Positions 1 to 64,000 of a stretch of DNA of 64,000 nt are shown here, one piece after another. Origin of the DNA: Salipiger pallidus (lineage in GTDB: Bacteria; Pseudomonadota; Alphaproteobacteria; Rhodobacterales; Rhodobacteraceae). Each line of letters opens with the position of its first letter. The first letter of the stretch is position 1. A program made the position numbers and the translations under genes. Where the stretch lies: positions 248,001 to 312,000 of the forward strand of contig NZ_BMJV01000002.1 of the NCBI RefSeq assembly GCF_014643635.1, written 5' to 3'. The notes beneath the pieces are model-generated. The model worked only from the letters and a program-made list of their open reading frames with translations. It had not been told where the DNA came from and searched no databases.

Positions 1-545
1 GAGACGAAGACCACGCGGCTGTCGAAATAGCCGGTTTCGCCGGTAAGGCGCGAATAGACCTGGTCGGCCACCTTGTGGGCCAGCCGGCGCCAGCCATCGG
101 AAGTTGCGGCGAACTGCATGCCGTCGCCAAGCTCGGTCCCGGCAAAGACATCCCAGACGCGGAACTTGACGTTCACCCGGCCGCCTTCCTCTGAGACCGC
201 GCCGGTCAGCAGCACCAGCGCGTTGATCGCCCGCCAGTCAGCGAACTGCACGGGGCTTTCAAAGCTGCTCACCCGGCTGATGTGCGACTCGCGCGGGATC
301 TCGCGGAAGAGGCCCGTTCCGGTGAGGTCCTCGGCGATGACCCGGCCGATCTGCTGGGCCATCTGCTGCGCGCCCGGGGTCTCGGCCACGAAATCGGGAG
401 CGGCAAATGCCATCGGCTCGATGGTGCCTTCGGTGATCTCGATGCGCAGCGGTCCGTCCTGGGCCTGCGCGGTGGCGGGCGCCAGAACCAGCGGCGCGAG
501 CATCGCAAGCGCGACGGCGGCGGCCCTGCTCAGCAGCTTTTTCAT
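1..545 (-). CDS. tolB: TolB, N-terminal part (cut by window edge)
   Basis: Periplasmic beta-propeller protein of the Tol-Pal system, which links inner membrane, peptidoglycan and outer membrane during division. Only about the first 181 residues are in the window; the gene continues past position 1. The start ATG (complement of 543-545) has an AAGGAG-type ribosome site just upstream and opens a clear signal peptide ([19 protein letters not shown], then Ala-Gln-Ala). The rest shows the TolB N-terminal domain with its [14 protein letters not shown]-type stretch. It lies downstream of tolA on the same strand, in the usual tolQRAB order. Identification rests on family resemblance plus operon position. 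Confidence 0.9.
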
Positions 546-631
546 GACAACTCTCTCCTTGCAGGGCCTTACGCGGCCCGCTTGTGGTTTGCTCGAACCA
601 TGCAACCCCTGACCGGCTGGGGCAAGTGACG

Positions 632-671
632 GGCCAGTGAACTGGCCGGTGAACAGGCCAGTGATTTGGCC
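632..671. repeat. Tandem imperfect palindromes between tolA and tolB
   Basis: Two copies of a GGCCAGTGA...TGGCC unit lie 24 bases apart. The first, GGCCAGTGAACTGGCC at 632-647, can fold as a 7-bp stem with a 2-base loop. The second, GGCCAGTGATTTGGCC at 656-671, has a 5-bp stem. They sit in the 161-bp tolA-tolB spacer. There is no U-run, so they are not an obvious terminator; they could be an mRNA-stability or processing element or a protein site. Function is not known. Confidence 0.5.
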
Positions 672-706
672 ATTGACCAGGTTTATGAGGGGGCGGGTCA
701 TGTGGG

Positions 707-1894
707 TCACCTCATCTGGCTGGGGTTGAAGGTCATCTCGACCTGCTTCCATTGCTGGTACTTGTCCTGCGGTAGGTCGTATCCGCCGTCCTGGCAGCGC
801 AGGATGGCCCGGCGTGCGGCCTGGAAGGCAATCTCGGCAGCCGAGGCGCTGCCGCCCTGCGAGCCAAGCATGCGGATGCTCGAACTGACGACTTGCCCGT
901 TGGGCTGCATCTCCATCCCCACGGTGACCGTGGTATTGGCTGCCTCCGATCCCACGTCGACCACCCAGCAGCGCTGCACCGCGATGCGGAAGCCCTCGCG
1001 CTCGCCCGAGGTCAGGGGCGGGCCGCTGGGGCCTTCCTGCGCCGGGGCACCGCCACCGCCGCCCGCAAGGGCCTCGGCGATTGCATCTGCCACGGCATCG
1101 TCGGTCGCGTTGTCCTGCGGGGCAGGGGCCGGTTCAGGCTCGGGCTCGGGGGCAGGCGTATCGTTCGATGCGCTCTGCGTCGGGGCCGGCTCCTCGGCGG
1201 GTTCCGGCTCCGGCTCGGGACGCGAGGCGACATTGGCGGGACGGGTGCGCGGGCGCACCGAAGCATCGGGGGCGCGGGCAGGGTCTTCGTCCGCCTCGGT
1301 CACGATCTCGGTCGTGGCCTCTTCGGGGGCGGTTTCTTCCTGCTGCTCCTCGGCGATTTCGGGGCTTTCGGCCTCCTGTTCGGCGGCTTGCTGCGTTTCC
1401 TCGGCGATGGTGGCCTCGGGCGACGGCTCGGGCACGGCTTCGGGCGCCACGCGGTCGGCGGGGCGGGGCACCGGGCGCGGCGCGATATCCGGGGCCAGCA
1501 CTTCGGGCAAGGGCTCGGGCGCGGGGGGGGCGGGGACGGGCTCCGGTTCTGGCGTGGGCTCGGGGGCCGGCTGAGGCGTGGGCTCCGGGGCAGGCGCTGG
1601 TTCGGGTTCCGGCGTGGGCTCTGGCTGGGGCTCCGGCTCGGGTTGCGGCTCCGGCTGAGGCGCGGGTTCGGGCGCAGGCTCGGGTTCCGGGGCGGGGGGC
1701 GCCTCGGTTTCGGCCTCGGGCTGCGGATCTGCGCCGGTGGAGGGCTGCGTCATCGCGGCGAACTCGGCCTCCGAGATCATCGACACAGACGACACCTGCA
1801 TCTCCGGCGGGTCAGGCCGGAACACGTTGCCGATCAGCAACCAGAGGATCACCAGGGCGTGCACCCCGGCGGATATGAGGAAACTCCTGCTCAA
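707..1894 (-). CDS. tolA: TolA, energy-transducing envelope protein
   Basis: Inner-membrane-anchored protein that carries proton-motive-force-driven movement from TolQR to TolB and Pal. The 395-residue product has one N-terminal membrane helix (about residues 5-22). A very long Pro/Glu/Ala-rich low-complexity region (about 55-290) should span the periplasm. A globular C-terminal domain has two cysteines (RCWVVD and LRCQDGG), as in TolA/TonB-like C-termini. Escherichia coli TolA has an Ala/Lys-rich helical middle; the Pro-Glu version is the usual alphaproteobacterial form. It starts 10 bp after tolR stops. The repetitive DNA creates long meaningless open frames on the opposite strand. Confidence 0.9.
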
Positions 1895-1904
1895 TCAGGC
1901 CCCC

Positions 1905-2390
1905 TCAGCCGTCCGACGCGCCGTCCATGGCAGGCCCGCCCGCATCGGTCACCAGACCGATCGAGGAAAAGCCGCCACGGTTCAGCGCACCCATCACCTG
2001 GGCGACGGTCTGGTAAGGCACCGCGCCGTCCGCCCGCAGGAAAATGCGGTCGTCGGCGCGTTCGGTGGCGATGGCCCGCAGGCGGTTCACCAGGTCGTCC
2101 ATCGGCACTTCGGTGGTCTGGATGGTGACCAGCCCGTCGGCGGTGATGGTCACCGTCAGGGGCTCTTCGGCCTCCGAGGGCAGGGCGGTGGCCGCCGTCT
2201 TGGGCAGCTCCACCGGCACGCCGACCGTCAGAAGGGGCGCCGCGACCATGAAGATGATCAGCAGCACCAGCATCACGTCGACCATGGGAGTCACGTTGAT
2301 CTCGGCCATGGGCTGGGCGCCGCCACCGCCGTGGCGCCGCCGCCTGCGGCCTCCGCCGCCGCCTCCGGGTTTCATCACACCGCCGCCCAT
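1905..2390 (-). CDS. tolR: TolR, proton-channel subunit
   Basis: Single-pass partner of TolQ in the proton-driven motor of the Tol-Pal system (ExbD/TolR family). The 161-residue protein has a Gly/Arg-rich cytoplasmic N-terminus, the family signature MAEINVTPMVDVMLVLLIIF with the membrane-embedded Asp of the proton path (VDVML), and a periplasmic domain of about 110 residues. It begins 3 bp after the tolQ stop codon, so translation is probably coupled. The polyglycine and polyarginine leader is unusual in composition, but a basic leader is common in alphaproteobacterial TolR. Confidence 0.93.
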   Translation of the reverse strand: MGGGVMKPGGGGGGRRRRRHGGGGAQPMAEINVTPMVDVMLVLLIIFMVAAPLLTVGVPVELPKTAATALPSEAEEPLTVTITADGLVTIQTTEVPMDDLVNRLRAIATERADDRIFLRADGAVPYQTVAQVMGALNRGGFSSIGLVTDAGGPAMDGASDG

Positions 2391-2393
2391 GGA

Positions 2394-3089
2394 TCAGGAA
2401 TCCAGCTGGCGCGAAAGGATGGTCGAGAATTCGTCGGCAAAGGCCTCGTAGCCCGAGATCACCCGGGACGCGTCCGCCGACAGCTTGTTGTAGAAAATCA
2501 CTGCCGGGATCGCCGCGATCAGGCCAAGCGCGGTGGCAAACAGCGCCTCTGCGATGCCGGGGGCCACGACCACGAGCGAGGTGTCCTGCTGCGAGGCGAT
2601 CTCGATGAAGGCGTGCATGATGCCCCAGACCGTACCGAAGAGGCCGACGAAGGGTGCGGTGCTGCCCACGGTGGCCAGTACCGGCAGGCCGCGCTGCAGC
2701 TCTTCGGCCTCTTTCTGGATGGCAACATCCATGGAGCGGTCGATGCGGGCGTGCGCGCCGGCGATCAGCGCGCCGTCATCGCGGTGCGAGCGGCGCCATT
2801 CGGTCATCCCTGCGGCAAAGACACGCTGGGCGCGGCCCTTGGGTTCGGCACCGATCTGGTCATAGAGCTCGTCCAGCGGCTCGCCGGACCAGAAGGCGCG
2901 GTCGAACTTGGCGGCCTCCTGGCGGGCGCGGCGGTAGCTGACGACCTTTTCGAAGATGATGGCCCAGCCCCAGACCGACGACAGGACCAGAAGGAACATC
3001 ACGATCTTAACCGTGAGGGTGGCACGTGCGAAAAGGCCCCACATGGAGAAATCGATCTCCTGCGCGACCGCAAGGGTTTGTGGATCCAT
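2394..3089 (-). CDS. tolQ: TolQ, proton-channel subunit
   Basis: Multi-pass inner-membrane subunit of the TolQR motor (MotA/TolQ/ExbB family), 231 residues. An N-terminal helix near residues 15-45 is followed by a cytoplasmic stretch and two C-terminal helices. These contain the family signature around TVGSTAPFVGLFGTVWGIM and the GIAEALFATALGL helix. First gene of the tolQRAB unit, with a plausible promoter in the 196-bp gap upstream. Spacing to tolR is 3 bp. Confidence 0.93.
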   Translation of the reverse strand: MDPQTLAVAQEIDFSMWGLFARATLTVKIVMFLLVLSSVWGWAIIFEKVVSYRRARQEAAKFDRAFWSGEPLDELYDQIGAEPKGRAQRVFAAGMTEWRRSHRDDGALIAGAHARIDRSMDVAIQKEAEELQRGLPVLATVGSTAPFVGLFGTVWGIMHAFIEIASQQDTSLVVVAPGIAEALFATALGLIAAIPAVIFYNKLSADASRVISGYEAFADEFSTILSRQLDS

Positions 3090-3163
3090 AAGCCTGCTCT
3101 TCTCTCTCGGGCCCGCGTGTACTGCTTTGACGTGTGTCGCTTTCCGGGGCCTCGTTACACGCG

Positions 3164-3193
3164 ATTCTAGCCCAGTTGCAGGGACATTTCCAA
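3164..3193 (-). promoter_or_regulatory. Candidate sigma-70-type promoter for tolQRAB
   Basis: On the minus strand the tolQ leader contains TTGGAA (3193-3188), an 18-base spacer and TAGAAT (3169-3164). This is a good match to a housekeeping promoter, about 75 bp before the tolQ start. It is the best hexamer pair I found in the 196-bp gap between ybgC and tolQ. A promoter here would make tolQRAB independent of ybgC. Confidence 0.4.
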
Positions 3194-3285
3194 CACATTG
3201 CCGTCATGAACCGTGTGAGGCGGCCTTTGTGCCATGGCTCCGGCGGCTTTCCGCCTGAGCACACCGGGCCGCGAAGCGAGAGGAC

Positions 3286-3684
3286 CTAGTGAACCTTGCG
3301 GCGCAGCTCCTGCGGCAGGCGCGTGGGGTGCCCGTCGAGGGTCATCGCGACCAGCGTGACATCGGCGGAGAACAGCAGCTCGCCCGCCCGCAGAACCTCT
3401 TGGTGGAGGGTCAGGCGCACGCCGCTGACCTGCCCGACGCGGGTGGTCACGCTCAGCTGATCCTCGAACCGGGCGGGGGCGCGGTAATCGGCCTCGATGC
3501 GGCGCAGGACAAAGACCACGCCCTGCGTGTCACGCAGGGCAAGCTGGTCCACGCCCATGGCCCGCACCCAGTCCGAGCGGCCCCGTTCGATGAACTTGAG
3601 GTAGTTTGCATGGTAGACGATGCCCGCCATGTCCGTGTCCTCGTAATGGACGGTGACCGCGAACTCGTGGACCTGGTGGCTCAT
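3286..3684 (-). CDS. ybgC: YbgC-type acyl-CoA thioesterase
   Basis: Hot-dog-fold thioesterase of the tol-pal-associated YbgC/4-hydroxybenzoyl-CoA thioesterase family, 132 residues. The signature near the N-terminus, VHYEDTDMAGIVYHANYLKFIERGR, carries the conserved catalytic Asp in the D-x-x-G-x-V-x-x-x-x-Y pattern. The start at 3684 is chosen because it sits just before this fold; the frame stays open upstream, but that extension is unrelated low-complexity sequence. It precedes tolQ on the same strand, as in many proteobacteria. The protein is thought to act on acyl-CoA or acyl-ACP in phospholipid metabolism. Confidence 0.88.
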   Translation of the reverse strand: MSHQVHEFAVTVHYEDTDMAGIVYHANYLKFIERGRSDWVRAMGVDQLALRDTQGVVFVLRRIEADYRAPARFEDQLSVTTRVGQVSGVRLTLHQEVLRAGELLFSADVTLVAMTLDGHPTRLPQELRRKVH

Positions 3685-3795
3685 GCTTTCCCCGCTTGGT
3701 GGCGCGCTGCGCTGCGGCGGACCGTAGAAGGGGCGGCGAAAGGGCGCAAGCCCCGCATCTTCCCCTTTGCGCCCCAAGGGCATAGCGTCCGCGCC

Positions 3796-4983
3796 ATGAT
3801 GACCGCGCTGATCATTGCCACCACCGTTCTGGCCGCCGGGCTGTTGCTTTGGCCGCGGCTGGCGCGGGCGCGGCTGTGGCGGGCGACGCTGACGCCGCTG
3901 GCCTCGATCATCGGCAGCGGGTTCCTCGTTCTGGGGCCGATCCTGAACCATGCCTACGGCGCCTGGGCGCCCCTGGTGATGGCTGGGCTCTGCGCGCTGG
4001 CATGGGCCTTTGGCGCGGCGATCCGCTTCAACATACGCCGCCGGGCAGCCGGTCCGCGCTCTGCGCCAGAGGCGTGGCTCGAAGACGCGGCGTCATGGGC
4101 GCTGAGCTTTGCCTACTTCATCTCGGTCGCCTACTACCTCAACCTCTTCGGGGCGTTCGGCACCGACCTGACGCCTTGGAACGATGCGGTGCATGCGCGC
4201 ATCCTCACCTCCGCCGTGCTGCTGGTCATCCTCGGGATCGGCTGGACCCGGGGATTTGCCGCGCTTGAACGACTGGAGCAGGTGACCGTGGGGCTGAAGC
4301 TGGCGATCATCGCCGGGCTTCTGGTGGGGCTGGCGTGGTTCTTTGCCGATCGGGCCGGGCAGGGGGCGCTGACGCTGACCCCGCCCACGGAGACCGGCTG
4401 GCCCGCGCTGGCGCTGGCCTTCGGCCTCATCGTCACCGTGCAGGGGTTCGAGACCTCGCGCTATCTTGGCGACAGCTACACCGCCGGGGAACGCATCGTG
4501 TCGATGAAAATCGCCCAGGGCGTCTCGGCGGTGATCTACATGGCCTATGTGCTGCTCATCGCCTATGTCTTTGCCCCCGATGCGGTCGGACTGAGCGAGA
4601 CTGCGATCATCGGCCTCATGGCGCTGGTTGCGCCGATCCTGCCGCTGATGCTGACCGCCGCCGCGCTGGCCGCGCAGTTCAGCGCCGCCATCGCCGACAC
4701 CGGCGGCGCGGGCGGATTGGTGCAGGAACTGACCCGGGGCCGGGTGCCCGAGCGGCTGAGCTATGCTGTCCTCGTAGCCTTTGGGGTGCTGCTGACATGG
4801 GGCGCGGACGTATTCGAGATCATCTCATACGCCTCCCGCGCCTTTGCCACCTATTACGCGCTGCAAAGCGCCATCGCCGCCACCGGCGCGCTGAAGGAAG
4901 GCAAGCACCTGACAGCACTGGGCTTTTCGGCGCTGGCGGTGCTGGGTACGGTGATCGCCCTGTTCGGCACGCCGGTGGAATAG
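3796..4983 (+). CDS. APC-like multi-pass membrane protein
   Basis: Unnamed integral membrane protein of 395 residues with about 10-11 predicted hydrophobic helices. Near the N-terminus it has LASIIGSGFLVLGPIL, which resembles the helix-1 IGSG substrate-binding motif of amino acid/polyamine/organocation transporters. A later QGFETSRYLGDSY segment resembles the helix-6 G-x-E motif. Transport of an amino acid or related solute is therefore possible but not shown. The start at 3796 is the first ATG before the hydrophobic region; the open frame runs further upstream but overlaps ybgC on the other strand. It is divergent from ybgC across 111 bp. Confidence 0.6.
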   Translation: MMTALIIATTVLAAGLLLWPRLARARLWRATLTPLASIIGSGFLVLGPILNHAYGAWAPLVMAGLCALAWAFGAAIRFNIRRRAAGPRSAPEAWLEDAASWALSFAYFISVAYYLNLFGAFGTDLTPWNDAVHARILTSAVLLVILGIGWTRGFAALERLEQVTVGLKLAIIAGLLVGLAWFFADRAGQGALTLTPPTETGWPALALAFGLIVTVQGFETSRYLGDSYTAGERIVSMKIAQGVSAVIYMAYVLLIAYVFAPDAVGLSETAIIGLMALVAPILPLMLTAAALAAQFSAAIADTGGAGGLVQELTRGRVPERLSYAVLVAFGVLLTWGADVFEIISYASRAFATYYALQSAIAATGALKEGKHLTALGFSALAVLGTVIALFGTPVE

Positions 4984-5088
4984 CCCGCTCATGTGCGCCT
5001 GCGCGCGGACCCTGCGCAGGCCCGCCCAATTGCCGCAGGACGTCCAGAAGCTAGTTTCTCGGTCAAATCAGGATCAGGAGTTGAGAAG

Positions 5089-6069
5089 ATGGGCTTGCTA
5101 GTCGACGGCCAATGGCGTGACGCTTGGGATTACACCAACGATGAAGGCACCTTCGAACGTTGGACCACCGATTTCCGCAACTGGATCACCGCCGACGGCA
5201 GCGCCGGCCCCTCGGGCGATGGTGGCTTCAAGGCGGAAGCCGGGCGCTACCATCTTTACGTCAGCTATGCCTGCCCATGGGCCCACCGCACCCTGATCTT
5301 CCGCAAGCTCAAGGGGCTCGAGGATCTCATCGGCGTCAGCGTGGTCAATCCCGAGATGCTGGGTGAAGGCTGGAGCTTCGAGGATTACCCCGGCGCCACC
5401 GGCGACACGCTCATGGGGCTGAACTACCTGCGCGAGGTCTACCTGAAGGTCGACCCGAAGATGTCGGGCCGGGTAACGGTTCCGGTGCTTTGGGACAAGC
5501 AGCGCCAGACCATCGTGTCGAATGAGAGCGCCGAGATCATCCGCATGCTCAACAGCGCCTTCGACGGTATAACCGGCAACACCGACGATTACTGGCCCGA
5601 GGAGCTGCGCGACGAGATCGAAGAGGTGAATTCGCCGATCTACGACAAGGTCAACAACGGCGTCTACAAGTCGGGATTTGCCACCTCGCAAAAGGCCTAC
5701 GACTCCGCGGTGGTGCCGCTGTTCGATACGCTCGACTGGATCGAGGAACGCCTGTCCGAAAGCCGCTACCTCGTGGGGGACCGGATTACCGAAGCGGACT
5801 GGCGGCTGTTCACTACGCTGATCCGTTTCGACAAGGTCTACGAGTGCCACTTCAAGTGCAACAAGCAGCGGGTCGTGGATTACCCTAATCTCTGGGCCTA
5901 TACCCGCGAGCTTTACCAGTGGCCGGGCGTGGCCGAGACGGTGAACTTCGACCACATCACGCGGCACTACTATTACAGCCACGACATGATCAATCCTGAG
6001 CGGATCGTGCCGATCTGCCCCGATCTCGACCTCATGGCACCGCACGGGCGTGAAGCGCTGGGCGCCTGA
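5089..6069 (+). CDS. yqjG: Glutathionyl-hydroquinone reductase (YqjG/EcM4 type)
   Basis: Xi-class glutathione transferase that reduces glutathionyl-hydroquinones using glutathione; cytoplasmic. The 326-residue protein has the catalytic YVSYACPWAHR motif (Cys in C-P-W-A) at about residue 64. The N-terminal half is thioredoxin-like, and the helical C-terminal half contains the YKSGFATSQKAYD and RLFTTLIRFD stretches typical of the family. The ATG at 5089 follows an AGGAG site at the usual distance; an open frame extends upstream without a ribosome site. Length matches the family. A convergent terminator follows. Confidence 0.9.
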   Translation: MGLLVDGQWRDAWDYTNDEGTFERWTTDFRNWITADGSAGPSGDGGFKAEAGRYHLYVSYACPWAHRTLIFRKLKGLEDLIGVSVVNPEMLGEGWSFEDYPGATGDTLMGLNYLREVYLKVDPKMSGRVTVPVLWDKQRQTIVSNESAEIIRMLNSAFDGITGNTDDYWPEELRDEIEEVNSPIYDKVNNGVYKSGFATSQKAYDSAVVPLFDTLDWIEERLSESRYLVGDRITEADWRLFTTLIRFDKVYECHFKCNKQRVVDYPNLWAYTRELYQWPGVAETVNFDHITRHYYYSHDMINPERIVPICPDLDLMAPHGREALGA

Positions 6070-6095
6070 GCGGCCCTGCCTTGCGGTGAAAGAGG

Positions 6096-6128
6096 AAGGC
6101 CCCGCGTCCAGCCCGGCGCGGGGCCTTT
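6096..6128. terminator. Bidirectional terminator after yqjG
   Basis: GC-rich hairpin with stem AAGGCCCCGCG / CGCGGGGCCTTT, lying between the yqjG stop and the convergent response-regulator gene. The U-run is short on both strands, so efficiency is uncertain. Confidence 0.6.
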
Positions 6129-6132
6129 GCCG

Positions 6133-6501
6133 TCAGCCCGCTGCGCTGTGGGCGTAATGTTCGACCATGGCGGCAAGGTCCCTCGGGGCGGTGGCGCTGG
6201 GCAGGTAGGCGCAGGCATTGGCGCAATGCTGGAAGATCGAGCCGTCGGAAAAGAAGGTGGTATTGGTGACGAAGACCACCCGCGCTTCGGGCCGCCGGTA
6301 GCTGGCGTAATCGGCCACGGCGAGGGCGCTGCCTTCCCCCAGCACGAGGTCGAGCACGATCACGTCGAAATCAGACACATGCAGCCTGCGAATTGCGAAG
6401 TCCTGCGTCGAGGCGGTTTCAACCAAGGCCCCAAGACGTTCGAGATGTCGCTGCCAGAGCAGCGCCAGATCCCGGCTGCTTTCCACGATGAGCACGCGCA
6501 T
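6133..6501 (-). CDS. Single-domain response-regulator-like protein, degenerate
   Basis: Stand-alone CheY-like receiver domain of 122 residues with no output domain. It begins MRVLIVESSRD, where one of the usual acidic pair is Glu. A likely phospho-acceptor Asp is in DVIVLDLVLGEG, and the beta-4 Thr is in VFVTNTT. The conserved beta-5 Lys (normally in a LPKP-like motif) is missing; the protein reads AYLPSATAP there. Phosphorylation-driven switching may therefore be impaired. No histidine kinase lies next to it. The start at 6501 is chosen because it begins the receiver fold; an upstream ATG in the same frame adds 27 unrelated residues. Confidence 0.65.
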   Translation of the reverse strand: MRVLIVESSRDLALLWQRHLERLGALVETASTQDFAIRRLHVSDFDVIVLDLVLGEGSALAVADYASYRRPEARVVFVTNTTFFSDGSIFQHCANACAYLPSATAPRDLAAMVEHYAHSAAG

Positions 6502-6642
6502 CCAATGCCTCCGCAAGACGACTAGCCTGATTGCCCAGGCCCGTTCACCTTGGAGCAATCGTCCCATTTCAATGCTGAACAAAATATTAACAATCGTTTT
6601 ACCTGGGTAAACAACTTGGAAAGGCCGGCGGGATACCGCTTG

Positions 6643-6670
6643 TTGCGCCTCTCCAATGTGCTGCTAGTGT
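6643..6670 (+). promoter_or_regulatory. Possible promoter for the lytic transglycosylase
   Basis: TTGCGC (6643-6648), a 16-base spacer and TAGTGT (6665-6670) lie about 30 bp before the start at 6699. The match is weak. The divergent gap 6502-6698 also holds a notably AT-rich stretch at 6575-6605 that could carry regulatory sites for either gene. Confidence 0.25.
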
Positions 6671-6698
6671 ACACGAACGATCTGGACCCGAGGATACC

Positions 6699-7874
6699 AT
6701 GCGCGCGATTTCCTGTCTTGCGGCACTTCTGTTGCCGGTCTCCGCACTGGCGCAGGAACAGGCTTGCGGCGGTGCCTTTCCCGATTTCGTCGCGGGGCTG
6801 AAGCAGGAAGCGGTGTCCCAGGGTCATGATCCGGCGCAGGTGGAGGCCTTTCTTGCGGGGGTACGGCAGGATCCGGCGGTGATCGAGGCGGACCGTTCGC
6901 AGGGGATCTTCCAGACGCCGTTTATCGACTTCTCGCGCCGGCTCATAAGCCAGGATCGGCTGGATCGGGGCCGGGCGCTCGGGCAGCAATGGTCCGGGGT
7001 CTTCGACCGCATCCAGAGCGATTACGGCATCGCCCCCGGCGTGCTGCTGGCATTCTGGGCCTTCGAGACCGATTACGGAAGTTTCCAAGGCGATTTCAAC
7101 ACGCTGAACGCGCTGGTGACCCTGTCTCACGATTGCCGTCGTCCCGAGCTTTTCCGGCCGCAGATCTTTGCGGCGCTGGAGCTCTACGAACGCGGCGATT
7201 TCGACCCCCGGACCACCACCGGTGCCTGGGCGGGCGAGATCGGGCAGGTGCAGATGCTGCCACGCGACATCCTCGAGAACGGCGTCGACGGAGACGGCGA
7301 CGGCCATGTGACGCTCAAGACTTCGGCGCCCGATGCGCTGATGTCGGGGGCGAAGATGCTGGCCGATCTGGGCTGGCGCTACGGCGAGCCGTGGCTGCAG
7401 GAGGTGACCCTGCCCGAGGGCATGGACTGGTCCCTGACCGGGCTGGAAACCACCATGACGGTGGCGGAATGGGAACGGCTCGGGGTCAGCGCCCGCAATG
7501 GTGCGCTTGACGACGGGCGGCTCGAGGCATCGATCCTCGTGCCGCAGGGGCGTGGCGGACCGGCCTTCATCGCGTACCCGAACTTTCGGGTCTATTTCGA
7601 ATGGAACCAGAGCTTCGTCTACGTGACCACCGCCGCCTATTTCGCCACGCGGCTCGAGGGGGCACCGGTCTATGATGCGGGCACACCACAGCCGGGATTG
7701 TCGGGGCCGCAGATGATCCGCCTGCAGGAGGCGCTGGCGCGCCGGGGCTACGACGTGGGCGAGATCGACGGCATCCTCGGCTCGGGCACCCGCTCGGCGG
7801 TGCGCGACATGCAGGCGCAGCTGGGCCTGCCGGCGGATGGTTGGCCCACGCCAGAGCTTTTGTCACTGCTCTGA
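6699..7874 (+). CDS. Lytic murein transglycosylase with peptidoglycan-binding domain
   Basis: Secreted enzyme that cleaves glycan strands to 1,6-anhydro products (MltB/SLT_2 family). The 391-residue protein has a signal peptide (MRAISCLAALLLPVSALAQ). The catalytic domain includes LLAFWAFETDYG, whose Glu is the expected general acid/base. AWAGEIGQVQMLPRDIL and the DGDGDGHVTLK stretch follow. A C-terminal PG_binding_1 repeat spans about residues 330-390 (LQEALARRGYDVGEIDGILG). The architecture and length match the family common in Rhodobacterales. No lipobox is seen, so it is predicted soluble in the periplasm. Confidence 0.88.
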   Translation: MRAISCLAALLLPVSALAQEQACGGAFPDFVAGLKQEAVSQGHDPAQVEAFLAGVRQDPAVIEADRSQGIFQTPFIDFSRRLISQDRLDRGRALGQQWSGVFDRIQSDYGIAPGVLLAFWAFETDYGSFQGDFNTLNALVTLSHDCRRPELFRPQIFAALELYERGDFDPRTTTGAWAGEIGQVQMLPRDILENGVDGDGDGHVTLKTSAPDALMSGAKMLADLGWRYGEPWLQEVTLPEGMDWSLTGLETTMTVAEWERLGVSARNGALDDGRLEASILVPQGRGGPAFIAYPNFRVYFEWNQSFVYVTTAAYFATRLEGAPVYDAGTPQPGLSGPQMIRLQEALARRGYDVGEIDGILGSGTRSAVRDMQAQLGLPADGWPTPELLSLL

Positions 7875-7973
7875 CCCTCGGCCCCGGGGGCGCTTTGCCC
7901 CGGCAGTCAGGCCATGTGCCCCCACTTGCCACTCATGCGGGAACCAGCGGAGCCTCTTGCCGGTTCATTGTCC

Positions 7974-8390
7974 ATGATACGCGATGTCTTCCTTCCCGGT
8001 GTGCTCATGGCACTGACCCAGCTCACGGTCTGTTCCCCGCAAGACCAGTCCGCCCCGGTCGAGCTGACCGCCATTCCCGCCGAGATGCACGGCCGCTGGG
8101 GCCTTGTCGAGGCCGACTGCGAGCCGGGCCGCGACGATGCCAAGGGGCTCATGGAAGTCACTGGCGACACGCTGACCTTTTACGAATCCCGCGGCACCCT
8201 CGGGCCCATCCTCGAAGGCGAGGAGGGCAGGATCGCCGCGCGGTTCGCCTTCGAGGGTGAGGGCATGTCGTGGGACCGCGACATTACCCTGACCCTGGGG
8301 GAGGAGGGCAAGACCCTCACCCGGTCGGAAGCCGACCCGGAGGCCGGGCCGGTCAACCTTGCCTACAGCCGTTGCGAGACGTCAGCCTAG
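7974..8390 (+). CDS. Small exported hypothetical protein
   Basis: 138-residue protein I do not recognise. A hydrophobic leader ([20 protein letters not shown]) ends in LTVCS, which could be a weak lipobox, followed by about 115 residues with repeated acidic and beta-rich segments ([26 protein letters not shown]). This pattern resembles small periplasmic proteins with a lipocalin/META-like beta sheet, but that is only a guess. Its stop overlaps the convergent adenine deaminase stop by 4 bases. The start is uncertain because the frame is open to 7914. Confidence 0.5.
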
Positions 8391-10084
8391 CCGGGGATGA
8401 TCTCGAACTTCATGACATCGACCATGCCCCGGTCCGTGATCTTCAGCGATGGGATTACGGGCAGCGCAAGGAAGGCCAGCTGAAGGAACGGCTCGTCCAG
8501 CGTCACCCCCAGCGAGGTGGCGGCGCGGCGCAGTTCCACTAGCCCGTCACGCACTTCCTCGAAAGGCGCAAGGCTCATGAGCCCCGCCACCGGCAGCGCC
8601 AGTTCGGCAAGAACCTTGCCGCCCGACACCACCACAAAGCCGCCCTCGATCTCTCCCAGCCTGTTGGAAGCGACTGCCATGTCGTCATAATTCACGCCCA
8701 CGCAGGCGATGTTGTGGTGGTCATGGCAAACGGTCGAGGCGATGGCCCCGGCCTTCAGACCAAAGCCTTTTACGAAGCCCGTCGCCACGTTGCCATTCCT
8801 GCCGTGACGCTCCACCACCGCGATGCGCACAAGGTCGCGGGCAGGGTCGGGGCGCTTGTCGCCGTCTTCGATGGCAATGATCTCGTGCAGGTGATCGGTG
8901 AGGATCTGCCCTTCGCGAATGCCGATGACATCGGTGTCTTCGCGGTTGCCCGTGGCGCGGAACTGCTCGGCCCGCATATGTGGGGCCTTGCAGGAATTGC
9001 GCCCCACCGGCGCGATGGTTTCACGTGCAGCAAAGGCCGCATCGTCAACCCGGCGTCCGGCTGCAAGCACAAGTTGCGCGTTGCAGCCCTCGAGGCTGTC
9101 CACCGCCACGATGTCGGCCCGCTTGCCCGGCGCGATCATGCCGCGATCCTTCAGCCCGAACGCCTCGGCCGCCGAAAGCGTCGCGGCGCGGTAGGCGGCC
9201 AGCGGCGAGGTGCCTTGTGCGATCATCCAGCGGATCATGTAATCAAGGTGGCCGTGTTCCCCGATATCCAGCGGATTGCGGTCATCGGTGCAAAGGCACA
9301 TGTAGGGCGAGGTCCGTTCCGTCAGCAGCGGCTGCAACGCGGCCATGTCCTTCGAGACCGAACCTTCGCGGATCAGCACCCGCATGCCCTTGCGCAGCTT
9401 TTCGAGCGCCTCTTCGGCGCTGGTCGCCTCGTGCTCCGTCCGGATGCCGGCAGCGACATAGGCGTTGAGATCCTTGCCCGACAGAAGGGGGCAATGGCCA
9501 TCGACATGGCCGCCCTCGAACAGGCGCAGCTTCTTCATCGCCTCGGGGTCGCGGTGGATCACGCCGGGGTAGTTCATGAACTCCGCGAGCCCGATGCCCG
9601 ACGGGTGGCCCATGAGCGGCGCAATATCCTCGGCCAGAAGCTCGGCCCCTGCGGTTTCCATGTGGGTTGAGGGCACGCAGGACGACAGCTGCACGCGGAT
9701 GTCCATGAGCGTGTGGGCGCTGGCCTGCTGGAAATAGCGGATGCCGTCCGCGCCGATGACGTTGGCGATCTCGTGTGGGTCGCAGATCGCCGTGGTCACC
9801 CCGCGTGGGGTCACGCAGCGGTCGAATTCAAAGGGCGTGACAAGGCTGCTTTCAATGTGAAGGTGGGTGTCGATGAACCCCGGCACCAGCACGAGGCCAC
9901 TGACGTCAATGACGTCCCGCGCCTCGTAAGTGTCCAGAACCCCGACGATCGTGTCGCCGCAGATGGCGACATCACCCTCCAGCAGCTCTCCGGTCACGAG
10001 GTCGAGGAGCCGCCCCCCGCGCAGCACGACGTCCGCTACTTCGTCGCCGCGGCCCTGCGCGATCTTCTGTTCCAGCTCTGCCAT
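8387..10084 (-). CDS. ade: Adenine deaminase (Ade/AdeC type)
   Basis: Metal-dependent amidohydrolase converting adenine to hypoxanthine in purine salvage. The 565-residue length is normal. The N-terminal motif [12 protein letters not shown] carries the H-x-H metal ligands. [34 protein letters not shown] and CTDDRNP are all typical of the Ade family. The C-terminal half has the family's second domain with [12 protein letters not shown]. Transcription is leftward. The gene stands alone, converging on the small exported protein; its divergent neighbour is the chemoreceptor gene. Confidence 0.92.
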
Positions 10085-10223
10085 GGGATGCCCTTTCCGG
10101 TCTGTTGCGTCCAGATAGCCATGCTCGAGTGCTGCCTGAAACCGTAAAAGTGGCGCTGTTCACCGCATCTTCACCGGTTGCAGGGCAAAAATCCAACCAC
10201 GGTCTTCAAGGGAGATGCCCGGG

Positions 10224-12332
10224 ATGAGTTTGCGCCTTTACACCATGAGCGCCATTGCACCGCTTTTGCTGATTGTCCTCTACCTCGCGGGGGACGATCT
10301 GTGGAGCCTCAAGCGCGCGGCGGACCGGCAGGAGGCGATCCGGGATGTGGCGGCGGAAACGGTGATCGTCTCGGGGCTGGTCCACGAATTGCAGAAGGAA
10401 CGGGGCTTTTCCGCTGGGTTTACCGCCTCGCGCGGGCAAAATTTCCCCGAGGCGCTGGCGCAGCAACGCCTTGATACTGATGCACAAGTCAGCCGCTTTC
10501 GTGATCGCATCACGCTCTATCGCAGTCTCGCCCCCGAAGGAATCGCCACAGTCTCGGATGGGCTGGAGCAGCTCGCCGAAAGACGCGGCGCGATTGATCG
10601 CTTTGCCATGACCGTGCCGGAACTTGCCGGGTATTACACCGGCATCATCAACGGCTTGCTGCGCGCCAGCGGCGAACTACGCCAGCGTACCGGCAATGAT
10701 CGGATTGCCATCCTGATGGAGGCGGCAGACCTCGTAGGTCAGGCCAAGGAAAGCGCAGGGCTTGAACGGGCGATGGGGGCCACCGGGCTCGGGGCCGAAA
10801 CTTTCCCTGACGCGGTGCACAAACGCTTCGTGGACCTCGGCGCGGCTCAGAGTGCGTTCATCGCCCGCGCTGGGATGGTCTTGGAACAACAGGACTTCGT
10901 TGAGACACTGCTGTCTCTTCCGGCGGGCGAAGCTATCGGCCAGCTGCGTGACAGTATCGCCGGTCTTGCGTACGGGGGCGAGGTCTCCTTTACGGCGCCG
11001 GAATGGTTCGCTGCCTCCACCGAATGGATCGACACGCTGCGCGAGGTCGAGGTCGGCCTGATCAACGACCTGCTGACCGTGGCGGAAGCTGCACACGCGG
11101 CCACTATGAACGATCTGTTGCTGCGCGGTGGACTGACGGCCATTCTTCTGGCCACGAGCGCAGCCCTTGCGCTGGTTCTGGGCGAGACACTCACGCGGCG
11201 CCTTCGCAACCTGACCAACGTGATGAACGAGTTCATCGAAGGGCGCTTTGAGGCGTGGGTGCCATACATCAATGCGCGGGGCGAGATCGGGGGCATGGCC
11301 TCTTCGATCTATCGCTTCAAGCAGCTCAGCCGCGCGGCCATTCAAAAGCGTGAACGCGACGAGGCTCAGCTGAACGCCCGTCACGCGCAGGTTGTCGAGC
11401 TCATGACCGACGGTCTGCGGGCGCTGGCCAGCGCGGACCTGACGCTGAACTTCAAGGAGCCGCTGGCGGAAGAGTACGATTCCATTCGTCATGACTTCAA
11501 TACCGCCACTGCGCGCCTGCGTGAGGTCATGCAAAGCCTGGCCGCGACGGTGGCAGAGTTGCAAAGCCGGTCAGGCGATATGCGCAGTTCTGCCTCGGAT
11601 CTTGCGGATCGCACCACCACGCAGGTGGCGATGATCGCTCGCACCGCAGAAACCGTCGCCAGCCTTACCGAGACCGTGGCCGCCACCAGTGGAGCGCTGA
11701 AAGATGCCAAGGGCTTGGCAGAAGAGGCCCGTGGCCGTGCCGACCAATCGGGCCAGGTCGTCAGCAACGCGGTGGCAGCCATGGACCGGATCTCGGAATC
11801 GTCTGGACGGATCTCGCAGATTACAACGGTGATCGAGGATATTTCCTTCCAGACCAACCTGCTGGCGCTCAATGCCGGTGTCGAGGCCGCCCGCGCCGGC
11901 GAAAGCGGCAAGGGCTTCGCGGTGGTTGCCATGGAAGTGCAAGGCCTCGCCAGCCGTTCGGCCGACGCCGCGCTCGAGATCAAGAAGCTGCTGGACGAGA
12001 GTGCAGTGGAAGTTCGCGGTGGTGTGGATCTGGTAGGGGAGACGGGGCAGTCGCTTGCAGCGATCCTCGACCAGATCCGCAGGGTGGACCGCGTGATCTC
12101 CGAGGTGAGCTTTGCCGCCGAAGGCCAGACGCGTGAACTGCAGGAAATCAATATGTCGATGCGCCAGCTGAGCGACCTGACCGGGCAGAACACCAAGGTC
12201 GCCGATTCCAGCCGAGAAACCGCAAGCGAACTCGAAGAACGCTCACAGCATCTGGGCGCGCTGTTGTCGGAGTTCGATCTTGGCGCAGCGGATGCCTCGA
12301 TGAATTCACCGAAGCGGCTCAGGCTGGCCTGA
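10224..12332 (+). CDS. Methyl-accepting chemotaxis protein with nitrate/nitrite-sensing domain
   Basis: Membrane chemoreceptor of 702 residues. A first helix (about 8-25) is followed by a roughly 280-residue periplasmic region of the NIT family, recognisable by HELQKERGFSAGF, then a second helix (about 300-320). A HAMP linker comes next, then a coiled-coil signalling domain with the hairpin-tip signature EDISFQTNLLALNAGVEAAR and GKGFAVVAMEVQGLASRSA. NIT domains are proposed to sense nitrate or nitrite; the ligand here is unknown. The ATG at 10224 is preferred because GGAG lies 9 bases upstream; an earlier ATG at 10215 abuts it. No che genes are nearby. Confidence 0.88.
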   Translation: MSLRLYTMSAIAPLLLIVLYLAGDDLWSLKRAADRQEAIRDVAAETVIVSGLVHELQKERGFSAGFTASRGQNFPEALAQQRLDTDAQVSRFRDRITLYRSLAPEGIATVSDGLEQLAERRGAIDRFAMTVPELAGYYTGIINGLLRASGELRQRTGNDRIAILMEAADLVGQAKESAGLERAMGATGLGAETFPDAVHKRFVDLGAAQSAFIARAGMVLEQQDFVETLLSLPAGEAIGQLRDSIAGLAYGGEVSFTAPEWFAASTEWIDTLREVEVGLINDLLTVAEAAHAATMNDLLLRGGLTAILLATSAALALVLGETLTRRLRNLTNVMNEFIEGRFEAWVPYINARGEIGGMASSIYRFKQLSRAAIQKRERDEAQLNARHAQVVELMTDGLRALASADLTLNFKEPLAEEYDSIRHDFNTATARLREVMQSLAATVAELQSRSGDMRSSASDLADRTTTQVAMIARTAETVASLTETVAATSGALKDAKGLAEEARGRADQSGQVVSNAVAAMDRISESSGRISQITTVIEDISFQTNLLALNAGVEAARAGESGKGFAVVAMEVQGLASRSADAALEIKKLLDESAVEVRGGVDLVGETGQSLAAILDQIRRVDRVISEVSFAAEGQTRELQEINMSMRQLSDLTGQNTKVADSSRETASELEERSQHLGALLSEFDLGAADASMNSPKRLRLA

Positions 12333-12514
12333 TCTGCCGTGGGACTGAACGCCGCCGGATGGCTGTGGCAGTGCCAGCCCACTTTATGGCTGCGAAAACG
12401 TTCATGGCCCCAGAGGACACTTCATCTTTAGCGCCACCATGGCTTCGGCCTTAACTGCCCGGTGAGAAGATTGCCGTACCCTGAGGGCAATCGTTTCACG
12501 CAGAGGATCTGGAC

Positions 12515-12643
12515 ATGTACGTTTCGTCTGAACTGCTGCACGAACAGCTAGGCTTCAGCGCTCTTGTCCCGGCCAGCGATTTCGCCGGGACACCGGCGTG
12601 CCCCGCAACTGGACGCTTCGGCTTCGCAGGAGGTAGGGAGTGA
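12515..12643 (+). CDS. Possible 42-residue leader ORF upstream of LuxR regulator
   Basis: A short frame beginning MYVSSELLHEQLGF. Its TGA overlaps the GTG start of the following regulator (GTGA), and it contains that gene's GGAGG site. The product matches nothing I know. The overlap geometry is what translational coupling would look like, but a chance frame is equally possible. A weak GAGG-type site precedes it. Confidence 0.3.
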   Translation: MYVSSELLHEQLGFSALVPASDFAGTPACPATGRFGFAGGRE

Positions 12644-13302
12644 CGGACGGCTCCATGAAGCGGGCAAGGGCTGGTGAAAGCAGCGCCTTGCGCATCCTCA
12701 TCGCGGATGACCACGATCTCCTGCGGGATACGTTGAAGCTCTTCCTTGAAAGCGAAGGCGATTTCCTCACGACCACTGTTGCCAGCTTCGATGAAGCCTT
12801 GGCACAGCTGACATCTGGCCGGGTTTTCGATCTTGTCCTGCTCGACTATTCCATGCCCGGCATGAACGCCCTTGAAGGGTTCCAGCGTATGGCCAGCATG
12901 GAGGGGGCAAAGCGGGTTGCAATCATCTCAGGGACTGCAAATCGTCAGATCGCGGAAAGGATCCTGTCTGCTGGTGCGGCAGGCTTCCTGCCGAAAACCC
13001 TCTCGGCCCGATCCCTTGTCAACGCTGTGCGCTTCATGGCCATGGGAGAGCAGTACGCGCCCACGGAATTCCTGCGCGCCTCCGACAGCGCGCCGCTCCA
13101 TCCTCTCGCCGCAAGATTGTCGCGGCGCGAGCTGGATGTGCTGAAGGGGCTGACCGAAGGGAAATCCAACAAGGAAATCGCGCGTGATCTTGATCTGCGC
13201 GAACCGACGGTAAAGCTTCACATCAAGACGCTCTACCGCAAGATCGGCGCAGCCAACCGGACGCAGGCCGCGCTTCTTGCCAGGGAAGCAGGAGTGTTCT
13301 GA
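12640..13302 (+). CDS. LuxR/NarL-family response regulator
   Basis: DNA-binding response regulator of 220 residues. The receiver domain starts at LRILIADDHDLLRD with the acidic pair, and has the phospho-acceptor Asp in LVLLDYSMPGM, a Thr in ISGTANRQ and the Lys in GFLPKTL. The C-terminal NarL-type helix-turn-helix contains LSRRELDVLKGLTEGKSNKEIA and EPTVKLHIKTLYRKIGAANRTQA. The GTG start at 12640 is supported by GGAGG six bases upstream; the next in-frame ATG is at 12655. No partner kinase is adjacent. The chemoreceptor upstream is about 300 bp away and need not be linked. Confidence 0.88.
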   Translation: MTDGSMKRARAGESSALRILIADDHDLLRDTLKLFLESEGDFLTTTVASFDEALAQLTSGRVFDLVLLDYSMPGMNALEGFQRMASMEGAKRVAIISGTANRQIAERILSAGAAGFLPKTLSARSLVNAVRFMAMGEQYAPTEFLRASDSAPLHPLAARLSRRELDVLKGLTEGKSNKEIARDLDLREPTVKLHIKTLYRKIGAANRTQAALLAREAGVF

Positions 13303-13305
13303 GGC

Positions 13306-14193
13306 TCAGACCCACTTTGCCATGGGCGGCAGGCTCATGAGCACGGCGTTGGCATCATGCCCGGTCGCGAGGCCGAACTTCGTGCCACGGTCGTAGACGA
13401 GATTGTACTCAGCATAGAGTCCACGGTGCACAAGCTGGGCGTCTTTCTCGACATCGCCGTAGTCCATGGCCCGCCGCTTCTCGACCAGCGGCAAGTAAGC
13501 GGGCAGGAAGGCGCGGCCGATGTCCTGGGTCAGGGCAAAATCGACATCCCAGTCGCCTGTATTGCGATCGTCCATGAAGATCCCGCCCACGCCGCGCGCG
13601 CGCTTGCGGTGGGGAATGAAGAAATACTCGTCCGCCCAAGCCTTCAGCTCGGGATAAAGCGTTGCCCCGTGCGGGGCGAGCCATGCCTTCTGGGTGTCGT
13701 GGAAATGCGCCGTGTCCTCTTCATACTCGAGGCAGGGGTTCAGGTCGGACCCGCCGCCGAACCACCAGGCGTTCGGGGTCCAGAACATTCGGGTGTTCAT
13801 GTGGACCGCGGGCGCGTGCGGGTTCTGCATGTGCGCCACGAGGCTGATTCCCGAGGCCCAGAAGCGCGGATCGTCCTCGATCCCGGGAACACCGCGCGCG
13901 GCCATGGCCTTTTGCGCCGGGGCGCCGAGCGTGCCGTAGACGGTCGAGACATTGACGCCGACCTTTTCGAAGACCCGGCCGCCGCGCATGACGCTCATCA
14001 ATCCGCCGCCTGCATCGGTGCCGTCGTCGGTATGGCGGGTCGTGGGGGTCACCTCGAACCGACCTGGCACCATGTCCCAATGAGGGCCTGTCTCGTGGCT
14101 GTCCTCGAGCGCTTCGAAGGCGGCGACGATCTCGTCGCGCAAGGTCCGGAACCAGGTCGAGGCCTTGGTTTTTTGCTCGGTGAAATCGGTCAT
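13306..14193 (-). CDS. hemF: Oxygen-dependent coproporphyrinogen-III oxidase
   Basis: Cytoplasmic enzyme of haem biosynthesis that decarboxylates coproporphyrinogen III to protoporphyrinogen IX using O2. The 295-residue product shows the HemF hallmarks: GGGLMSVMRGGRVFEKVGVN near residue 65, HMNTRMFW, WWFGGGSDLNP, HRKRARGVGGIFMDD and the C-terminal YAEYNLVYDRGTKFGL. Length and motif order match the family. The gene is convergent with the LuxR regulator, with 3 bp between stop codons. Confidence 0.95.
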   Translation of the reverse strand: MTDFTEQKTKASTWFRTLRDEIVAAFEALEDSHETGPHWDMVPGRFEVTPTTRHTDDGTDAGGGLMSVMRGGRVFEKVGVNVSTVYGTLGAPAQKAMAARGVPGIEDDPRFWASGISLVAHMQNPHAPAVHMNTRMFWTPNAWWFGGGSDLNPCLEYEEDTAHFHDTQKAWLAPHGATLYPELKAWADEYFFIPHRKRARGVGGIFMDDRNTGDWDVDFALTQDIGRAFLPAYLPLVEKRRAMDYGDVEKDAQLVHRGLYAEYNLVYDRGTKFGLATGHDANAVLMSLPPMAKWV

Positions 14194-14251
14194 CGCGGTC
14201 TCCTGTTCGGGGCCCGTGTTAACCGCATGTCACCGTTGGGGCAATCGGGGC

Positions 14252-15052
14252 CTAGTGCGCGGGCGCGGCCACCGGATCGAGCAGGGTGCGCCCGCCATCC
14301 ACGGTCAGGATCTGGCCAGTCATGAAGCCGGATGCCTCTGAGGCAAGGAATTGCACCGCTTCGGTCAGCGCATCTGGGCCCGCAATGCGGCCCATGGGCG
14401 TATGCGCTTCGATTTCCTTGCGGTAATCGGGCTGTTCCTTCAGCACGTCCTTTAGGAAGGCAGACATGACCGATCCAAAGCCGACGCCGTTCACCCGGAT
14501 GCGGTTCGGTGCCATCTCGACCGCCATGGAGCGGGTCATCTGGTCAAGCGCCGCGCAAGAGATCGAATAGCCCAGCAGCTGCGGCTGAGTGTGGGTCGAG
14601 GCGATGGACGAGAGGTTGATGATCGTCCCGGCAGGCCGGTCCTCGTCACCGTCGCTTTGCTTGATCATACGCTTGGCGACAATCTGGCTGAGGCGCATGG
14701 CGCACATCAGGTTCTGGCCCAGCAGGGTTTCGAGCGAATCATCCTCGACGTCCAGCGGGTCGGTGAACATCATCTGTCGTGCGCCGTTCACCAGGATGTC
14801 GACGCGGTCGAAGGCGTCGATGGTCGCCGACAGCAGGTTGGCGAGGGTCAGCCGTTCGCGCAGGTCACCGGCGAAGTAGCGGATCGGGTCACCGTCTTCG
14901 CGGGACCCGCATTCCTTGGCCAGTCGTCCTTCGTCCATGTCTGCGAACATCACGTTGGCACCGCGATTGGCGAAATGCCGGGCAATGGCGAGGCCGACGC
15001 CATTGGCGGCACCGGTGACGATGGCGGTCTTGCCCTCGATCGAATAGCTCAT
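14252..15052 (-). CDS. SDR-family oxidoreductase-like protein lacking the catalytic Lys
   Basis: Short-chain dehydrogenase/reductase fold of 266 residues. It has the nucleotide motif TGAANGVG near residue 14, NLSS for the active-site Ser, and a C-terminal GQILTVDGGR. The catalytic Tyr-x3-Lys is replaced by YSISC (Lys to Cys), and the structural NNAG reads NGAR. It may bind NAD(P)H without normal dehydrogenase chemistry, or use altered chemistry. The ATG at 15052 is chosen because it begins the Rossmann fold; the upstream open frame overlaps the rsmC-like gene. It lies in a leftward run with hemF, the rsmC-like gene and clpS. Confidence 0.8.
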   Translation of the reverse strand: MSYSIEGKTAIVTGAANGVGLAIARHFANRGANVMFADMDEGRLAKECGSREDGDPIRYFAGDLRERLTLANLLSATIDAFDRVDILVNGARQMMFTDPLDVEDDSLETLLGQNLMCAMRLSQIVAKRMIKQSDGDEDRPAGTIINLSSIASTHTQPQLLGYSISCAALDQMTRSMAVEMAPNRIRVNGVGFGSVMSAFLKDVLKEQPDYRKEIEAHTPMGRIAGPDALTEAVQFLASEASGFMTGQILTVDGGRTLLDPVAAPAH

Positions 15053-15108
15053 GCTGCGTTCCTTGCGGCTGGTCCCGGTGGGGCGGCGCGTTGGGTCGTC
15101 AGGAAGAT

Positions 15109-16086
15109 TTAACGGTTCGGACGGGTCGCATGAAGGATCTTGAACCGGCTGTCCCCGGCAATCTCTTCGGAATTGCGGAAATGCGTGGAAAGCGCGCTTT
15201 CGTAGGGCAGGTGCCGGTTTGCCACCAGCCAGAGCTTGCCAGAGGGCTTCAGCATGCGACGGGCCGAGGCGATAAAGGCCTGCCCCAGCGCGGGATCGGC
15301 CTTGCGCCCCTGGTGGAAGGGGGGGTTCATCACCACGGCGTCCAGCGCAGCCTCTGGCTTCCAGTTCGTGGCATCGGCCCAGTGGAACACCGCTCGCGGG
15401 TCGTCGATATTGCGGCAGGCACAATCAAGCGCTGCGTGATCCGCTTCGACAAGGTGCAGCTTGCGCAGCGACTCGCGTGGCAGCAGACCGGCCGAAAGCG
15501 CGCCCCAGCCGGCCCCAAGGTCGGCGACATCGGCACCAAGCTTGGGCGGCAGCACCGCTACAAGCGCCTCGGATGCGGGGTCGAGGCCATCGGCAGAGAA
15601 CACGCCCGGCGCGGTCCAGGCTCCGGATGCGGTGCGGGTCTGGCCATGGGCCCAGTCGTCGAAAGATGCGGCCGCGGTGAACCACGCGGTCTTGCCATGC
15701 GCCTTGGAGACTTGCCCCTGCAGTTCCACGCGGCCGCGCAGGGCCTTGAGCATGGGTTCAATCCCGTCAGTTTTTTGGCCGTCGATCACTATGAGGCCGC
15801 CGGGCGCGGCAGCCACCGCCTCGGCCACGCGGGCTTCGGCCAAGTCGCGGGCGCGGGGCAGGAAGACGATGGCGGCAGCAAAGGGACCCTCGGGCACCAG
15901 CGCTGTCGCGACACCGCGCACTTGCCATGCGCTGAAATCGGGGAAGAAGCGCTGTACGACCTGGCAGCGGTCAAGCGGAAGGGGGCCGGTCGCGAGATCG
16001 GCGGGCGCCCCGAAAAGCGCGATGCGGCCATCGTCGGGCAGGGGCAAGCCTGCGTCGATGGCGAAACTCAGTCTGTCAGCTGTCAT
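15109..16086 (-). CDS. rsmC: RsmC-like rRNA guanine-N2 methyltransferase
   Basis: SAM-dependent methyltransferase of 325 residues. The C-terminal MTS domain has the SAM-binding DLGAGWGALSAGLL and the target-amine motif DAVVMNPPFHQG, typical of RsmC/RlmG enzymes that make m2G in rRNA. The N-terminal half looks like the degenerate duplicate found in RsmC. The exact rRNA site cannot be read from sequence; RsmC (16S G1207) is the closest assignment. It is encoded 24 bp downstream of clpS on the same strand. Confidence 0.75.
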   Translation of the reverse strand: MTADRLSFAIDAGLPLPDDGRIALFGAPADLATGPLPLDRCQVVQRFFPDFSAWQVRGVATALVPEGPFAAAIVFLPRARDLAEARVAEAVAAAPGGLIVIDGQKTDGIEPMLKALRGRVELQGQVSKAHGKTAWFTAAASFDDWAHGQTRTASGAWTAPGVFSADGLDPASEALVAVLPPKLGADVADLGAGWGALSAGLLPRESLRKLHLVEADHAALDCACRNIDDPRAVFHWADATNWKPEAALDAVVMNPPFHQGRKADPALGQAFIASARRMLKPSGKLWLVANRHLPYESALSTHFRNSEEIAGDSRFKILHATRPNR

Positions 16087-16110
16087 AGACGGGCCGGGCA
16101 GGGTGCCGGC

Positions 16111-16473
16111 CTACTCCTTTTCCATGGTGCATTGCAGCGGGTGCTGATGCCGGCGGGCGAAGTCCATGACCTGTCCCACCTTGGTTTCGGCAATCTCGTG
16201 ACTGAACACACCGACCACCGCAACCCCCTTCTTGTGGACGGTCAGCATGATCTCGAACGCCTGGGCGTGGTTCATGCCAAAGAACCGTTCCAGCACGTGG
16301 ACCACGAATTCCATGGGGGTGTAATCGTCGTTCAGCAGAAGGACCTTGTAGAGCGGCGGACGCTTGGTCTTCGGCCTTGTCTGTACGACGACGTCGGATT
16401 CGCCATCGTCGTCCCCCGGGAAATCCGGCGTGTTCGCGAGGCGGAAATCTGTTTCCGTGATGGAGTGCGTCAT
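16111..16473 (-). CDS. clpS: ClpS, adaptor for ClpAP protease
   Basis: Small cytoplasmic adaptor that delivers N-degron proteins to ClpA, 120 residues. The core shows [27 protein letters not shown], with the Asn-Asp of the N-end-binding pocket, then [19 protein letters not shown]. The start at 16473 gives the usual unstructured N-terminal extension; the frame remains open further upstream but runs into the divergent HAD gene. ClpS is widespread in alphaproteobacteria. clpA is not in the window. Confidence 0.93.
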
Positions 16474-16566
16474 CTCGGCCAAGGCTGCTTTGCGGTTGCT
16501 GATCTGGAACGTGTATATAATTCGGAGTGGCCCCGGAGGAAAGGGCCGCAGTGGAGTCTGGGACAT

Positions 16567-17265
16567 ATGACACGAAATTTGCAAACGATCGGTTTCGATG
16601 CGGACGACACGCTCTGGCACAACGAGCGATTTTTCCACCTCACGCAGCAGCGTTTCGCGGAGTTGCTGGCCGATTACGCCGAGGCGGACCATCTCGGGGC
16701 GCAGCTGCTCGAGGCTGAGAAACGCAACATCGGGCATTACGGGTTCGGGGTGAAGGGATTCGTCCTGTCTATGATCGAGACCGCGATCGAGGTGACCGAG
16801 GGCCGCGTGCCCGGCCATGTCATCCAGAAACTGCTCGAGGCGGGGCAGGACATGCTGAACCACCCGATGGAACTGCTGCCCCATGCGCAGGAGGCGGTCG
16901 AGGCGCTGGCGGACAGCCACATGCTAGTGCTGGTGACCAAGGGCGACCTGCTGCATCAGGAACGCAAGCTGGCGCAGTCGGGGCTGGGCGATCTGTTCGA
17001 CCGGATCGAGATCGTGTCGGACAAGCAGCCCTCCACCTATGCCCGCATCTTCGGCAGCTGTTCCGGCGGTCCGGAGGCAGCGATGATGGTGGGCAACTCG
17101 CTGAAGTCCGATGTTTGCCCGGCGATTGATGTGGGCAGCTGGGGCGTTCATGTCCCGTTCGAGCTTGCCTGGGCGCTGGAGGCGGCGGACATTCCCGACA
17201 GCCCGCGTTTCGTCGAGCTGCCGGATCTTGGGGGGCTGGCAGAACTGGTGCGACAAATCGACTGA
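16567..17265 (+). CDS. HAD-superfamily hydrolase
   Basis: Cytoplasmic phosphatase-like protein of 232 residues. Motif I is GFDADDTLW with the nucleophile and general-acid Asp pair. A helical cap domain follows, then motif II (VLVTKG), motif III Lys (VSDKQPSTY) and motif IV ([14 protein letters not shown]). The substrate is unknown; the family includes sugar-phosphate and nucleotide phosphatases. The ATG at 16567 is selected because motif I begins 10 residues later; the frame is open far upstream but antisense to clpS and the rsmC-like gene. Divergent from clpS across 93 bp. Confidence 0.85.
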
Positions 17266-17503
17266 GTCGCTCGGGCCAAGGCAGAGGGGCCGGCGGATTT
17301 GCCGCATTCTTGCCACAATTGCCAGTGTTGCGAGAGCTATTCGGCAAGGCCCCATATATGGAACGACGTGCTTGCAGAATGGGCGGCCGGTGAACGGATT
17401 GCATACTTCCTTCAATGCCCTTCTCGTGCTACCGTTTTCATAATAATCGAAAACAAGTCCACCGGAAAAATCCGGGGACACGAGGCAGTAGAAGGCAGAT
17501 ACC

Positions 17504-19051
17504 GTGACCGGACGGCGTGAGCAGTTGCCGGGCCGAGGAGCCCTGCACGCATTCAGACTTATGTGTACTCTTGTCGCATGCATGATCCTCATGCCTGCGA
17601 TCTCTCATGCAGCCCCATACGCGGGGCTGGTGATGGACGCGAAATCGGGCGAGATTCTCCATTCGGAGAACGCGACCACCCCGTTGCACCCCGCATCCCT
17701 GACCAAGATGATGACGCTTTACATCGCTTTCGAGGCGGTCGAGCACGGCGAGCTGACCATGGACACCATGGTGACGATCTCGCGCAACGCGTCGTCCGAG
17801 CCGCCGTCGAAGCTGGGTCTGCGGACCGGGCAAAAGATCGCGCTGCGCTACCTTGTGCGGTCGGCGGCAGTAAAATCCGCGAACGACTCGGCTACCGCCA
17901 TTGGCGAGGCGATCTCGGGGTCGGAGGCAGCCTTTGCCCGCCGCATGAACCGCACCGCCAAGGCGCTGGGCATGACGAACACAACGTTCAAGAATGCCAA
18001 CGGCCTGACCCAGAGCGGGCACATGTCCACCGCCAGCGACATGGCCAAGCTTGGCCGCCACATGATCTACGATTACCCGCAGTACTATAACCTGTTCTCG
18101 CGCATCACCACCGATGCGGGAATGCACCAAGTGTCGAACACCAACCGCCGCTTCCTCGGCGCCTACAAGGGGGCCGACGGGATCAAGACGGGCTACACCC
18201 GTGCCGCTGGCTTCAACCTCGTGGCCTCGGCCGAGCGGGGCGACCAGCGCATCATCACTGCTGTGTTCGGCGGCCGCTCCACCGCCAGCCGCAACGCCAA
18301 GGTGGCCGAGCTGATGGACCTCGGGTTCAAGCGTGCCAAGCACAACGTGGCCTTCCGTGCCCCGGGCAGGCCGCAGTACCTTGGCAACAAGGACATCGGC
18401 GGAGTTGAAGTGGCGCGCACGGCGGATCCCGATCTCGACGGCGCCCGTGGCAAGACCATTCGCGTGGTCAGCGCCGCCGTCAGCCGGTCCCTGCGCCCCC
18501 GGTCGCGGGACGGCGTGTCGGGCACCGACGTGGCACCGCTGGTGGCCAGCCTCGAGGGCGATATCGAGACGGTGCTTGCATCGGTTCAGACCGCCGAAAC
18601 GGCTGCCTCCGTGGAGGTCGCCGCCCCGGCCCGGATCGTCGATGCCAGTGTCAGCGCCAGCGCAATTGCCAGCGCCGTTGCGCCCGATGCGTCTATCAAG
18701 CCGGTCCGCCGCCCGCGCGGTATGGTGATGGCCTTTGCCGCCGACAACGCGGTCGAACCCATCGTTCCGCAGCCCGAGCAGGAAGTGGTCACCCGCCTGT
18801 CCACCTCTGGCGGGCACCAGTGGGGCATCAACGTGGGCCGCTACGGCAGCAGCTATGCCGCCGAGAAGGTGCTGCTGAAGACTGCGCTGATGGAAACGAG
18901 CACGCTTGATGGTGCCTTGCGCAAGGTGGTGAACGGGGCCCGCGGTTTTGACGCCAACTTTATGGGGATGACCCGCGAGACCGCCGACCTTGCCTGCCGC
19001 CGCCTGCAGGCGCGCCAGGTGACCTGCTTCATGATCGGGCCGAACGGCTGA
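17504..19051 (+). CDS. D-alanyl-D-alanine carboxypeptidase with C-terminal SPOR-like domain
   Basis: Penicillin-binding-protein-type peptidase S11 that trims pentapeptide stems in the periplasm. The 515-residue protein has a leader with a hydrophobic segment (LVACMILMPAISHAA). The active-site motifs are SLTK (Ser-x-x-Lys), SAN (Ser-x-Asn) and KTG in GIKTGYT. After about residue 290 comes a low-complexity Ala/Val linker. The final 75 residues resemble a SPOR peptidoglycan-binding domain (WGINVGRYGSSYAAE...). The start is GTG at 17504; an ATG at 17560 inside the leader is an alternative. A strong terminator follows. Confidence 0.88.
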   Translation: MTGRREQLPGRGALHAFRLMCTLVACMILMPAISHAAPYAGLVMDAKSGEILHSENATTPLHPASLTKMMTLYIAFEAVEHGELTMDTMVTISRNASSEPPSKLGLRTGQKIALRYLVRSAAVKSANDSATAIGEAISGSEAAFARRMNRTAKALGMTNTTFKNANGLTQSGHMSTASDMAKLGRHMIYDYPQYYNLFSRITTDAGMHQVSNTNRRFLGAYKGADGIKTGYTRAAGFNLVASAERGDQRIITAVFGGRSTASRNAKVAELMDLGFKRAKHNVAFRAPGRPQYLGNKDIGGVEVARTADPDLDGARGKTIRVVSAAVSRSLRPRSRDGVSGTDVAPLVASLEGDIETVLASVQTAETAASVEVAAPARIVDASVSASAIASAVAPDASIKPVRRPRGMVMAFAADNAVEPIVPQPEQEVVTRLSTSGGHQWGINVGRYGSSYAAEKVLLKTALMETSTLDGALRKVVNGARGFDANFMGMTRETADLACRRLQARQVTCFMIGPNG

Positions 19052-19115
19052 CTTGATCATATCGAACGACGACCGCCACGGTGTCTTAAAAGCCGGGCGA
19101 TGATCCTCCATAGCC

Positions 19116-19146
19116 TGCCCCCGGTCCCGCCGGGGGCATTTTTTTT
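19116..19146 (+). terminator. Rho-independent terminator of the carboxypeptidase gene
   Basis: Stem TGCCCCCGG / CCGGGGGCA with a 5-base loop, followed by eight T residues on the plus strand. It lies 65 bp after the stop codon. Confidence 0.85.
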
Positions 19147-19421
19147 GGCCCGAGCGTGGGTGCGGCGAGGCCTCAGGCGAGGTACGACCTCAAGTTTTGA
19201 TCTGACGCAAGTTACGCCGTGTCCTCGGTCTCCGCCGTGTGTTTGCCCGACCAGGTTCCTGATCCGAGCGTCATTGGCCGAGCCGCGCAGGGTCATAAGG
19301 CGGCAGCTTCAACCTTGCGCCCTGTTGCCTTGGAAGCGCCAGCGTCCCGCGATGGCGAAGGGCGGCTCTCTCCCGTGGCAGGCGAGAGGGCAGGGGGGGG
19401 GCAAGAAGCAAGAAGGCAAAT
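19147..19421. other. Non-coding stretch with no recognisable feature
   Basis: Between the two terminators I see no convincing gene, RNA or repeat. Short open frames exist on both strands but lack ribosome sites and family resemblance. A nine-base G run (about 19392-19400) is the only oddity. Confidence 0.5.
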
Positions 19422-19455
19422 AAAAACCCCCGAAAGGCGAAGCCCCGGGGGTTCT
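19422..19455 (-). terminator. Rho-independent terminator of rpsU
   Basis: On the minus strand, an AACCCCCG / CGGGGGTT stem with a loop of about 16 bases is followed by a U-rich TTTTATT tail. It lies about 50 bp after the rpsU stop. Confidence 0.8.
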
Positions 19456-19505
19456 CGATCTTGTTAGCGTGTCCGAAGCGTTGCTGCCCGGCCAACGGAG
19501 CGATC

Positions 19506-19712
19506 TCAGAGGAGACCTTCGCGCTGGGCCTTCTTGCGAGCGAGCTTGCGGGCGCGGCGGATGGCCTCGGCCTTCTCGCGCGCCTTCTTCTCGGAGGGCT
19601 TCTCGAAATGCTGCCGAAGCTTCATTTCACGAAACACACCTTCGCGCTGCAGCTTCTTCTTCAGGGCGCGGAGCGCCTGATCGACGTTGTTGTCGCGAAC
19701 ACTGACCTGCAT
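19506..19712 (-). CDS. rpsU: 30S ribosomal protein S21
   Basis: Very basic 68-residue ribosomal protein of the small subunit. It begins [19 protein letters not shown], has the [19 protein letters not shown] core, and ends in an Arg/Lys-rich tail. Length and sequence match alphaproteobacterial S21. It is a single-gene unit with its own terminator, divergent from coq9 across about 115 bp that must hold both promoters. Confidence 0.96.
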
Positions 19713-19827
19713 GTGGTTTTCACCACCTTTCTAAGTTTAGGTTGCATGGAATTGCAGGAAGCCCTGCTTGTAGCAAGGCTGGCCGAAATTGTCTAGGCTC
19801 CTATGTTGAGAGTCGATGGAGGCCCCC

Positions 19828-20538
19828 ATGACCGAACACAGTACCAATCACAGCCATGATGACATTGCGGAAAAGCTGCTTGATGCAGCGTTGATCCATG
19901 TCGCCTTCGACGGCTGGTCCGAAACCACCTTCCGCGCCGCCGTGGCCGACGCGGGCGTCGACCGGGCGCTGGCCCGTGGCCTGTACCCGCGCGGAGCAGT
20001 GGACATGGCGATTGCCTTCCACCGGCGCGGGGACGAGCTGATGGCGGCAAAACTCGAGAAAACCGCCGAGCAGGAGATGCGCTATCGCGATCGCGTCGCC
20101 CACGCGGTGCGCACCTGCATCGAGGTGGTCGAGGATCGCGAAGCAGTCCGCCGGGGCACGACGCTCTTTGCGCTGCCGATGTATGCCGCCGACGGTGCAA
20201 AGCTGATCTGGGGCACGTCCGACCGGATCTGGACCTGCCTTGGCGATACCGCTCGGGATTACAACTGGTACACCAAGCGCGCCACGCTAAGCGGCGTCTA
20301 TTCCTCGACGGTGCTCTATTGGCTGGGGGATGATTCGCTCGACGGGCAGGCGACATGGGATTTCCTTGACCGCCGCATCGACGACGTGATGCAGATCGAG
20401 AAAGCCAAGGTGAAGGCGCGCAGCCACGGGCTGCTCAAGCACGTGCTGGCAGGCCCTGAAAAGCTCCTGTCGGGCATCCGCGCGCCGAAGTCGCGCGCCG
20501 ACAACGACCTGCCCGGCGGCTGGACCGCGCCGCGCTGA
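19828..20538 (+). CDS. COQ9-family ubiquinone biosynthesis protein
   Basis: Lipid-binding TetR-fold protein needed for ubiquinone synthesis in mitochondria and alphaproteobacteria, where it assists the hydroxylase COQ7. The 236-residue protein has an N-terminal helical part (KLLDAALIHVAFDGWSETTF) and the family's conserved RIWTCLGDTARDYNWYTKRATLSGVYSSTVLYWLGD region. The ATG at 19828 follows GGAGG by five bases; an upstream ATG at 19816 overlaps that site and is less likely. Family assignment is firm; the precise biochemical role is inferred from homologues. Confidence 0.9.
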   Translation: MTEHSTNHSHDDIAEKLLDAALIHVAFDGWSETTFRAAVADAGVDRALARGLYPRGAVDMAIAFHRRGDELMAAKLEKTAEQEMRYRDRVAHAVRTCIEVVEDREAVRRGTTLFALPMYAADGAKLIWGTSDRIWTCLGDTARDYNWYTKRATLSGVYSSTVLYWLGDDSLDGQATWDFLDRRIDDVMQIEKAKVKARSHGLLKHVLAGPEKLLSGIRAPKSRADNDLPGGWTAPR

Positions 20539-20694
20539 CCTGTCTGCCCCCTGAACCACACCACTGTGCCCCGGGGCACGGCCAGCGCCGGTGCAGGGCC
20601 CCGCGCACCGCCGGTGCGCGTCGCCTCCGGGCCTGAAACACGCAGACCGCGGCGGCGACCGGACCACCCACCGCGGCACTAGGAAGGACCCCTG

Positions 20695-21678
20695 ATGACC
20701 GACATGATGAACGCCGTCGAAATATCCGAACCCGGCGGCCCCGACGTCCTGCGCGCCGTCACGCGCCCCGTGCCCGATGCGGGCCATGGTCAGGTTGTGA
20801 TCCGCGTGGCCTATGCAGGCGTCAATCGCCCCGATGCGCTGCAACGGGCGGGCAGCTATGCACCGCCCAAGGGCGCGAGCGATCTGCCGGGCCTCGAGGC
20901 CTCGGGCGAGGTGGTGGCCGTGGGCGCCGACGTGGACTGGCCCAAGGTCGGCACGCAGGTCTGCGCCCTGCTGCCCGGCGGTGGCTATGCCGAATATGTC
21001 GCCACGCCTGCGGCTCATTGCCTGCCCGTCCCAGAGGGCATGGCCCTGCGCGAGGCCGCCTGTCTGCCCGAGACCTTCTTTACCGTCTGGTCCAACGTCT
21101 TCCAGCGCGGTGGTCTTCAGGCCGGAGAGCGGTTCCTCGTCCACGGCGGCTCGTCCGGGATCGGCACGACGGCGATTCAGCTGGCCTCGGCCATGGGGGC
21201 TCGGGTCTTTGCCACCGCCGGGTCAGCGGAGAAGTGCGCCGCCTGTGAACGGCTTGGGGCCGAGCGGGCGATCAACTACCGCGAGGAGGATTTCGTCGAG
21301 ATCCTGAAGGGGGAAGGGGGCGCGAACCTCATCCTCGACATGGTCGGCGGCGATTACATTCCCCGCAACGTCAAGGCATTGGCGGATGAGGGACGACTGG
21401 TCCAGATCGCCTTCCTTGGTGGGCCGAAGGTGGAGCTGAACTTCGCACAGGTGATGATGCGGCGGCTGACCATCACCGGATCTACGCTGCGCCCGCAAAC
21501 CGACTTGGCCAAGGCCCGCATCGCGGATGCCCTGCGTAAGGAGGTCTGGCCGCTGCTGGCCTCGGGCCGCGTCGCCCCGGTGATGGACTCGGAGTACCCG
21601 CTGGCCGATGCCGCCAAGGCGCATGCGCACATGGAGAGCTCTGGTCATATCGGGAAGATCGTGTTGAAGGTTGGCTGA
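20695..21678 (+). CDS. Zinc-independent quinone oxidoreductase (PIG3-like MDR)
   Basis: Medium-chain dehydrogenase/reductase of 327 residues that uses NAD(P)H to reduce quinones or enones. The N-terminal domain has AYAGVNRPDALQRAGSY and PGLEASGEV. The nucleotide-binding domain has FLVHGGSSGIGTTAIQLA and the family's FATAGSAEKCAACERLGAERAINY stretch. Zinc-ligand cysteines are absent, as expected. It is followed 22 bp later by a second MDR gene, probably co-transcribed. Substrate unknown. The 156-bp leader has no other clear feature. Confidence 0.85.
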   Translation: MTDMMNAVEISEPGGPDVLRAVTRPVPDAGHGQVVIRVAYAGVNRPDALQRAGSYAPPKGASDLPGLEASGEVVAVGADVDWPKVGTQVCALLPGGGYAEYVATPAAHCLPVPEGMALREAACLPETFFTVWSNVFQRGGLQAGERFLVHGGSSGIGTTAIQLASAMGARVFATAGSAEKCAACERLGAERAINYREEDFVEILKGEGGANLILDMVGGDYIPRNVKALADEGRLVQIAFLGGPKVELNFAQVMMRRLTITGSTLRPQTDLAKARIADALRKEVWPLLASGRVAPVMDSEYPLADAAKAHAHMESSGHIGKIVLKVG

Positions 21679-21700
21679 CGACACTTTCCGGGAGGATATC

Positions 21701-22675
21701 ATGGCACGCACTGTCATCATCGAGGAACACGGCGGTCCCGAGGCGCTCAAGCTGGTCGACCGCGAGGTCGGCGAGCCCGGCCCGGGCGAGATCCGCATCG
21801 CGCACAAGGCCTGTGGCCTAAACTTCATCGACTGCTACCAGCGGTCCGGGCTTTACCCCATGAACCTGCCGCAAGCGCTCGGTATGGAAGCGTCGGGCAT
21901 CATCGAGGCGGTTGGTGACGGGGTCACGCACCTTGCCGTCGGGGATCGCGCCGCCTATGCCGCCGTGCCTCCGGGTGCCTACAGCGAGGCGCGGGTGATG
22001 CCCGCCGCGCAGGTCTGCAAGCTGCCGGATGCCATTTCCTTCGAGGAAGGCGCGGCGATGATGCTCAAGGGGCTGACGGCGCAGTACCTCTTCCACCGCA
22101 CGACGCCGCTAAAGGCCGGGGACACGGTGCTGTTCCACGCCGCTGCCGGGGGCGTTGGCCTCATTGCCTGCCAGTGGGCCAAGTCCGAGGGCATCCGTCT
22201 GATCGGCACCGCCGGGTCTGACGAAAAATGCGCCCTCGCGGTTGAGCATGGTGCCGACGTCTGCATCAATTATTCCACCGAAGACTGGCAGGCCCGCGTG
22301 CAGGAGCTGACGGACGGCAAGGGCGTCGACGTGGTGATGGACTCCGTGGGCAAGGACACGTTCGAAGGCTCTCTCGACAGCCTCAAGCCGCTGGGCATGA
22401 TGATCTCCTTCGGTAACGCGTCGGGCGCGGTAGAGGCGTTCAACCTTGGCATCCTCGCGCAGAAGGGCTCGCTCAAGGTGACGCGCCCCACGCTGTTCGC
22501 GCATATCGCGGACCATGACGTGTGCCAGGAGATGGCGGCGATGCTGTTCGAAAAGGTGGCGTCCGGCAAGGTGAAGATCCGCATCGACCAGCGCTTCACA
22601 CTCGAAGAGGTGCCCGAGGCGCACCGGACCCTCGAGGCACGGCGCACCACCGGCCAGACCATCCTGACGCTCTGA
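21701..22675 (+). CDS. qor: NADPH:quinone oxidoreductase (QorA-like)
   Basis: Zinc-independent MDR of 324 residues, close to bacterial quinone oxidoreductase QorA. It has CGLNFIDCYQRSGLYP, ALGMEASGIIEAVG, LFHAAAGGVGLIACQWAK as the NADPH-binding loop, and a C-terminal RRTTGQTIL. It reduces quinones by one electron or handles reactive enones in the cytoplasm. The ATG at 21701 has GGAGG seven bases upstream; an upstream in-frame start at 21671 lacks one. Second gene of a tandem pair with the preceding MDR. Confidence 0.88.
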   Translation: MARTVIIEEHGGPEALKLVDREVGEPGPGEIRIAHKACGLNFIDCYQRSGLYPMNLPQALGMEASGIIEAVGDGVTHLAVGDRAAYAAVPPGAYSEARVMPAAQVCKLPDAISFEEGAAMMLKGLTAQYLFHRTTPLKAGDTVLFHAAAGGVGLIACQWAKSEGIRLIGTAGSDEKCALAVEHGADVCINYSTEDWQARVQELTDGKGVDVVMDSVGKDTFEGSLDSLKPLGMMISFGNASGAVEAFNLGILAQKGSLKVTRPTLFAHIADHDVCQEMAAMLFEKVASGKVKIRIDQRFTLEEVPEAHRTLEARRTTGQTILTL

Positions 22676-22697
22676 CCCTCGGCCACAGGCAATAAAA

Positions 22698-22727
22698 AAG
22701 GCGGCGTCCCGTGGGGCGCCGCCTTTG
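22698..22727. terminator. Bidirectional terminator between qor and prs
   Basis: Stem AAGGCGGCG / CGCCGCCTT with a loop of about 10 bases between the convergent qor and prs genes. The minus-strand side ends in a CTTTTTTATT tail that suits prs; the plus strand has only TTTG. Confidence 0.8.
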
Positions 22728-22744
22728 TCGTTCCGCGAGGGCCT

Positions 22745-23755
22745 TTAGAGGATGCCCTCGTAGATCGGGCCCAGCGTGTCGGTCTCGAACAGAGAGGAGA
22801 CGGAGGTGCCGTTCCAGATGTTCAGGATCGCCTGCGCGAACATCGGTGCGGTGGGAACGATGCGGATGTTCGGCGCGGCGGCGACGTCTTCGGTGGCCGC
22901 GATGCTGTCGGTGATTACCAGTGACTTCATGACCGAGTTCGTCACCCGCTCGACCGCCGGGCCCGACAGGACGCCGTGGGTGATGTAGGAATGCACTTCG
23001 GTCGCGCCGTGGTCCATGAGGACCTCGGCCGCCTTGCACAGGGTGCCGGCGGTGTCGCAGATGTCGTCCACGATGATGCATTTCTTGCCGGTGACATCGC
23101 CGATGACGGTCATCTCGGCCACTTCACCGGGCTTTTCGCGGCGCTTGTCGACGATGGACAGGGGTGCTCCGATTCGCTTGGCAAGCTCGCGCGCGCGGGC
23201 CACGCCGCCCACGTCGGGCGAGACAATCATCACGTCCTCGAGCTGGCCCTCGAACTGCTTCATGATGTCGAGTGCGAAGACCGGCGAGGCGTAGAGGTTG
23301 TCCACCGGGATGTCGAAGAAGCCCTGGATCTGCGTCGCGTGCAGGTCCATGGTCAAAACGCGCTCGATTCCGGCCTCGTGGATCATGTTGGCCACCAGCT
23401 TGGCGGTGATCGGCGTGCGGGCCTTGGTGCGGCGATCCTGACGGGCATAGCCGAAATAGGGGATCACGGCGGTGATCCGGGCGGCAGACGAGCGGCGCAG
23501 CGCGTCGGCCATGATGAGCAGTTCCATCAGGTTGTCGTTCGCCGGGCGCGAGGTCGACTGCATGATGAACATGTCCTCGCCGCGGACGTTCTCGTAGACC
23601 TCGACAAAGATTTCCTGGTCGTTGAAGCGCTCGACGCGCGCATCGACAAGCCCCACGGACATGCCGCGATACAGCGACATGCGGCGGGACACGGCCTTGG
23701 CGAGAGGCAGGTTGGAATTGCCCGCGATGATCTTGGGTTCGGTGACGATCGGCAT
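22745..23755 (-). CDS. prs: Ribose-phosphate pyrophosphokinase
   Basis: Cytoplasmic enzyme making PRPP from ribose-5-phosphate and ATP for nucleotide, His, Trp and NAD synthesis. The 336-residue product has [25 protein letters not shown], the ATP-binding [10 protein letters not shown], the flexible-loop DKRREKPGE and the PRPP-binding [13 protein letters not shown]. Length is slightly above the usual 310-320 because of insertions near the C-terminus ([15 protein letters not shown]). It stands alone with its own terminator. Confidence 0.96.
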
Positions 23756-23855
23756 TGAGTGGAGGCTCCGGCAGCGATGACAGATTCGTGACGTTGCAGG
23801 CGCCTTAGCACGCGGCTAGCGTCGGGCAAAGACAGTCAAAGGGACCAGCTACAAT

Positions 23856-24455
23856 ATGGCGCATGTGGATTACTACTTTACGGTGTTGTCACCCTACGCA
23901 TACCTCGCGGGCCAGCGGCTCGAAGATATTGCGGGGCGGCACGGGGTGACCATCACCTACAAGCCTCTCGACATCATGGCGCTGTTTCCGCGCACTGGCG
24001 GCGCAGCGCCGAAGGACCGGCATCCGTCCCGCATGGAGTATCGCGCTCAGGAACTGCCGCGGCAGGCGAAAAAGGCGGGCATGCCGCTCAACTTCAAGCC
24101 TGCGCACTGGCCGACGAACGCCGCGCCCGCGTCCTATGCCATCATCGCGGCGCAGAATGCCGGAGGCGGCGATCTGGGCGCATTGGTGCACAGCGTGCTG
24201 CGCGCCTGCTGGGCCGAGGACAAGGATATCGCCGAGGATGCGGTGATTACCGAATGCCTGAAGGCCGCGGGCTTTGCGCCGGGCCTCGCCATGAGCGGAA
24301 TGCTCGAAGGCGCCGAAACCTATGCATCAAATCTCGAGGACGCGGTCGGCCGGGGTGTCTTCGGCGCGCCGTTCTACATTCTTGATGATGGGCAGAAGTT
24401 CTGGGGTCAGGACAGGCTGGAGGATCTGGATCTGTACCTGTCGGGCAAGCTTTAA
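23856..24455 (+). CDS. 2-Hydroxychromene-2-carboxylate isomerase family protein
   Basis: DsbA-fold, glutathione-dependent isomerase family member of 199 residues. It begins with the family-typical VDYYFTVLSPYAYLAG, where Ser occupies the position of the thioredoxin Cys, and ends with GVFGAPFYILDDGQKFWGQDRL, the second family hallmark. Characterised relatives act in naphthalene catabolism, but most genomic members have unknown substrates, and no aromatic pathway genes are adjacent. Divergent from prs across 100 bp. Confidence 0.85.
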   Translation: MAHVDYYFTVLSPYAYLAGQRLEDIAGRHGVTITYKPLDIMALFPRTGGAAPKDRHPSRMEYRAQELPRQAKKAGMPLNFKPAHWPTNAAPASYAIIAAQNAGGGDLGALVHSVLRACWAEDKDIAEDAVITECLKAAGFAPGLAMSGMLEGAETYASNLEDAVGRGVFGAPFYILDDGQKFWGQDRLEDLDLYLSGKL

Positions 24456-24509
24456 GCTGCCTCTGCGCTGGCCCGCCGGATGGCGGGCGGCGCCCGGTCG
24501 CTCAGGGTC

Positions 24510-24659
24510 TCAGCCGTGTTTGGCAGTGGTCTGCGCTGCAAGCGAAGCGGCGGCTTCGCGGACGGGCAGGCGACCCGCCCACCAGATGGCGGCTCCGCTC
24601 AGGCCAAAGACTGCGGCGACGGTGACGGCCATGAGAAAAAGGATGATGAAGGCACTCAT
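24510..24659 (-). CDS. Small single-pass membrane protein
   Basis: A 49-residue frame beginning MSAFIILFLMAVTVAAVFG with one membrane helix (about residues 4-30) and a short Ala-rich tail ending in KHG. An AGGAG ribosome site lies about 10 bases upstream on the minus strand. It lies 79 bp downstream of ogt on the same strand, so it may be the last gene of the adaA-ogt unit. I do not recognise a family. The ribosome site and clean hydrophobic pattern are the reasons for calling it. Confidence 0.5.
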   Translation of the reverse strand: MSAFIILFLMAVTVAAVFGLSGAAIWWAGRLPVREAAASLAAQTTAKHG

Positions 24660-24738
24660 TTGTTCTTGCTCCTGTTCGTGCGGGGAGAACCGCTAGCACC
24701 GCCGAAAGTTCCCGTTCATCCAGATACCACCGCGCTTC

Positions 24739-25248
24739 TTACAAGAGCAACAATTGGGAATCGCCCTGTCGCAAATAGCCCCTCTCGTGGCGCAAAAGCC
24801 ACTGCTTGGCCGGCAGACCGCCTCCGAACCCCGTGAGTTTTCCGTTCATTCCCAAGACCCTGTGGCATGGCAGGATGATCGGGATTGGATTCGCGCCATT
24901 GGCTGCGCCCACCGCGCGCGAGGCCCCCGGCGCATCCAGCCGCCGCGCGAGCGCGCCGTAGGTCGTGGTGGTGCCGTAGGGGATGGTTGCAAGCAGCGCC
25001 CAGACCTTTTCGCGAAATTCAGTGCCCTCTGGACGCAGTGGCAGATCGAACGCGCTGCGCGCTCCGGCGAAGTAGTCGTCGAGCTGGCGGCGCACCTCGT
25101 CGAAGGGGGCCGCGTCCTCGGTCCAGCCGGGCGCGGGGCCGAACGCCTTGTCGCCTTCGGGGAAGCTCAGGAAATGCAGCGCCTCATGCATGCCAGCCAG
25201 CAGCAGAGGCCCGAGTGGGCTGTCGTGATGGCACCAGCGCAGGGTCAT
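24739..25248 (-). CDS. ogt: Methylated-DNA-protein-cysteine methyltransferase
   Basis: Suicide DNA-repair protein that removes alkyl groups from O6-methylguanine or O4-methylthymine. The 169-residue protein has the acceptor motif IILPCHRVLG with the active Cys, an upstream helix-turn-helix-like segment (YGTTTTYGALARRL), and GANPIP. The ATG at 25248 overlaps the TGA of the upstream Ada-like regulator, so the two are translationally coupled. Together they provide the activities that E. coli Ada carries in one chain, as in AdaA/AdaB of Bacillus. Confidence 0.92.
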   Translation of the reverse strand: MTLRWCHHDSPLGPLLLAGMHEALHFLSFPEGDKAFGPAPGWTEDAAPFDEVRRQLDDYFAGARSAFDLPLRPEGTEFREKVWALLATIPYGTTTTYGALARRLDAPGASRAVGAANGANPIPIILPCHRVLGMNGKLTGFGGGLPAKQWLLRHERGYLRQGDSQLLLL

Positions 25249-25802
25249 TGCGGGCGCCTCAGGCTTGACGGCGTGCGGCCATAGAGCGTCGCGAAGGCGG
25301 TGTTGAAACGGCGCAGGCTGCCGAAGCCTGCCTGCCGGGCAATCTCGGCCATGGGCAGGGTGGTGGTGTCGAGCAGCCGCTTGGCGCGCTGCATCCGCCG
25401 GGTTTGCGCTACCTGCAGGGGCGAGGCGCCCACATGCGCCGCGAACAGCCGCGACAGGTGCCGCGCGCCGATCCCCAGCCTCTCGGCCAGCGCGGTGACG
25501 CTTGCGCTGTCGAGCGCGCCCTCGTCGATCAGCCGCAGCGCGCGGGAGACGGTGGTGAGCGTGCCGTTCCACGCCGGGCCGAAGGGCGCGGTTTCCGGTC
25601 GGCAGCGCAGGCAGGGGCGAAAGCCCGCGCGTTCAGCGGCGGCGGCGCTGGGGTAGAAGCGGATGTTCTTGGTCAGCGGGGCGCGCACGGGGCAGACCGG
25701 GCGGCAGTAGATGCCGGTGGTCCTCACGGCAGTGAAGAACACCCCGTCATAGGCGGCATCGCGGGCCAACCGGGCGGCGTTGCATGTGTCGAAATCCAGC
25801 AT
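25245..25802 (-). CDS. adaA: AdaA-like transcription activator (Ada zinc domain plus AraC HTH)
   Basis: Sensor-regulator of methylation damage, 185 residues. The N-terminal Ada domain has the four zinc-ligand cysteines (two in YCRPVCPVR, two in PCLRCRPE); one of these accepts methyl groups from phosphotriesters in Ada. Residues about 80-185 form an AraC-type double helix-turn-helix (LAERLGIGARHLSRLF; MAEIARQAGFGSLRRFNTAF). The O6-alkyltransferase domain is absent and supplied by the overlapping ogt gene. Likely autoregulated and activating ogt on alkylation, by analogy to Ada and AdaA. Confidence 0.88.
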   Translation of the reverse strand: MLDFDTCNAARLARDAAYDGVFFTAVRTTGIYCRPVCPVRAPLTKNIRFYPSAAAAERAGFRPCLRCRPETAPFGPAWNGTLTTVSRALRLIDEGALDSASVTALAERLGIGARHLSRLFAAHVGASPLQVAQTRRMQRAKRLLDTTTLPMAEIARQAGFGSLRRFNTAFATLYGRTPSSLRRPQ

Positions 25803-25871
25803 GGGACCAGCATGCCATCCCGCGCCCGCCGGGGCGAGCGCGGGTGCAGGATCAGGTCCGAAACCGGCGCA

Positions 25872-26480
25872 TCACTTCTTGCTGACCTTGGGCTCGGTGC
25901 CCTGTTTCAGCCGCGCAAGATTGCTGCGGTGACGCCAGAAGATCAGCACCGCCAGCACCAGCGTCAGCGCCGTGAGGTCGTATTCGCGCATCAGCACCAT
26001 CCAGCCGGTCGACAGCAGCGCTGCCACCAGCGCCCCGACGCTGGAAATCCGCGACATGGCGACCGCAGCCAGCCATGTGGCACAGCTCATCAGTCCGACG
26101 GGCCAGCTCAGCGCCAGCACGAGGCCTAGGAAGGTCGCCACCCCCTTGCCGCCGCGAAAGCGCAGCCACACCGGGTAGCAATGCCCGAGGAAGGCCATGA
26201 AGCCCGCCAGCTGCGCCGCGTCCTCTGCGGCCAGCCAACGCGCCAGCAGAACCGCTACAGCGCCCTTTCCGCCATCGAGGATCAGCGTCCCCGCCGCGGC
26301 GGCCTTGTTGCCGGTGCGCAGCACGTTGGTCGCGCCGATGTTGCCCGACCCGATGCTGCGCAGATCGCCAAGGTTCATCAGCTTCGTCAGCACCATGCCG
26401 AAGGGGATCGACCCCAGCAGGTAGCCCAGGATGGCCCAGAGGATCAGCAGGGCGGGGGGGGATACAATATCGGGCAGCAT
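25872..26480 (-). CDS. plsY: Glycerol-3-phosphate acyltransferase PlsY
   Basis: Polytopic membrane enzyme that acylates glycerol-3-phosphate from acyl-phosphate, the first step of phospholipid synthesis. The 202-residue protein has about five helices and the three PlsY loops: GYLLGSIPFG with RSIGSGNIGATNVLR, DGGKGAVAV, and HCYPVWLRFRGGKGVAT. The ATG at 26480 is one base from the stop of the pyrC-like gene, so it is the last gene of that operon. Upstream frame extension overlaps the dihydroorotase-like gene and is not used. Confidence 0.94.
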   Translation of the reverse strand: MLPDIVSPPALLILWAILGYLLGSIPFGMVLTKLMNLGDLRSIGSGNIGATNVLRTGNKAAAAGTLILDGGKGAVAVLLARWLAAEDAAQLAGFMAFLGHCYPVWLRFRGGKGVATFLGLVLALSWPVGLMSCATWLAAVAMSRISSVGALVAALLSTGWMVLMREYDLTALTLVLAVLIFWRHRSNLARLKQGTEPKVSKK

Positions 26481-26481
26481 C

Positions 26482-27822
26482 TCAGGCGCCTCCGTAGACG
26501 CGGGTGCCGGCGACCCATGTGCCCAGCACCTTGCCCTGAAGGCGGGCACCGTCGAAGGGCGTGTTCTTGGATTTCGACTGCAGCCGGGACCGGTCGAGCA
26601 CCAGCGGTTTGTCCGCGTCGAACAGCACCAGATCCGCAGGCGCGCCTTTGGCCATGCGCCCGGCCTCGAGTCCCAGCCGTTTTGCGGGGTTCAGCGACAG
26701 CGCGCGGAACAGCGTCGGCAGGTCAAGCTCGCCCGAATGGTAGAGCCGCAGCAGGACTGGCAGCATGGTCTCGAGCCCCACTGCGCCGCTGGCGGCTTCT
26801 TCGTAGGGCAGGCGTTTGGATTCCTCGTCCTGCGGGGTGTGGAAGCTGCCGATGATGTCGATGAGCCCCGAACGGATCGCCTCGACGGTGGCCTGCCGGT
26901 CGTCCTCGGAACGCAGCGGCGGCTTGACCTTGAAAAAGGTGCGGTAGTCGGCCACGTCGAGCTCGTTGAGCGTCAGGTGGTGCATTGAGGTGCCCGCGGT
27001 GACGTCGAAGCCGTTGGCCTTGGCCCGCTCCAGCGCCGGAAGCGCCCGCGAGGTGGTGATCTGGTCCGCGTGGTAGCGCACGCCGGTCATCTCCACGAGG
27101 GCGATGTCCCGATCGAGCCCCATGCGCTCGGCCATGGGCGACACCGATGGCAGGCCGCGCAGGGTGGCGAACTTGCCAGCGGTGACGGCGGCGCCCTTGG
27201 ACAGCCCCGGCTCCTGCGGGTGGGCCATGATGAGCGCCCCGAGCGAGCGGGCGTAGCTCATCGCCCGTTGCAAAACCCGCGTGTCCGAGACCACGTGGTC
27301 GCAATCGGTGAAGGCCACGGCACCAGCGTCGAGCAGGAAGCCAAGCTCGGTCATCTCGCGCCCCTCGCGGCCCTTGGTGAGGGCGGCCATGGGCAGGGTG
27401 TGGACGATGCTGTCGTCCTCGGCCCGCTCAAGGATGAAGGACAGAACCTCGGGCGTATCGATGGGCGTTGGCGTGTCGGGGCGGGTGACGATTGTTGTCA
27501 CGCCCCCTGCGGCGGCGGCAAGACCGGCGGTCTTGTAGCTTTCCTTGTGGCGTTCGCCCGGCTCTCCGACCTTCACGCCGATGTCGACGATACCGGGGGC
27601 AAGGAAAGCGCCGTTCGCGTCGAGGATGGTGGCATTCGTCACCTCTGGGGTGGGGGTGTCAAAGACCTCGGCGATGCGGCCGCCAGTCAGCAGGACCGCG
27701 CCCTCGCGGGTGGTGCCGGCCTCTGGGTCAATGAGGCGGGCGTTGGTGATGAGCGTGCTGATGTCGGTCATGGGGCCTGACGGTGCTTTTGTCGGTTGGG
27801 ACGTGGCGGCGGGGGTGGTCAT
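26482..27822 (-). CDS. pyrC: Dihydroorotase-like protein lacking metal ligands (PyrC'/PyrX type)
   Basis: Amidohydrolase-fold protein of 446 residues. It is clearly of the dihydroorotase family (GEPGERHKESYKTAGLAAAAGG, NPAKRLGL) but lacks the catalytic metal centre. The D-x-H-V-H motif reads D80-I-G-V-K, so both His are lost, and the T-D-H-A-P-H motif reads S-F-H-T-P-Q. In Pseudomonas and several alphaproteobacteria, non-catalytic PyrC' subunits assemble with aspartate carbamoyltransferase; the pyrB linkage fits that role. The ATG at 27822 overlaps the previous stop (ATGA) and has a GAGGGG site. A true dihydroorotase must then lie elsewhere. Confidence 0.88.
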   Translation of the reverse strand: MTTPAATSQPTKAPSGPMTDISTLITNARLIDPEAGTTREGAVLLTGGRIAEVFDTPTPEVTNATILDANGAFLAPGIVDIGVKVGEPGERHKESYKTAGLAAAAGGVTTIVTRPDTPTPIDTPEVLSFILERAEDDSIVHTLPMAALTKGREGREMTELGFLLDAGAVAFTDCDHVVSDTRVLQRAMSYARSLGALIMAHPQEPGLSKGAAVTAGKFATLRGLPSVSPMAERMGLDRDIALVEMTGVRYHADQITTSRALPALERAKANGFDVTAGTSMHHLTLNELDVADYRTFFKVKPPLRSEDDRQATVEAIRSGLIDIIGSFHTPQDEESKRLPYEEAASGAVGLETMLPVLLRLYHSGELDLPTLFRALSLNPAKRLGLEAGRMAKGAPADLVLFDADKPLVLDRSRLQSKSKNTPFDGARLQGKVLGTWVAGTRVYGGA

Positions 27823-28376
27823 GTGCCACCCCTCAGAACGGCGGCGATCGCCAGCAGCACGACCACCGCAAGGCCGATGAGGCCAATCACGAGGCCGCGC
27901 CGGTTGGGCGGCGGGGTTGCCCCTTCGGGGGTTCCGGCCTCGGTGATGGCGCGGCGGCGGGCAGAGGCGCTGCGCAGTTTTGGCCCGCGCTGACGGGCCG
28001 ACACTTCGGAAAAGGTGCCGATCCAGCGCAGGGGTGTGGCGATGGTCAGCTCCTGGCTGGTGTGATCGAAGGCTTGGCTGGGCAGGATCACCACATGTCC
28101 GGAAAGGCTGTCGATGCGCTGACGCATCTGGCGGAAATCGTCGCCGCTGACCTGGTGCGCCTCGGCCATGTAGGAGGACAGGGACATCTCGCCCAGATCG
28201 CGGATCGACACCACGTCGACGAAACCGGGCCTCAGGCGGCGCGCGCCAAGGCCGTATTGCAGAGGGTATTCCCCGGTGCCCGCCTGCGTGGCGAAGCGAT
28301 TGACCGCTTCGGGGGGCAGATCGAGATGGAAAAGCCGCACCGTGCCCGTTTCCGAGCCGTTTATCTGCATCTTCAT
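27819..28376 (-). CDS. Tail-anchored-type hypothetical protein in the pyr operon
   Basis: 185-residue protein I do not recognise. Residues 1-130 look soluble ([49 protein letters not shown]). A basic stretch follows (RSASARRR), then a single C-terminal helix ([20 protein letters not shown]). This suggests a cytoplasmic domain anchored by its tail. Its start overlaps the pyrB stop (ATGA) and its stop overlaps the pyrC-like start (ATGA), so it is tightly coupled to both. The context suggests a link to aspartate carbamoyltransferase assembly or localisation, which is inference only. Confidence 0.75.
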
Positions 28377-29323
28377 GCGGAGAGCTCCGTGGGCCGCGCC
28401 CGCAGGTTGCGCGCCAACAGGTCCATGGCGGCCATGCGCACGGCGACGCCCATCTCGACCTGCTCCTGGATGACGGAGCGGTTGATGTCGTCGGCGATAG
28501 TGCCGTCGATCTCGACCCCGCGGTTCATCGGGCCGGGGTGCATAACGATGGCGTCTGGCTTGGCATGGGACAGCTTTTCCGCGTCGAGCCCCCAGCGGTA
28601 GAAATACTCGCGCTCCGAGGGGATAAAGCCGCCGTCCATGCGCTCCTTCTGGAGCCGCAGCATCATGACCACGTCGGCATCCTTGAGGCCTTCGCGCATG
28701 TCGTCGTAGATCTCGACCCCGAACTCGCCGAAGGTGGACGGCACCAGTGTCGACGGTCCCACGAGGCGGATGCGGTTTTCCATCTTGCCCAGCAGTAGGA
28801 TGTTGGACCGGGCCACGCGGCTGTGGGCGATGTCGCCGCAGATCGCAATATTGAGCCGGTGCAGACGGCCTTTGGCGCGGCGGATGGTCAGCGCATCCAG
28901 AAGCGCCTGCGTCGGATGCTCGTGACGGCCGTCGCCGGCGTTCAGCACGGCGCAATGCACCTTCTGCGACAGCAGGTCCACGGCGCCGGAATGGGGGTGG
29001 CGGACCACCAGCAGGTCCGGGTGCATCGCGTTGAGCGTCAGCGCCGTGTCGATCAGCGTCTCGCCCTTCTTGATGGAGCTGGCCTGCATGGCCATGTTCA
29101 TCACGTCCGCGCCAAGCCGCTTGCCTGCGATCTCGAAGCTGGCCTGCGTGCGGGTGGAGTTCTCGAAGAACATGTTGATCTGGGTCAGCCCCGCCAGCAC
29201 GTTCGAATGCTTTTCCCGACGCCGCGACAGGGTGACGTACTGGTCCGCAAGGTCAAGAAGCGTGGTGATCTCGTCCGGGCGCAGGGGTTCGATCCCCAGA
29301 AGGTGCCGCTGGTCGAAGCGCAT
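28373..29323 (-). CDS. pyrB: Aspartate carbamoyltransferase, catalytic subunit
   Basis: Second committed step of pyrimidine synthesis, carbamoyl phosphate plus aspartate to N-carbamoylaspartate. The 316-residue length is normal. Key motifs are [22 protein letters not shown] (carbamoyl-phosphate loop), [31 protein letters not shown] and [11 protein letters not shown]. There is no regulatory PyrI gene. First gene of a leftward operon with a membrane protein, the pyrC-like gene and plsY, each overlapping or abutting the next. Divergent from the uracil-DNA glycosylase gene across 139 bp. Confidence 0.96.
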
Positions 29324-29462
29324 GTAGATCTCCGTGAAAGTCTGAGCGGGTTATATGAAGCGCGGCGCGACGCGGCAAGTGGCCGTCCGGCTCTGTGGCA
29401 TTTGAAGCAGATTTGCGCGCGCGGGGATTTCCGCGGGGGCTGGCTGAGGGTATCGTGCCGGC

Positions 29463-30257
29463 ATGGATTCGGGAATGGACAGCCAGGCGTTCGACTGGCA
29501 CTGGGCACGCGCCGCGCTGGAATGGCAGCTCGAGATGGGCGCCGACGAGGCAATCGGCGAAATGCCCGTGGACCGCTTTGCCGCCGAGGCAGAGGCGCAG
29601 GCAGCGCGCGCCGCGCCCGTGCCCGCCACGCCCCAGCGCAGCGCCCCGGTCAAGGAGGTGCTGCCCGACCCCGTCGAGGTGGCGGGCGATGCCGCCGCCG
29701 GGGCGAAGACGCTTGAGGATCTACGCCTTGCCATGGGCGCGTTCGAGCTTTGCGACCTGAAACGTGGCGCCCGCAACCTTGTTTTCAGCGACGGCACCCC
29801 GGAGGCCCGCGTGATGATCGTGGGCGAGGCTCCGGGCCGGGATGAGGATCTTGAAGGGCGGCCGTTCGTGGGCCGTGCCGGGCAGCTGCTGGACCGGATG
29901 CTGGGGGCCGTGGGGCTCAGCCGGGCGGACAGTGTCTACATTACCAACGTGATGCCGTGGCGTCCGCCGCAGAACCGCGATCCGCGCCCCGAGGAAATCG
30001 CCATGATGAAGCCGTTCCTTGAACGGCATGTGGCGTTGGTGAACCCCGATGTGCTTGTCATCATGGGCAACATCTCCTGCGATGCCCTGCTGGGCCGGCG
30101 CGGGATCACCCGCCTGCGCGGCACTTGGGCCGAGGCAGAGGGGCGTCCGTCGCTGCCCATGTTCCACCCCGCCTACCTGCTGCGTAACGCCTCGGCCAAG
30201 CGCGATGCTTGGGCTGACATGCTGGCGCTGTCCGCGCGGCTGAAGGCAGGCCGGTGA
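29463..30257 (+). CDS. Family-4 uracil-DNA glycosylase (4Fe-4S)
   Basis: Base-excision repair enzyme that removes uracil from DNA. Residues about 85-264 carry the family-4 hallmarks: a Cys in FELCDLKRGARN, GEAPGRDEDLEGRPFVGRAGQ, ITNVMPWRPPQNRDP and the C-terminal MFHPAYLLRN. The first 85 residues are an Ala/Glu/Pro-rich extension common in alphaproteobacterial members. Its stop overlaps the GTG start of the next gene, suggesting coupling. The ATG at 29463 follows a GAGGG sequence; an ATG at 29475 is an alternative. Confidence 0.9.
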   Translation: MDSGMDSQAFDWHWARAALEWQLEMGADEAIGEMPVDRFAAEAEAQAARAAPVPATPQRSAPVKEVLPDPVEVAGDAAAGAKTLEDLRLAMGAFELCDLKRGARNLVFSDGTPEARVMIVGEAPGRDEDLEGRPFVGRAGQLLDRMLGAVGLSRADSVYITNVMPWRPPQNRDPRPEEIAMMKPFLERHVALVNPDVLVIMGNISCDALLGRRGITRLRGTWAEAEGRPSLPMFHPAYLLRNASAKRDAWADMLALSARLKAGR

Positions 30258-30811
30258 TCGGGCGGATCACTGCGCTGATCCTTCTTGCCCTCTGGGCCGC
30301 GCCGCTGTGCGCGGAGGGCTTCGTCATCGACTTCGCCGAGGTCTTTGACCGGAACGCCGCGAACATTCAGGTTGCCACCCCCGGGGTGGAGCATCTGGAG
30401 CTGCCGGGGCCGGTGATCGTCGAACGGCGGGGCAGGCGCATCCGGGCCGAGGATCAGAGCGGATGGGGCCCCGCGGGCTGTGCGCTCGACCGGCTGGTGA
30501 CGGCTGCGGCGGCGGTGCTGGAATGCCCTGCGCTCTTTACCCCCGAACAGCGCGACAAGGTGGCGGGGCAGCTTTTGCGCGGCGTCGATTTCTTCGCTGA
30601 GAACACCGTGCCGCCCATGACGCAGGACGCTCGCCGCGCTGCCATGCAGGACGCGCTGGCCGTGCGGCGGGCCGCCCTTGGTCTCAGCTGCGCCACCGGG
30701 GTGCACCCGGCACTGGCCTTTGCCGCCCATATCGCCGAGGATGACAGCCTCGCCCGGTTCGAGCGTATCTTCGCCCGGCCGAGGCTGCCCGTCTCACGCC
30801 CCTGCCGCTGA
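30254..30811 (+). CDS. Exported hypothetical protein
   Basis: 185-residue protein with a clear signal peptide (MIGRITALILLALWAAPLCAEG). The mature part contains four cysteines (PAGCALD, LECPAL, LSCATG, SRPCR) and no motif I recognise. The GTG start overlaps the glycosylase stop. It lies between the glycosylase and moaB on the same strand and may be translated with the former. Function unknown; similar short secreted proteins follow udg genes in related bacteria only as far as I can guess. Confidence 0.65.
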   Translation: MIGRITALILLALWAAPLCAEGFVIDFAEVFDRNAANIQVATPGVEHLELPGPVIVERRGRRIRAEDQSGWGPAGCALDRLVTAAAAVLECPALFTPEQRDKVAGQLLRGVDFFAENTVPPMTQDARRAAMQDALAVRRAALGLSCATGVHPALAFAAHIAEDDSLARFERIFARPRLPVSRPCR

Positions 30812-30843
30812 AATTCGTGCTGCTGACCATCCGAAGGCCCCCC

Positions 30844-31386
30844 ATGTCCCGCATCGACGACACCCAAGAGTTCATCCCCGTCCGCATCGCCGTGCTCACA
30901 GTCTCGGACACCCGCAGCCTTGCGGACGACCGTTCCGGCGACACGCTGGTGGCGCGGATCGAGGCGGCGGGCCATCACCTTGCCGCCCGTGACATCGTCA
31001 CCGACGACCGCGAGATCATCGCCGATACGCTGCGCCACTGGATTGCCGACCCGGAGGTGGATGTCATCGTCTCGACCGGGGGCACCGGCCTTACAGGGCG
31101 TGACGTCACCGTCGAGGCGCACCGCGATGTCTACGAGAAAGAGATCGACGCCTTCGGCACGGTCTTTACCATCGTCTCCATGAACAAGATCGGCACCAGC
31201 GCCGTGCAGAGCCGCGCCACCGGGGGCGTTGCGGGGGGAACCTACCTCTTTGCGCTGCCCGGAAGCACCGGCGCGTGCAAGGATGCGTGGGACGAGATCC
31301 TACAGTACCAGCTTGATTACCGGCACCGGCCCTGCAACTTCGTCGAGATTTTTCCACGTCTGGACGAAAAACAACGGCGGAAGTGA
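30844..31386 (+). CDS. moaB: Molybdopterin adenylyltransferase family protein MoaB
   Basis: Molybdenum-cofactor biosynthesis protein of the MogA/MoaB family, 180 residues. It begins with the IAVLTVSDTRSLADDRSGD core and carries VIVSTGGTGLTGRDVTVE, the molybdopterin-binding loop, then ALPGSTGACKDAWDEIL near the C-terminus. It would adenylate molybdopterin before metal insertion, although some MoaB proteins are inactive in this step. The ATG at 30844 is chosen at the family's usual N-terminus; an in-frame start 27 bases upstream has no better ribosome site. Confidence 0.9.
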   Translation: MSRIDDTQEFIPVRIAVLTVSDTRSLADDRSGDTLVARIEAAGHHLAARDIVTDDREIIADTLRHWIADPEVDVIVSTGGTGLTGRDVTVEAHRDVYEKEIDAFGTVFTIVSMNKIGTSAVQSRATGGVAGGTYLFALPGSTGACKDAWDEILQYQLDYRHRPCNFVEIFPRLDEKQRRK

Positions 31387-31463
31387 AGGATCAGGGCGTA
31401 TCAGGTAAACTGACCCTATGGTCCTCGGGCCATGCCCTAGACTTGCCAGGCGGAAGCTGAGCC

Positions 31464-32903
31464 ATGCGTTTTCTGCGACAAAGCCTTGTCGGACTGTTCC
31501 TGTTCTCCGTTGCACTCGGGCTGCTGCTCTGGGCCAGTGTGCTGGTGCGGGACGCGGTGCAGACCCGGCTTGCGGACAGCCCTCGCATCCCCGAAGCGCG
31601 AGAACGGGTGTTCGCGGTCAACGTCATGCAGGCGGTGCCGGGGCAGGTGACCCCGGTGCTGAGCGCCTTCGGCGCCATCCAGAGCGCCCGCACTCTGGAG
31701 CTGCGCACTGCGGTGGCGGGCACGCTTACCGACTTCGCGCCGGGTTTTGTCGACGGGGGACGGGTGCAGGCGGGGCAGCTGCTGGCGCGGATCGACCCGG
31801 CGGACATGCAGGCGGAACTGTCGCGCGCGGTCAGCGCCCTCACCGATGCCGAGGCGGAACTGCGCGAGGCGCGGCTTGCGGTGGACCTTGAAGAAGACGC
31901 GCTGGGCGCTGCCGAAGAGCAGGCCGCCCTGCGCCAGCGCGCCTTCGAGCGGCAGCGTGACCTTGCCGCCCGCAATGTCGCCACCGCCGCTGCCGCCGAG
32001 GACGCCGAGCTTTCCGCCGCCTCGGCCCGGCAGGCGGTGGTGTCCGCCCGGCAGGCGCTGGCGCTGGCCGGGGCGCGGGTCGATCAGGCTGAGACCAGCC
32101 TTGAAAGGGCGCGCATCGCCCGTGACGATGCCCAGCGCCGCCTTGACGAGACCGAGATCCGCGCGCCCTTCGATGCGCAGCTGACGGACGTGAGCGTGGT
32201 GTCCGGGCGCCGCGTGTCCGCCAACGAGATGCTTGCCACTCTGATTGATCCCGAGACGCTGGAGGTGTCCTTCCGCGTGTCGACCCAGCAATATGCCCGG
32301 CTTCTGTCCGGGGGCGGATTGCCCGATGCGCGGGTCTCGGTACGCATGGACCTCTGGGAAGAAAGCCTCGCCACCACTGGGATCCTCACCCGCGAGGGCG
32401 CCGCCGTGGGCGAGGGGCAGACCGGGCGGCTGCTCTATGCCGCTCTGGACCGCGCCGCCGGGTTCAAGCCGGGGGATTTCGTCACCGTCGAGGTGACCGA
32501 AGCGCTATTGGATGATGTGGTGCGCCTGCCGGCCACGGCGCTGGATGCGTCCGGCGATGTTCTGGTGCTGACCGGGGACAACCGGCTCGAGACGCTGCCG
32601 GTTACGCTGTTGCGGCGGCAGGGGGATGACGTGCTGGTGCGCGCAGCGGCGCTAGAGGGCCGCGAGGTGGTGATGGAGCGCACGCCGCTTCTGGGGGCGG
32701 GCATTCTCGTTCGGCCCATGCGGGTGGATGACGCTGCGCGGATGCTCGACCTGACGGAGGATCGCCGCGCCCGGCTGCTGGCCTTCGTAGAGGCCAGCGA
32801 CGAGATGCCCGAGGCGGATCGCCAGACCCTGCGCGTGCAGCTGGCCGAAGACCGGGTGCCCGCCGCGGTGGTGGAACGGATCGAACAGCGGATGGGGGGC
32901 TGA
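31464..32903 (+). CDS. RND efflux periplasmic adaptor (membrane fusion protein)
   Basis: Adaptor of a tripartite efflux pump, 479 residues. An N-terminal membrane anchor (about residues 8-28) is followed by a barrel-sandwich hybrid with a split lipoyl-like motif (LRTAVAGTLTDFAPGFVDGGRV and DETEIRAPFDAQLTDVSVVSG). A long coiled-coil hairpin lies between them (about 115-210), and a beta-barrel domain follows. The C-terminal 70 residues (DDAARMLDLTEDRRARLLAFV...) are an extra helical tail. It is followed 3 bp later by the RND pump. No outer-membrane channel gene is nearby, so a shared TolC is likely. Substrate unknown. Confidence 0.88.
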   Translation: MRFLRQSLVGLFLFSVALGLLLWASVLVRDAVQTRLADSPRIPEARERVFAVNVMQAVPGQVTPVLSAFGAIQSARTLELRTAVAGTLTDFAPGFVDGGRVQAGQLLARIDPADMQAELSRAVSALTDAEAELREARLAVDLEEDALGAAEEQAALRQRAFERQRDLAARNVATAAAAEDAELSAASARQAVVSARQALALAGARVDQAETSLERARIARDDAQRRLDETEIRAPFDAQLTDVSVVSGRRVSANEMLATLIDPETLEVSFRVSTQQYARLLSGGGLPDARVSVRMDLWEESLATTGILTREGAAVGEGQTGRLLYAALDRAAGFKPGDFVTVEVTEALLDDVVRLPATALDASGDVLVLTGDNRLETLPVTLLRRQGDDVLVRAAALEGREVVMERTPLLGAGILVRPMRVDDAARMLDLTEDRRARLLAFVEASDEMPEADRQTLRVQLAEDRVPAAVVERIEQRMGG

Positions 32904-32906
32904 GCC

Positions 32907-35900
32907 ATGCGCCAGATCCCCGGCCGCGCAGGCGGCCTGCTGAGCTATTTCACCCGCCATCCCACCGTCGCCAACCTGCTGCTGGTGATCCTTCTGGCCG
33001 CGGGGCTTTTGTCTGCGCCGAACATGCGGGCGCAGTTCTTCCCGGACGTGATCGACGACGATGTCGAGGTGAACGTCTCGTGGGACGGGGCAGGGGCCGA
33101 GGATATCGACAGCGGCATCGTGCAGGTGCTGGAGCCGACGTTGCTGGCGGTCGAGGGGGTGGTGAACTCCGAAAGCGCCTCGCGCGAGGGGCGGGCCAGC
33201 ATCGAGCTCGAGTTCGAGCCGGGCTATGACATGATGAAGGCAGTCGATGACGTGGAGACCGCCGTCGACAGCATCACCACCCTGCCGGAGGATGCGGAAG
33301 ATCCGACCATTCGCTCGGGGGGCTGGCGCGACCGGGTGACCGACGTGGTCATCACCGGCCCGGTGGCGGTGGACCAGCTGGGGCGCTTTGCCGATGAATT
33401 CGTGGTGCGCCTGTTCCAGCAGGGGGTGACGCGCACCACCATACAGGGTCTTGCCGCGCCGCAGATCGTGGTGGAGGTGCCCAGCCGCAACCTGATCGGC
33501 TACGATGTCACCATGCAGGACATCTCGGCCGCCATCGCGGGCGAGGTGGATGCGAACCCCGCAGGAGACGTCACCGGGGCGAATGCCCGCGTGCGCACCG
33601 GTGTCGAGAAACGCTCGGCCGAAGCGATAGCCAGCATCAGTCTGCGCTCGGCTGCCGATGGTACGAACCTGACCATCGGTGACGTGGCGACGGTGCGCCG
33701 AGAGGGGATCGACCGCCAGCGCAGCTATTTCGTGGGCGGCAATCCAGCCATTTCGATCCGGGTGGACCGCTCGGCGCAGGGCGACGCCATCGAGATCCAG
33801 CGCAGCGTCGAAGACGTGGCGCGGACCTTCGGCGCCTCGTTGCCCGAAGGCACGCGCATCGACCTCATCCGCACGCGGGCCGAGGCAATCTCGGGGCGGC
33901 TCAACCTGCTGCTCGACAACGGGCTGATGGGGCTGGGGCTGGTGGTGCTTTTGCTGTTCCTGTTCCTCAACGCGCGCACGGCGCTGTGGGTGGCGGCGGG
34001 GATTCCCACGGCGATGCTTGCGGCGCTGGCGGTGATGTATGCCACGGGGATCACGCTCAACATGATCTCGCTCTTTGCGCTGATCATCACGCTGGGGATC
34101 GTGGTGGACGACGCCATCGTGGTGGGGGAACACGCGGACCACATGTCCCGGCGCGGGCTGTCCCCGGTCGAGGCCGCCGAGACCGCCGCGCGGCGCATGG
34201 CGCTGCCGGTGTTCTCGTCCACGCTGACCACGGTGATCGCCTTCTTCGGCCTCGTCATCATCGGCGGGCGCTTTGGCGACATGATCCGGGACATTCCCTT
34301 CACCGTCATCGCGGTGCTGCTGGCCAGCCTTGTGGAGTGCTTCCTCATCCTGCCGAACCACATGGCCCACGCAATCGCCGGATCGCAGAAGCGCCATTGG
34401 TACGATGTGCCGTCCCGGCTGGTAAACCGGGGCTTTCGGTGGGTGCGCGAGGCGCTGTTCCGTCCCTTCATGCGCGGCGTAGTCCGGGCACGCTACGTGG
34501 TGCTGGCTGCTGCGGTTCTGGCGCTGGCCTCGCAGGCGGCGCTGTTCATCCGGGGGGACGTTCAGTGGCGTTTCTTCAATTCGCCCGAACAGCCGTCGGT
34601 CACCGGCAACTTCGCCATGGCGCCGGGTGCGGTGCGGGCGGACACGCTGGCACAGATGCGCATGGTGCAGGCCAGCGTCGAGGCGCTGGGCGCCGAGTAC
34701 GAAGAGCGCTACGGCCTCAACCCCATCGCCTACGTGCTGGCCGAGATCGGCGGCAACGCCGGGCGCGGGCTTGCGGGCACGGACAGCAAGGATGCGGACC
34801 AGCTGGGCGGCATCTCCATCGAGCTGATCGAGGCCGACCTGCGCCCCTATTCCAGCTTCGCCTTTGTGGGCGAGCTGCAGGAGCGGATCGAACAGCACCC
34901 CATGGTCGAGACCATCAGTTTCCGCGGCTGGCGGTCGGGCCCGGGGGGCGATGCGCTTGATGTGCAGTTCTTCGGTGCCACCGCGCCCGTGCTGAAGGGC
35001 GCGTCCGAGGATCTCAAGACCGCGCTGCTGCGCTTTTCCGAGGTGTCGGCGGTGGAGGATGACCTCAGCTACGACAAGGACGAGCTGGTGCTGCAGCTGA
35101 CACCGCAGGGCGAGGCGCTGGGCTTTGCCATCGACGATCTTGGCACCGTGCTGCGCAACCGGCTGGGCGGGATCGAGGCAGCGACCTTCCCGGACGGACC
35201 CCGCAGTGCCGAGATCCGGGTGGAGCTGCCCGAGGGCGAACAGACCGCTGATTTCATGGAGCGCATGCAGATGCGCACCCCGGACGGGACCTATGTGCCC
35301 CTGGCGGACATCGTCACCGTGTCGCGGCAGGCGGGCTTTTCCACCGTGCGACGCGAGAACGGGCTGCGCACCATCTCGGTCACCGGCGACCTGTCCGAGG
35401 ACGACCCGGCCCGCGCCACCGAGATCATGCGAGCGCTCGAAACCGAGATCCTGCCCGCCATCGCCGCCGAGCGGCAGGTGGAATGGCGCATGTACGGCCT
35501 TTCGGAACAGGAGGACGAATTCCTCGGCGATGCGCGGACCGGGCTGATCCTCGTGCTGCTGGGGATTTACCTCGTGCTGGCATGGGTCTTTGCCAGCTGG
35601 ACACGCCCGCTGGTGGTCATGTCGGTGATTCCCTTCGGCCTCGTGGGGGCGGTCTGGGGGCATGCCTATTGGGAGGTGCCACTGTCCATGTTCTCGGTGG
35701 TGGGGCTGCTGGGAATGACCGGGATCATCATCAACGATTCCATCGTGCTGGTGACGCAGGTGGATGAATACGCGCCGGACCGGGGGATCTTTGCCGCCAT
35801 CGTCGATGGCGCGGCGGACCGCCTGAGGCCGGTCTTCCTGACCACCGCCACCACGGTGCTGGGCCTTGCGCCGCTGCTCTACGAGCGCAGCGCTGATGCG

Positions 35901-36284
35901 CAGTTCCTAAAGCCTACGGTGATCACGCTGGTCTATGGCCTTGGCTTCGGTATGGTGCTGGTGCTGCTGGTTGTGCCTGCGCTCATCGCCATTCAGGCGG
36001 ATATCGGGCGACGGATGGGCGCGCTGGGCCGGGGCCTAAGGTTCCGCCGGCCCCGGGTGCGGGCGCTTCATGGCGCGGCAGTGGTGCTGATGCTGGGCTG
36101 GCTGGCCGCAACCATGGGGCATGTGGCCGTCACTGGAGCATTGCCGCAGCCGCTGGCCCTGCCGGAGCTATCACCTATGGCTGGCGCTTTTGTGCTTTTC
36201 GCTGGTGGCGTGGCGGTGATGGTAACGCTGGCGTGGCTGTCGGCCGGGGTGCTGTCGATGATGCGTACACGGCGTCGGGCCTGA
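32907..36284 (+). CDS. RND-family efflux transporter (AcrB/HAE1-like)
   Basis: Inner-membrane proton-driven exporter, 1125 residues, slightly longer than the usual 1020-1060. The N-terminal helix (FTRHPTVANLLLVILLAAGLL), two large periplasmic loops and two clusters of helices are visible. The helix-4 motif with acidic residues LGIVVDDAIVVGEHADHM matches the proton-relay region. The C-terminal 90 residues add a basic stretch and two more hydrophobic helices beyond the standard twelve. It forms an operon with the adaptor upstream. It probably exports organic solutes; specificity cannot be read. Confidence 0.9.
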   Translation: MRQIPGRAGGLLSYFTRHPTVANLLLVILLAAGLLSAPNMRAQFFPDVIDDDVEVNVSWDGAGAEDIDSGIVQVLEPTLLAVEGVVNSESASREGRASIELEFEPGYDMMKAVDDVETAVDSITTLPEDAEDPTIRSGGWRDRVTDVVITGPVAVDQLGRFADEFVVRLFQQGVTRTTIQGLAAPQIVVEVPSRNLIGYDVTMQDISAAIAGEVDANPAGDVTGANARVRTGVEKRSAEAIASISLRSAADGTNLTIGDVATVRREGIDRQRSYFVGGNPAISIRVDRSAQGDAIEIQRSVEDVARTFGASLPEGTRIDLIRTRAEAISGRLNLLLDNGLMGLGLVVLLLFLFLNARTALWVAAGIPTAMLAALAVMYATGITLNMISLFALIITLGIVVDDAIVVGEHADHMSRRGLSPVEAAETAARRMALPVFSSTLTTVIAFFGLVIIGGRFGDMIRDIPFTVIAVLLASLVECFLILPNHMAHAIAGSQKRHWYDVPSRLVNRGFRWVREALFRPFMRGVVRARYVVLAAAVLALASQAALFIRGDVQWRFFNSPEQPSVTGNFAMAPGAVRADTLAQMRMVQASVEALGAEYEERYGLNPIAYVLAEIGGNAGRGLAGTDSKDADQLGGISIELIEADLRPYSSFAFVGELQERIEQHPMVETISFRGWRSGPGGDALDVQFFGATAPVLKGASEDLKTALLRFSEVSAVEDDLSYDKDELVLQLTPQGEALGFAIDDLGTVLRNRLGGIEAATFPDGPRSAEIRVELPEGEQTADFMERMQMRTPDGTYVPLADIVTVSRQAGFSTVRRENGLRTISVTGDLSEDDPARATEIMRALETEILPAIAAERQVEWRMYGLSEQEDEFLGDARTGLILVLLGIYLVLAWVFASWTRPLVVMSVIPFGLVGAVWGHAYWEVPLSMFSVVGLLGMTGIIINDSIVLVTQVDEYAPDRGIFAAIVDGAADRLRPVFLTTATTVLGLAPLLYERSADAQFLKPTVITLVYGLGFGMVLVLLVVPALIAIQADIGRRMGALGRGLRFRRPRVRALHGAAVVLMLGWLAATMGHVAVTGALPQPLALPELSPMAGAFVLFAGGVAVMVTLAWLSAGVLSMMRTRRRA

Positions 36285-36314
36285 TGCGCGGCCAAGGGCC
36301 AACGGCCCGCAGGA

Positions 36315-37118
36315 TCAGCTATTGCAGCCCTTGATGTCGACGGCGTGATCGCTGCCCAGCACAGTGATGCGCAGGCGCGAGCGATCGACCATCAGCGGCT
36401 TGCCCTCGAGATGGCGCAGCTTGGTTTCGGCAACCAGTGTGCCGCCGCTGCGATGGGTGGCGGGCTCCTTGACCCACACGCCGGGCTGGCCGCTTTCGAT
36501 CACCGCATCCTCTGTGCTGCCCGCACGCGGCATGTCGATCTCGGCCCGCAGGCGCAAACCCTTCCTGTCCGGCGTGATAGTGCAGCGCACCTGGCCTACT
36601 CCCGCCTCGGATTCCGAGAACGGGGCCGATGCCAGCGCCGAGGCGATCACCGGATCGGGACGCCCGGATGCGGGCAGGCTGGCCGAAATCCTCAGGGTTT
36701 GCGGTACGCAGATATCGGAGCAGATGCCGAGATCCATCTCGGTGTGCAACTCGATCGGGCCTCCCTTGGCGCTGGGAGTTATGCGCAGGGGCAGAACCAG
36801 TTCGCGGCTGTAGCCCACCGACCGCATCCCCGACTGGCGGAAGACATGCGGCGCGGGCCAGAGCACATCCACATGCGCCGTATTGCGCGAGCCCGACCAG
36901 TTGAACACCGGGGGAATGCCTGCATCACCTGGTGTGCGCCAGTAGGTCTTCCACCCCGGGGCAAGCCGCAGGTGAAGCGCTGCCATGTGGCTGCCGTCGG
37001 CCAGCCTCCAGCCGGGGCGCAGATCCGCCTGCACGAGGTCGGGGCTCTGGGCGGGGGCCTGTGTTGCTTGGAACAGGCCAAGCGTGGCGGCGAGGGCGAG
37101 GGTCAGGGCGCGGATCAT
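36315..37118 (-). CDS. Exported DsbD N-terminal-domain-like protein
   Basis: Periplasmic protein of 267 residues with a signal peptide (MIRALTLALAATLGLFQ...). It resembles the N-terminal disulfide-exchange domain of DsbD/ScsB proteins (GWKTYWRTPGDAGIPPVF), with a Cys pair in DLGICSDICVPQ. The membrane and thioredoxin parts of DsbD are absent. It may shuttle electrons to copper or envelope proteins; relatives lie near ccdA or dsbD-type genes, none of which is seen here. The ATG at 37118 is preferred because a signal peptide begins there. An upstream TTG at 37154 is possible. Convergent with the RND gene. Confidence 0.78.
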   Translation of the reverse strand: MIRALTLALAATLGLFQATQAPAQSPDLVQADLRPGWRLADGSHMAALHLRLAPGWKTYWRTPGDAGIPPVFNWSGSRNTAHVDVLWPAPHVFRQSGMRSVGYSRELVLPLRITPSAKGGPIELHTEMDLGICSDICVPQTLRISASLPASGRPDPVIASALASAPFSESEAGVGQVRCTITPDRKGLRLRAEIDMPRAGSTEDAVIESGQPGVWVKEPATHRSGGTLVAETKLRHLEGKPLMVDRSRLRITVLGSDHAVDIKGCNS

Positions 37119-37270
37119 GCCCAAGGAGATGGCGACCGGCGGCGCCTTTGCCAAGTCACATTGACCTTATCGCCCTGCAACATGGCGAGGGTGTTGCCCG
37201 TCGTCCCTTGCACCAAGGGGCCGGCGGGCGCATGTTCAGGGGCAAGACCCTGAAGAAAAGCGGAGTGTTC

Positions 37271-37846
37271 ATGGATATAGCGACCGGCGCGACGGACCTC
37301 ACGGGGAAAATCCTCATCGCCATGCCCGGCATGGGGGATGCGCGATTCGAACACGCGGTCGTCTACCTATGCGCCCATTCGGACGAGGGCGCCATGGGGC
37401 TCATCATCAACAAGCCGTCCGGTGACGTGACCATGGCGGCCCTGCTCGAACAGCTGTCCATCGACAGCGGCCCCGAGCTTGAACTGCTGCACGTGCATTT
37501 TGGCGGACCGGTGGAAACTGGGCGCGGTTTCGTGCTGCATTCGCCCGATTACATGTCGGGGCTGACGACACTGCAGGTGGCGGACGGGTTCCACATGACC
37601 GGGACGCTCGATGTTCTGGAAACCATCGCGCGGGGCGATGGCCCTGCGCAGTGGATGGCGATGCTGGGCTACGCCGGCTGGGGCGCAGGCCAGCTTGAAA
37701 CCGAGCTGGCGCAGAACGGCTGGCTGGTCTGCGATGCCTCGCCTGAACTGGTGTTCGACATCGCTGACGCATCGAAATGGGAAGCCGCGCTCAATTCCAT
37801 GGGCGTGCCCGCGCACCAGCTTTCCGCCGAGGGCGGCACCGCCTGA
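37271..37846 (+). CDS. YqgE/AlgH family protein (UPF0301)
   Basis: 191-residue conserved protein of uncertain biochemical function. Hallmarks are DLTGKILIAMPGMGDARFEHAVVYLCAHSDEGAMGLIINKP at the N-terminus, FGGPVETGRGFVLHS, and AMLGYAGWGAGQLETEL. AlgH affects alginate regulation in Pseudomonas, but the family is broad. The ATG at 37271 starts the conserved domain. An ATG 42 bases upstream (37229) would add a basic 14-residue leader and cannot be excluded. Divergent from the DsbD-like gene. Confidence 0.9.
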   Translation: MDIATGATDLTGKILIAMPGMGDARFEHAVVYLCAHSDEGAMGLIINKPSGDVTMAALLEQLSIDSGPELELLHVHFGGPVETGRGFVLHSPDYMSGLTTLQVADGFHMTGTLDVLETIARGDGPAQWMAMLGYAGWGAGQLETELAQNGWLVCDASPELVFDIADASKWEAALNSMGVPAHQLSAEGGTA

Positions 37847-37876
37847 GCAACGGCCCAAGCAATCAACGCCTGAGCG

Positions 37877-38830
37877 TCAGTCGCGGGGCGCGGCGGCGCG
37901 GCTGAGGCGGTCGTTGATCGCAACGCCTAGGCCCACGTGCGGCACAGGCATCACCGCGATGGCATCCGCGCCGGTGTCGAGCCGGTGCAGGTATTCGAAA
38001 AGGTTCGCCGCCGCCTCGACAAGGTCTCCCGAGGGTGACAGGTCAAGATCGCAATCCCCCGGCGCCGCCTTGAAGCCCAGCCGCGCCTCGCCCGGCAGCC
38101 ATTCGGCGGCGTTGAGCCTCACGCGGGCATTGGGCGCGTAATGCGACGACAACTGGCCGGGGGCCGAGATCTTTTCATGGTTCTTGCGCTCGGGCACCGG
38201 CTGGCCAAGCGTTTGCGCCAGAGCCTCGGTGCCGATGCGCCCGGGGCGCAGAAGGGTGGGTTTCGGTGCCAGCCCGATGATCGTCGACTCAAGGCCCACG
38301 TCGCAGCGCCCTGCATCCAGCACCGCCTCGATCCGGCCATCGAGTGTTTCCAGCACATGCTCGGACCGCGTCGGGCTGATCCGGCCCGACCGATTGGCCG
38401 ACGGCGCTGCCACCGGGCCGCCGAAGGCGCGCAGAAGCTCGCGGGCCACGGGACTTGCGGGCATGCGCACGGCGATGGTGTCCATTCCGGCGGTCACCAG
38501 CTTCGACACCGGCGCGCCGGGGCGTAGGGGCAGAACCATGGTGAGCGGTCCGGGCCAGAACGCATCGGCCACCTTCTGCGCCGCGTCCGACCAGATCACG
38601 AAACGCTTCACCGCCTCGAGGTCCGCAAGGTGGATGATCAGCGGGTTGAAGCTGGGCCGCCCCTTGGCCTCGTAGATCCGCGCCACGGCCCGGTCGTTGC
38701 CCGCATCGGCCCCAAGGCCGTAGACGGTTTCCGTGGGCAGCGCGACAAGGCCGCCGTCGCGCAGGATGCCTGCCGCGCGGGCGATGTCTTCGGAACTGCT
38801 GCCAAGGCGCTGGGTTGCGATCTGGGACAT
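37877..38830 (-). CDS. tsaC: L-threonylcarbamoyladenylate synthase, long (Sua5) form
   Basis: Makes threonylcarbamoyl-AMP, the precursor of t6A37 in tRNAs reading ANN codons. The 317-residue protein has a YrdC domain (about 10-205) with LRDGGLVALPTETVYGLGADA, KGRPSFNPLIIHL, TVRMP-like IAVRMPASPVARELL and SANRSGRISPT. A C-terminal Sua5 domain starts around GQLSSHYAPNARVRL. The start at 38830 begins the conserved N-terminus; upstream frame extension lacks family similarity. Convergent with yqgE, divergent from the acyl-CoA dehydrogenase gene. Confidence 0.93.
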   Translation of the reverse strand: MSQIATQRLGSSSEDIARAAGILRDGGLVALPTETVYGLGADAGNDRAVARIYEAKGRPSFNPLIIHLADLEAVKRFVIWSDAAQKVADAFWPGPLTMVLPLRPGAPVSKLVTAGMDTIAVRMPASPVARELLRAFGGPVAAPSANRSGRISPTRSEHVLETLDGRIEAVLDAGRCDVGLESTIIGLAPKPTLLRPGRIGTEALAQTLGQPVPERKNHEKISAPGQLSSHYAPNARVRLNAAEWLPGEARLGFKAAPGDCDLDLSPSGDLVEAAANLFEYLHRLDTGADAIAVMPVPHVGLGVAINDRLSRAAAPRD

Positions 38831-38984
38831 GGGTCGTGACGCCGCGTTTCTGTTGGACTGGGTCGAAGCCGCTCTTAGGGTCTGGCCCCGAGGAAGAGGC
38901 GTTTTCCCTAGCGGAGCGCCTCGGCAATGCCAAGCCCAAGGCACTGTCAAAGCCAACACAGCCACTTCAGACTGGACCCGTTAC

Positions 38985-40685
38985 ATGCCCTATCGTTCGC
39001 CCGTTTCCGAATTCACCTTCCTGCTGGACAAGGTCGTCGGCTTTTCGGCCGTGCAGGGCACTGAACGCTTTGCCGAAGCCACGCCCGACACGGTGCAGGC
39101 AGTGCTGACCGAGGCGGGCAAGCTGTGCGACGAGGTCATGGGCCCGCTCCAGCGGAACGGCGATCTTGATCCGGCGGCGCTTGAGAACGGGGTGGTGCGA
39201 ACCTCGGATGGCTTCGCGGGGGGCTACGAGGCCATCGCCGAGGGCGGCTGGGTCGCGATCGCCGCCGACCCCGAACATGGCGGCATGGGCCTGCCGCTGA
39301 CCGTCGCCACCGCGGTGAACGAGATGATGGCCGGCGCCTGCCTGTCGCTCCAGTTGAACCCGCTGCTGACGCAAGGCCAAATCGAGGCGCTGGAGCATCA
39401 CGGTGACGATGCCATGAAGGCGCTTTACCTGCCCAAGCTCATCTCCGGCGAATGGTCCGGCACGATGAACCTGACCGAACCGCAGGCCGGGTCAGACGTG
39501 GGGGCGCTGACCTGCAAAGCGGTGGACAATGGCGACGGCACCTTCGCTGTGACCGGGCAGAAGATCTACATCTCGTGGGGCGATGCGGATTTCGTGTCGA
39601 ACGTCTGCCATCTCGTGCTGGCACGGCTGCCCGATGCGCCCGCCGGCACCCGGGGTATCAGTCTGTTCATGGTGCCGAAGTACATCCCGGACGCCGATGG
39701 CAATCTCGGGCCTGCCAACAGCCTGCGGGTGGTCAGCCTCGAGCACAAGATGGGCCTGCACGGCTCGCCCACCTGCGTGATGTCCTTCGAGGGCGCCACC
39801 GGCTGGATGATCGGCGCGCCCGGCAGCGGCATGAAGGCGATGTTCACCATGATGAACAACGCCCGCCTTGGTGTCGGCGGGCAGGGCGTGGGGGCGGCCG
39901 AGGGTGCCTACCAGCATGCTCTGGCCTACGCGAACGAACGGGTGCAGGGCAAATCGCCTGAGCGCACCATCATCGGCCACGCCGATGTACGCCGGATGCT
40001 TGCCACCATGAAGGCAGAGATCCTCGCCGCGCGGTCCATCGCGCTCGATTGTGCGGTGTCGCTCGACATGGGGCGGGCTACCGGGGATGCGGACTGGCAG
40101 GCGCGGGCGGCGTTCCTGACGCCCATCGCCAAGGCCTTTGGCACCGACGTGGGCTGCGCGGTCTCCGAGATGGGCGTGCAGGTACATGGCGGCATGGGCT
40201 TCATCGAGGAAACCGGCGCGGCGCAATATTATCGCGACGTGCGTGTGACGGCGATCTACGAGGGCACCAACGGCATCCAGGCCATGGACATGGTGGGCCG
40301 CAAGCTCATGGACGGCGGTGAAGCCGCCTTCCGCCTGCTGGACGAGATCGAGGCCGAGGCCGAGGCCGCCAAGGCGACGCTGCCGGACCTCGCCGAAGCG
40401 GTCTGGGAGGCGGCGGAAACGCTGCGCGAAACCGCCGAGTGGTTGCTGACGCAGGATATGGCCAACCGCTTCGGCACCGCCGTGCCGTTCCTGCGGGCCT
40501 TTGCCCGGGTGCTTGGTGGTCACTACCATCTGCGCGCCGCCATTGCCGAGCCCGAGGGCGCCCATGGCCGCCTCGCGCGGTTCTACATCACCCGCCTGCT
40601 GCCTGAACACTCCGGGCTTCTGGCCCATGTGCGCAGCGGTGACGCGGGGCTCATGGAGATCACGCCGGACGACCTGGCCGCCTGA
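38985..40685 (+). CDS. Acyl-CoA dehydrogenase (long, DmdC-like subfamily)
   Basis: FAD flavoprotein of 566 residues that introduces a trans-2,3 double bond into an acyl-CoA, passing electrons to ETF. Motifs include the family opening MPYRSPVSEF, the FAD-binding GTMNLTEPQAGSDVGAL and YISWGDADFV, and the catalytic Glu in YEGTNGIQAMDMVGRK. Members of this long subfamily include DmdC (methylmercaptopropionyl-CoA dehydrogenase) and enzymes of unknown specificity. dmdB and dmdD are absent here, so I do not assign DMSP degradation. It abuts the metallo-beta-lactamase gene (one-base TGATG overlap). ETF-QO is encoded elsewhere in the window. Confidence 0.88.
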   Translation: MPYRSPVSEFTFLLDKVVGFSAVQGTERFAEATPDTVQAVLTEAGKLCDEVMGPLQRNGDLDPAALENGVVRTSDGFAGGYEAIAEGGWVAIAADPEHGGMGLPLTVATAVNEMMAGACLSLQLNPLLTQGQIEALEHHGDDAMKALYLPKLISGEWSGTMNLTEPQAGSDVGALTCKAVDNGDGTFAVTGQKIYISWGDADFVSNVCHLVLARLPDAPAGTRGISLFMVPKYIPDADGNLGPANSLRVVSLEHKMGLHGSPTCVMSFEGATGWMIGAPGSGMKAMFTMMNNARLGVGGQGVGAAEGAYQHALAYANERVQGKSPERTIIGHADVRRMLATMKAEILAARSIALDCAVSLDMGRATGDADWQARAAFLTPIAKAFGTDVGCAVSEMGVQVHGGMGFIEETGAAQYYRDVRVTAIYEGTNGIQAMDMVGRKLMDGGEAAFRLLDEIEAEAEAAKATLPDLAEAVWEAAETLRETAEWLLTQDMANRFGTAVPFLRAFARVLGGHYHLRAAIAEPEGAHGRLARFYITRLLPEHSGLLAHVRSGDAGLMEITPDDLAA

Positions 40686-41713
40686 TGAGTGGCGGCATCC
40701 GGTATCCCTTCGATGCGCCGCCGCCCGAGGGCGAGGCCATCGAGGTGGCCGAGGGGGTGCTTTGGATGCGGATGCCTCTGCCGCTGGCGCTCGATCACGT
40801 CAATGTCTACGCGCTGGATGACGGCGATGGCTGGACAGTGGTGGACACCGGCTTTTCCTCGGCCCGGGGGAGGGCGATCTGGCAGGCGTTGCTGGATGGC
40901 CCGCTGGGTGGAAAGCCTGTGCGTCGGGTGCTGGTGACCCATCACCATCCTGACCACATCGGGCTGGCCGGTTGGTTTCAAGAGCAGGGGGCCGAGCTGG
41001 TCACCACCCGCACCGCCTGGCTTCTGGCGCGCATGCTGACCCTCGACGTGCAGGATCGGCCGACGTTCGAACAGATCACCTACTGGAAGCGCTGCGGCAT
41101 GGCGCGGGACATCCTTGAACAGCGCAGCCGTGAACGGCCCTTCAATTTTGCCGATTGCGTCTGGCCCATGCCGCTGGGATTCACCCGCCTTCGGCAGGAC
41201 GATTGCATCACCATCGGCGGGCGGCGCTGGGACGTGCACATGGGCAATGGCCATGCGCCGGAACACGCAACCTTGTGGTCCCGCGACGACAATCTCGTTC
41301 TCAGCGGTGATCAGGTGCTGCCCACCATCAGTTCGAATCTCGGGGTCCATGCAACCGAACCCGAAGCGGACCCGGTGGGCGACTGGCTTGAAGCCTGCGA
41401 ACGGCTGATGACGCTGGCGACGCCGGAGCAGCTGGCCCTTGGCGGGCACAAGCTGCCCTTCACCGGGCTGCCCTTCCGCCTGTCGCAACTGATCGAGAAT
41501 CATCATTCGGCCCTCGAACGTCTCGAGGGCTACCTGTCCGAGCCGCGCACCGCCGCCGAGTGCTTCCCGGTGCTGTTCCGGCGCAGGATCGATGGCGGCG
41601 CCTATGGCCTCGCCCTCGTTGAAGCCATGGCGCATTGCCTGCACCTGTGGCGCCACGGCCGGGCGCGGCGCGAGTTGCGGGCGGACGGGGCATGGGTGTG
41701 GCAGGCGGGCTGA
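40685..41713 (+). CDS. MBL-fold metallo-hydrolase
   Basis: Metallo-beta-lactamase-superfamily hydrolase of 342 residues. It has the metal-binding T-H-H-H-P-D-H-I-G motif at about residue 82, WTVVDTGFSS before it, and downstream ligands in MGNGHAPEH and LSGDQVLP. A C-terminal helical extension (about 230-342) resembles LACTB2-type proteins. It could hydrolyse thioester or glutathione-conjugate substrates. The one-base overlap with the acyl-CoA dehydrogenase suggests a shared operon and possibly acyl-CoA-related work; that is inference. Confidence 0.85.
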   Translation: MSGGIRYPFDAPPPEGEAIEVAEGVLWMRMPLPLALDHVNVYALDDGDGWTVVDTGFSSARGRAIWQALLDGPLGGKPVRRVLVTHHHPDHIGLAGWFQEQGAELVTTRTAWLLARMLTLDVQDRPTFEQITYWKRCGMARDILEQRSRERPFNFADCVWPMPLGFTRLRQDDCITIGGRRWDVHMGNGHAPEHATLWSRDDNLVLSGDQVLPTISSNLGVHATEPEADPVGDWLEACERLMTLATPEQLALGGHKLPFTGLPFRLSQLIENHHSALERLEGYLSEPRTAAECFPVLFRRRIDGGAYGLALVEAMAHCLHLWRHGRARRELRADGAWVWQAG

Positions 41714-41809
41714 CCACGCCAATTGCGCGATCTTTCAGCGGTGACAGGTGCCGGAAAATCGGCTAACCACGGTGCCGGAGAACATGAACCCAAGGGACGG
41801 AGACAGGTC

Positions 41810-41944
41810 ATGGCAGAGCACAAGCAAGGCAGCATGGACATCACTGCGCAAGAGAAGACCTTCGAGGGCTTCATTAAGTTCACGGTGCGCACCGTTGTGG
41901 TGATCCTCGTGCTTGTGGTCCTGCTCGCGATATGGAACGGCTGA
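41810..41944 (+). CDS. ctaH: aa3-type cytochrome c oxidase subunit IV
   Basis: 44-residue bacterial oxidase subunit of the short alphaproteobacterial COX4 family. It begins MAEHKQGSMDITAQEKTFEGF with the diagnostic QEKTFEGFIKF segment, then one C-terminal membrane helix (VVVILVLVVLLAIW). It assembles with aa3 oxidase; it lies away from the core cta genes, as is common. The ATG at 41810 is chosen at the family N-terminus and follows a GGGACGGAGAC region. A longer upstream frame exists but has no similarity. Confidence 0.92.
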   Translation: MAEHKQGSMDITAQEKTFEGFIKFTVRTVVVILVLVVLLAIWNG

Positions 41945-41975
41945 GGGACACTCGTCCCTACCCGGAGCCTACCCC

Positions 41976-42614
41976 ATGATCCTTCGCGCCACGGTTTTCG
42001 CCGTTCTGGCTGCAGCCTCGCTTGCGGGCTGCACCGTTCCCGGTGCCAGCAGGCCGAATGCCTCGCCCGAGCAGATCGCCGCCGCCCGCTACCAGCATGA
42101 CGGCCCGCCCGCGATCACGCTTTACACCATGATCAGCAACAACACCGAGGAAGGCGCGCATTCCTCGATGATGATCAATGCGCCTTCGCAGCGGATCATT
42201 TTCGATCCCGCCGGATCGGTACGGGCCGAGGGACTGGTCGAGGCCGATGACGTGCTTTACGGCATCACCCCCCGCATCGCCGATTTCTACGCGCGGGCCC
42301 ATGCCCGCGAAACCTACCGCGTGCGCATCCAGCGTATCGAGGTGCCCGCCGAGGTCGCCGAGCGCGCCGTCGCGCTGGCACAGGCGTCGGGCCCGGTGGG
42401 GCAGGCGCGGTGTACGCAGGCGACCTCGGGGCTGCTGACGCAGCTGCCCGGCTTCGAGAGCATAAGCCGCACATGGTTCCCCAAGAACCTCGCGCAGCAG
42501 CTGGCCGAGATGCCCGGTGTCTCCGACCGCGTCCTGCGAGAGGAGGATGCCGACGACAAGGGCCTTGCCATCGCCGCGTTTGAAAACGGAGCCGAGGCTC
42601 AGCCGAACCAGTAG
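41976..42614 (+). CDS. Hypothetical lipoprotein
   Basis: 212-residue protein with a strong lipoprotein signal (MILRATVFAVLAAASLAGC; lipobox LAGC). The mature domain, with PPAITLYTMISNNTEEGAHSSMMINAPSQRIIFDPAGS and RETYRVRIQRIEVPAEVA, is a conserved Rhodobacterales type without assigned function that I cannot name. It probably sits in the envelope. The next gene, azlD, is convergent and overlaps its 3' end by 16 bp. It follows ctaH by 31 bp and may be co-transcribed. Confidence 0.75.
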   Translation: MILRATVFAVLAAASLAGCTVPGASRPNASPEQIAAARYQHDGPPAITLYTMISNNTEEGAHSSMMINAPSQRIIFDPAGSVRAEGLVEADDVLYGITPRIADFYARAHARETYRVRIQRIEVPAEVAERAVALAQASGPVGQARCTQATSGLLTQLPGFESISRTWFPKNLAQQLAEMPGVSDRVLREEDADDKGLAIAAFENGAEAQPNQ

Positions 42615-42925
42615 ATCCCGCCGAATAGCACTGCGCCGCCGGCAACCATGGCGGCCAGTGCATTGCGGGTGAAATACGCGACTCCCAGTGTCACCGCGGC
42701 GGTCAGCAGGCGGATGGGCTCGGGCTCGCCGTCATTGGCGGCGGGAAAGACGATCAGCGGCGCGATGAGCGCGGGCAGCACCGCCACGGCGGTGTAGCGC
42801 AGGTGCCGTTGCAGCCACGCGGGTAGGGGCTTGTCCCCCACCAGCCCGAGGAAGGCAAAGCGCAGAGCGAAGCTGCCGATCCCCAGCCCGATGATGATGA
42901 ACCAGAGTTCCGTACGGTCGATCAT
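42599..42925 (-). CDS. azlD: AzlD-like branched-chain amino acid exporter subunit
   Basis: Small integral membrane protein of 108 residues with about four helices. It begins MIDRTELWFIIIGLGIGSFALRF and contains LRYTAVAVLPALIAPLIVFP, typical of the AzlD partner of AzlC. The pair forms a branched-chain amino acid (leucine analogue) exporter, as BrnE/BrnF in Corynebacterium. The start overlaps the azlC stop (ATGA), so they are coupled. The 3' end overlaps the convergent lipoprotein gene. Confidence 0.9.
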   Translation of the reverse strand: MIDRTELWFIIIGLGIGSFALRFAFLGLVGDKPLPAWLQRHLRYTAVAVLPALIAPLIVFPAANDGEPEPIRLLTAAVTLGVAYFTRNALAAMVAGGAVLFGGIYWFG

Positions 42926-43629
42926 GCGGCGGCCTCCCGGCGGCGTTCGATTTCAGCGCCCACCGCCATGCCTATGAGCGCGGCAAGAAACAGCCCGAGG
43001 TTCCAAGGCAGGAAGGCAAGCAGCAACGCCGCCAGCGACGCGCTGAAGGCCGCGCCCACGTGGGCAGCGGTGCGAAGGCCCGGGCCGATGAGGGCGATGA
43101 AGGCGATGGGCATGGCGAAGTCGAGCCCGCCTTCGACCGAGATCGACGATCCCAGCAGCGCGCCGACCAGCGTGAAGACGTACCACAGCGGGCAGATCGG
43201 GGTCAGGGTTCCGACGAAATAGGCAAACTTCTGGCGGTCGGTCATCTCGCGGGCGGTCTCGAACTTGACCACCGACAGGGCGTAGGTCTGATCGACGAGG
43301 AAATAGGCGGCCAACCCGCGCTTCCACAGGGGCAGGTGGCCGAGATGCGGCACCAGCGACGCGGAGTACATCGCCATCCGCAGGTTCACGGCAAGGGCCG
43401 AGGCAAGGATGACGAAGATCGGCGCGTTGTCCTGCAGCAGTTGCAGCGCGGTGAACTGTGCCGCGCCTGCGATGACGGCCACCGAAAAGCCAAGCGCCTC
43501 GATGGCGTTCAGCCCCGCTTCGGAGGCGAGGACGCCGAACAGCATGGCAAAGGGGACGATGACCAGCAGGAAAGGCGCTCCGTCGCGCACGCCTTGCCAG
43601 TAGCTTGACTTCAGGTCGCTGCCTGACAT
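42922..43629 (-). CDS. azlC: AzlC-like branched-chain amino acid exporter subunit
   Basis: Membrane protein of 235 residues, the larger subunit of the AzlCD exporter. Key features are GVRDGAPFLLVIVPFAMLFGVLASEAGL near the N-terminus, GAAQFTALQLL, AVNLRMAMYSASL and FLVDQTYALS, all typical of AzlC. About six to seven helices. It is the first gene of a two-gene leftward operon with azlD and is divergent from the 43867 gene across 237 bp, in which I see no further gene. Confidence 0.92.
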   Translation of the reverse strand: MSGSDLKSSYWQGVRDGAPFLLVIVPFAMLFGVLASEAGLNAIEALGFSVAVIAGAAQFTALQLLQDNAPIFVILASALAVNLRMAMYSASLVPHLGHLPLWKRGLAAYFLVDQTYALSVVKFETAREMTDRQKFAYFVGTLTPICPLWYVFTLVGALLGSSISVEGGLDFAMPIAFIALIGPGLRTAAHVGAAFSASLAALLLAFLPWNLGLFLAALIGMAVGAEIERRREAAA

Positions 43630-43866
43630 GGGTAGTCTCCGGTTTGGAATGGCAAATCCGTAGCGGAGGGGCCGGGCATATGCAATCGGACGCGGTGACT
43701 ATGATGCGCAGGAACAATCGCCTGACGAGTTTCATCACCGCGGGGCGTGGTGATCGTGGTCCCGTGGCATGCTCGGAGCGAAAGAGATGGCAGCCTTGGT
43801 GACGGGCTTTTGCCATGCGCGGAGATGGGCCATAGGCGCTCTTGTCGGCGGCAGGGGGCGGGGCTG

Positions 43867-44724
43867 ATGCGCTTCGACCGCGCCATTGTCGTGGACTGGT
43901 CCAGCGGCAACGACACAGGGCCGCGCCCACGCAAGGATGCGATCTGGCTCGGCCAGAGCACTGCCGGCAGCGACGCCGATCCACTTTACCTGCGCAACCG
44001 CCTTTTGGCAGAGGACGCGCTGCACGTGCGCATTGACGCCGCCCTTGCCGCGCGCGAGCGGTTGCTCATCGGGTTCGATTTCCCCTTTGCCTACCCGGCG
44101 GGTTTTTCCCGGGCCTTGACAGGACAAGATGATCCTTTCGCTGTCTGGCATTGGTTTGCCCTGCATCTCGAAGACACATCGAAGCGCAACAGCCGCTTTC
44201 ATCTGGCGGGCGCGATCAACCGCAGCTTTCCCGGCGTCGGGCCGTTCTGGTTCAACGGATTGCGCACGGACATCCCGGGCTTGCCCCGGTGCGACCTGCG
44301 GGAGGGCCATGGCATGACCGAGCGGCGGCGGTGTGACAGCCTCGCCAAGGGCAGCTTCACCTGCTGGCAGATGGGCGGGGCAGGGGCCGTGGGCGGGCAG
44401 GTGATGACCGGCCTGCCGGTGCTGCATCGGCTGCGCAGGCGCTACACTGGCAAGCTCGCGACCTGGCCGTTCGACGCCCCGGAGGTGGTGGCTGCCGCGC
44501 CGGTGGTCCTTGTCGAGATCTGGCCGTCGCTGCTCAATGCTGCCGTCAGGGAGGCGATGGCAGGGGGTGGCATCAAGGACGCCCACCAGGTGCGGCTGAC
44601 GGCGCGGGCGCTGGCGCGGCTGACGCCAGACCAACTTCGGGCGATGATGGACGTGGAGGCACCGGAAGAAGGCTGGATTCTCGGGCTTGGTCAAGAGGCC
44701 GCACTTGTGGTGGCGGCCTCTTGA
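43867..44724 (+). CDS. Hypothetical protein with N-terminal VDWS motif
   Basis: 285-residue cytoplasmic protein I cannot place with certainty. It opens MRFDRAIVVDWSSGNDTGP and has a later LLIGFDFPFAYP. This pattern of an early Asp on one strand and a second Asp in FDFP is reminiscent of RNase H-fold/DUF429-type proteins. Basic and Trp-rich segments (GPFWFNGLRTDIPG, SLAKGSFTCWQMGG) follow. The ATG at 43867 begins the conserved part; an earlier in-frame start adds 40 residues of unlikely sequence. Transcribed alone, convergent with the membrane protein at 44740. Confidence 0.6.
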   Translation: MRFDRAIVVDWSSGNDTGPRPRKDAIWLGQSTAGSDADPLYLRNRLLAEDALHVRIDAALAARERLLIGFDFPFAYPAGFSRALTGQDDPFAVWHWFALHLEDTSKRNSRFHLAGAINRSFPGVGPFWFNGLRTDIPGLPRCDLREGHGMTERRRCDSLAKGSFTCWQMGGAGAVGGQVMTGLPVLHRLRRRYTGKLATWPFDAPEVVAAAPVVLVEIWPSLLNAAVREAMAGGGIKDAHQVRLTARALARLTPDQLRAMMDVEAPEEGWILGLGQEAALVVAAS

Positions 44725-44739
44725 AGGATCGTCTCGTGC

Positions 44740-45753
44740 TTAGTCGAAGGTGCCGGCAACGCGGCCCAGCAGCATGAAGGCCCGCGACGACCGAACGTTG
44801 GCGAAATCCGAGATCTCGGCATCGGTGGCACCGGGGGCGAAACGCGCGAAGGCCTTGTCATACAGCCTCAGGAAATGATGCGCCGCATCGCGAAAGATCG
44901 GATCCTGCTTCATTCGGCCCGAAGTCAGCGCCAGAGACGAACGGTCGCGCACGCCGCCAAGTGCCGCGATGGCACGGCCACGGGTACCTTCCGCGAAGGC
45001 GCGCCAGATCTCGGGGCGCGCCATGTCGGGGCGCAGATCGTCCATGTAGATGCCGTCCTGGCTCAGCAGGGTCAGCACGTCCTGCGCGGCCTGGATCAGC
45101 TGCGCCGCCTGCCGGTCCTTGAGCGCGCGGCGCAGGGAGGTGAACCCTGCCTCGTCCTCGGCGGTCTCGGGGAAGTTCAGGGCGCGGATCAGGTCATCGT
45201 TCGACAGCGGTGGGCGCAACGCTTCGGCCGGGGTGCCCAGCGACAGGGCTGGCTGATCCTCCGGTGTGCCGGTGGGGGCATCGGGCGCGGCGGCCGGGGT
45301 TGCCTGTGCAGAGGCGGCGCGGGTCGAGGTGAACAGCGCAAGAGCGGTTTCCGTCTTGCGCTGCGCGGCGGCGATCTCGTCCAGCTTCCTGGCGATCGAG
45401 GTCTGCCCGTTGTCCGCCTTCGCGGTCTGCTGGGACTGCGTCACGTAGGCGTTGCGAATGGCATCGATGGCCGCCTGCAGCCGGAGGCTTTCCTCGCGCA
45501 TGACGCGGCTGGCCCGCGCGGTGATCGCCGCAACCCAGATCAGTGCCACCGGCAGGAACACCACCATCACGGTCAGCACGAAGCGCAGACCGTCGGCGCC
45601 GTCCTGCGCCCAGAAGACGAAGAACGACCCGGACAGCAAGAGCCAGCCAACGGTCAGGATGACCGCGGCGATCTCGATCCCGGTGATGCCCCCGGCCTGC
45701 GGACCCTGGGGCTGGCCAAAATGGGACATGCGGCTGCTGGTGCTGTCGGCCAT
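44740..45753 (-). CDS. Membrane-anchored hypothetical protein with coiled coil
   Basis: 337-residue protein. Two membrane helices lie near the N-terminus (about 25-45 and 60-80). A probable coiled coil follows (MREESLRLQAAIDAIRNAYV..., SIARKLDEIAAAQRKTETAL), then a Pro/Ala-rich linker. A helical C-terminal domain of about 150 residues contains DDLIRALNFPETAEDEAGF and FANVRSSRAFMLLGRV. The pattern is conserved in Rhodobacterales as far as I recall, but the function is unknown. It lies 13 bp downstream of greA and is probably co-transcribed. The start at 45753 is the first ATG after the greA stop. Confidence 0.7.
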   Translation of the reverse strand: MADSTSSRMSHFGQPQGPQAGGITGIEIAAVILTVGWLLLSGSFFVFWAQDGADGLRFVLTVMVVFLPVALIWVAAITARASRVMREESLRLQAAIDAIRNAYVTQSQQTAKADNGQTSIARKLDEIAAAQRKTETALALFTSTRAASAQATPAAAPDAPTGTPEDQPALSLGTPAEALRPPLSNDDLIRALNFPETAEDEAGFTSLRRALKDRQAAQLIQAAQDVLTLLSQDGIYMDDLRPDMARPEIWRAFAEGTRGRAIAALGGVRDRSSLALTSGRMKQDPIFRDAAHHFLRLYDKAFARFAPGATDAEISDFANVRSSRAFMLLGRVAGTFD

Positions 45754-45766
45754 GGGGGCGGCGACC

Positions 45767-46237
45767 TTACTTGTAGGTGATGGAGAGAATCTCGTAGCTC
45801 TTGTCACCGCCGGGGGTACGAACCTCGACGCTGTCGCCTTCCTCCTTGCCGATCAGGGCACGGGCGATGGGCGACTTGATGTTGAGCAGGCCCTTTTCGA
45901 TCTTGGCTTCGTGTTCGCCAACGATCTGCCAGGTCTTTTCCTCGTCGGTGTCCTCGTCAACCAGGGTCACGGTCGCGCCGAACTTGACGGCACCGGACAT
46001 CTTGGTGGGATCAACCACCTCGGCGAGGCTCATGACGGCCTCGATCTCCTTGATCCGGCCTTCGATGAAGCCCTGCTTTTCGCGCGCCGAATGGTACTCG
46101 GCGTTTTCCTTGAGGTCGCCAAGCTCGCGCGCTTCGGCGATCGCCTGAATGACGGCCGGACGCTCGACGGACTTGAGCTGCTTCAGTTCTTTTTCAAGCG
46201 CGGTAAAGCCCGCGCGGGTGATCAGTATCTTTTCCAA
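45767..46237 (-). CDS. greA: Transcription elongation factor GreA (TTG start)
   Basis: RNA polymerase secondary-channel factor that rescues backtracked complexes by stimulating transcript cleavage. The 156-residue protein has the N-terminal coiled coil with the catalytic acidic tip DLKENAEYHSAREKQ and the C-terminal FKBP-like domain (SPIARALIGKEEGDSVEVRTPGG). The only start giving the normal N-terminus (MEKILITRAGF) is TTG at 46237, preceded by AGGAG eight bases upstream. No ATG or GTG lies close by. The rare start could hold expression low. Confidence 0.92.
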   Translation of the reverse strand: MEKILITRAGFTALEKELKQLKSVERPAVIQAIAEARELGDLKENAEYHSAREKQGFIEGRIKEIEAVMSLAEVVDPTKMSGAVKFGATVTLVDEDTDEEKTWQIVGEHEAKIEKGLLNIKSPIARALIGKEEGDSVEVRTPGGDKSYEILSITYK

Positions 46238-46336
46238 GGAGGCTTCTCCTGCGGGACATCTGGTGCGTGTCTGCTTGAGTATGGCACTTAAACTGTGCGA
46301 GCGTTCGACTTCAAGTGGGTATGCGGTACCGCGGAA

Positions 46337-46352
46337 TGTACAGCCCTGTACA
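46337..46352. promoter_or_regulatory. Twin TGTACA palindromes upstream of etf-QO
   Basis: Two TGTACA hexamers separated by GCCC form a 16-bp near-symmetric site in the 282-bp divergent gap between greA and the ETF-QO gene. This looks like a dimeric regulator site, but no regulator can be named. The rest of the gap shows no gene I would call. Confidence 0.3.
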
Positions 46353-46519
46353 AGGCAGGGTTGCGCGCGGGCGCAAGGGTGCCTTTGGCTGATGCAGGGA
46401 AAGGCCTGGCATGTCGTTTGCGGCGGGGCCAACGCCGCGTTTGCATTGACGTCCGCGGCGACACCGCGCTACCCCGTGCGAAACAATATTGCGTGACCCA
46501 ACGGATGAGAGGAAACGTC

Positions 46520-48163
46520 ATGGCCGAGATCGAGCGCGAAAGCATGGAATACGACGTCGTGATCGTCGGCGCAGGCCCCGCTGGCCTGTCGGCGGCGATC
46601 CGGCTCAAGCAACTGGACGCGGACCTCGAGGTCGTCGTGCTCGAGAAGGGCTCCGAGGTCGGCGCGCACATCCTGTCGGGCGCCGTGCTCGACCCTTCGG
46701 GGCTGAACAAGCTGATCCCCGACTGGAAGGAAAAGGGCGCGCCCGTCACCGTGCCGGTGACGGAGGACAAGTTCTTTTTGCTGGGCGAGGAAGGCAAGAT
46801 GTCGATCCCGCACTGGCCGATGCCGCCCTTCATGTCGAACCACGGCAACTACATCGTTTCCATGGGCAACGTCTGCCGCTGGATGGCTGAGCAGGCCGAG
46901 GCACTGGGCGTCGAGATCTTCCCGGGTATGTCCTGTTCCGAGGTGATCTATGACGGCGACCGGGTAAAGGGCGTGGTCGCGGGCGAATTCGGCAAGAACC
47001 CCGACGGCACCCCCGGTCCTGGCTACGAGCCGGGCATGGAACTGCACGGCAAGTACGTGTTCCTCTCCGAGGGCGTGCGCGGCTCGCTCGCCAAGGAGGT
47101 GATGGCGAAGTACGACCTGTCAAAGGACAGCTGCCCGCAGAAGTTCGGCCTCGGGATGAAGGAAATCTGGGAGATCGACCCCGAGAAGCACCGCGAGGGA
47201 CGGGTCGAGCACACCATGGGCTGGCCGCTGGGAAGCAACGCCGGGGGCGGTGGGTTCGTCTATCACCTCGACAACAACCAGGTCTACGTGGGCTTCGTGG
47301 TGCACCTGAACTACAAGAACCCGCACCTCTTCCCCTACATGGAATTCCAGCGCTGGAAGCACCATCCGCAGATCGCGAACCTGCTCGAGGGCGGCAAGCG
47401 CGTGGCTTACGGGGCGCGTGCGATTTCCGAGGGGGGCTTCCAGTCGATGCCCAAGATGGTCGCGCCCGGCGTGGCGTTGCTGGGCTGCTCGGTGGGCATG
47501 GTCAACGTGCCGCGCATCAAGGGCAACCACAACGCCATGCTCTCCGGCATGGCCGCCGCCGAGGCCGCCTTTGCCGCACTCGGAGAGGGCCGGGAAGGCG
47601 ACGAGCTTTCGGATTACGAGACCGAGGTCCGCGAAGGGGCCATCGGCCAGGACCTGTGGAAGGTGCGCAACGTCAAGCCGATGTGGTCGAAGTACGGCCT
47701 TGGCGGGTCGCTCGTGCTGGGCGGGCTCGACATGTGGACCAACCAGCTGGGCTTCTCGTTCTTCGGCACCGTGAAGCATGGCAAGAACGATGCGCAGATG
47801 ACCGAGCCCGCGTCGCACCACAAGCCCATCGACTATCCCAAGCCCGACGGAAAGCTGTCGTTCGACCGTCTGACCAACGTGTCCTTCGCGGCCACAAACC
47901 ACGAGGAAAGCCAGCCCTGCCATCTCAGGCTCAAGGACGAGTCAGTGCCGGTGGCGGTGGATTACAAGAGCTTTGCCGGTCCGTCGCAGCGCTATTGCCC
48001 GGCGGGGGTTTACGAGTTCGTCGAGGATGACAGCGGACCGCGCTTTGTCATCAACTTCCAGAACTGCGTCCACTGCAAGACCTGCGATATCAAGGACCCG
48101 GCCCAGAACATCACCTGGACCGTGCCGCAGGGTGGGGATGGCCCGAACTATCCCAACATGTGA
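46520..48163 (+). CDS. Electron-transfer flavoprotein-ubiquinone oxidoreductase
   Basis: Membrane-associated enzyme that passes electrons from ETF to ubiquinone, linking acyl-CoA and amine dehydrogenases to respiration. The 547-residue protein has the FAD-binding VVIVGAGPAGLSAAIRL, the GWPLGSNAGGGGFVYHL region, and a C-terminal 4Fe-4S domain with the cysteines of RYCPAGVYEF and QNCVHCKTCDIKDP. The ATG at 46520 follows GAGAGGA. Length matches the family. It would serve the acyl-CoA dehydrogenase encoded upstream, among others. A strong terminator follows. Confidence 0.95.
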   Translation: MAEIERESMEYDVVIVGAGPAGLSAAIRLKQLDADLEVVVLEKGSEVGAHILSGAVLDPSGLNKLIPDWKEKGAPVTVPVTEDKFFLLGEEGKMSIPHWPMPPFMSNHGNYIVSMGNVCRWMAEQAEALGVEIFPGMSCSEVIYDGDRVKGVVAGEFGKNPDGTPGPGYEPGMELHGKYVFLSEGVRGSLAKEVMAKYDLSKDSCPQKFGLGMKEIWEIDPEKHREGRVEHTMGWPLGSNAGGGGFVYHLDNNQVYVGFVVHLNYKNPHLFPYMEFQRWKHHPQIANLLEGGKRVAYGARAISEGGFQSMPKMVAPGVALLGCSVGMVNVPRIKGNHNAMLSGMAAAEAAFAALGEGREGDELSDYETEVREGAIGQDLWKVRNVKPMWSKYGLGGSLVLGGLDMWTNQLGFSFFGTVKHGKNDAQMTEPASHHKPIDYPKPDGKLSFDRLTNVSFAATNHEESQPCHLRLKDESVPVAVDYKSFAGPSQRYCPAGVYEFVEDDSGPRFVINFQNCVHCKTCDIKDPAQNITWTVPQGGDGPNYPNM

Positions 48164-48246
48164 CGCCGCGCCGGTCCTGCCGACCTGATGTCATCAGCCT
48201 GATGCCGTGGGCCTGAAGTCATTGACCTTGGGCCCCGCACATTGTG

Positions 48247-48275
48247 ACCCCCGCGCAGGATGACCTGCGCGGGGG
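48247..48275 (+). terminator. Rho-independent terminator after ETF-QO
   Basis: Perfect 12-13 bp stem ACCCCCGCGCAGG / CCTGCGCGGGGGT with loop ATGA, followed by five T residues. It ends transcription about 85 bp after the stop codon. Confidence 0.9.
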
Positions 48276-48381
48276 TTTTTCGTGTTGGCGCTGAGTCCGA
48301 TGCAAATTTCGGCGGAATCCTGAAGAATAATGCGATTGTGCCCCTTGCACCCGGTATGACAGTTCCGCTAAAGCGGTCGGC

Positions 48382-48471
48382 GGAGAGGTGGCCGAGTGGT
48401 CGAAGGCGCACGCCTGGAAAGTGTGTAGGCGGGGAACCGTCTCGAGGGTTCGAATCCCTTCCTCTCCGCCA
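48382..48471 (+). tRNA. tRNA-Ser (anticodon GGA)
   Basis: A 90-nt cloverleaf with the long class II variable arm of serine tRNAs. The acceptor stem is GGAGAGG / CCTCTCC with G discriminator and encoded CCA. The anticodon loop reads CTGGAAA (anticodon GGA), and the T-arm is GGTTCGAATCC. It decodes UCC/UCU. Its 3' end borders decayed mobile DNA, so it may have been an integration target. Confidence 0.96.
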
Positions 48472-48646
48472 CTAGGCATTGATATTCTCGATGGGAATCG
48501 ACGCCTGAGCGTATATCCCGCCAAGAAGCCGCCAACCTGAAAACGATTGGATGCTTCACTCTGCAGCGGCCTCAGTGCGCACTCCCTTCGGAGAAGCCGG
48601 TCCCATCTATTGCCGCATCCAGCAGGTTGCACCTCTATCCGCGCCA

Positions 48647-48912
48647 CGGGTACGGACCGGCGGGGGCTCTAACCCGCTCATCCTCATCGAACAGTTCACT
48701 TACCTGATGTTCGTCAGGCGGCTCGACGACCTGCGCGCCGCGCCGGAGCGCATGGCCGAGGATCTTGGCCGTCCGCTGGCGCGCCGCATCCTTCCCGAAG
48801 GCGTCGATGACAAGGGCGAGTCCTGCGACAATCTCCGCTGGTCCGCTCCCAGTCATTCGAGGCGCGTGAGATGATGCGCTTCGTGGAAGAGCACGTCTTC
48901 CCCGTCGCGCGG
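48647..48912 (+). pseudogene. hsdM-like type I methyltransferase fragment
   Basis: Remnant of the N-terminal domain of a type I restriction-modification methyltransferase. In one frame it reads TGGGSNPLILIEQFTYLMFV, then RRLDDLR, ILPEGVDDKGESCDNLRWS, matching the HsdM pattern around NPL-x-x-IEQ-x-TYL-x-F-x-RRLDDL. After a one-base loss near 48842-48844 the family sequence continues in another frame (SQSFEAREMMRFVEEHVFPVAR) and then stops abruptly at the IS3 fragment. The catalytic domain and the start are missing. Not functional. Confidence 0.7.
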
Positions 48913-49168
48913 TCTTCGAACGCCATAGGGCTGAGATAGCCCAACTTTGAGTGGCGTCGTCTCGAATTGTAGAGGCGCTTGATGTAGTCGACCACGTCGG
49001 CGCGTGCTGCGTCGCGGATAAGGGAGACCTTGCACGCTGTCCGCTCGGTCTTCAGCGAAGAGTAAAAGCTCTCCATCGCCGAGCTGCCCAGACATTACCT
49101 GCCCGGCTCATGGAGCGGGTGATGCCGCTTTTGAGCAGCAGGCGTTGGAACTGCTCGCTGGGATATCA
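48913..49168 (-). mobile_element. IS3-family transposase fragment (C-terminal, frameshifted)
   Basis: Minus-strand remnant of an orfB-type transposase (DDE integrase core). It reads YPSEQFQRLLLKSGITRSMS-RAGNVW. A one-base deletion at about 49080 then shifts the frame to MESFYSSLKTERT, DYIKRLYNSRRRHSKLGYLSPMAFE, which is the typical IS3 C-terminal end with the last catalytic Glu in MESF. The N-terminal part, the terminal inverted repeats and orfA are missing. Its truncated end abuts the hsdM remnant, indicating that a deletion or insertion joined them. Confidence 0.8.
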
Positions 49169-49389
49169 GGCGGATTCAAACGGTCGTCGCAACAGCCCGC
49201 AGTTGGAGGTGATGTTGATGTCGGGAAGACGGAAGTCGGAGCGCTCGCCACGACGCACCTTCTTCTCGGCAGGTCGGCCGCCAGTCTGACAGCCTGAGTA
49301 TCTTTGCCGGTTCTGGCGGGAGGTTGCGGCGGGGGTGCCCAGCGAGAAAGCCGCCGTAGCAGCCGGAGCTTTACCGACTGTCGGACCCG

Positions 49390-49600
49390 TTGGTTTTGGA
49401 GTCCTGGCGGAGCGCCTCCCACAGATCTCGCGCCATCGGCCTTTGTGCCAAACCAGCGCAGTCTTTCGTTCGTGGAACGCGAGGAGATAGCCCTTTAGGT
49501 GTGCTCGGGGCACCAGCGTGCGGGCAATCCCGTGCAAGCTGGGCCAATCACCCAGCACGATATCACGTGAGATTTGACCAAAGGAAACCGCGCAGTCACC
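49390..49600 (+). mobile_element. IS30-type transposase remains, multiply frameshifted
   Basis: Three short stretches in different plus-strand frames resemble the N-terminal region of IS30-family transposases: SRAIGLCAKPAQSF, SLSFVEREEIAL (compare L-x-EREEIS) and VRAIPCKLGQSPSTISREI, the helix-turn-helix with SPSTISREI, at 49518-49574. Stop codons and frameshifts separate them, and nothing of the catalytic core follows before the GntR gene. A dead fragment. Confidence 0.6.
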
Positions 49601-49638
49601 GCGTACAAGACGCAGTGAGTCGGAACGCGTGCAGTGCT

Positions 49639-50382
49639 CTATGCCAAATAAATTCGTATGCGCTCCGCCGCGTTCTGGAGGTGGCGTGCGGCGGCTTCTG
49701 CGGCGGCTTTTTCATCACCGTTTTTCAACGCGTCGTAGATGGCATTATGTTCGTCCTGAACCGCGTCCAAAAGGTCGGCATGATTGGTTTTCGTATTGCT
49801 GCGGGCTTGGCGGATGATATTGCGGGCGCTGGCCTCGAGATGCTGGCACAAGGAAATGAAATGCTGGTTGTGCGTGGCTTCAACGATGGCTTGGTGGAAC
49901 TGATAGTCTTCTTCGTCGCCTAGACGGTCGCTGGCGATGGCATATTCCATGCCGATCAGCGCGCGTTTGATTTTTTTCAAATCTTCTGGCGTGCGCCGCT
50001 TCGCGGCGAGACGTGTGGCCGCGACCTCGATGGTCACAAGAAGCTCCATAGCTTCTTCGAGGCGGTTCAGGTCTGAGACGGAGAAGTTCTGAAAGCGAAA
50101 GGCATTGGTGGAGTCGCGTTGTGTCACATACACGCCGCTGCCAGCGCGCGCCGCTACAAGGCCATCGGACTTAAGCTGTGACAGCGCCTCGCGCACGACA
50201 GCGCGGCTGACGGCATACTGTGTGCACAGATCGCGTTCCGAGGGAAGCCGGTCGCCGACGGACAAGACGCCAGAGGCAATTTTTGCGCTCAGGTCTTGTG
50301 CGATCTCGTCGGGCAAATGCCCATTGCGTGACCCCGTGCTCTTGCGTGGTTGGTCTGATGTGAGACGACTGGATATTGGCAT
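49639..50382 (-). CDS. GntR-family regulator with FCD ligand domain
   Basis: Transcription factor of 247 residues (FadR subfamily). The N-terminal winged helix has LSVGDRLPSERDLCTQYAVSRAVVREALSQLKSDGLV. The all-helical FCD domain keeps the usual metal or ligand residues: Asp/His in DEEDYQFHQAIV, His in DEHNAIYDAL and His in ARHLQNA, so a small carboxylate effector is likely. It is divergent from the transport operon, and two FadR-like sites lie in the gap. It most likely represses the operon and itself until inducer appears. It is the first intact gene after the mobile-element debris. Confidence 0.9.
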   Translation of the reverse strand: MPISSRLTSDQPRKSTGSRNGHLPDEIAQDLSAKIASGVLSVGDRLPSERDLCTQYAVSRAVVREALSQLKSDGLVAARAGSGVYVTQRDSTNAFRFQNFSVSDLNRLEEAMELLVTIEVAATRLAAKRRTPEDLKKIKRALIGMEYAIASDRLGDEEDYQFHQAIVEATHNQHFISLCQHLEASARNIIRQARSNTKTNHADLLDAVQDEHNAIYDALKNGDEKAAAEAAARHLQNAAERIRIYLA

Positions 50383-50413
50383 TTCTTCCCTTTATGCGGG
50401 TATCATACCTCAC

Positions 50414-50424
50414 TGGTCTGACAG
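50414..50424. promoter_or_regulatory. FadR-like operator, GntR-proximal
   Basis: TGGTCTGACAG, inside ACTGGTCTGACAGGTT, matches the GntR/FadR subfamily core T-N-G-T-N-N-N-A-C-N-A at all but the last base. It lies about 32 bp upstream of the regulator start codon, well placed for autoregulation. Confidence 0.5.
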
Positions 50425-50528
50425 GTTAAAGGTTATTTTATCGTTTAAAAACAATGAATTGATTTTTGATATGTGATAATTCACCCAAATTTTTGCGCTC
50501 AGATTAATTGGTCAGTTAGGTCGTTGAC

Positions 50529-50539
50529 TGGTAAGACCA
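50529..50539. promoter_or_regulatory. FadR-like operator upstream of the transport operon
   Basis: TGGTAAGACCA is a perfect inverted repeat (TGGT-N3-ACCA) fitting the FadR-subfamily core. It lies about 75 bp before the substrate-binding-protein start, in an AT-rich stretch that should hold the operon promoter; I could not settle the -35/-10 pair. Confidence 0.55.
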
Positions 50540-50612
50540 TTTTGTGTCATCACATGAAACGTCGAAGGGGTGGAGGATCCCTTCGCAGTCCAAATATGTG
50601 AGGGAGGACAGT

Positions 50613-51860
50613 ATGGGATTCCAGAAATTCGCACGCGGTACGGTGGCTATGGCACTGGTCATGGGGGCTGCGGCTGCAGCACAGGCAGAGCCTTTGAAGA
50701 TTGCTCTCGTGGAGACCCTCTCGGGTCCGCAGGCCTCGACCGGTTTGCTCTATCGCGATGCTGTGAAATATCAGATCGGCAAGATCAACGAGGCAGGCGG
50801 CTTCGGCGGTGAGCCAGTCGAACTGCTTGAGTTCGACAATCAAGGTGGCCCAGTGGGCGCCGCTGACCGCGTCCGCGCCGCGATTTCTGAAGGCGCCGAT
50901 GTGATCCTTCAGGGCTCGTCCTCCGCCGTGGCCGGTCAGGTGACGGAAGATGTGCGCAAACATAACCTGCGCAACGCGGGCGACGAGGTGCTCTACATCA
51001 ACCTGGGCGGCGAGGCGATGGAGTTGACCGGCTCCAAATGTCACTACTACCACTTCCGCACCAGCCCGAACGCCGCAATCCGCGTCAACACTTTGCTCGA
51101 TGGCATGAACGAAGCGGGCGTTCTGGGCGACAATGTCTACGCGATGAACCAGAACTATTCCTGGGGCGTGGATGTGCAGGACAACACAGTCGCGGCGTCT
51201 GATCGCCTCGGCTTTACCGTTGTCGAACAGACCCTGCATGACGTGAACAAGATTCAGGATTTTTCGCCCTACGTGCAACGTGTGCAGGCCGCAGGGGCCG
51301 ACACAGTGATCACCGGCAACTGGTCCAACGATCTGCTGCTTTTGATGAAAGCCGCCAGCGGCGCGGGGCTTGATGTGCGTTTTGGCACGGCCTTCCTCGA
51401 TCAGCCGGGCAACATCGGCAACGCCGGGTCCGTGGCCGAGGGGCATTTCCTCTCAGCGCCCTTCAACCCAGAAGTGAATCCGGAAGAAACCGCGGCCTTC
51501 ATGGAAGACTACAAATCTGTGACCGGCCACTACCCGAGCTATGTCGAACCGACGACCGTGTTTGGCATGATGCTCTTGCAAGCGGCGCTCGAAGAGGTTG
51601 AGCCGACCGAAGACGGTCTGAATGCCGCTGATCTGGCCGTCGCCCTGGAAAACGCCACCGCTGAGACGCCCATGGGCACCATCGCCATGCGTGGGGCGGA
51701 TCACCAGGCGATCCTGCCGATGATCGTCCAAGAGGTCAGCAAGGACGCCCAATACAAGGCCGATGACACCGAGTTGGGCTTTGTCCCAATCAAGGTCATC
51801 TCCGCCGCAGACGCGGAACAGCCCGTGCAGGACAGCTGCGAGATGAAGCGTCCGGGCTAA
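50613..51860 (+). CDS. HAAT-type ABC transporter substrate-binding protein
   Basis: Periplasmic binding protein of the branched-chain-amino-acid/amide family (LivK-like, type I fold), 415 residues. It has a signal peptide (MGFQKFARGTVAMALVMGAAAAAQA). The mature domain opens LKIALVETLSGPQASTG and continues with FGGEPVELLEFDNQGGP, VILQGSSSAVAGQ and YPSYVEPTTVFGMMLLQAALE. The family carries branched-chain amino acids, amides, urea and aromatic acids, so the ligand is open. The ATG at 50613 follows GGGAGGA. First gene of the operon. A two-Cys pair (KCHYY, DSCEMK) may form a disulfide. Confidence 0.9.
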   Translation: MGFQKFARGTVAMALVMGAAAAAQAEPLKIALVETLSGPQASTGLLYRDAVKYQIGKINEAGGFGGEPVELLEFDNQGGPVGAADRVRAAISEGADVILQGSSSAVAGQVTEDVRKHNLRNAGDEVLYINLGGEAMELTGSKCHYYHFRTSPNAAIRVNTLLDGMNEAGVLGDNVYAMNQNYSWGVDVQDNTVAASDRLGFTVVEQTLHDVNKIQDFSPYVQRVQAAGADTVITGNWSNDLLLLMKAASGAGLDVRFGTAFLDQPGNIGNAGSVAEGHFLSAPFNPEVNPEETAAFMEDYKSVTGHYPSYVEPTTVFGMMLLQAALEEVEPTEDGLNAADLAVALENATAETPMGTIAMRGADHQAILPMIVQEVSKDAQYKADDTELGFVPIKVISAADAEQPVQDSCEMKRPG

Positions 51861-51900
51861 GCCCTGACAATCCAGTTACACACGAAATGCATGTCGTGAT

Positions 51901-51918
51901 CGGGGCCTCAGGGCCCCG
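51901..51918 (+). promoter_or_regulatory. mRNA hairpin between binding protein and permease
   Basis: CGGGGCC-TCAG-GGCCCCG can form a 7-bp GC stem with a 4-base loop in the spacer after the binding-protein gene. No U-run follows. Such hairpins commonly protect the binding-protein mRNA and reduce read-through, setting a higher dose of the binding protein than of the permeases. Confidence 0.5.
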
Positions 51919-51956
51919 GTCAGGACAACGCTTACCGGATGCCTACGGAGGTCAGT

Positions 51957-52898
51957 GTGGACCAAATCCTTTTCGCTTTGCTCAACGGCACCATTTACGG
52001 GCTTTTGCTCTTTATGGTCTCCGCTGGTTTGACACTCATTTTCGGGATGATGGGGGTTTTGAACTTCGCCCACGCATCCTTTTACATGTTGGGCGCCTAT
52101 TTCGCCTACACGCTTCAGCCCCTGACCGGGTTCTGGCTGGCGATCATTCTGGCTCCGGTGCTTGTGATGGGGGTCGGCATTCTGGTCGAACGTTTCATCC
52201 TGCGCCACGTGCATGAACACGGCCATGCGCATGAATTGCTTGTGACCTTCGGTCTGTCGGTGGTGATCGCCGAGATGATCAAGATGGTCTACGGCAAGTT
52301 CGCGGTCGACTACCGCGTGCCGGCCGAGTTGAATTTTGCGGCCTTCACTTTGTCGGGCATCGACTATCCGTTTTATCGCCTTTTCATGGGCGGCATTGCC
52401 GTCGTCATGTTCATCGCGATCTATCTTCTGCTTACGAAAACCCGTGTGGGCATCGTCGTGCGTTCCGCCATTTATCGTCCGCAGATGGTCGAGGCACTGG
52501 GCCATAACGTACCCATGGTCTTCATGGGTGTGTTCGGCATCGGGGCGGCTTTGGCGGGACTTGCGGGCGCAGTCGCTGGCGCCTTCTACACCACCAACCC
52601 GAACATGGCTTTGGAACTCGGTGTCATGGTCTTTGTCGTCGTCGTGGTCGGCGGGCTCGGCTCCATGGGCGGCGCGATGGCAGCGTCCTTGTTGATTGGC
52701 ATCACCAATTCGCTCGCGGTCGGCAGCGATTTCCGCATCGCGGATCTCCTGACCTGGATTGGTATGGGAGGTTGGGCCGAAGAGATTGGCGGGATGTTGA
52801 CCATGCGCATGTCCAGTCTCGCCGCCACCCTGCCGTTCTTCATCATGCTTCTGGTGCTGGTGCTGCGCCCCTCCGGGCTGATGGGCGAGAAGGAATAA
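51957..52898 (+). CDS. HAAT-type ABC permease (LivH-like)
   Basis: Inner-membrane permease of 313 residues with about eight helices. It begins VDQILFALLNGTIYGLLLFMVSAGLTLIFGMMGVLNFAHASFYMLGAY, the LivH hallmark; the helix containing LIFGMMGVLNFAHA is invariant in the family. A later GGLGSMGGAMAASLLIG matches the coupling region. The GTG start at 51957 is preferred because GGAGG lies just upstream; an ATG at 51939 would place that site inside the gene. It pairs with the LivM-like gene that follows 4 bp later. Confidence 0.9.
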   Translation: MDQILFALLNGTIYGLLLFMVSAGLTLIFGMMGVLNFAHASFYMLGAYFAYTLQPLTGFWLAIILAPVLVMGVGILVERFILRHVHEHGHAHELLVTFGLSVVIAEMIKMVYGKFAVDYRVPAELNFAAFTLSGIDYPFYRLFMGGIAVVMFIAIYLLLTKTRVGIVVRSAIYRPQMVEALGHNVPMVFMGVFGIGAALAGLAGAVAGAFYTTNPNMALELGVMVFVVVVVGGLGSMGGAMAASLLIGITNSLAVGSDFRIADLLTWIGMGGWAEEIGGMLTMRMSSLAATLPFFIMLLVLVLRPSGLMGEKE

Positions 52899-52902
52899 CA
52901 CT

Positions 52903-54129
52903 ATGAAATACGCACCTCTACTTCTTTTGCTGACGGTCGCTGTGCTGGTCGCTCTGCCGTGGCTGGTCTCCGGCTCGATGTTGAACGCGGCTGTACAGAT
53001 GCTGATCGCGGCCCTGTTCGCAATGGCCTTTGGTCTGTTGTGCGGACAGGCGGGATTGCTGAGCTTCGGGCATGCCGCCTACTTTGGTGTCGGGGCTTTT
53101 GCGGCCGTTCATGCAATGAACGCCTTTGGAGGCGAGGGGCTCTTGCCGACACCGCTTTTGCCTCTCGTGGGCGGGGCCACGGGTCTCGTGAGCGGTCTTC
53201 TGGCAGGCTACTTTTCCACGAAGCGGACGGGCGTCTATTTCGCCATGATCACGCTGGCGCTGGCCGAGTTGCTCCATGCGTTGGCACCGCACCTTAAAAC
53301 CGTCTTTGGTGGTGAGGCGGGCGTGTCCTCTTTCCGTATGCCCGCTTGGGGTATCGGGTTCGGTTCGCTCAACGACGTCTATTTCCTGACGTTGGTCTGG
53401 ACGCTTCTGTGCATCGGTCTTTTGTATCTCTTTAGCAAAACCCCGCTCGGGCGGCTCGCGCTGGGTCTGAGGGAAAACGCGCATCGTCTGCGGTTTCTGG
53501 GCTACAACACCCATGCACTTGGCACGCTGATTTTTGCCGTCTCCGCCATGTTCGCGGGTGTCGCCGGTGCGCTTCAGTCAATGAACATTGAGGCGGCGAA
53601 CTATGTCGTCCTCGAGTCCCATATTTCGACGGCGGTCGTACTCAACAGCTTTATCGGCGGTGTGCGCGTCTTCCTCGGGCCGGCAATCGGCGGGGCGGTG
53701 ATGACCTTTTTCGGTCACGTGACGTCTGATTTGACCCGTGTATGGCTTTTGTATCAGGGCATCATCTTTGTGCTCGTTATGATGTTCTTGCCGCGTGGCA
53801 TCGTGGGTGAGTTGGTCGAGCGCCTGCGCAGCCCCGGCAGCGAGGGTTTTGCCGGTACACTTGGCACGACGCTCATGCGCCTTGCGAGCCTTGCGGTCGC
53901 GGCCTTCGGCGGTGTGTTCCTGGTCGAGTTCCTGCAGCGCTTTCTATCGGCCGAATACCGCGCGGGTGTGCAAGAGGGCATCTGGCCCAACATCACGCTT
54001 TTCTCTCACGACTGGGCGCCCCTGTCCGTTCTGCCCTGGGGCTTCGGGTTTGGTCTCTTCGGGCTCGGTATCGCGCTTGTCGTCATGGTCAACCGCCGCG
54101 TCGCGGCGCGCAAGGAGGCACAGGCATGA
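52903..54129 (+). CDS. HAAT-type ABC permease (LivM-like, C-terminally extended)
   Basis: Second permease subunit, 408 residues. The core (about 1-310) has the family signature GLLCGQAGLLSFGHAAYFGVGAFAA, plus GLRENAHRLRFLGYN and FIGGVRVFLGPAIGGAVM. Beyond the usual end it adds about 80-100 residues with two more hydrophobic segments (RLASLAVAAFGGVFLVEFL and LPWGFGFGLFGLGIALVVMV). This makes it longer than a typical LivM of about 320-350. Its ATG is 4 bp after the previous stop, and its 3' end overlaps the ATPase gene (ATGA). Confidence 0.9.
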   Translation: MKYAPLLLLLTVAVLVALPWLVSGSMLNAAVQMLIAALFAMAFGLLCGQAGLLSFGHAAYFGVGAFAAVHAMNAFGGEGLLPTPLLPLVGGATGLVSGLLAGYFSTKRTGVYFAMITLALAELLHALAPHLKTVFGGEAGVSSFRMPAWGIGFGSLNDVYFLTLVWTLLCIGLLYLFSKTPLGRLALGLRENAHRLRFLGYNTHALGTLIFAVSAMFAGVAGALQSMNIEAANYVVLESHISTAVVLNSFIGGVRVFLGPAIGGAVMTFFGHVTSDLTRVWLLYQGIIFVLVMMFLPRGIVGELVERLRSPGSEGFAGTLGTTLMRLASLAVAAFGGVFLVEFLQRFLSAEYRAGVQEGIWPNITLFSHDWAPLSVLPWGFGFGLFGLGIALVVMVNRRVAARKEAQA

Positions 54130-54878
54130 GCGATCCCATTCTGTCTTTGCAAAACGTCCACAAATCCTTCGGAGAGGCCCATATCATCCGGGATGCCAAT
54201 CTCGACGTGATCCCCGGCGAACGCCATGCGGTGATCGGGCCGAACGGGGCGGGCAAATCGACGTTGTTCCACCTCTGTTCCGGACAGTTCGCGCCTTCGG
54301 AAGGCAAGATCCTTCTGAACGGCACAAATATCGCCGGGCTGAAGCCGGCGGAGGTCAATCGTCGCGGTCTGGCGCGGTCTTTTCAGATCACCAACATCTT
54401 CCCGGGGGTGTCGGTCTTTGAGAACCTGCGCCTTGCGGTGATGCGCAAACACAACCTGCAATTCGTGTTCTGGCGCTCAGTCGCACGGTTACGCCGTGTC
54501 AATGCTGAGGTGGACGAACTCCTGACGAGAATCCGCCTGTCGGACCGCGCCTATTCTCTGGCCAGTCAGCTGTCCTATTCCGAACAGAGATCGCTGGAGA
54601 TCGGAATGACCCTTGCCTCCGACCCGCAGGTTATCCTTCTCGATGAACCAATGGCCGGCATGTCGCATGAGGAGACCAATTACACCGCCGGTCTGATCCG
54701 CGAGATCACCGAAGGGCGGACACTTTTGATCGTCGAGCACGATATGGGCGTGGTCTTTTCCTTGGCGCATCGGATCAGCGTTCTGGTCTACGGCGAGATC
54801 GTCGCGACCGGCACGCCCGAGGAAATCCGCGGCAACGCCCGCGTGAAAGAAGCCTATCTGGGCGAGGAGGCGGCATGA
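54126..54878 (+). CDS. HAAT-type ABC ATPase (LivG-like)
   Basis: Cytoplasmic ATP-binding subunit, 250 residues. Walker A is GPNGAGKSTLFHL; the family LivG stretch SFQITNIFPGVSVFENLRL follows. The signature motif is divergent (LSYSEQRSLEIGM rather than LSGGQ), and Walker B is PQVILLDEPMAGMS. The H-loop is in IVEHDMGVVFSL. The end carries VATGTPEEIRGNARVKEAYLGE, typical of LivG. It overlaps the permease gene before it and the next ATPase gene by 4 bases. Confidence 0.92.
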   Translation: MSDPILSLQNVHKSFGEAHIIRDANLDVIPGERHAVIGPNGAGKSTLFHLCSGQFAPSEGKILLNGTNIAGLKPAEVNRRGLARSFQITNIFPGVSVFENLRLAVMRKHNLQFVFWRSVARLRRVNAEVDELLTRIRLSDRAYSLASQLSYSEQRSLEIGMTLASDPQVILLDEPMAGMSHEETNYTAGLIREITEGRTLLIVEHDMGVVFSLAHRISVLVYGEIVATGTPEEIRGNARVKEAYLGEEAA

Positions 54879-55600
54879 TGGAGACTGTGAACCACACCAT
54901 TCTGTCCGTCGAGGGCCTGCACGCCCATTACGGCAAAAGTCACATCCTGCACGGCGTCAATTTCGACGTGGCCCGCGGGGAGGTCGTGAGCCTTCTGGGT
55001 CGCAACGGCTCCGGGCGCTCGACCACGATGAAGTCCATCATGGGGCTGGTGCCGCCGACCGAGGGCCATGTGCGCCTCGAGGGTGTCGATCTGGCCGGTC
55101 AGCGCAGCTTTGCGATCTGTCGCCAGGGCATCGGCTATGTGCCGGAAGAGCGCGAAATTTTCCTTAACCTCACTGTCGATGAGAACCTGGAGATGGGGCG
55201 TCAGAATGGACCGGAAGGTGCGCCGAAATGGGGCACTGAACAGATGTTCACCTATTTCCCGCGCCTCAAGGAACGCCGCAACACGCGTGCGGGCAGCCTT
55301 TCGGGCGGGGAGCAACAGATGCTCACCATGTGCCGCTCGCTTCTGGGCAACCCTCTGGTGATGCTGATCGATGAGCCAACCGAAGGCCTTGCGCCCAAGA
55401 TCGTGACGGTCGTCGGCGAGGTGATCGAAGATATCAATAAGCACGGGGTCTCTGTTGTGCTGGTGGAGCAGAAACTCACCATCGCCATGCAGGTCTCGCA
55501 TCGGGTCTGTGTCATGGGTCACGGCCAGATCGTTTTTGAGGGCACGCCCGATGAATTGAACGCCAGGCCGGAGATCTCTGACGAATGGCTCGCGGTGTAA
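54875..55600 (+). CDS. HAAT-type ABC ATPase (LivF-like) with Walker A Lys to Arg change
   Basis: Second ATP-binding subunit, 241 residues. The fold is clear: LLGRNGSGRSTTMKSIMG, YVPEEREIFLNLTVDENL, LSGGEQQMLTMCRSLLGNP, LVMLIDEPTEGLAPKIV and VVLVEQKLTIAMQ. In the Walker A loop the invariant nucleotide-binding Lys is Arg (R48 in G-R-N-G-S-G-R-S), read from CGC at 55016-55018. The signature, Walker B and Switch His/Gln positions look normal, so it is probably expressed and structured; asymmetric ATPase sites are known in ABC transporters. Overlaps livG by ATGA. Confidence 0.9.
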   Translation: MMETVNHTILSVEGLHAHYGKSHILHGVNFDVARGEVVSLLGRNGSGRSTTMKSIMGLVPPTEGHVRLEGVDLAGQRSFAICRQGIGYVPEEREIFLNLTVDENLEMGRQNGPEGAPKWGTEQMFTYFPRLKERRNTRAGSLSGGEQQMLTMCRSLLGNPLVMLIDEPTEGLAPKIVTVVGEVIEDINKHGVSVVLVEQKLTIAMQVSHRVCVMGHGQIVFEGTPDELNARPEISDEWLAV

Positions 55601-55613
55601 GGGAGAACGCGTG

Positions 55614-56108
55614 ATGACATCTGCAATGAACATGACGGCACCAATGGAAATGGGGCTGACCGTACGCGATCTGCCCAAGATGCTTGAGTTTTACCAACAG
55701 GCGTTCGGCCTTGAGATCATGGCCGATGTGACCGTCCCCGCCGAAAAAGCGGAGGTCGCGGCCTTGAGCCGGGGCGCTTACCGCGTTGTGCGGCTGCAAA
55801 CGCCTTGGGGGGAACGGATCAAATTGCTCGCGCCGGAGATCGCTCCGGCCGAGCGCCCCGCAGCAACGGACCACGTTCTGGACCGCCACGAAGCGACATA
55901 CCTGACCTTCATCGTCGACGATCTGCGCGCCGTCGTGGCCCGCGTGGTCGCGGCAGGCGGTACTTTGATGACGGGCAAAGAGCCAGTCGAAGTCCGGCCC
56001 GGCACCTTCCTCGCCTTCCTGCGCGACCCTGAGGGGCATATCGTCGAGATCGTCGAATATGCCGACATCACCGCGTATCGCACAGACCTTGCGGAGGGGT
56101 CGGCATGA
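55614..56108 (+). CDS. VOC-family (glyoxalase/dioxygenase fold) protein
   Basis: Vicinal-oxygen-chelate fold protein of 164 residues. It has two beta-alpha-beta-beta-beta units: the first with MEMGLTVRDLPKMLEFYQQAFGLE, the second with YLTFIVDDLRAVVARVVAAGGTL and the terminal strand FLAFLRDPEGHIVEIVEYAD, where Glu residues would bind metal. The family includes glyoxalases, epimerases and extradiol dioxygenases, so the reaction is open; isomerisation or ring chemistry on a pathway intermediate is plausible. GGGAG lies 8 bases before the ATG; a GTG at 55611 is an alternative. The 3' end overlaps the next SDR (ATGA). Confidence 0.8.
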   Translation: MTSAMNMTAPMEMGLTVRDLPKMLEFYQQAFGLEIMADVTVPAEKAEVAALSRGAYRVVRLQTPWGERIKLLAPEIAPAERPAATDHVLDRHEATYLTFIVDDLRAVVARVVAAGGTLMTGKEPVEVRPGTFLAFLRDPEGHIVEIVEYADITAYRTDLAEGSA

Positions 56109-56845
56109 TGTTCGATTTCACCAACCGCACGCTGGTTCTCACCGGCGCCAATGGTGGCATCGGCCGCGCCGTGGCCGAGCTCTTTCACGCGGCAGGCGCC
56201 AATCTGGTGCTGGCCGATGTCGATGGTGCCGCGCTGGCTGAATTTGCCGCCACGTTGACCTCTCCGAAAGGCGGCACGATTGAAACCCTCGCCGTGGATG
56301 CGGCCAATCCCGACGACGCGGATCGGATCGTCGCAGTCGCGACCAACCTCGGTGGCATCGACTTTCTCGTGCCCTCCGCCGGCATCTACATGGCGGAGCC
56401 TTTCGCCGAAATGACGGATGACCAGTGGCGCCGCACCCTCTCCATCAATCTCGATGGCGTCTTCTACCTCAGCCGCCGCGCGGTCGACCATTTGAAAGCC
56501 GGATCGTCCATCGTCAACCTGAGCTCGCTCGCCGCCCATCGCGGCGCCAAGACCAACGCGCATTATGGTGCCTCGAAAGGGGCCATTGGCGCCATGAGCC
56601 GCGCGCTGGCCAATGAGTTGGCGCCGAAAACGCGGGTCAACGTCGTGGCGCCTGGCGTGATCGACACGCCAATGACCCGCGATCTGATCGCGACACGGGG
56701 CGACGACACGCTCAGGCACACGCCGATGGGACGGACCGGACAAGCGTCCGAGATCGCCTCCGTCATCGCCTTCCTTTGCAGCGAAGCGGCAAGTTTTGTG
56801 AACGGCGAAACCATTCACGTCAACGGCGGCCTCTATATGAGCTGA
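56105..56845 (+). CDS. SDR dehydrogenase 1 of the catabolic operon
   Basis: Short-chain dehydrogenase/reductase of 246 residues with all usual catalytic elements: cofactor loop TGANGGIGRAV, Asp in LADVDG (suggesting NAD preference), NLSSLAAHRG for Ser, and the Y-x-x-x-K in HYGASKGAIGAM. The NNAG motif is replaced by PSAGIY. C-terminal GETIHVNGGLYMS. Probably oxidises a secondary alcohol of the imported compound or a derived intermediate. Its start overlaps the VOC stop. Confidence 0.85.
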   Translation: MMFDFTNRTLVLTGANGGIGRAVAELFHAAGANLVLADVDGAALAEFAATLTSPKGGTIETLAVDAANPDDADRIVAVATNLGGIDFLVPSAGIYMAEPFAEMTDDQWRRTLSINLDGVFYLSRRAVDHLKAGSSIVNLSSLAAHRGAKTNAHYGASKGAIGAMSRALANELAPKTRVNVVAPGVIDTPMTRDLIATRGDDTLRHTPMGRTGQASEIASVIAFLCSEAASFVNGETIHVNGGLYMS

Positions 56846-56926
56846 GCCAGCACACCACGCTAAAAACTGACTGTTTTCAACCCGGCGACCCGAGGAGGGC
56901 GTTTCCGGGACCGGAGGAGAATTATC

Positions 56927-57703
56927 ATGACCACCACGTTCGATTTCACCGGACGTACCGCGCTGGTGACAGGCGCTGCTTCCGGGCTCGGCCTCGCCAT
57001 GGCGCGCGCTTTCGTGGGCGCGGGTGCCAAGACCGTCCTTTTCGATCTGGACGAGGACGGCGTGCGGGAGGCCGAGCATGCGCTGAACGCGGATCACCCC
57101 GGACAGGTCACGGCACTTGCGGGCTCGATCACCGACACGGGCGCGGTCGAAGCGGCTTGCGAGGTGGCGGTGGCTTTCGGCGGGCGGCTCGATGTGGTGA
57201 TGAACAACGCGGGCATCTCCGGCAACGGGCCGTCTCTTGAATTGGACGAAACCACGTGGCGTCGGGGCATCGACATAAATCTCAACGGTGCGTTTTTCGT
57301 GGCCCAGGCCGCGGGTCGTGTCATGGCCGAACAAGGTGGCGGCAGCATCGTCAATACTGCCTCCATGTATGGTGTTGTCGCCGCCCCGGAACGTGCCGCC
57401 TATTGCGCCGCCAAGGCTGGCGTCGTGGCGCTCACAAAGGTGCTGGCCATCGAATGGGCTGACCGCAACATCCGCGTCAACGCCATCGCGCCCGGTTACG
57501 TGCGGACCGCGCTGACCGAAACGCTCGCTGCGCAAGGCCGCTTGGACCTTGCCTCTCTCAACGCGCGGGTGCCCGCGGGACGGCTCGGCACGCCCGAGGA
57601 AATCGCCTCCGCCTCCCTGTTTCTCGCTTCGGACGCCTCCGCCTATGTGACCGGTCAAACGCTGGTCGCCGATGGTGGCTGGTCCTCCTACAGCTATTTG
57701 TAA
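56927..57703 (+). CDS. SDR dehydrogenase 2 of the catabolic operon
   Basis: A second classical SDR of 258 residues, distinct from the first: TGAASGLGLAM cofactor loop, Asp in LFDLDEDG, MNNAGISGNG, NTASMYGVVAAPERAAYCAAKAG with the catalytic Tyr and Lys, and GQTLVADGGWSSYSYL at the end. An 81-bp spacer separates it from the first SDR, the largest internal gap of the operon. GGAGGAGAA precedes the ATG. Two SDRs imply two alcohol-oxidation steps or two stereochemistries. Confidence 0.87.
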   Translation: MTTTFDFTGRTALVTGAASGLGLAMARAFVGAGAKTVLFDLDEDGVREAEHALNADHPGQVTALAGSITDTGAVEAACEVAVAFGGRLDVVMNNAGISGNGPSLELDETTWRRGIDINLNGAFFVAQAAGRVMAEQGGGSIVNTASMYGVVAAPERAAYCAAKAGVVALTKVLAIEWADRNIRVNAIAPGYVRTALTETLAAQGRLDLASLNARVPAGRLGTPEEIASASLFLASDASAYVTGQTLVADGGWSSYSYL

Positions 57704-57715
57704 AGGACATCTCAC

Positions 57716-59917
57716 ATGCCGATCTATGCCGATCTGACGCCGAAAGCCTTCTGGCGTGACATCAAAGCCTCCAAAGAGGATCGCACCGAGCTTGACCCCA
57801 CCGTCGGGCGGACCATGCTGAGCCAATTGCACCTCATTCGCGCGTTCGAGGAAAAGGTTCTGGACCTTGCAGGGCAGGGGCTTGTGCACGGGCCTGCGCA
57901 CTCTGCGATTGGTCAGGAAGGCGGCGCCGTCGGCTCAGCGATGGCGATGCGTGGTTCTGATCAGGTCAACGGCTCGCACCGTGCGCACCACCAGTTCCTC
58001 GCCAAGGCTCTGGCCTATGCGGCACCCGAAGGGATCGACCCGGAAAAGAGCTTCGGCGAGACGCTGCGGCATCTGTCGAAACGCACCCTATCGGAAATTC
58101 TCGGGCTGTCTGAGGGCTTTTGCCAAGGGCGCGGTGGGTCCATGCACCTGCGTTGGGCCGAAAGTGGCAATCTTGGCACCAATGCGATCGTCGGCGGCGG
58201 TGTGCCCATGGCGGCGGGCGCGGCTTGGGCGCACAAACAGGCGGGCACGGGCGATGTCGTCTACACCTATTTTGGCGATGGTGCAGTCAACATTGGCTCT
58301 GTGCTGGAGACGATGAATATCGCCGCAGCATGGAAATTGCCGATCTGTTTCTTCATTGAAAACAACCGCTACGCCGTCTCCACCCATGTCGAGGAAGTCA
58401 CTGCAGAGACGCGGCTTTCGGCGCGCGGTCTGGCCTTTGGCATTCCGGCGCTGAAGGTGGACGGCATGGATACGCTGTCCGTGTATCTGGCCTCCGAGGA
58501 AGCCAACAAGATCATGCGCGCAGGCGAAGGCCCGGTGGTGATCGAGGCCGATGTATACCGCTATTTCCACCAAAACGGCGCGCTGCCGGGCTCGGCTTTC
58601 GGCTATCGCACGAAGGAAGAAGAGCTGGAATGGCAAGGCCGCGATCCGCTCGACGCCATGGCGCGCGACCTGATGGAACGTCAGATCATCGGTGCGCAGG
58701 CCGTTGAGGAGCTGCGCAATCAGGCGCAGCAAATGATGGAAGGGATCGCGGACGAGCTGATCGAAGAGGTCGACGGCAAACACCGCATCAAACCGGCGCT
58801 CTGGCCCGAAGAAAGCTTTCGGGATTTCGGTCTGCGTGGCGATCTGTCGGAATTCGACGGTGCGCGTTTCGAGGAGCAGGAAGCGTTTTCCGGCACGCTC
58901 AAGGACAACGTGAAATTCATCGATGCCGTGGCCGATGTGATGATGCGCCGGATGGAGACGGACGAGCGCGTCGTCGTCATGGGCGAGGATGTGCACCGGC
59001 TCAAAGGCGGCACCAATGGCGCCACCAAAGGGCTGTCGGACAAGTTTCCGGATCGTTGCCTCGGCACCCCGATTGCCGAAAACGCCTTCACGGGGCTCGC
59101 AGCAGGCATGGCCGCTGACGGGCGCGTGCGGCCAGTGATCGAATTCATGTACCCAGATTTTATGTGGGTTGCAGCGGATCAGGTGTTCAACCAGATCGGC
59201 AAGGCGCGTCACATGTTCGGCGGCGAGAATGCCATGCCTCTGGTGATGCGTACGAAAATCGCTATGGGCACAGGCTATGGCTCGCAGCACTCGATGGATC
59301 CTGCGGGCATCTTTGCGACCGCGCCAGGCTGGCGGATCGTCGCGCCCTCGACGCCCTACGATTACGTCGGGCTGATGAATGCGGCGCTTCAATGTGAGGA
59401 CCCGGTTCTGGTGATCGAACACGTCGATCTGTACGCCTCGAAGGGCGTCGGCTCGGCCGATGATCTCGACTACATGATCCCGCTGGGCAAGGCCAAAGTT
59501 GTCCGCGAAGGCGCCCGCGTCACCGTCCTGACCTATCTCGCCATGGTCAAAAAGACCCACGAGGTGGTGGAGCGCCTGGGTATTGACGCCGAGATCATCG
59601 ACCTGCGCAGCCTCGACCGTGCCGGGCTCGATTGGGAGACCATTGAGGCCTCCATCGAGAAAACCGGCAATGTGTTGATCGTCGAACAGGGCGCCTCTGG
59701 CACCTCCTATGGCGGCTGGCTTTCTGATGAGATCCAGCGTCGTTGTTTCGACTTCCTCGATCAGCCGATCAAACGGGTGCTTGGCTCCGAGGCCTCGCCC
59801 AGCATTTCCAAAGTCTTGGAGGCGGCGGCCTGCGCGCGTCCGCAAGACATCGAAACTGGCCTGCGCGAGGTCATGGCCGATCAGGGTCTGCCACTCGCGG
59901 CAGAGGCACCCGAATAA
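57716..59917 (+). CDS. Fused alpha-beta thiamine-diphosphate E1 dehydrogenase
   Basis: Both halves of a 2-oxo-acid or acetoin-type E1 in one 733-residue chain. Residues 1 to about 370 are the alpha part, with the ThDP motif GDGAVNIGSVLETMN (about 187) ending in ENN (about 215). Residues about 390-733 are the beta part (VVVMGEDVHRLKGGTNGATKGL, MYPDFMWVAADQVFNQIGKARHMFGG). The E1 active-site loop, normally Y-R-Y-x-G-H-S, reads Y-R-Y-F-H-Q-N-G-A-L-P-G (about 280-290). Fused, divergent E1s of this kind have no settled substrate. It lies 11 bp upstream of the E2 gene and 12 bp after SDR 2. Confidence 0.88.
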   Translation: MPIYADLTPKAFWRDIKASKEDRTELDPTVGRTMLSQLHLIRAFEEKVLDLAGQGLVHGPAHSAIGQEGGAVGSAMAMRGSDQVNGSHRAHHQFLAKALAYAAPEGIDPEKSFGETLRHLSKRTLSEILGLSEGFCQGRGGSMHLRWAESGNLGTNAIVGGGVPMAAGAAWAHKQAGTGDVVYTYFGDGAVNIGSVLETMNIAAAWKLPICFFIENNRYAVSTHVEEVTAETRLSARGLAFGIPALKVDGMDTLSVYLASEEANKIMRAGEGPVVIEADVYRYFHQNGALPGSAFGYRTKEEELEWQGRDPLDAMARDLMERQIIGAQAVEELRNQAQQMMEGIADELIEEVDGKHRIKPALWPEESFRDFGLRGDLSEFDGARFEEQEAFSGTLKDNVKFIDAVADVMMRRMETDERVVVMGEDVHRLKGGTNGATKGLSDKFPDRCLGTPIAENAFTGLAAGMAADGRVRPVIEFMYPDFMWVAADQVFNQIGKARHMFGGENAMPLVMRTKIAMGTGYGSQHSMDPAGIFATAPGWRIVAPSTPYDYVGLMNAALQCEDPVLVIEHVDLYASKGVGSADDLDYMIPLGKAKVVREGARVTVLTYLAMVKKTHEVVERLGIDAEIIDLRSLDRAGLDWETIEASIEKTGNVLIVEQGASGTSYGGWLSDEIQRRCFDFLDQPIKRVLGSEASPSISKVLEAAACARPQDIETGLREVMADQGLPLAAEAPE

Positions 59918-59928
59918 GGAGAGACACC

Positions 59929-61170
59929 ATGCCCAAGGAAATCATATTGCCCTCGCTCTCCGCCGGAATGGAAGACGCGGTGATCGCCAATTGGCTCAAG
60001 GCCGAAGGCGAGGCCGTGAAGGCGGGCGACCCATTGGCCGAGGTGGAAACTGACAAGGCGACAATGGAATTTGAGGCCGACACAGACGGGGTGTTGGGCA
60101 AGATCCTCACCCCAGCTGGCGAGCGCGCCGATGTGAATGCGGTCATCGCGGTTTTGTTGTTGGAGGGTGAAGACGCCTCCGTGCTGGACGGCTATTCGCC
60201 GGGGGACGCTGCGCCAGCCACAGAAGCGAAAACCGAAGCTCCTGTTGAGACTCCGAAAGCGGAAGCGACCCCAATTGCGGAATCCTCCGACAAGATCGCG
60301 GCCTCGCCACTCGCCCGCCGGATCGCGGCCCAGAAAGATGTCGATCTTTCGAGGCTTTCCGGGTCCGGCCCGCGCGGTCGCATCGTGCGCATCGATGTGG
60401 AACGCGCCGTCGAGGCCGGGGCTGTCGCTCCCGTGGCTGTAAGCCCTGTCGCCGCCGCTTCTGGGCCCGAGCTCGCGGACATTGGTGACTATGAGGCCCT
60501 CCCTCACACCGGCATGCGGCGCACCATCGCGCGGCGGTTGCTCGAGTCCAAAACCACCGTGCCGCATTTCTACCTTGAGGCCGATTGTGACATCGAAGCG
60601 CTCATGGCGCTCCGTGCCCAAATCAACGAGGGCCGTGAAAAGGCGGACCGGATCTCGGTCAATGATTTCATCATAAAAGCCGTCGCCAATGCGCTGGCCA
60701 AAGTGCCCGCCGCCAATGCGATTTGGACCGATGAGGCCGTATTGCGGCTCAAATCCATCGACATTTCCGTGGCGGTCGCAACCGATGGTGGCCTTATCAC
60801 ACCGGTCCTGCGCAATGCGGATCAAAAGAGCCTCGGCACGCTGTCTTCGGAGATGAAAGCACTGGCTGGCAAGGCGCGGGAGGGCCGTCTTAAGCCCGAC
60901 GAATACCAAGGTGGCGGCTTCTCGCTCTCGAACCTCGGTATGTATGGGGTCAAAAGCTTCTCAGCCATCATCAACCCGCCGCAGAGCTGCATCTTGGCCG
61001 TCGGAGCCGCCGAAAAACGCCCTGTCGGACGCGGCGATCAGATCGTGCTGGCGCCTGTCATGAGCGTGACGCTTTCGGTCGATCACCGCACCGTCGATGG
61101 CGCTGTGGGCGCGCAGTGGCTCGCAGCCTTCAAAAAGGGCATCGAGAGCCCGATGAGCCTGTTGGTGTAA
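59929..61170 (+). CDS. Dihydrolipoyl acyltransferase E2
   Basis: Transfers the acyl group made by E1 to CoA, 413 residues. The N-terminal lipoyl domain has the lipoylated Lys43 in VETDKATMEFEAD. A Thr/Ala/Glu-rich linker is followed by a peripheral-subunit-binding domain (ASPLARRIAAQKDVDLSRLSGSGPRGRIVR). The catalytic domain ends with SVDHRTVDGAVGAQW, where His386 and Asp390 form the CoA-acetyltransferase motif. The family includes pyruvate, branched-chain and acetoin E2s, and the substrate is set by E1. The ATG at 59929 follows AAGGAGAG. Confidence 0.92.
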   Translation: MPKEIILPSLSAGMEDAVIANWLKAEGEAVKAGDPLAEVETDKATMEFEADTDGVLGKILTPAGERADVNAVIAVLLLEGEDASVLDGYSPGDAAPATEAKTEAPVETPKAEATPIAESSDKIAASPLARRIAAQKDVDLSRLSGSGPRGRIVRIDVERAVEAGAVAPVAVSPVAAASGPELADIGDYEALPHTGMRRTIARRLLESKTTVPHFYLEADCDIEALMALRAQINEGREKADRISVNDFIIKAVANALAKVPAANAIWTDEAVLRLKSIDISVAVATDGGLITPVLRNADQKSLGTLSSEMKALAGKAREGRLKPDEYQGGGFSLSNLGMYGVKSFSAIINPPQSCILAVGAAEKRPVGRGDQIVLAPVMSVTLSVDHRTVDGAVGAQWLAAFKKGIESPMSLLV

Positions 61171-61171
61171 C

Positions 61172-61969
61172 ATGATCACAGGCCACACCAAAACGCTGGC
61201 GATCCTCGCCGATCCGGTCACCCATGTGCGCACGCCGCAGGCGCTCAATGCGCGGTTCGAGGCCGGGGGCGTGGACGCAGTTCTGGTCCCGCTGGAGGTA
61301 CCGTCTGCAGCACTCGAACCGATGCTCAAAGGCCTCGCTGGCGCGCGCAATTTCGCTGGCGCCGTGGTCACCGTTCCGCACAAAACCGCTGTGCCTGCGC
61401 TCTGCGATGGGCTGAGCGCGCGGGCGGCGGCGGCGCAAAGCGTCAATGTCATCAGGCGCAGGTCGGACGGGTCGCTATATGGCGATATCCTTGACGGCGA
61501 AGGCTTTGTACGCGGTCTGGAACAGGCGGGTGTGACGCTTTCTGGCAAGCGGGTGTTCCTTGCAGGCGCTGGCGGCGCAGCGAGTGCCATCGCCTTTGCT
61601 CTTGCAGAACGTGGCATTGCGGCGCTGACCGTTGCAAATCGCTCTGTTGCGAAAGCGGAGGCCCTGATCGCACGGCTGGCGGCGCATTTTTCCGATGTGG
61701 ACTTCGCCGCAGCCACGGACCCTGCCGGGCATGATATCGCGATCAACGGCACCTCGTTGGGGCTCAAGCCCGAGGATGCTCTGCCCTTCGATCCCAACAC
61801 ACTCGACCCCGGCACATTGGTCGCCGAGGTCATCATGCAGCCGGAGATCACGCCGCTTTTGCACTCTGCCGAGGCGCGTGGGCTGTCGATCCATCCGGGT
61901 CATCACATGTTGGAGGCCCAGTTGACGGAAATGCTGAGGTTTCTGACGCAGGAGGAGGAACAACAATGA
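61172..61969 (+). CDS. AroE-like dehydrogenase with altered substrate pocket
   Basis: Shikimate-dehydrogenase-family protein of 265 residues. It retains the catalytic Lys in VTVPHKTAV and Asp in YGDILDGEGFVRGL, the NADP loop LAGAGGAASAIAFALAERG, and NGTSLG. The Ser-x-Ser pair that holds the shikimate carboxylate in AroE is replaced by T-H-V-R-T-P, so shikimate is unlikely to be the natural substrate. It sits one base after E2 and overlaps the aldehyde dehydrogenase gene, clearly as part of the catabolic operon rather than the aromatic pathway. Possibly a hydroxy-acid or cyclitol dehydrogenase. Confidence 0.8.
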   Translation: MITGHTKTLAILADPVTHVRTPQALNARFEAGGVDAVLVPLEVPSAALEPMLKGLAGARNFAGAVVTVPHKTAVPALCDGLSARAAAAQSVNVIRRRSDGSLYGDILDGEGFVRGLEQAGVTLSGKRVFLAGAGGAASAIAFALAERGIAALTVANRSVAKAEALIARLAAHFSDVDFAAATDPAGHDIAINGTSLGLKPEDALPFDPNTLDPGTLVAEVIMQPEITPLLHSAEARGLSIHPGHHMLEAQLTEMLRFLTQEEEQQ

Positions 61970-63435
61970 GTTTGAGTTTGCGAGATCTGCGCGCCACTGG
62001 GCTTTTGCGCGATGCTAATCTGGTTGCCGGAGACTGGATCGAGGCTGACCCAAATACCGGCATTGCCGTGCGTAACCCCGCTGACGGCTCGCTGATCGGA
62101 TACGTCCCGAAACTGGGCCGCGCAGAAGTGGCCAAGGCCGTTAAGGCGGCCGAAGAGGCGCAAAAGACTTGGGCTGCGCGCACCGCGAAAGACCGCGCCA
62201 CTGTGCTGCGCACATGGTTCGATCTGATGATGGCGCATCGCGAAGCTCTGGCGCAGATCCTGACGCTGGAACAGGGCAAACCTTTGACGGAAGCCGCAGG
62301 CGAGATCACTTATGGCGCGAGCTTTGTCGAGTGGTTCGCCGAAGAAGCCCGCCGGGTCTACGGCGAGACCATTCCCGGCCATCAGCCCGACAAGCGCATT
62401 CTCGTGATGAAGCAACCCATCGGTGTTGTCGCCGCCATCACGCCGTGGAATTTCCCGAACGCGATGATCACCCGCAAGGCCGGACCTGCCTTTGCTGCGG
62501 GCTGTGGCATGGTGTTGAAACCTGCGTCGCAAACGCCTTATTCCGCCATCGCTTTGGCGGTTCTGGCCGAACGTGCCGGGCTTCCCAAGGGCCTTTTCAG
62601 CGTCATCACCGGCTCTGCCGCGCAGATCGGTGCCGAAATGACCGAGAACCCGGTGGTGCGCAAACTGACCTTTACCGGCTCTACAGAGATTGGCGCGATG
62701 CTCTACGCGCAATCAGCTTCGACGATCAAGAAGCTCGGGCTGGAACTTGGTGGCAATGCGCCATTTATCGTCTTCGATGATGCCGATCTCGACGCCGCTG
62801 TCGAAGGCGCTGTGATCGCGAAATTCCGTAACAATGGCCAGACCTGTGTCTGCGCCAATCGCATCTATGTGCAGGACGGGGTTTACGATGCCTTCGCCGA
62901 GAAACTCGTCAAGGCAGTTTCGCGGCTGCGCACCGGCAACGGTATGGAGAGCGGAGTCGAACTTGGCCCACTGATCGACGAGAGCGCACTTGAAAAAGTG
63001 CAAAACCACGTGACCGACGTGGTGGAAAAAGGCGGGCGGGTGCTTGCGGGCGGTAAACCCCATGGTCTGGGCGGCACTTTCTATGAGCCGACGGTTTTGG
63101 CCGATGTGACCTCCGAGATGGCGGTCGCGCGCGAAGAGACCTTTGGTCCCGTCGCACCGCTGTTCCGCTTCACGGAGGAGGCAGAGGCGATCCAAGCTGC
63201 CAATGACACAGAATTCGGCCTTGCCTCCTATTTCTACGCTCAGGATGTGGCGCGGATTTTCCGGGTCTCGGAAGGCCTGGAATACGGCATGGTCGGGGTC
63301 AACACCGGGCTGATCTCCACCGCTGAAGCGCCTTTCGGTGGGGTCAAAATGTCGGGCTTGGGCCGCGAAGGCTCGCGTCATGGCATCGAAGATTTCCTTG
63401 AGTTGAAATACGTGTGTTTGGGAAGCATCGCATGA
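61966..63435 (+). CDS. Aldehyde dehydrogenase, succinate-semialdehyde (GabD) type
   Basis: NAD(P)-dependent aldehyde dehydrogenase of 489 residues. Motifs include [47 protein letters not shown] with the catalytic Glu, and [11 protein letters not shown] with the nucleophile at about C294. The C-terminal [30 protein letters not shown] is typical of GabD. Family members oxidise semialdehydes such as succinate or glutarate semialdehyde to dicarboxylates. In this operon it probably oxidises an aldehyde released or exposed by the E1 reaction. It overlaps both neighbours by ATGA. Confidence 0.92.
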
Positions 63436-64000
63436 GCGGGGCGGATCAGAACTTCGACCTCATCGTCATTGGCGCCGGCCCTGGCGGCTATGTGGCCGCC
63501 ATTCGTGCGGCGCAGCTTGGCCTTAAGGTCGCCTGTGTCGAACGCGAGAACCTCGGTGGGGTTTGCCTGAACTGGGGCTGCATTCCGACCAAGGCGTTGT
63601 TGCGCTCTGCCGAGGTTTATCACCAGATTCACCGCGTCAAGGAGTTCGGCCTCTCGGTCGAGGGCGCGTCCTTCGATCTCGACGCCATCGTCAAGCGGTC
63701 GCGCGGCGTTGCGGCGCAGATGAACGGCGGCATCAAGGGCTTGTTCAAAAAGAACAAAGTCACCGCGATCATGGGGGAGGCCAAGCTGGCCGGGCAAGGC
63801 AAGGTCGAGGTCAAAACCAACCCGGGGCTGGAGAGCGAAACTGTCACGCTGACCGCCAAGAACATCATCTTCGCCACCGGCGCGCGTGCCCGCGAGCTGC
63901 CGGGGCTGGAGGCCGACGGTGATCTGGTCTGGACCTACCGCCACGCGTTGGTACCGACGCGGATGCCCAAGAAGTTGCTGGTCATCGGTTCGGGCGCCAT
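63432..64000 (+). CDS. lpd: Dihydrolipoamide dehydrogenase E3, N-terminal part (cut by window edge)
   Basis: Reoxidises the lipoyl groups of E2 using FAD, a disulfide and NAD+. About the first 189 residues are visible: FAD-binding DLIVIGAGPGGYVAAIRAAQLG, the redox-active disulfide C45-x4-C50 in GGVCLNWGCIPTK, and NIIFATGARARELPG. The gene continues beyond the right edge at the second Rossmann motif (KKLLVIGSGA). A dedicated E3 in the operon supports E1-E2-E3 as a self-contained complex. The start overlaps the aldehyde dehydrogenase stop. Confidence 0.93.
   Translation, partial: MSGADQNFDLIVIGAGPGGYVAAIRAAQLGLKVACVERENLGGVCLNWGCIPTKALLRSAEVYHQIHRVKEFGLSVEGASFDLDAIVKRSRGVAAQMNGGIKGLFKKNKVTAIMGEAKLAGQGKVEVKTNPGLESETVTLTAKNIIFATGARARELPGLEADGDLVWTYRHALVPTRMPKKLLVIGSGA

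Follow-up and report, generated by a model that had tools for sequence, protein, structure and literature searches.

The 64,000-nucleotide stretch of Salipiger pallidus DNA analyzed here (contig NZ_BMJV01000002.1, positions 248,001 to 312,000; the window) carries a tRNA-Ser (GGA) gene on the forward strand at 48382–48471, which marks an integration hotspot. It is followed by about 1.2 kb of decayed sequence (48472–49638) and by a catabolic operon that starts at 49639 and runs past the end of the window. The decayed interval contains three truncated and frameshifted mobile or defence remnants, all of them real and matching far above chance. A preliminary description made from the letters alone had listed an hsdM-like N-terminal piece, an IS3-type C-terminal piece on the opposite strand and IS30-type remains, all frameshifted; tblastn searches and the edges of DNA similarity confirmed all three. 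Since the pieces are also truncated, sequencing errors are ruled out as the cause of the broken frames.

The first remnant (48656–48912, forward strand) corresponds to residues 19–104 of a 512-residue HsdM-like protein and is frameshifted near 48844–48856. A Thioclava HsdM aligned with it in two frames, i.e., 48656–48856 in frame 3 and 48844–48912 in frame 2 (E 8e-29), and at the DNA level it is 76% identical to another genus genome, G017, over 48687–48906. The HsdM_N domain scored 12.8 bits in the window piece, below the curated cut-off of 24.5; the Thioclava relative, a gene named DNA methyltransferase, reached 58 bits with the hsdM model against a cut-off of 243. The methylase piece is hence described here as hsdM-like and truncated. 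Its closest hsdM-like relative (L042, G017 contig C56, 4406–9956) adjoins mcrB- and mcrC-like genes, which suggests that the window piece derives from a defence locus.

The second remnant (48907–49166, reverse strand) covers about residues 197–284 of a 286-residue IS3 OrfB and is frameshifted near 49088–49115. In tblastn, the OrfB from the same genome aligned at 49198–49088 in frame -2 and at 49115–48903 in frame -1 (best E 3e-27). The remnant is 84% identical to an intact copy on contig C4 of S. pallidus. This copy (L035) scored 349.6 bits against an IS3 OrfB cut-off of 160, and the window piece matched rve_2 at 7.4e-10. The IS3 element in the window is incomplete and lacks both ends, only 48907–49166 being left.

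The third remnant (49168–49574, forward strand, frameshifted) consists of an IS30 left end and the first 121 of 469 transposase codons, and lies inside the IS3 gene at HSDQGSQ^Y. An IS30 transposase aligned at 49212–49574 in frames 1 and 3 (E 1.6e-22, residues 1–121 of 469). An intact relative, L202, with whose first 121 residues the window piece can be aligned, scored 250.1 bits with the IS30 family model NF033563 (cut-off 80). The IS30 transposase has an N-terminal helix-turn-helix (HTH_38) and a DDE-type core with a weak rve match. Of the three elements, IS3 has an intact copy in the same genome, whereas IS30 is represented there only by the window piece and a C-terminal remnant on contig C11, and a DNA search gave no intact hsdM. 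About 180 bp behind the tRNA are mostly without identity, and similarity searches returned no match for most of 48472–48613; 16 bases (48539–48554, forward strand) are common to the window and genome G018, where they lie at a similar distance from the tRNA.

We located the joins between the remnants from the edges of DNA similarity. Similarity of the hsdM piece to G017 ends at 48906 and that of the IS3 piece to its intact copy starts at 48907, so that the join lies at 48906/48907; the preliminary description had placed it at 48908–48915 and was thus correct to within a few bases. The hsdM reading indeed ends at the IS3 coding end, as had been proposed. However, IS3 similarity starts 13 bases before the orfB stop of the intact copy, and the remainder beyond is absent. 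Because the last 13 orfB bases and everything beyond them are missing, this join is a deletion-type junction with loss of the IS3 tail and not an IS3 insertion boundary. At the other side, the IS3 piece stops at 49166, its first aligned residue being the Tyr after HSDQGSQ of the intact copy. In 16 of the 20 plasmid records listed (out of 40 matched), similarity to IS30 sets in at 49168/49169; it mostly ends at 49573. We therefore conclude that IS30 sits within the IS3 gene. The window boundary itself is decayed, the target duplication is not legible and the copy has no right end; still, IS30 within IS3 is the only boundary in the interval that looks like transposition.

Behind the debris, the operon begins with a GntR/FadR-type regulator gene (49639–50382, reverse strand; Celeribacter similarity starts at 49627–49648) and continues on the forward strand from 50544 through 64000 to about C2:312847, which is 847 bases beyond the end of the window. 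Its genes encode a branched-chain-type ABC importer, a VOC protein, two SDR proteins, fused E1, E2, an AroE-like protein, a semialdehyde dehydrogenase and E3. As a side observation, the operon (window 49639–64000 together with L038 1–2847) encodes a complete 2-oxoacid dehydrogenase set of fused E1, E2 and E3.

Five Celeribacter loci matched the operon over about 12.2 kb at 88.0 (L070), 88.8 (L071), 88.1 (L072), 82.0 (L074) and 86.5% (L075) identity, and the last operon part matched Celeribacter at 84–89%. The right edge (L038 2846–2847, C2:312847) was drawn from Celeribacter ethanolicus (G221) and Pseudodonghicola (G219) alone, because the other contigs end earlier. The ETF-QO genes of the same five Celeribacter genomes are only 75–76% identical to that of S. 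pallidus, compared with 82–89% for the operon. In Pseudodonghicola the contrast is small (81% for the operon against 79% for ETF-QO). Mean G+C is 0.607 in the operon and 0.659 in window 1–48000. As the operon is closer to Celeribacter than ETF-QO is and has a lower G+C content, the segment behind the debris is foreign and stems from a Celeribacter-like source. Within the genus, a comparable operon was found only in G008 (76%, on another contig), with more distant ones in G007, G012 and G018; in the family sample, two of 197 other genomes matched the operon start at E 1e-40. Most of the operon also occurs on a Phaeobacter inhibens plasmid (82% coverage, 81.9% identity), close to an IS21 element. 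The operon E3 gene matches four contigs of C. ethanolicus G221 (L181, L191) at an equal 89%, three of them with the same score, as if it had been recently duplicated there.

Just outside the window, the far end of the operon is also bordered by frame-broken IS3-type pieces (L038 2862–3639 and beyond). A composite transposon, in which left and right debris are two copies of one IS, was considered and rejected: the left debris has no match to L038, and the right pieces give their own rve and HTH_Tnp_1 matches. We likewise rejected that the debris had travelled with the operon, since the five Celeribacter loci and the Pseudodonghicola locus L073 match only from 49627–49649 onward and share nothing left of 49627. 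Further right, the gene block L038 4548–8390 occurs in ten of 19 genus relatives, located on contigs other than that of the tRNA or over 1 Mb away from it.

The 19 genus relatives were compared at the tRNA-Ser gene. All of them carry an ETF-QO gene directly upstream of it (81–87% identity). Downstream, similarity to the window ends at base 90–92 from the tRNA start in 17 of the 19, and extends to base 102 in G019 and to base 173 in G018. Four relatives (G002, G003, G011, G019) say little about downstream content because their contigs end 1.1–2.0 kb past the tRNA start. The relatives have tRNA-adjacent DNA in common only within two groups (G002 and G014; G003, G005, G010 and G015) and over 159–279 bp; apart from these stretches, their downstream DNA gives gene-level matches at 65–73%. 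G013 and G017 have weak integrase-type remnants there that score below the curated cut-offs, G011 has a phage portal gene, and G015 a recombinase some 4 kb farther on; by sequence appearance only, IS21- and IS3-like transposases are present in G004 and G016. In G009 (L062, contig C44), the open reading frames directly past the tRNA resemble, by eye, a ribosomal protein operon, unlike in the other relatives.

A GntR operon follows the tRNA in none of the 19 relatives; a shared tRNA-to-GntR arrangement free of mobile debris would have spoken against an island edge at this position. That reading, put forward in the preliminary description, is supported by the conserved tRNA and ETF-QO genes, the diverging downstream DNA and the foreign operon. 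The empty site that it hoped to find in related genomes is not definable, as the relatives have no common right flank. We also looked for core synteny right of the locus with the marker L065:3000–9000, and none was established: in relatives with tRNA and marker on one large contig (G001, G004, G015, G016, G018), the two lie 157–894 kb apart, compared with 56 kb in S. pallidus. The locus region is a mosaic.

Hotspots for tRNA-associated genomic islands combine foreign genes and variable content behind a conserved tRNA, and the S. pallidus locus resembles them in both respects: the relatives vary in what follows the tRNA 3' end, and the gene content is foreign. Debris and operon may accordingly have been brought together by an integrase-driven island at the tRNA 3' end whose integrase and att site have since disappeared or are located farther downstream. 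It would fit that 17 of 19 relatives diverge from the tRNA 3' end onward; the integrase-type remnants and recombinase in G013, G017 and G015 would fit too, as would a small tyrosine-recombinase/integrase-family gene of 176 amino acids (L038 13433–13963, reverse strand) in S. pallidus itself. The latter is the nearest PF00589 match (C2:323484–323948), lies 27 kb downstream of the tRNA and is beyond the operon. In contrast to typical islands, no exact direct repeat of the tRNA end of at least 14 bases was found in the next 70 kb, and no integrase-family gene between the tRNA and the operon end. Moreover, the Celeribacter loci share nothing left of 49627. We therefore regard an integrase-driven island as a doubtful explanation.

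The nesting of IS30 in IS3 was followed up with a comparison of related IS30 elements. It is not random: in 26 of 31 sites examined, members of this IS30 clade sit at a single codon of an IS3-family transposase gene (HSDxGxQ^Y), beside the second catalytic Asp. The sites were sampled irrespective of their flanks, but they are few, and the assignment of several flanks was visual. Flanks were compared at 18 loci: the window, three genome loci and 14 of the 40 matched plasmid records (20 listed). At 16 of them, an IS3-family transposase gene is interrupted at the motif, the exceptions being L210 and L041; at 13 of the 14 plasmid loci, phmmer with three IS3 proteins detected IS3 within the flanking 500 bp. 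Of 394 family genomes searched for the exact IS30 end, seven contained it, with 15 matches in total. Among the matches listed there were 13 distinct ends at ten sites, nine of them at the motif; L221 lies off the motif and shows no IS30 gene, and the contigs of G086 share one flank. The same exact end was found in none of 385 genomes of the wider class. Two viral contigs carry it (L231, L232), neither within IS3, and L232 is cut by the contig edge. Finally, a Rhodococcus plasmid element with 57.6% protein identity sits at HHSDAGSQ^YTS; motif insertions thus occur in two phyla, the second represented by this one case. L210, L041, L221, L231 and L232 are the five exceptions among the 31 sites.

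The 17 complete elements are flanked by a 3-bp duplication, CAA or CAG, which is the Gln codon or its complement. It is identical at both ends in 16 of the 17 and differs in L200. Inverted ends and 3-bp duplications in these relatives agree with membership in the IS30 family. As read from flank alignments, eleven complete elements lie in the sense of the IS3 gene and six in the opposite orientation. When the flanks of 13 loci were joined, the motif read straight through in 12 and the frame was broken in L204.

With these data, two simpler accounts of the recurrent position were weighed. Mobile elements gather in neutral DNA beside tRNA genes, and the window nesting might then have arisen by chance pile-up without special cause. 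The DNA flanking the tRNA is indeed variable across the whole genus, and five of the 31 IS30 sites lie elsewhere than at the IS3 motif. However, that 26 sites share one codon although their IS3 hosts are unrelated and both orientations occur is beyond chance, and four distant IS30 elements from related hosts (29.5–33% identity), used as controls, had no IS3 gene in their 500-bp flanks (0/4). We disfavour chance pile-up as highly improbable. Alternatively, IS3 copies already carrying IS30 might have moved as one unit, so that the position recurs without repeated targeting. Some IS3 hosts are indeed similar, with up to 89% identity, and the common flank of the G086 contigs points in the same direction. 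Against this, the 13 joined hosts form ten clusters when grouped at 80% identity and five when grouped at 60%, with IS30 in both orientations, and we consider one-unit movement very unlikely.

We therefore propose repeated targeting. This IS30 clade, which occurs across Alphaproteobacteria and in one case in Actinomycetota, is probably a site-specific parasite of IS3-family elements. It would recognize the DNA coding for HSDxGxQ^Y, where the IS3 catalytic core is most conserved, duplicate the Gln codon, split the transposase of its prey after the second catalytic residue and so gain a landing site in most genomes. The transposase presumably selects its target by DNA sequence, and its N-terminal helix-turn-helix domains may read the target. 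Conservation of the target is highest at CAR-TAY, at a GG that precedes CAR by five to six bases and at a TC that follows the junction by seven to eight; as the same positions form the motif codons, this table cannot separate DNA recognition from IS3 conservation. A more distant relative on an Acidisoma plasmid (L237, IS30 gene 1216–2367, 41%), left out of the 31 sites, also lies in IS3, but in the orfA codons KKA^AAYF, a stretch that is likewise conserved in IS3. This one case hints at an IS30 lineage with several IS3-specific sites.

IS30 itself prefers a palindromic hot spot and its own ends. The clade described here shares with the IS30 family (NF033563) the transposase, HTH_38, inverted ends and 3-bp duplications, and differs by a fixed target codon in another IS family. 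Elements landing in other elements are known as well, i.e., IS4321/IS5075 in Tn21-type ends, IS1383 in IS1384, and group II introns in IS. These likewise use one mobile element as landing site for another, but they target terminal repeats or single elements, whereas the IS30 clade uses one motif in many IS3 hosts. Strict targets are also found in REP-targeting IS, of which nearly all copies are reported to lie at one defined site (PMC1525189). The IS30 clade is similar in that nearly every copy is at one site; the REP target is non-coding and palindromic, in contrast to a protein-coding catalytic motif common to IS3 groups. In the full-text literature, subscription journals and ISfinder being outside the search, we found no description of IS30 elements that target IS3 genes; a prior description is possible. 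Strict-target and element-in-element IS are already known, and the IS30 targeting looks like a new form of such behaviour; the locus itself is ordinary debris.

For the locus, the following history appears very likely: the debris is a graveyard at a tRNA-Ser hotspot, in which a target-specific IS30 inserted into IS3, deletions followed, and a Celeribacter-like operon now adjoins. An hsdM fragment of a restriction locus and an IS3 copy would first have lain behind the tRNA. IS30 would then have entered the IS3 transposase gene between the Gln and Tyr codons after the second catalytic Asp (HSDxGxQ^Y). Since the IS3 piece starts at the target codon, we take the window nesting as an old product of the same targeting. 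Subsequent deletions would have joined hsdM to the IS3 tail and removed IS30 beyond about 406 bases. The Celeribacter-like operon now lies within about 75 bases of the IS30 cut, and IS-associated recombination may account for its entry.

If the targeting holds across a complete census, one transposon lineage exploits another via coding sequence that the prey cannot easily alter without losing catalysis. Such a hard-to-alter motif would offer a landing site in most genomes, each insertion breaking the host transposase after its second catalytic residue. The whereabouts of these elements would then be predictable, and a compact DDE transposase whose target is defined would be available for study. 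Of lesser weight is the locus, which clearly exemplifies a tRNA hotspot as well as a catabolic operon that was gained by horizontal transfer and has IS debris at its borders. As in the window, an IS3 end in decay adjoins this IS30 left end in another genome of the genus (G009, L045, contig C50, about 2147–2520).
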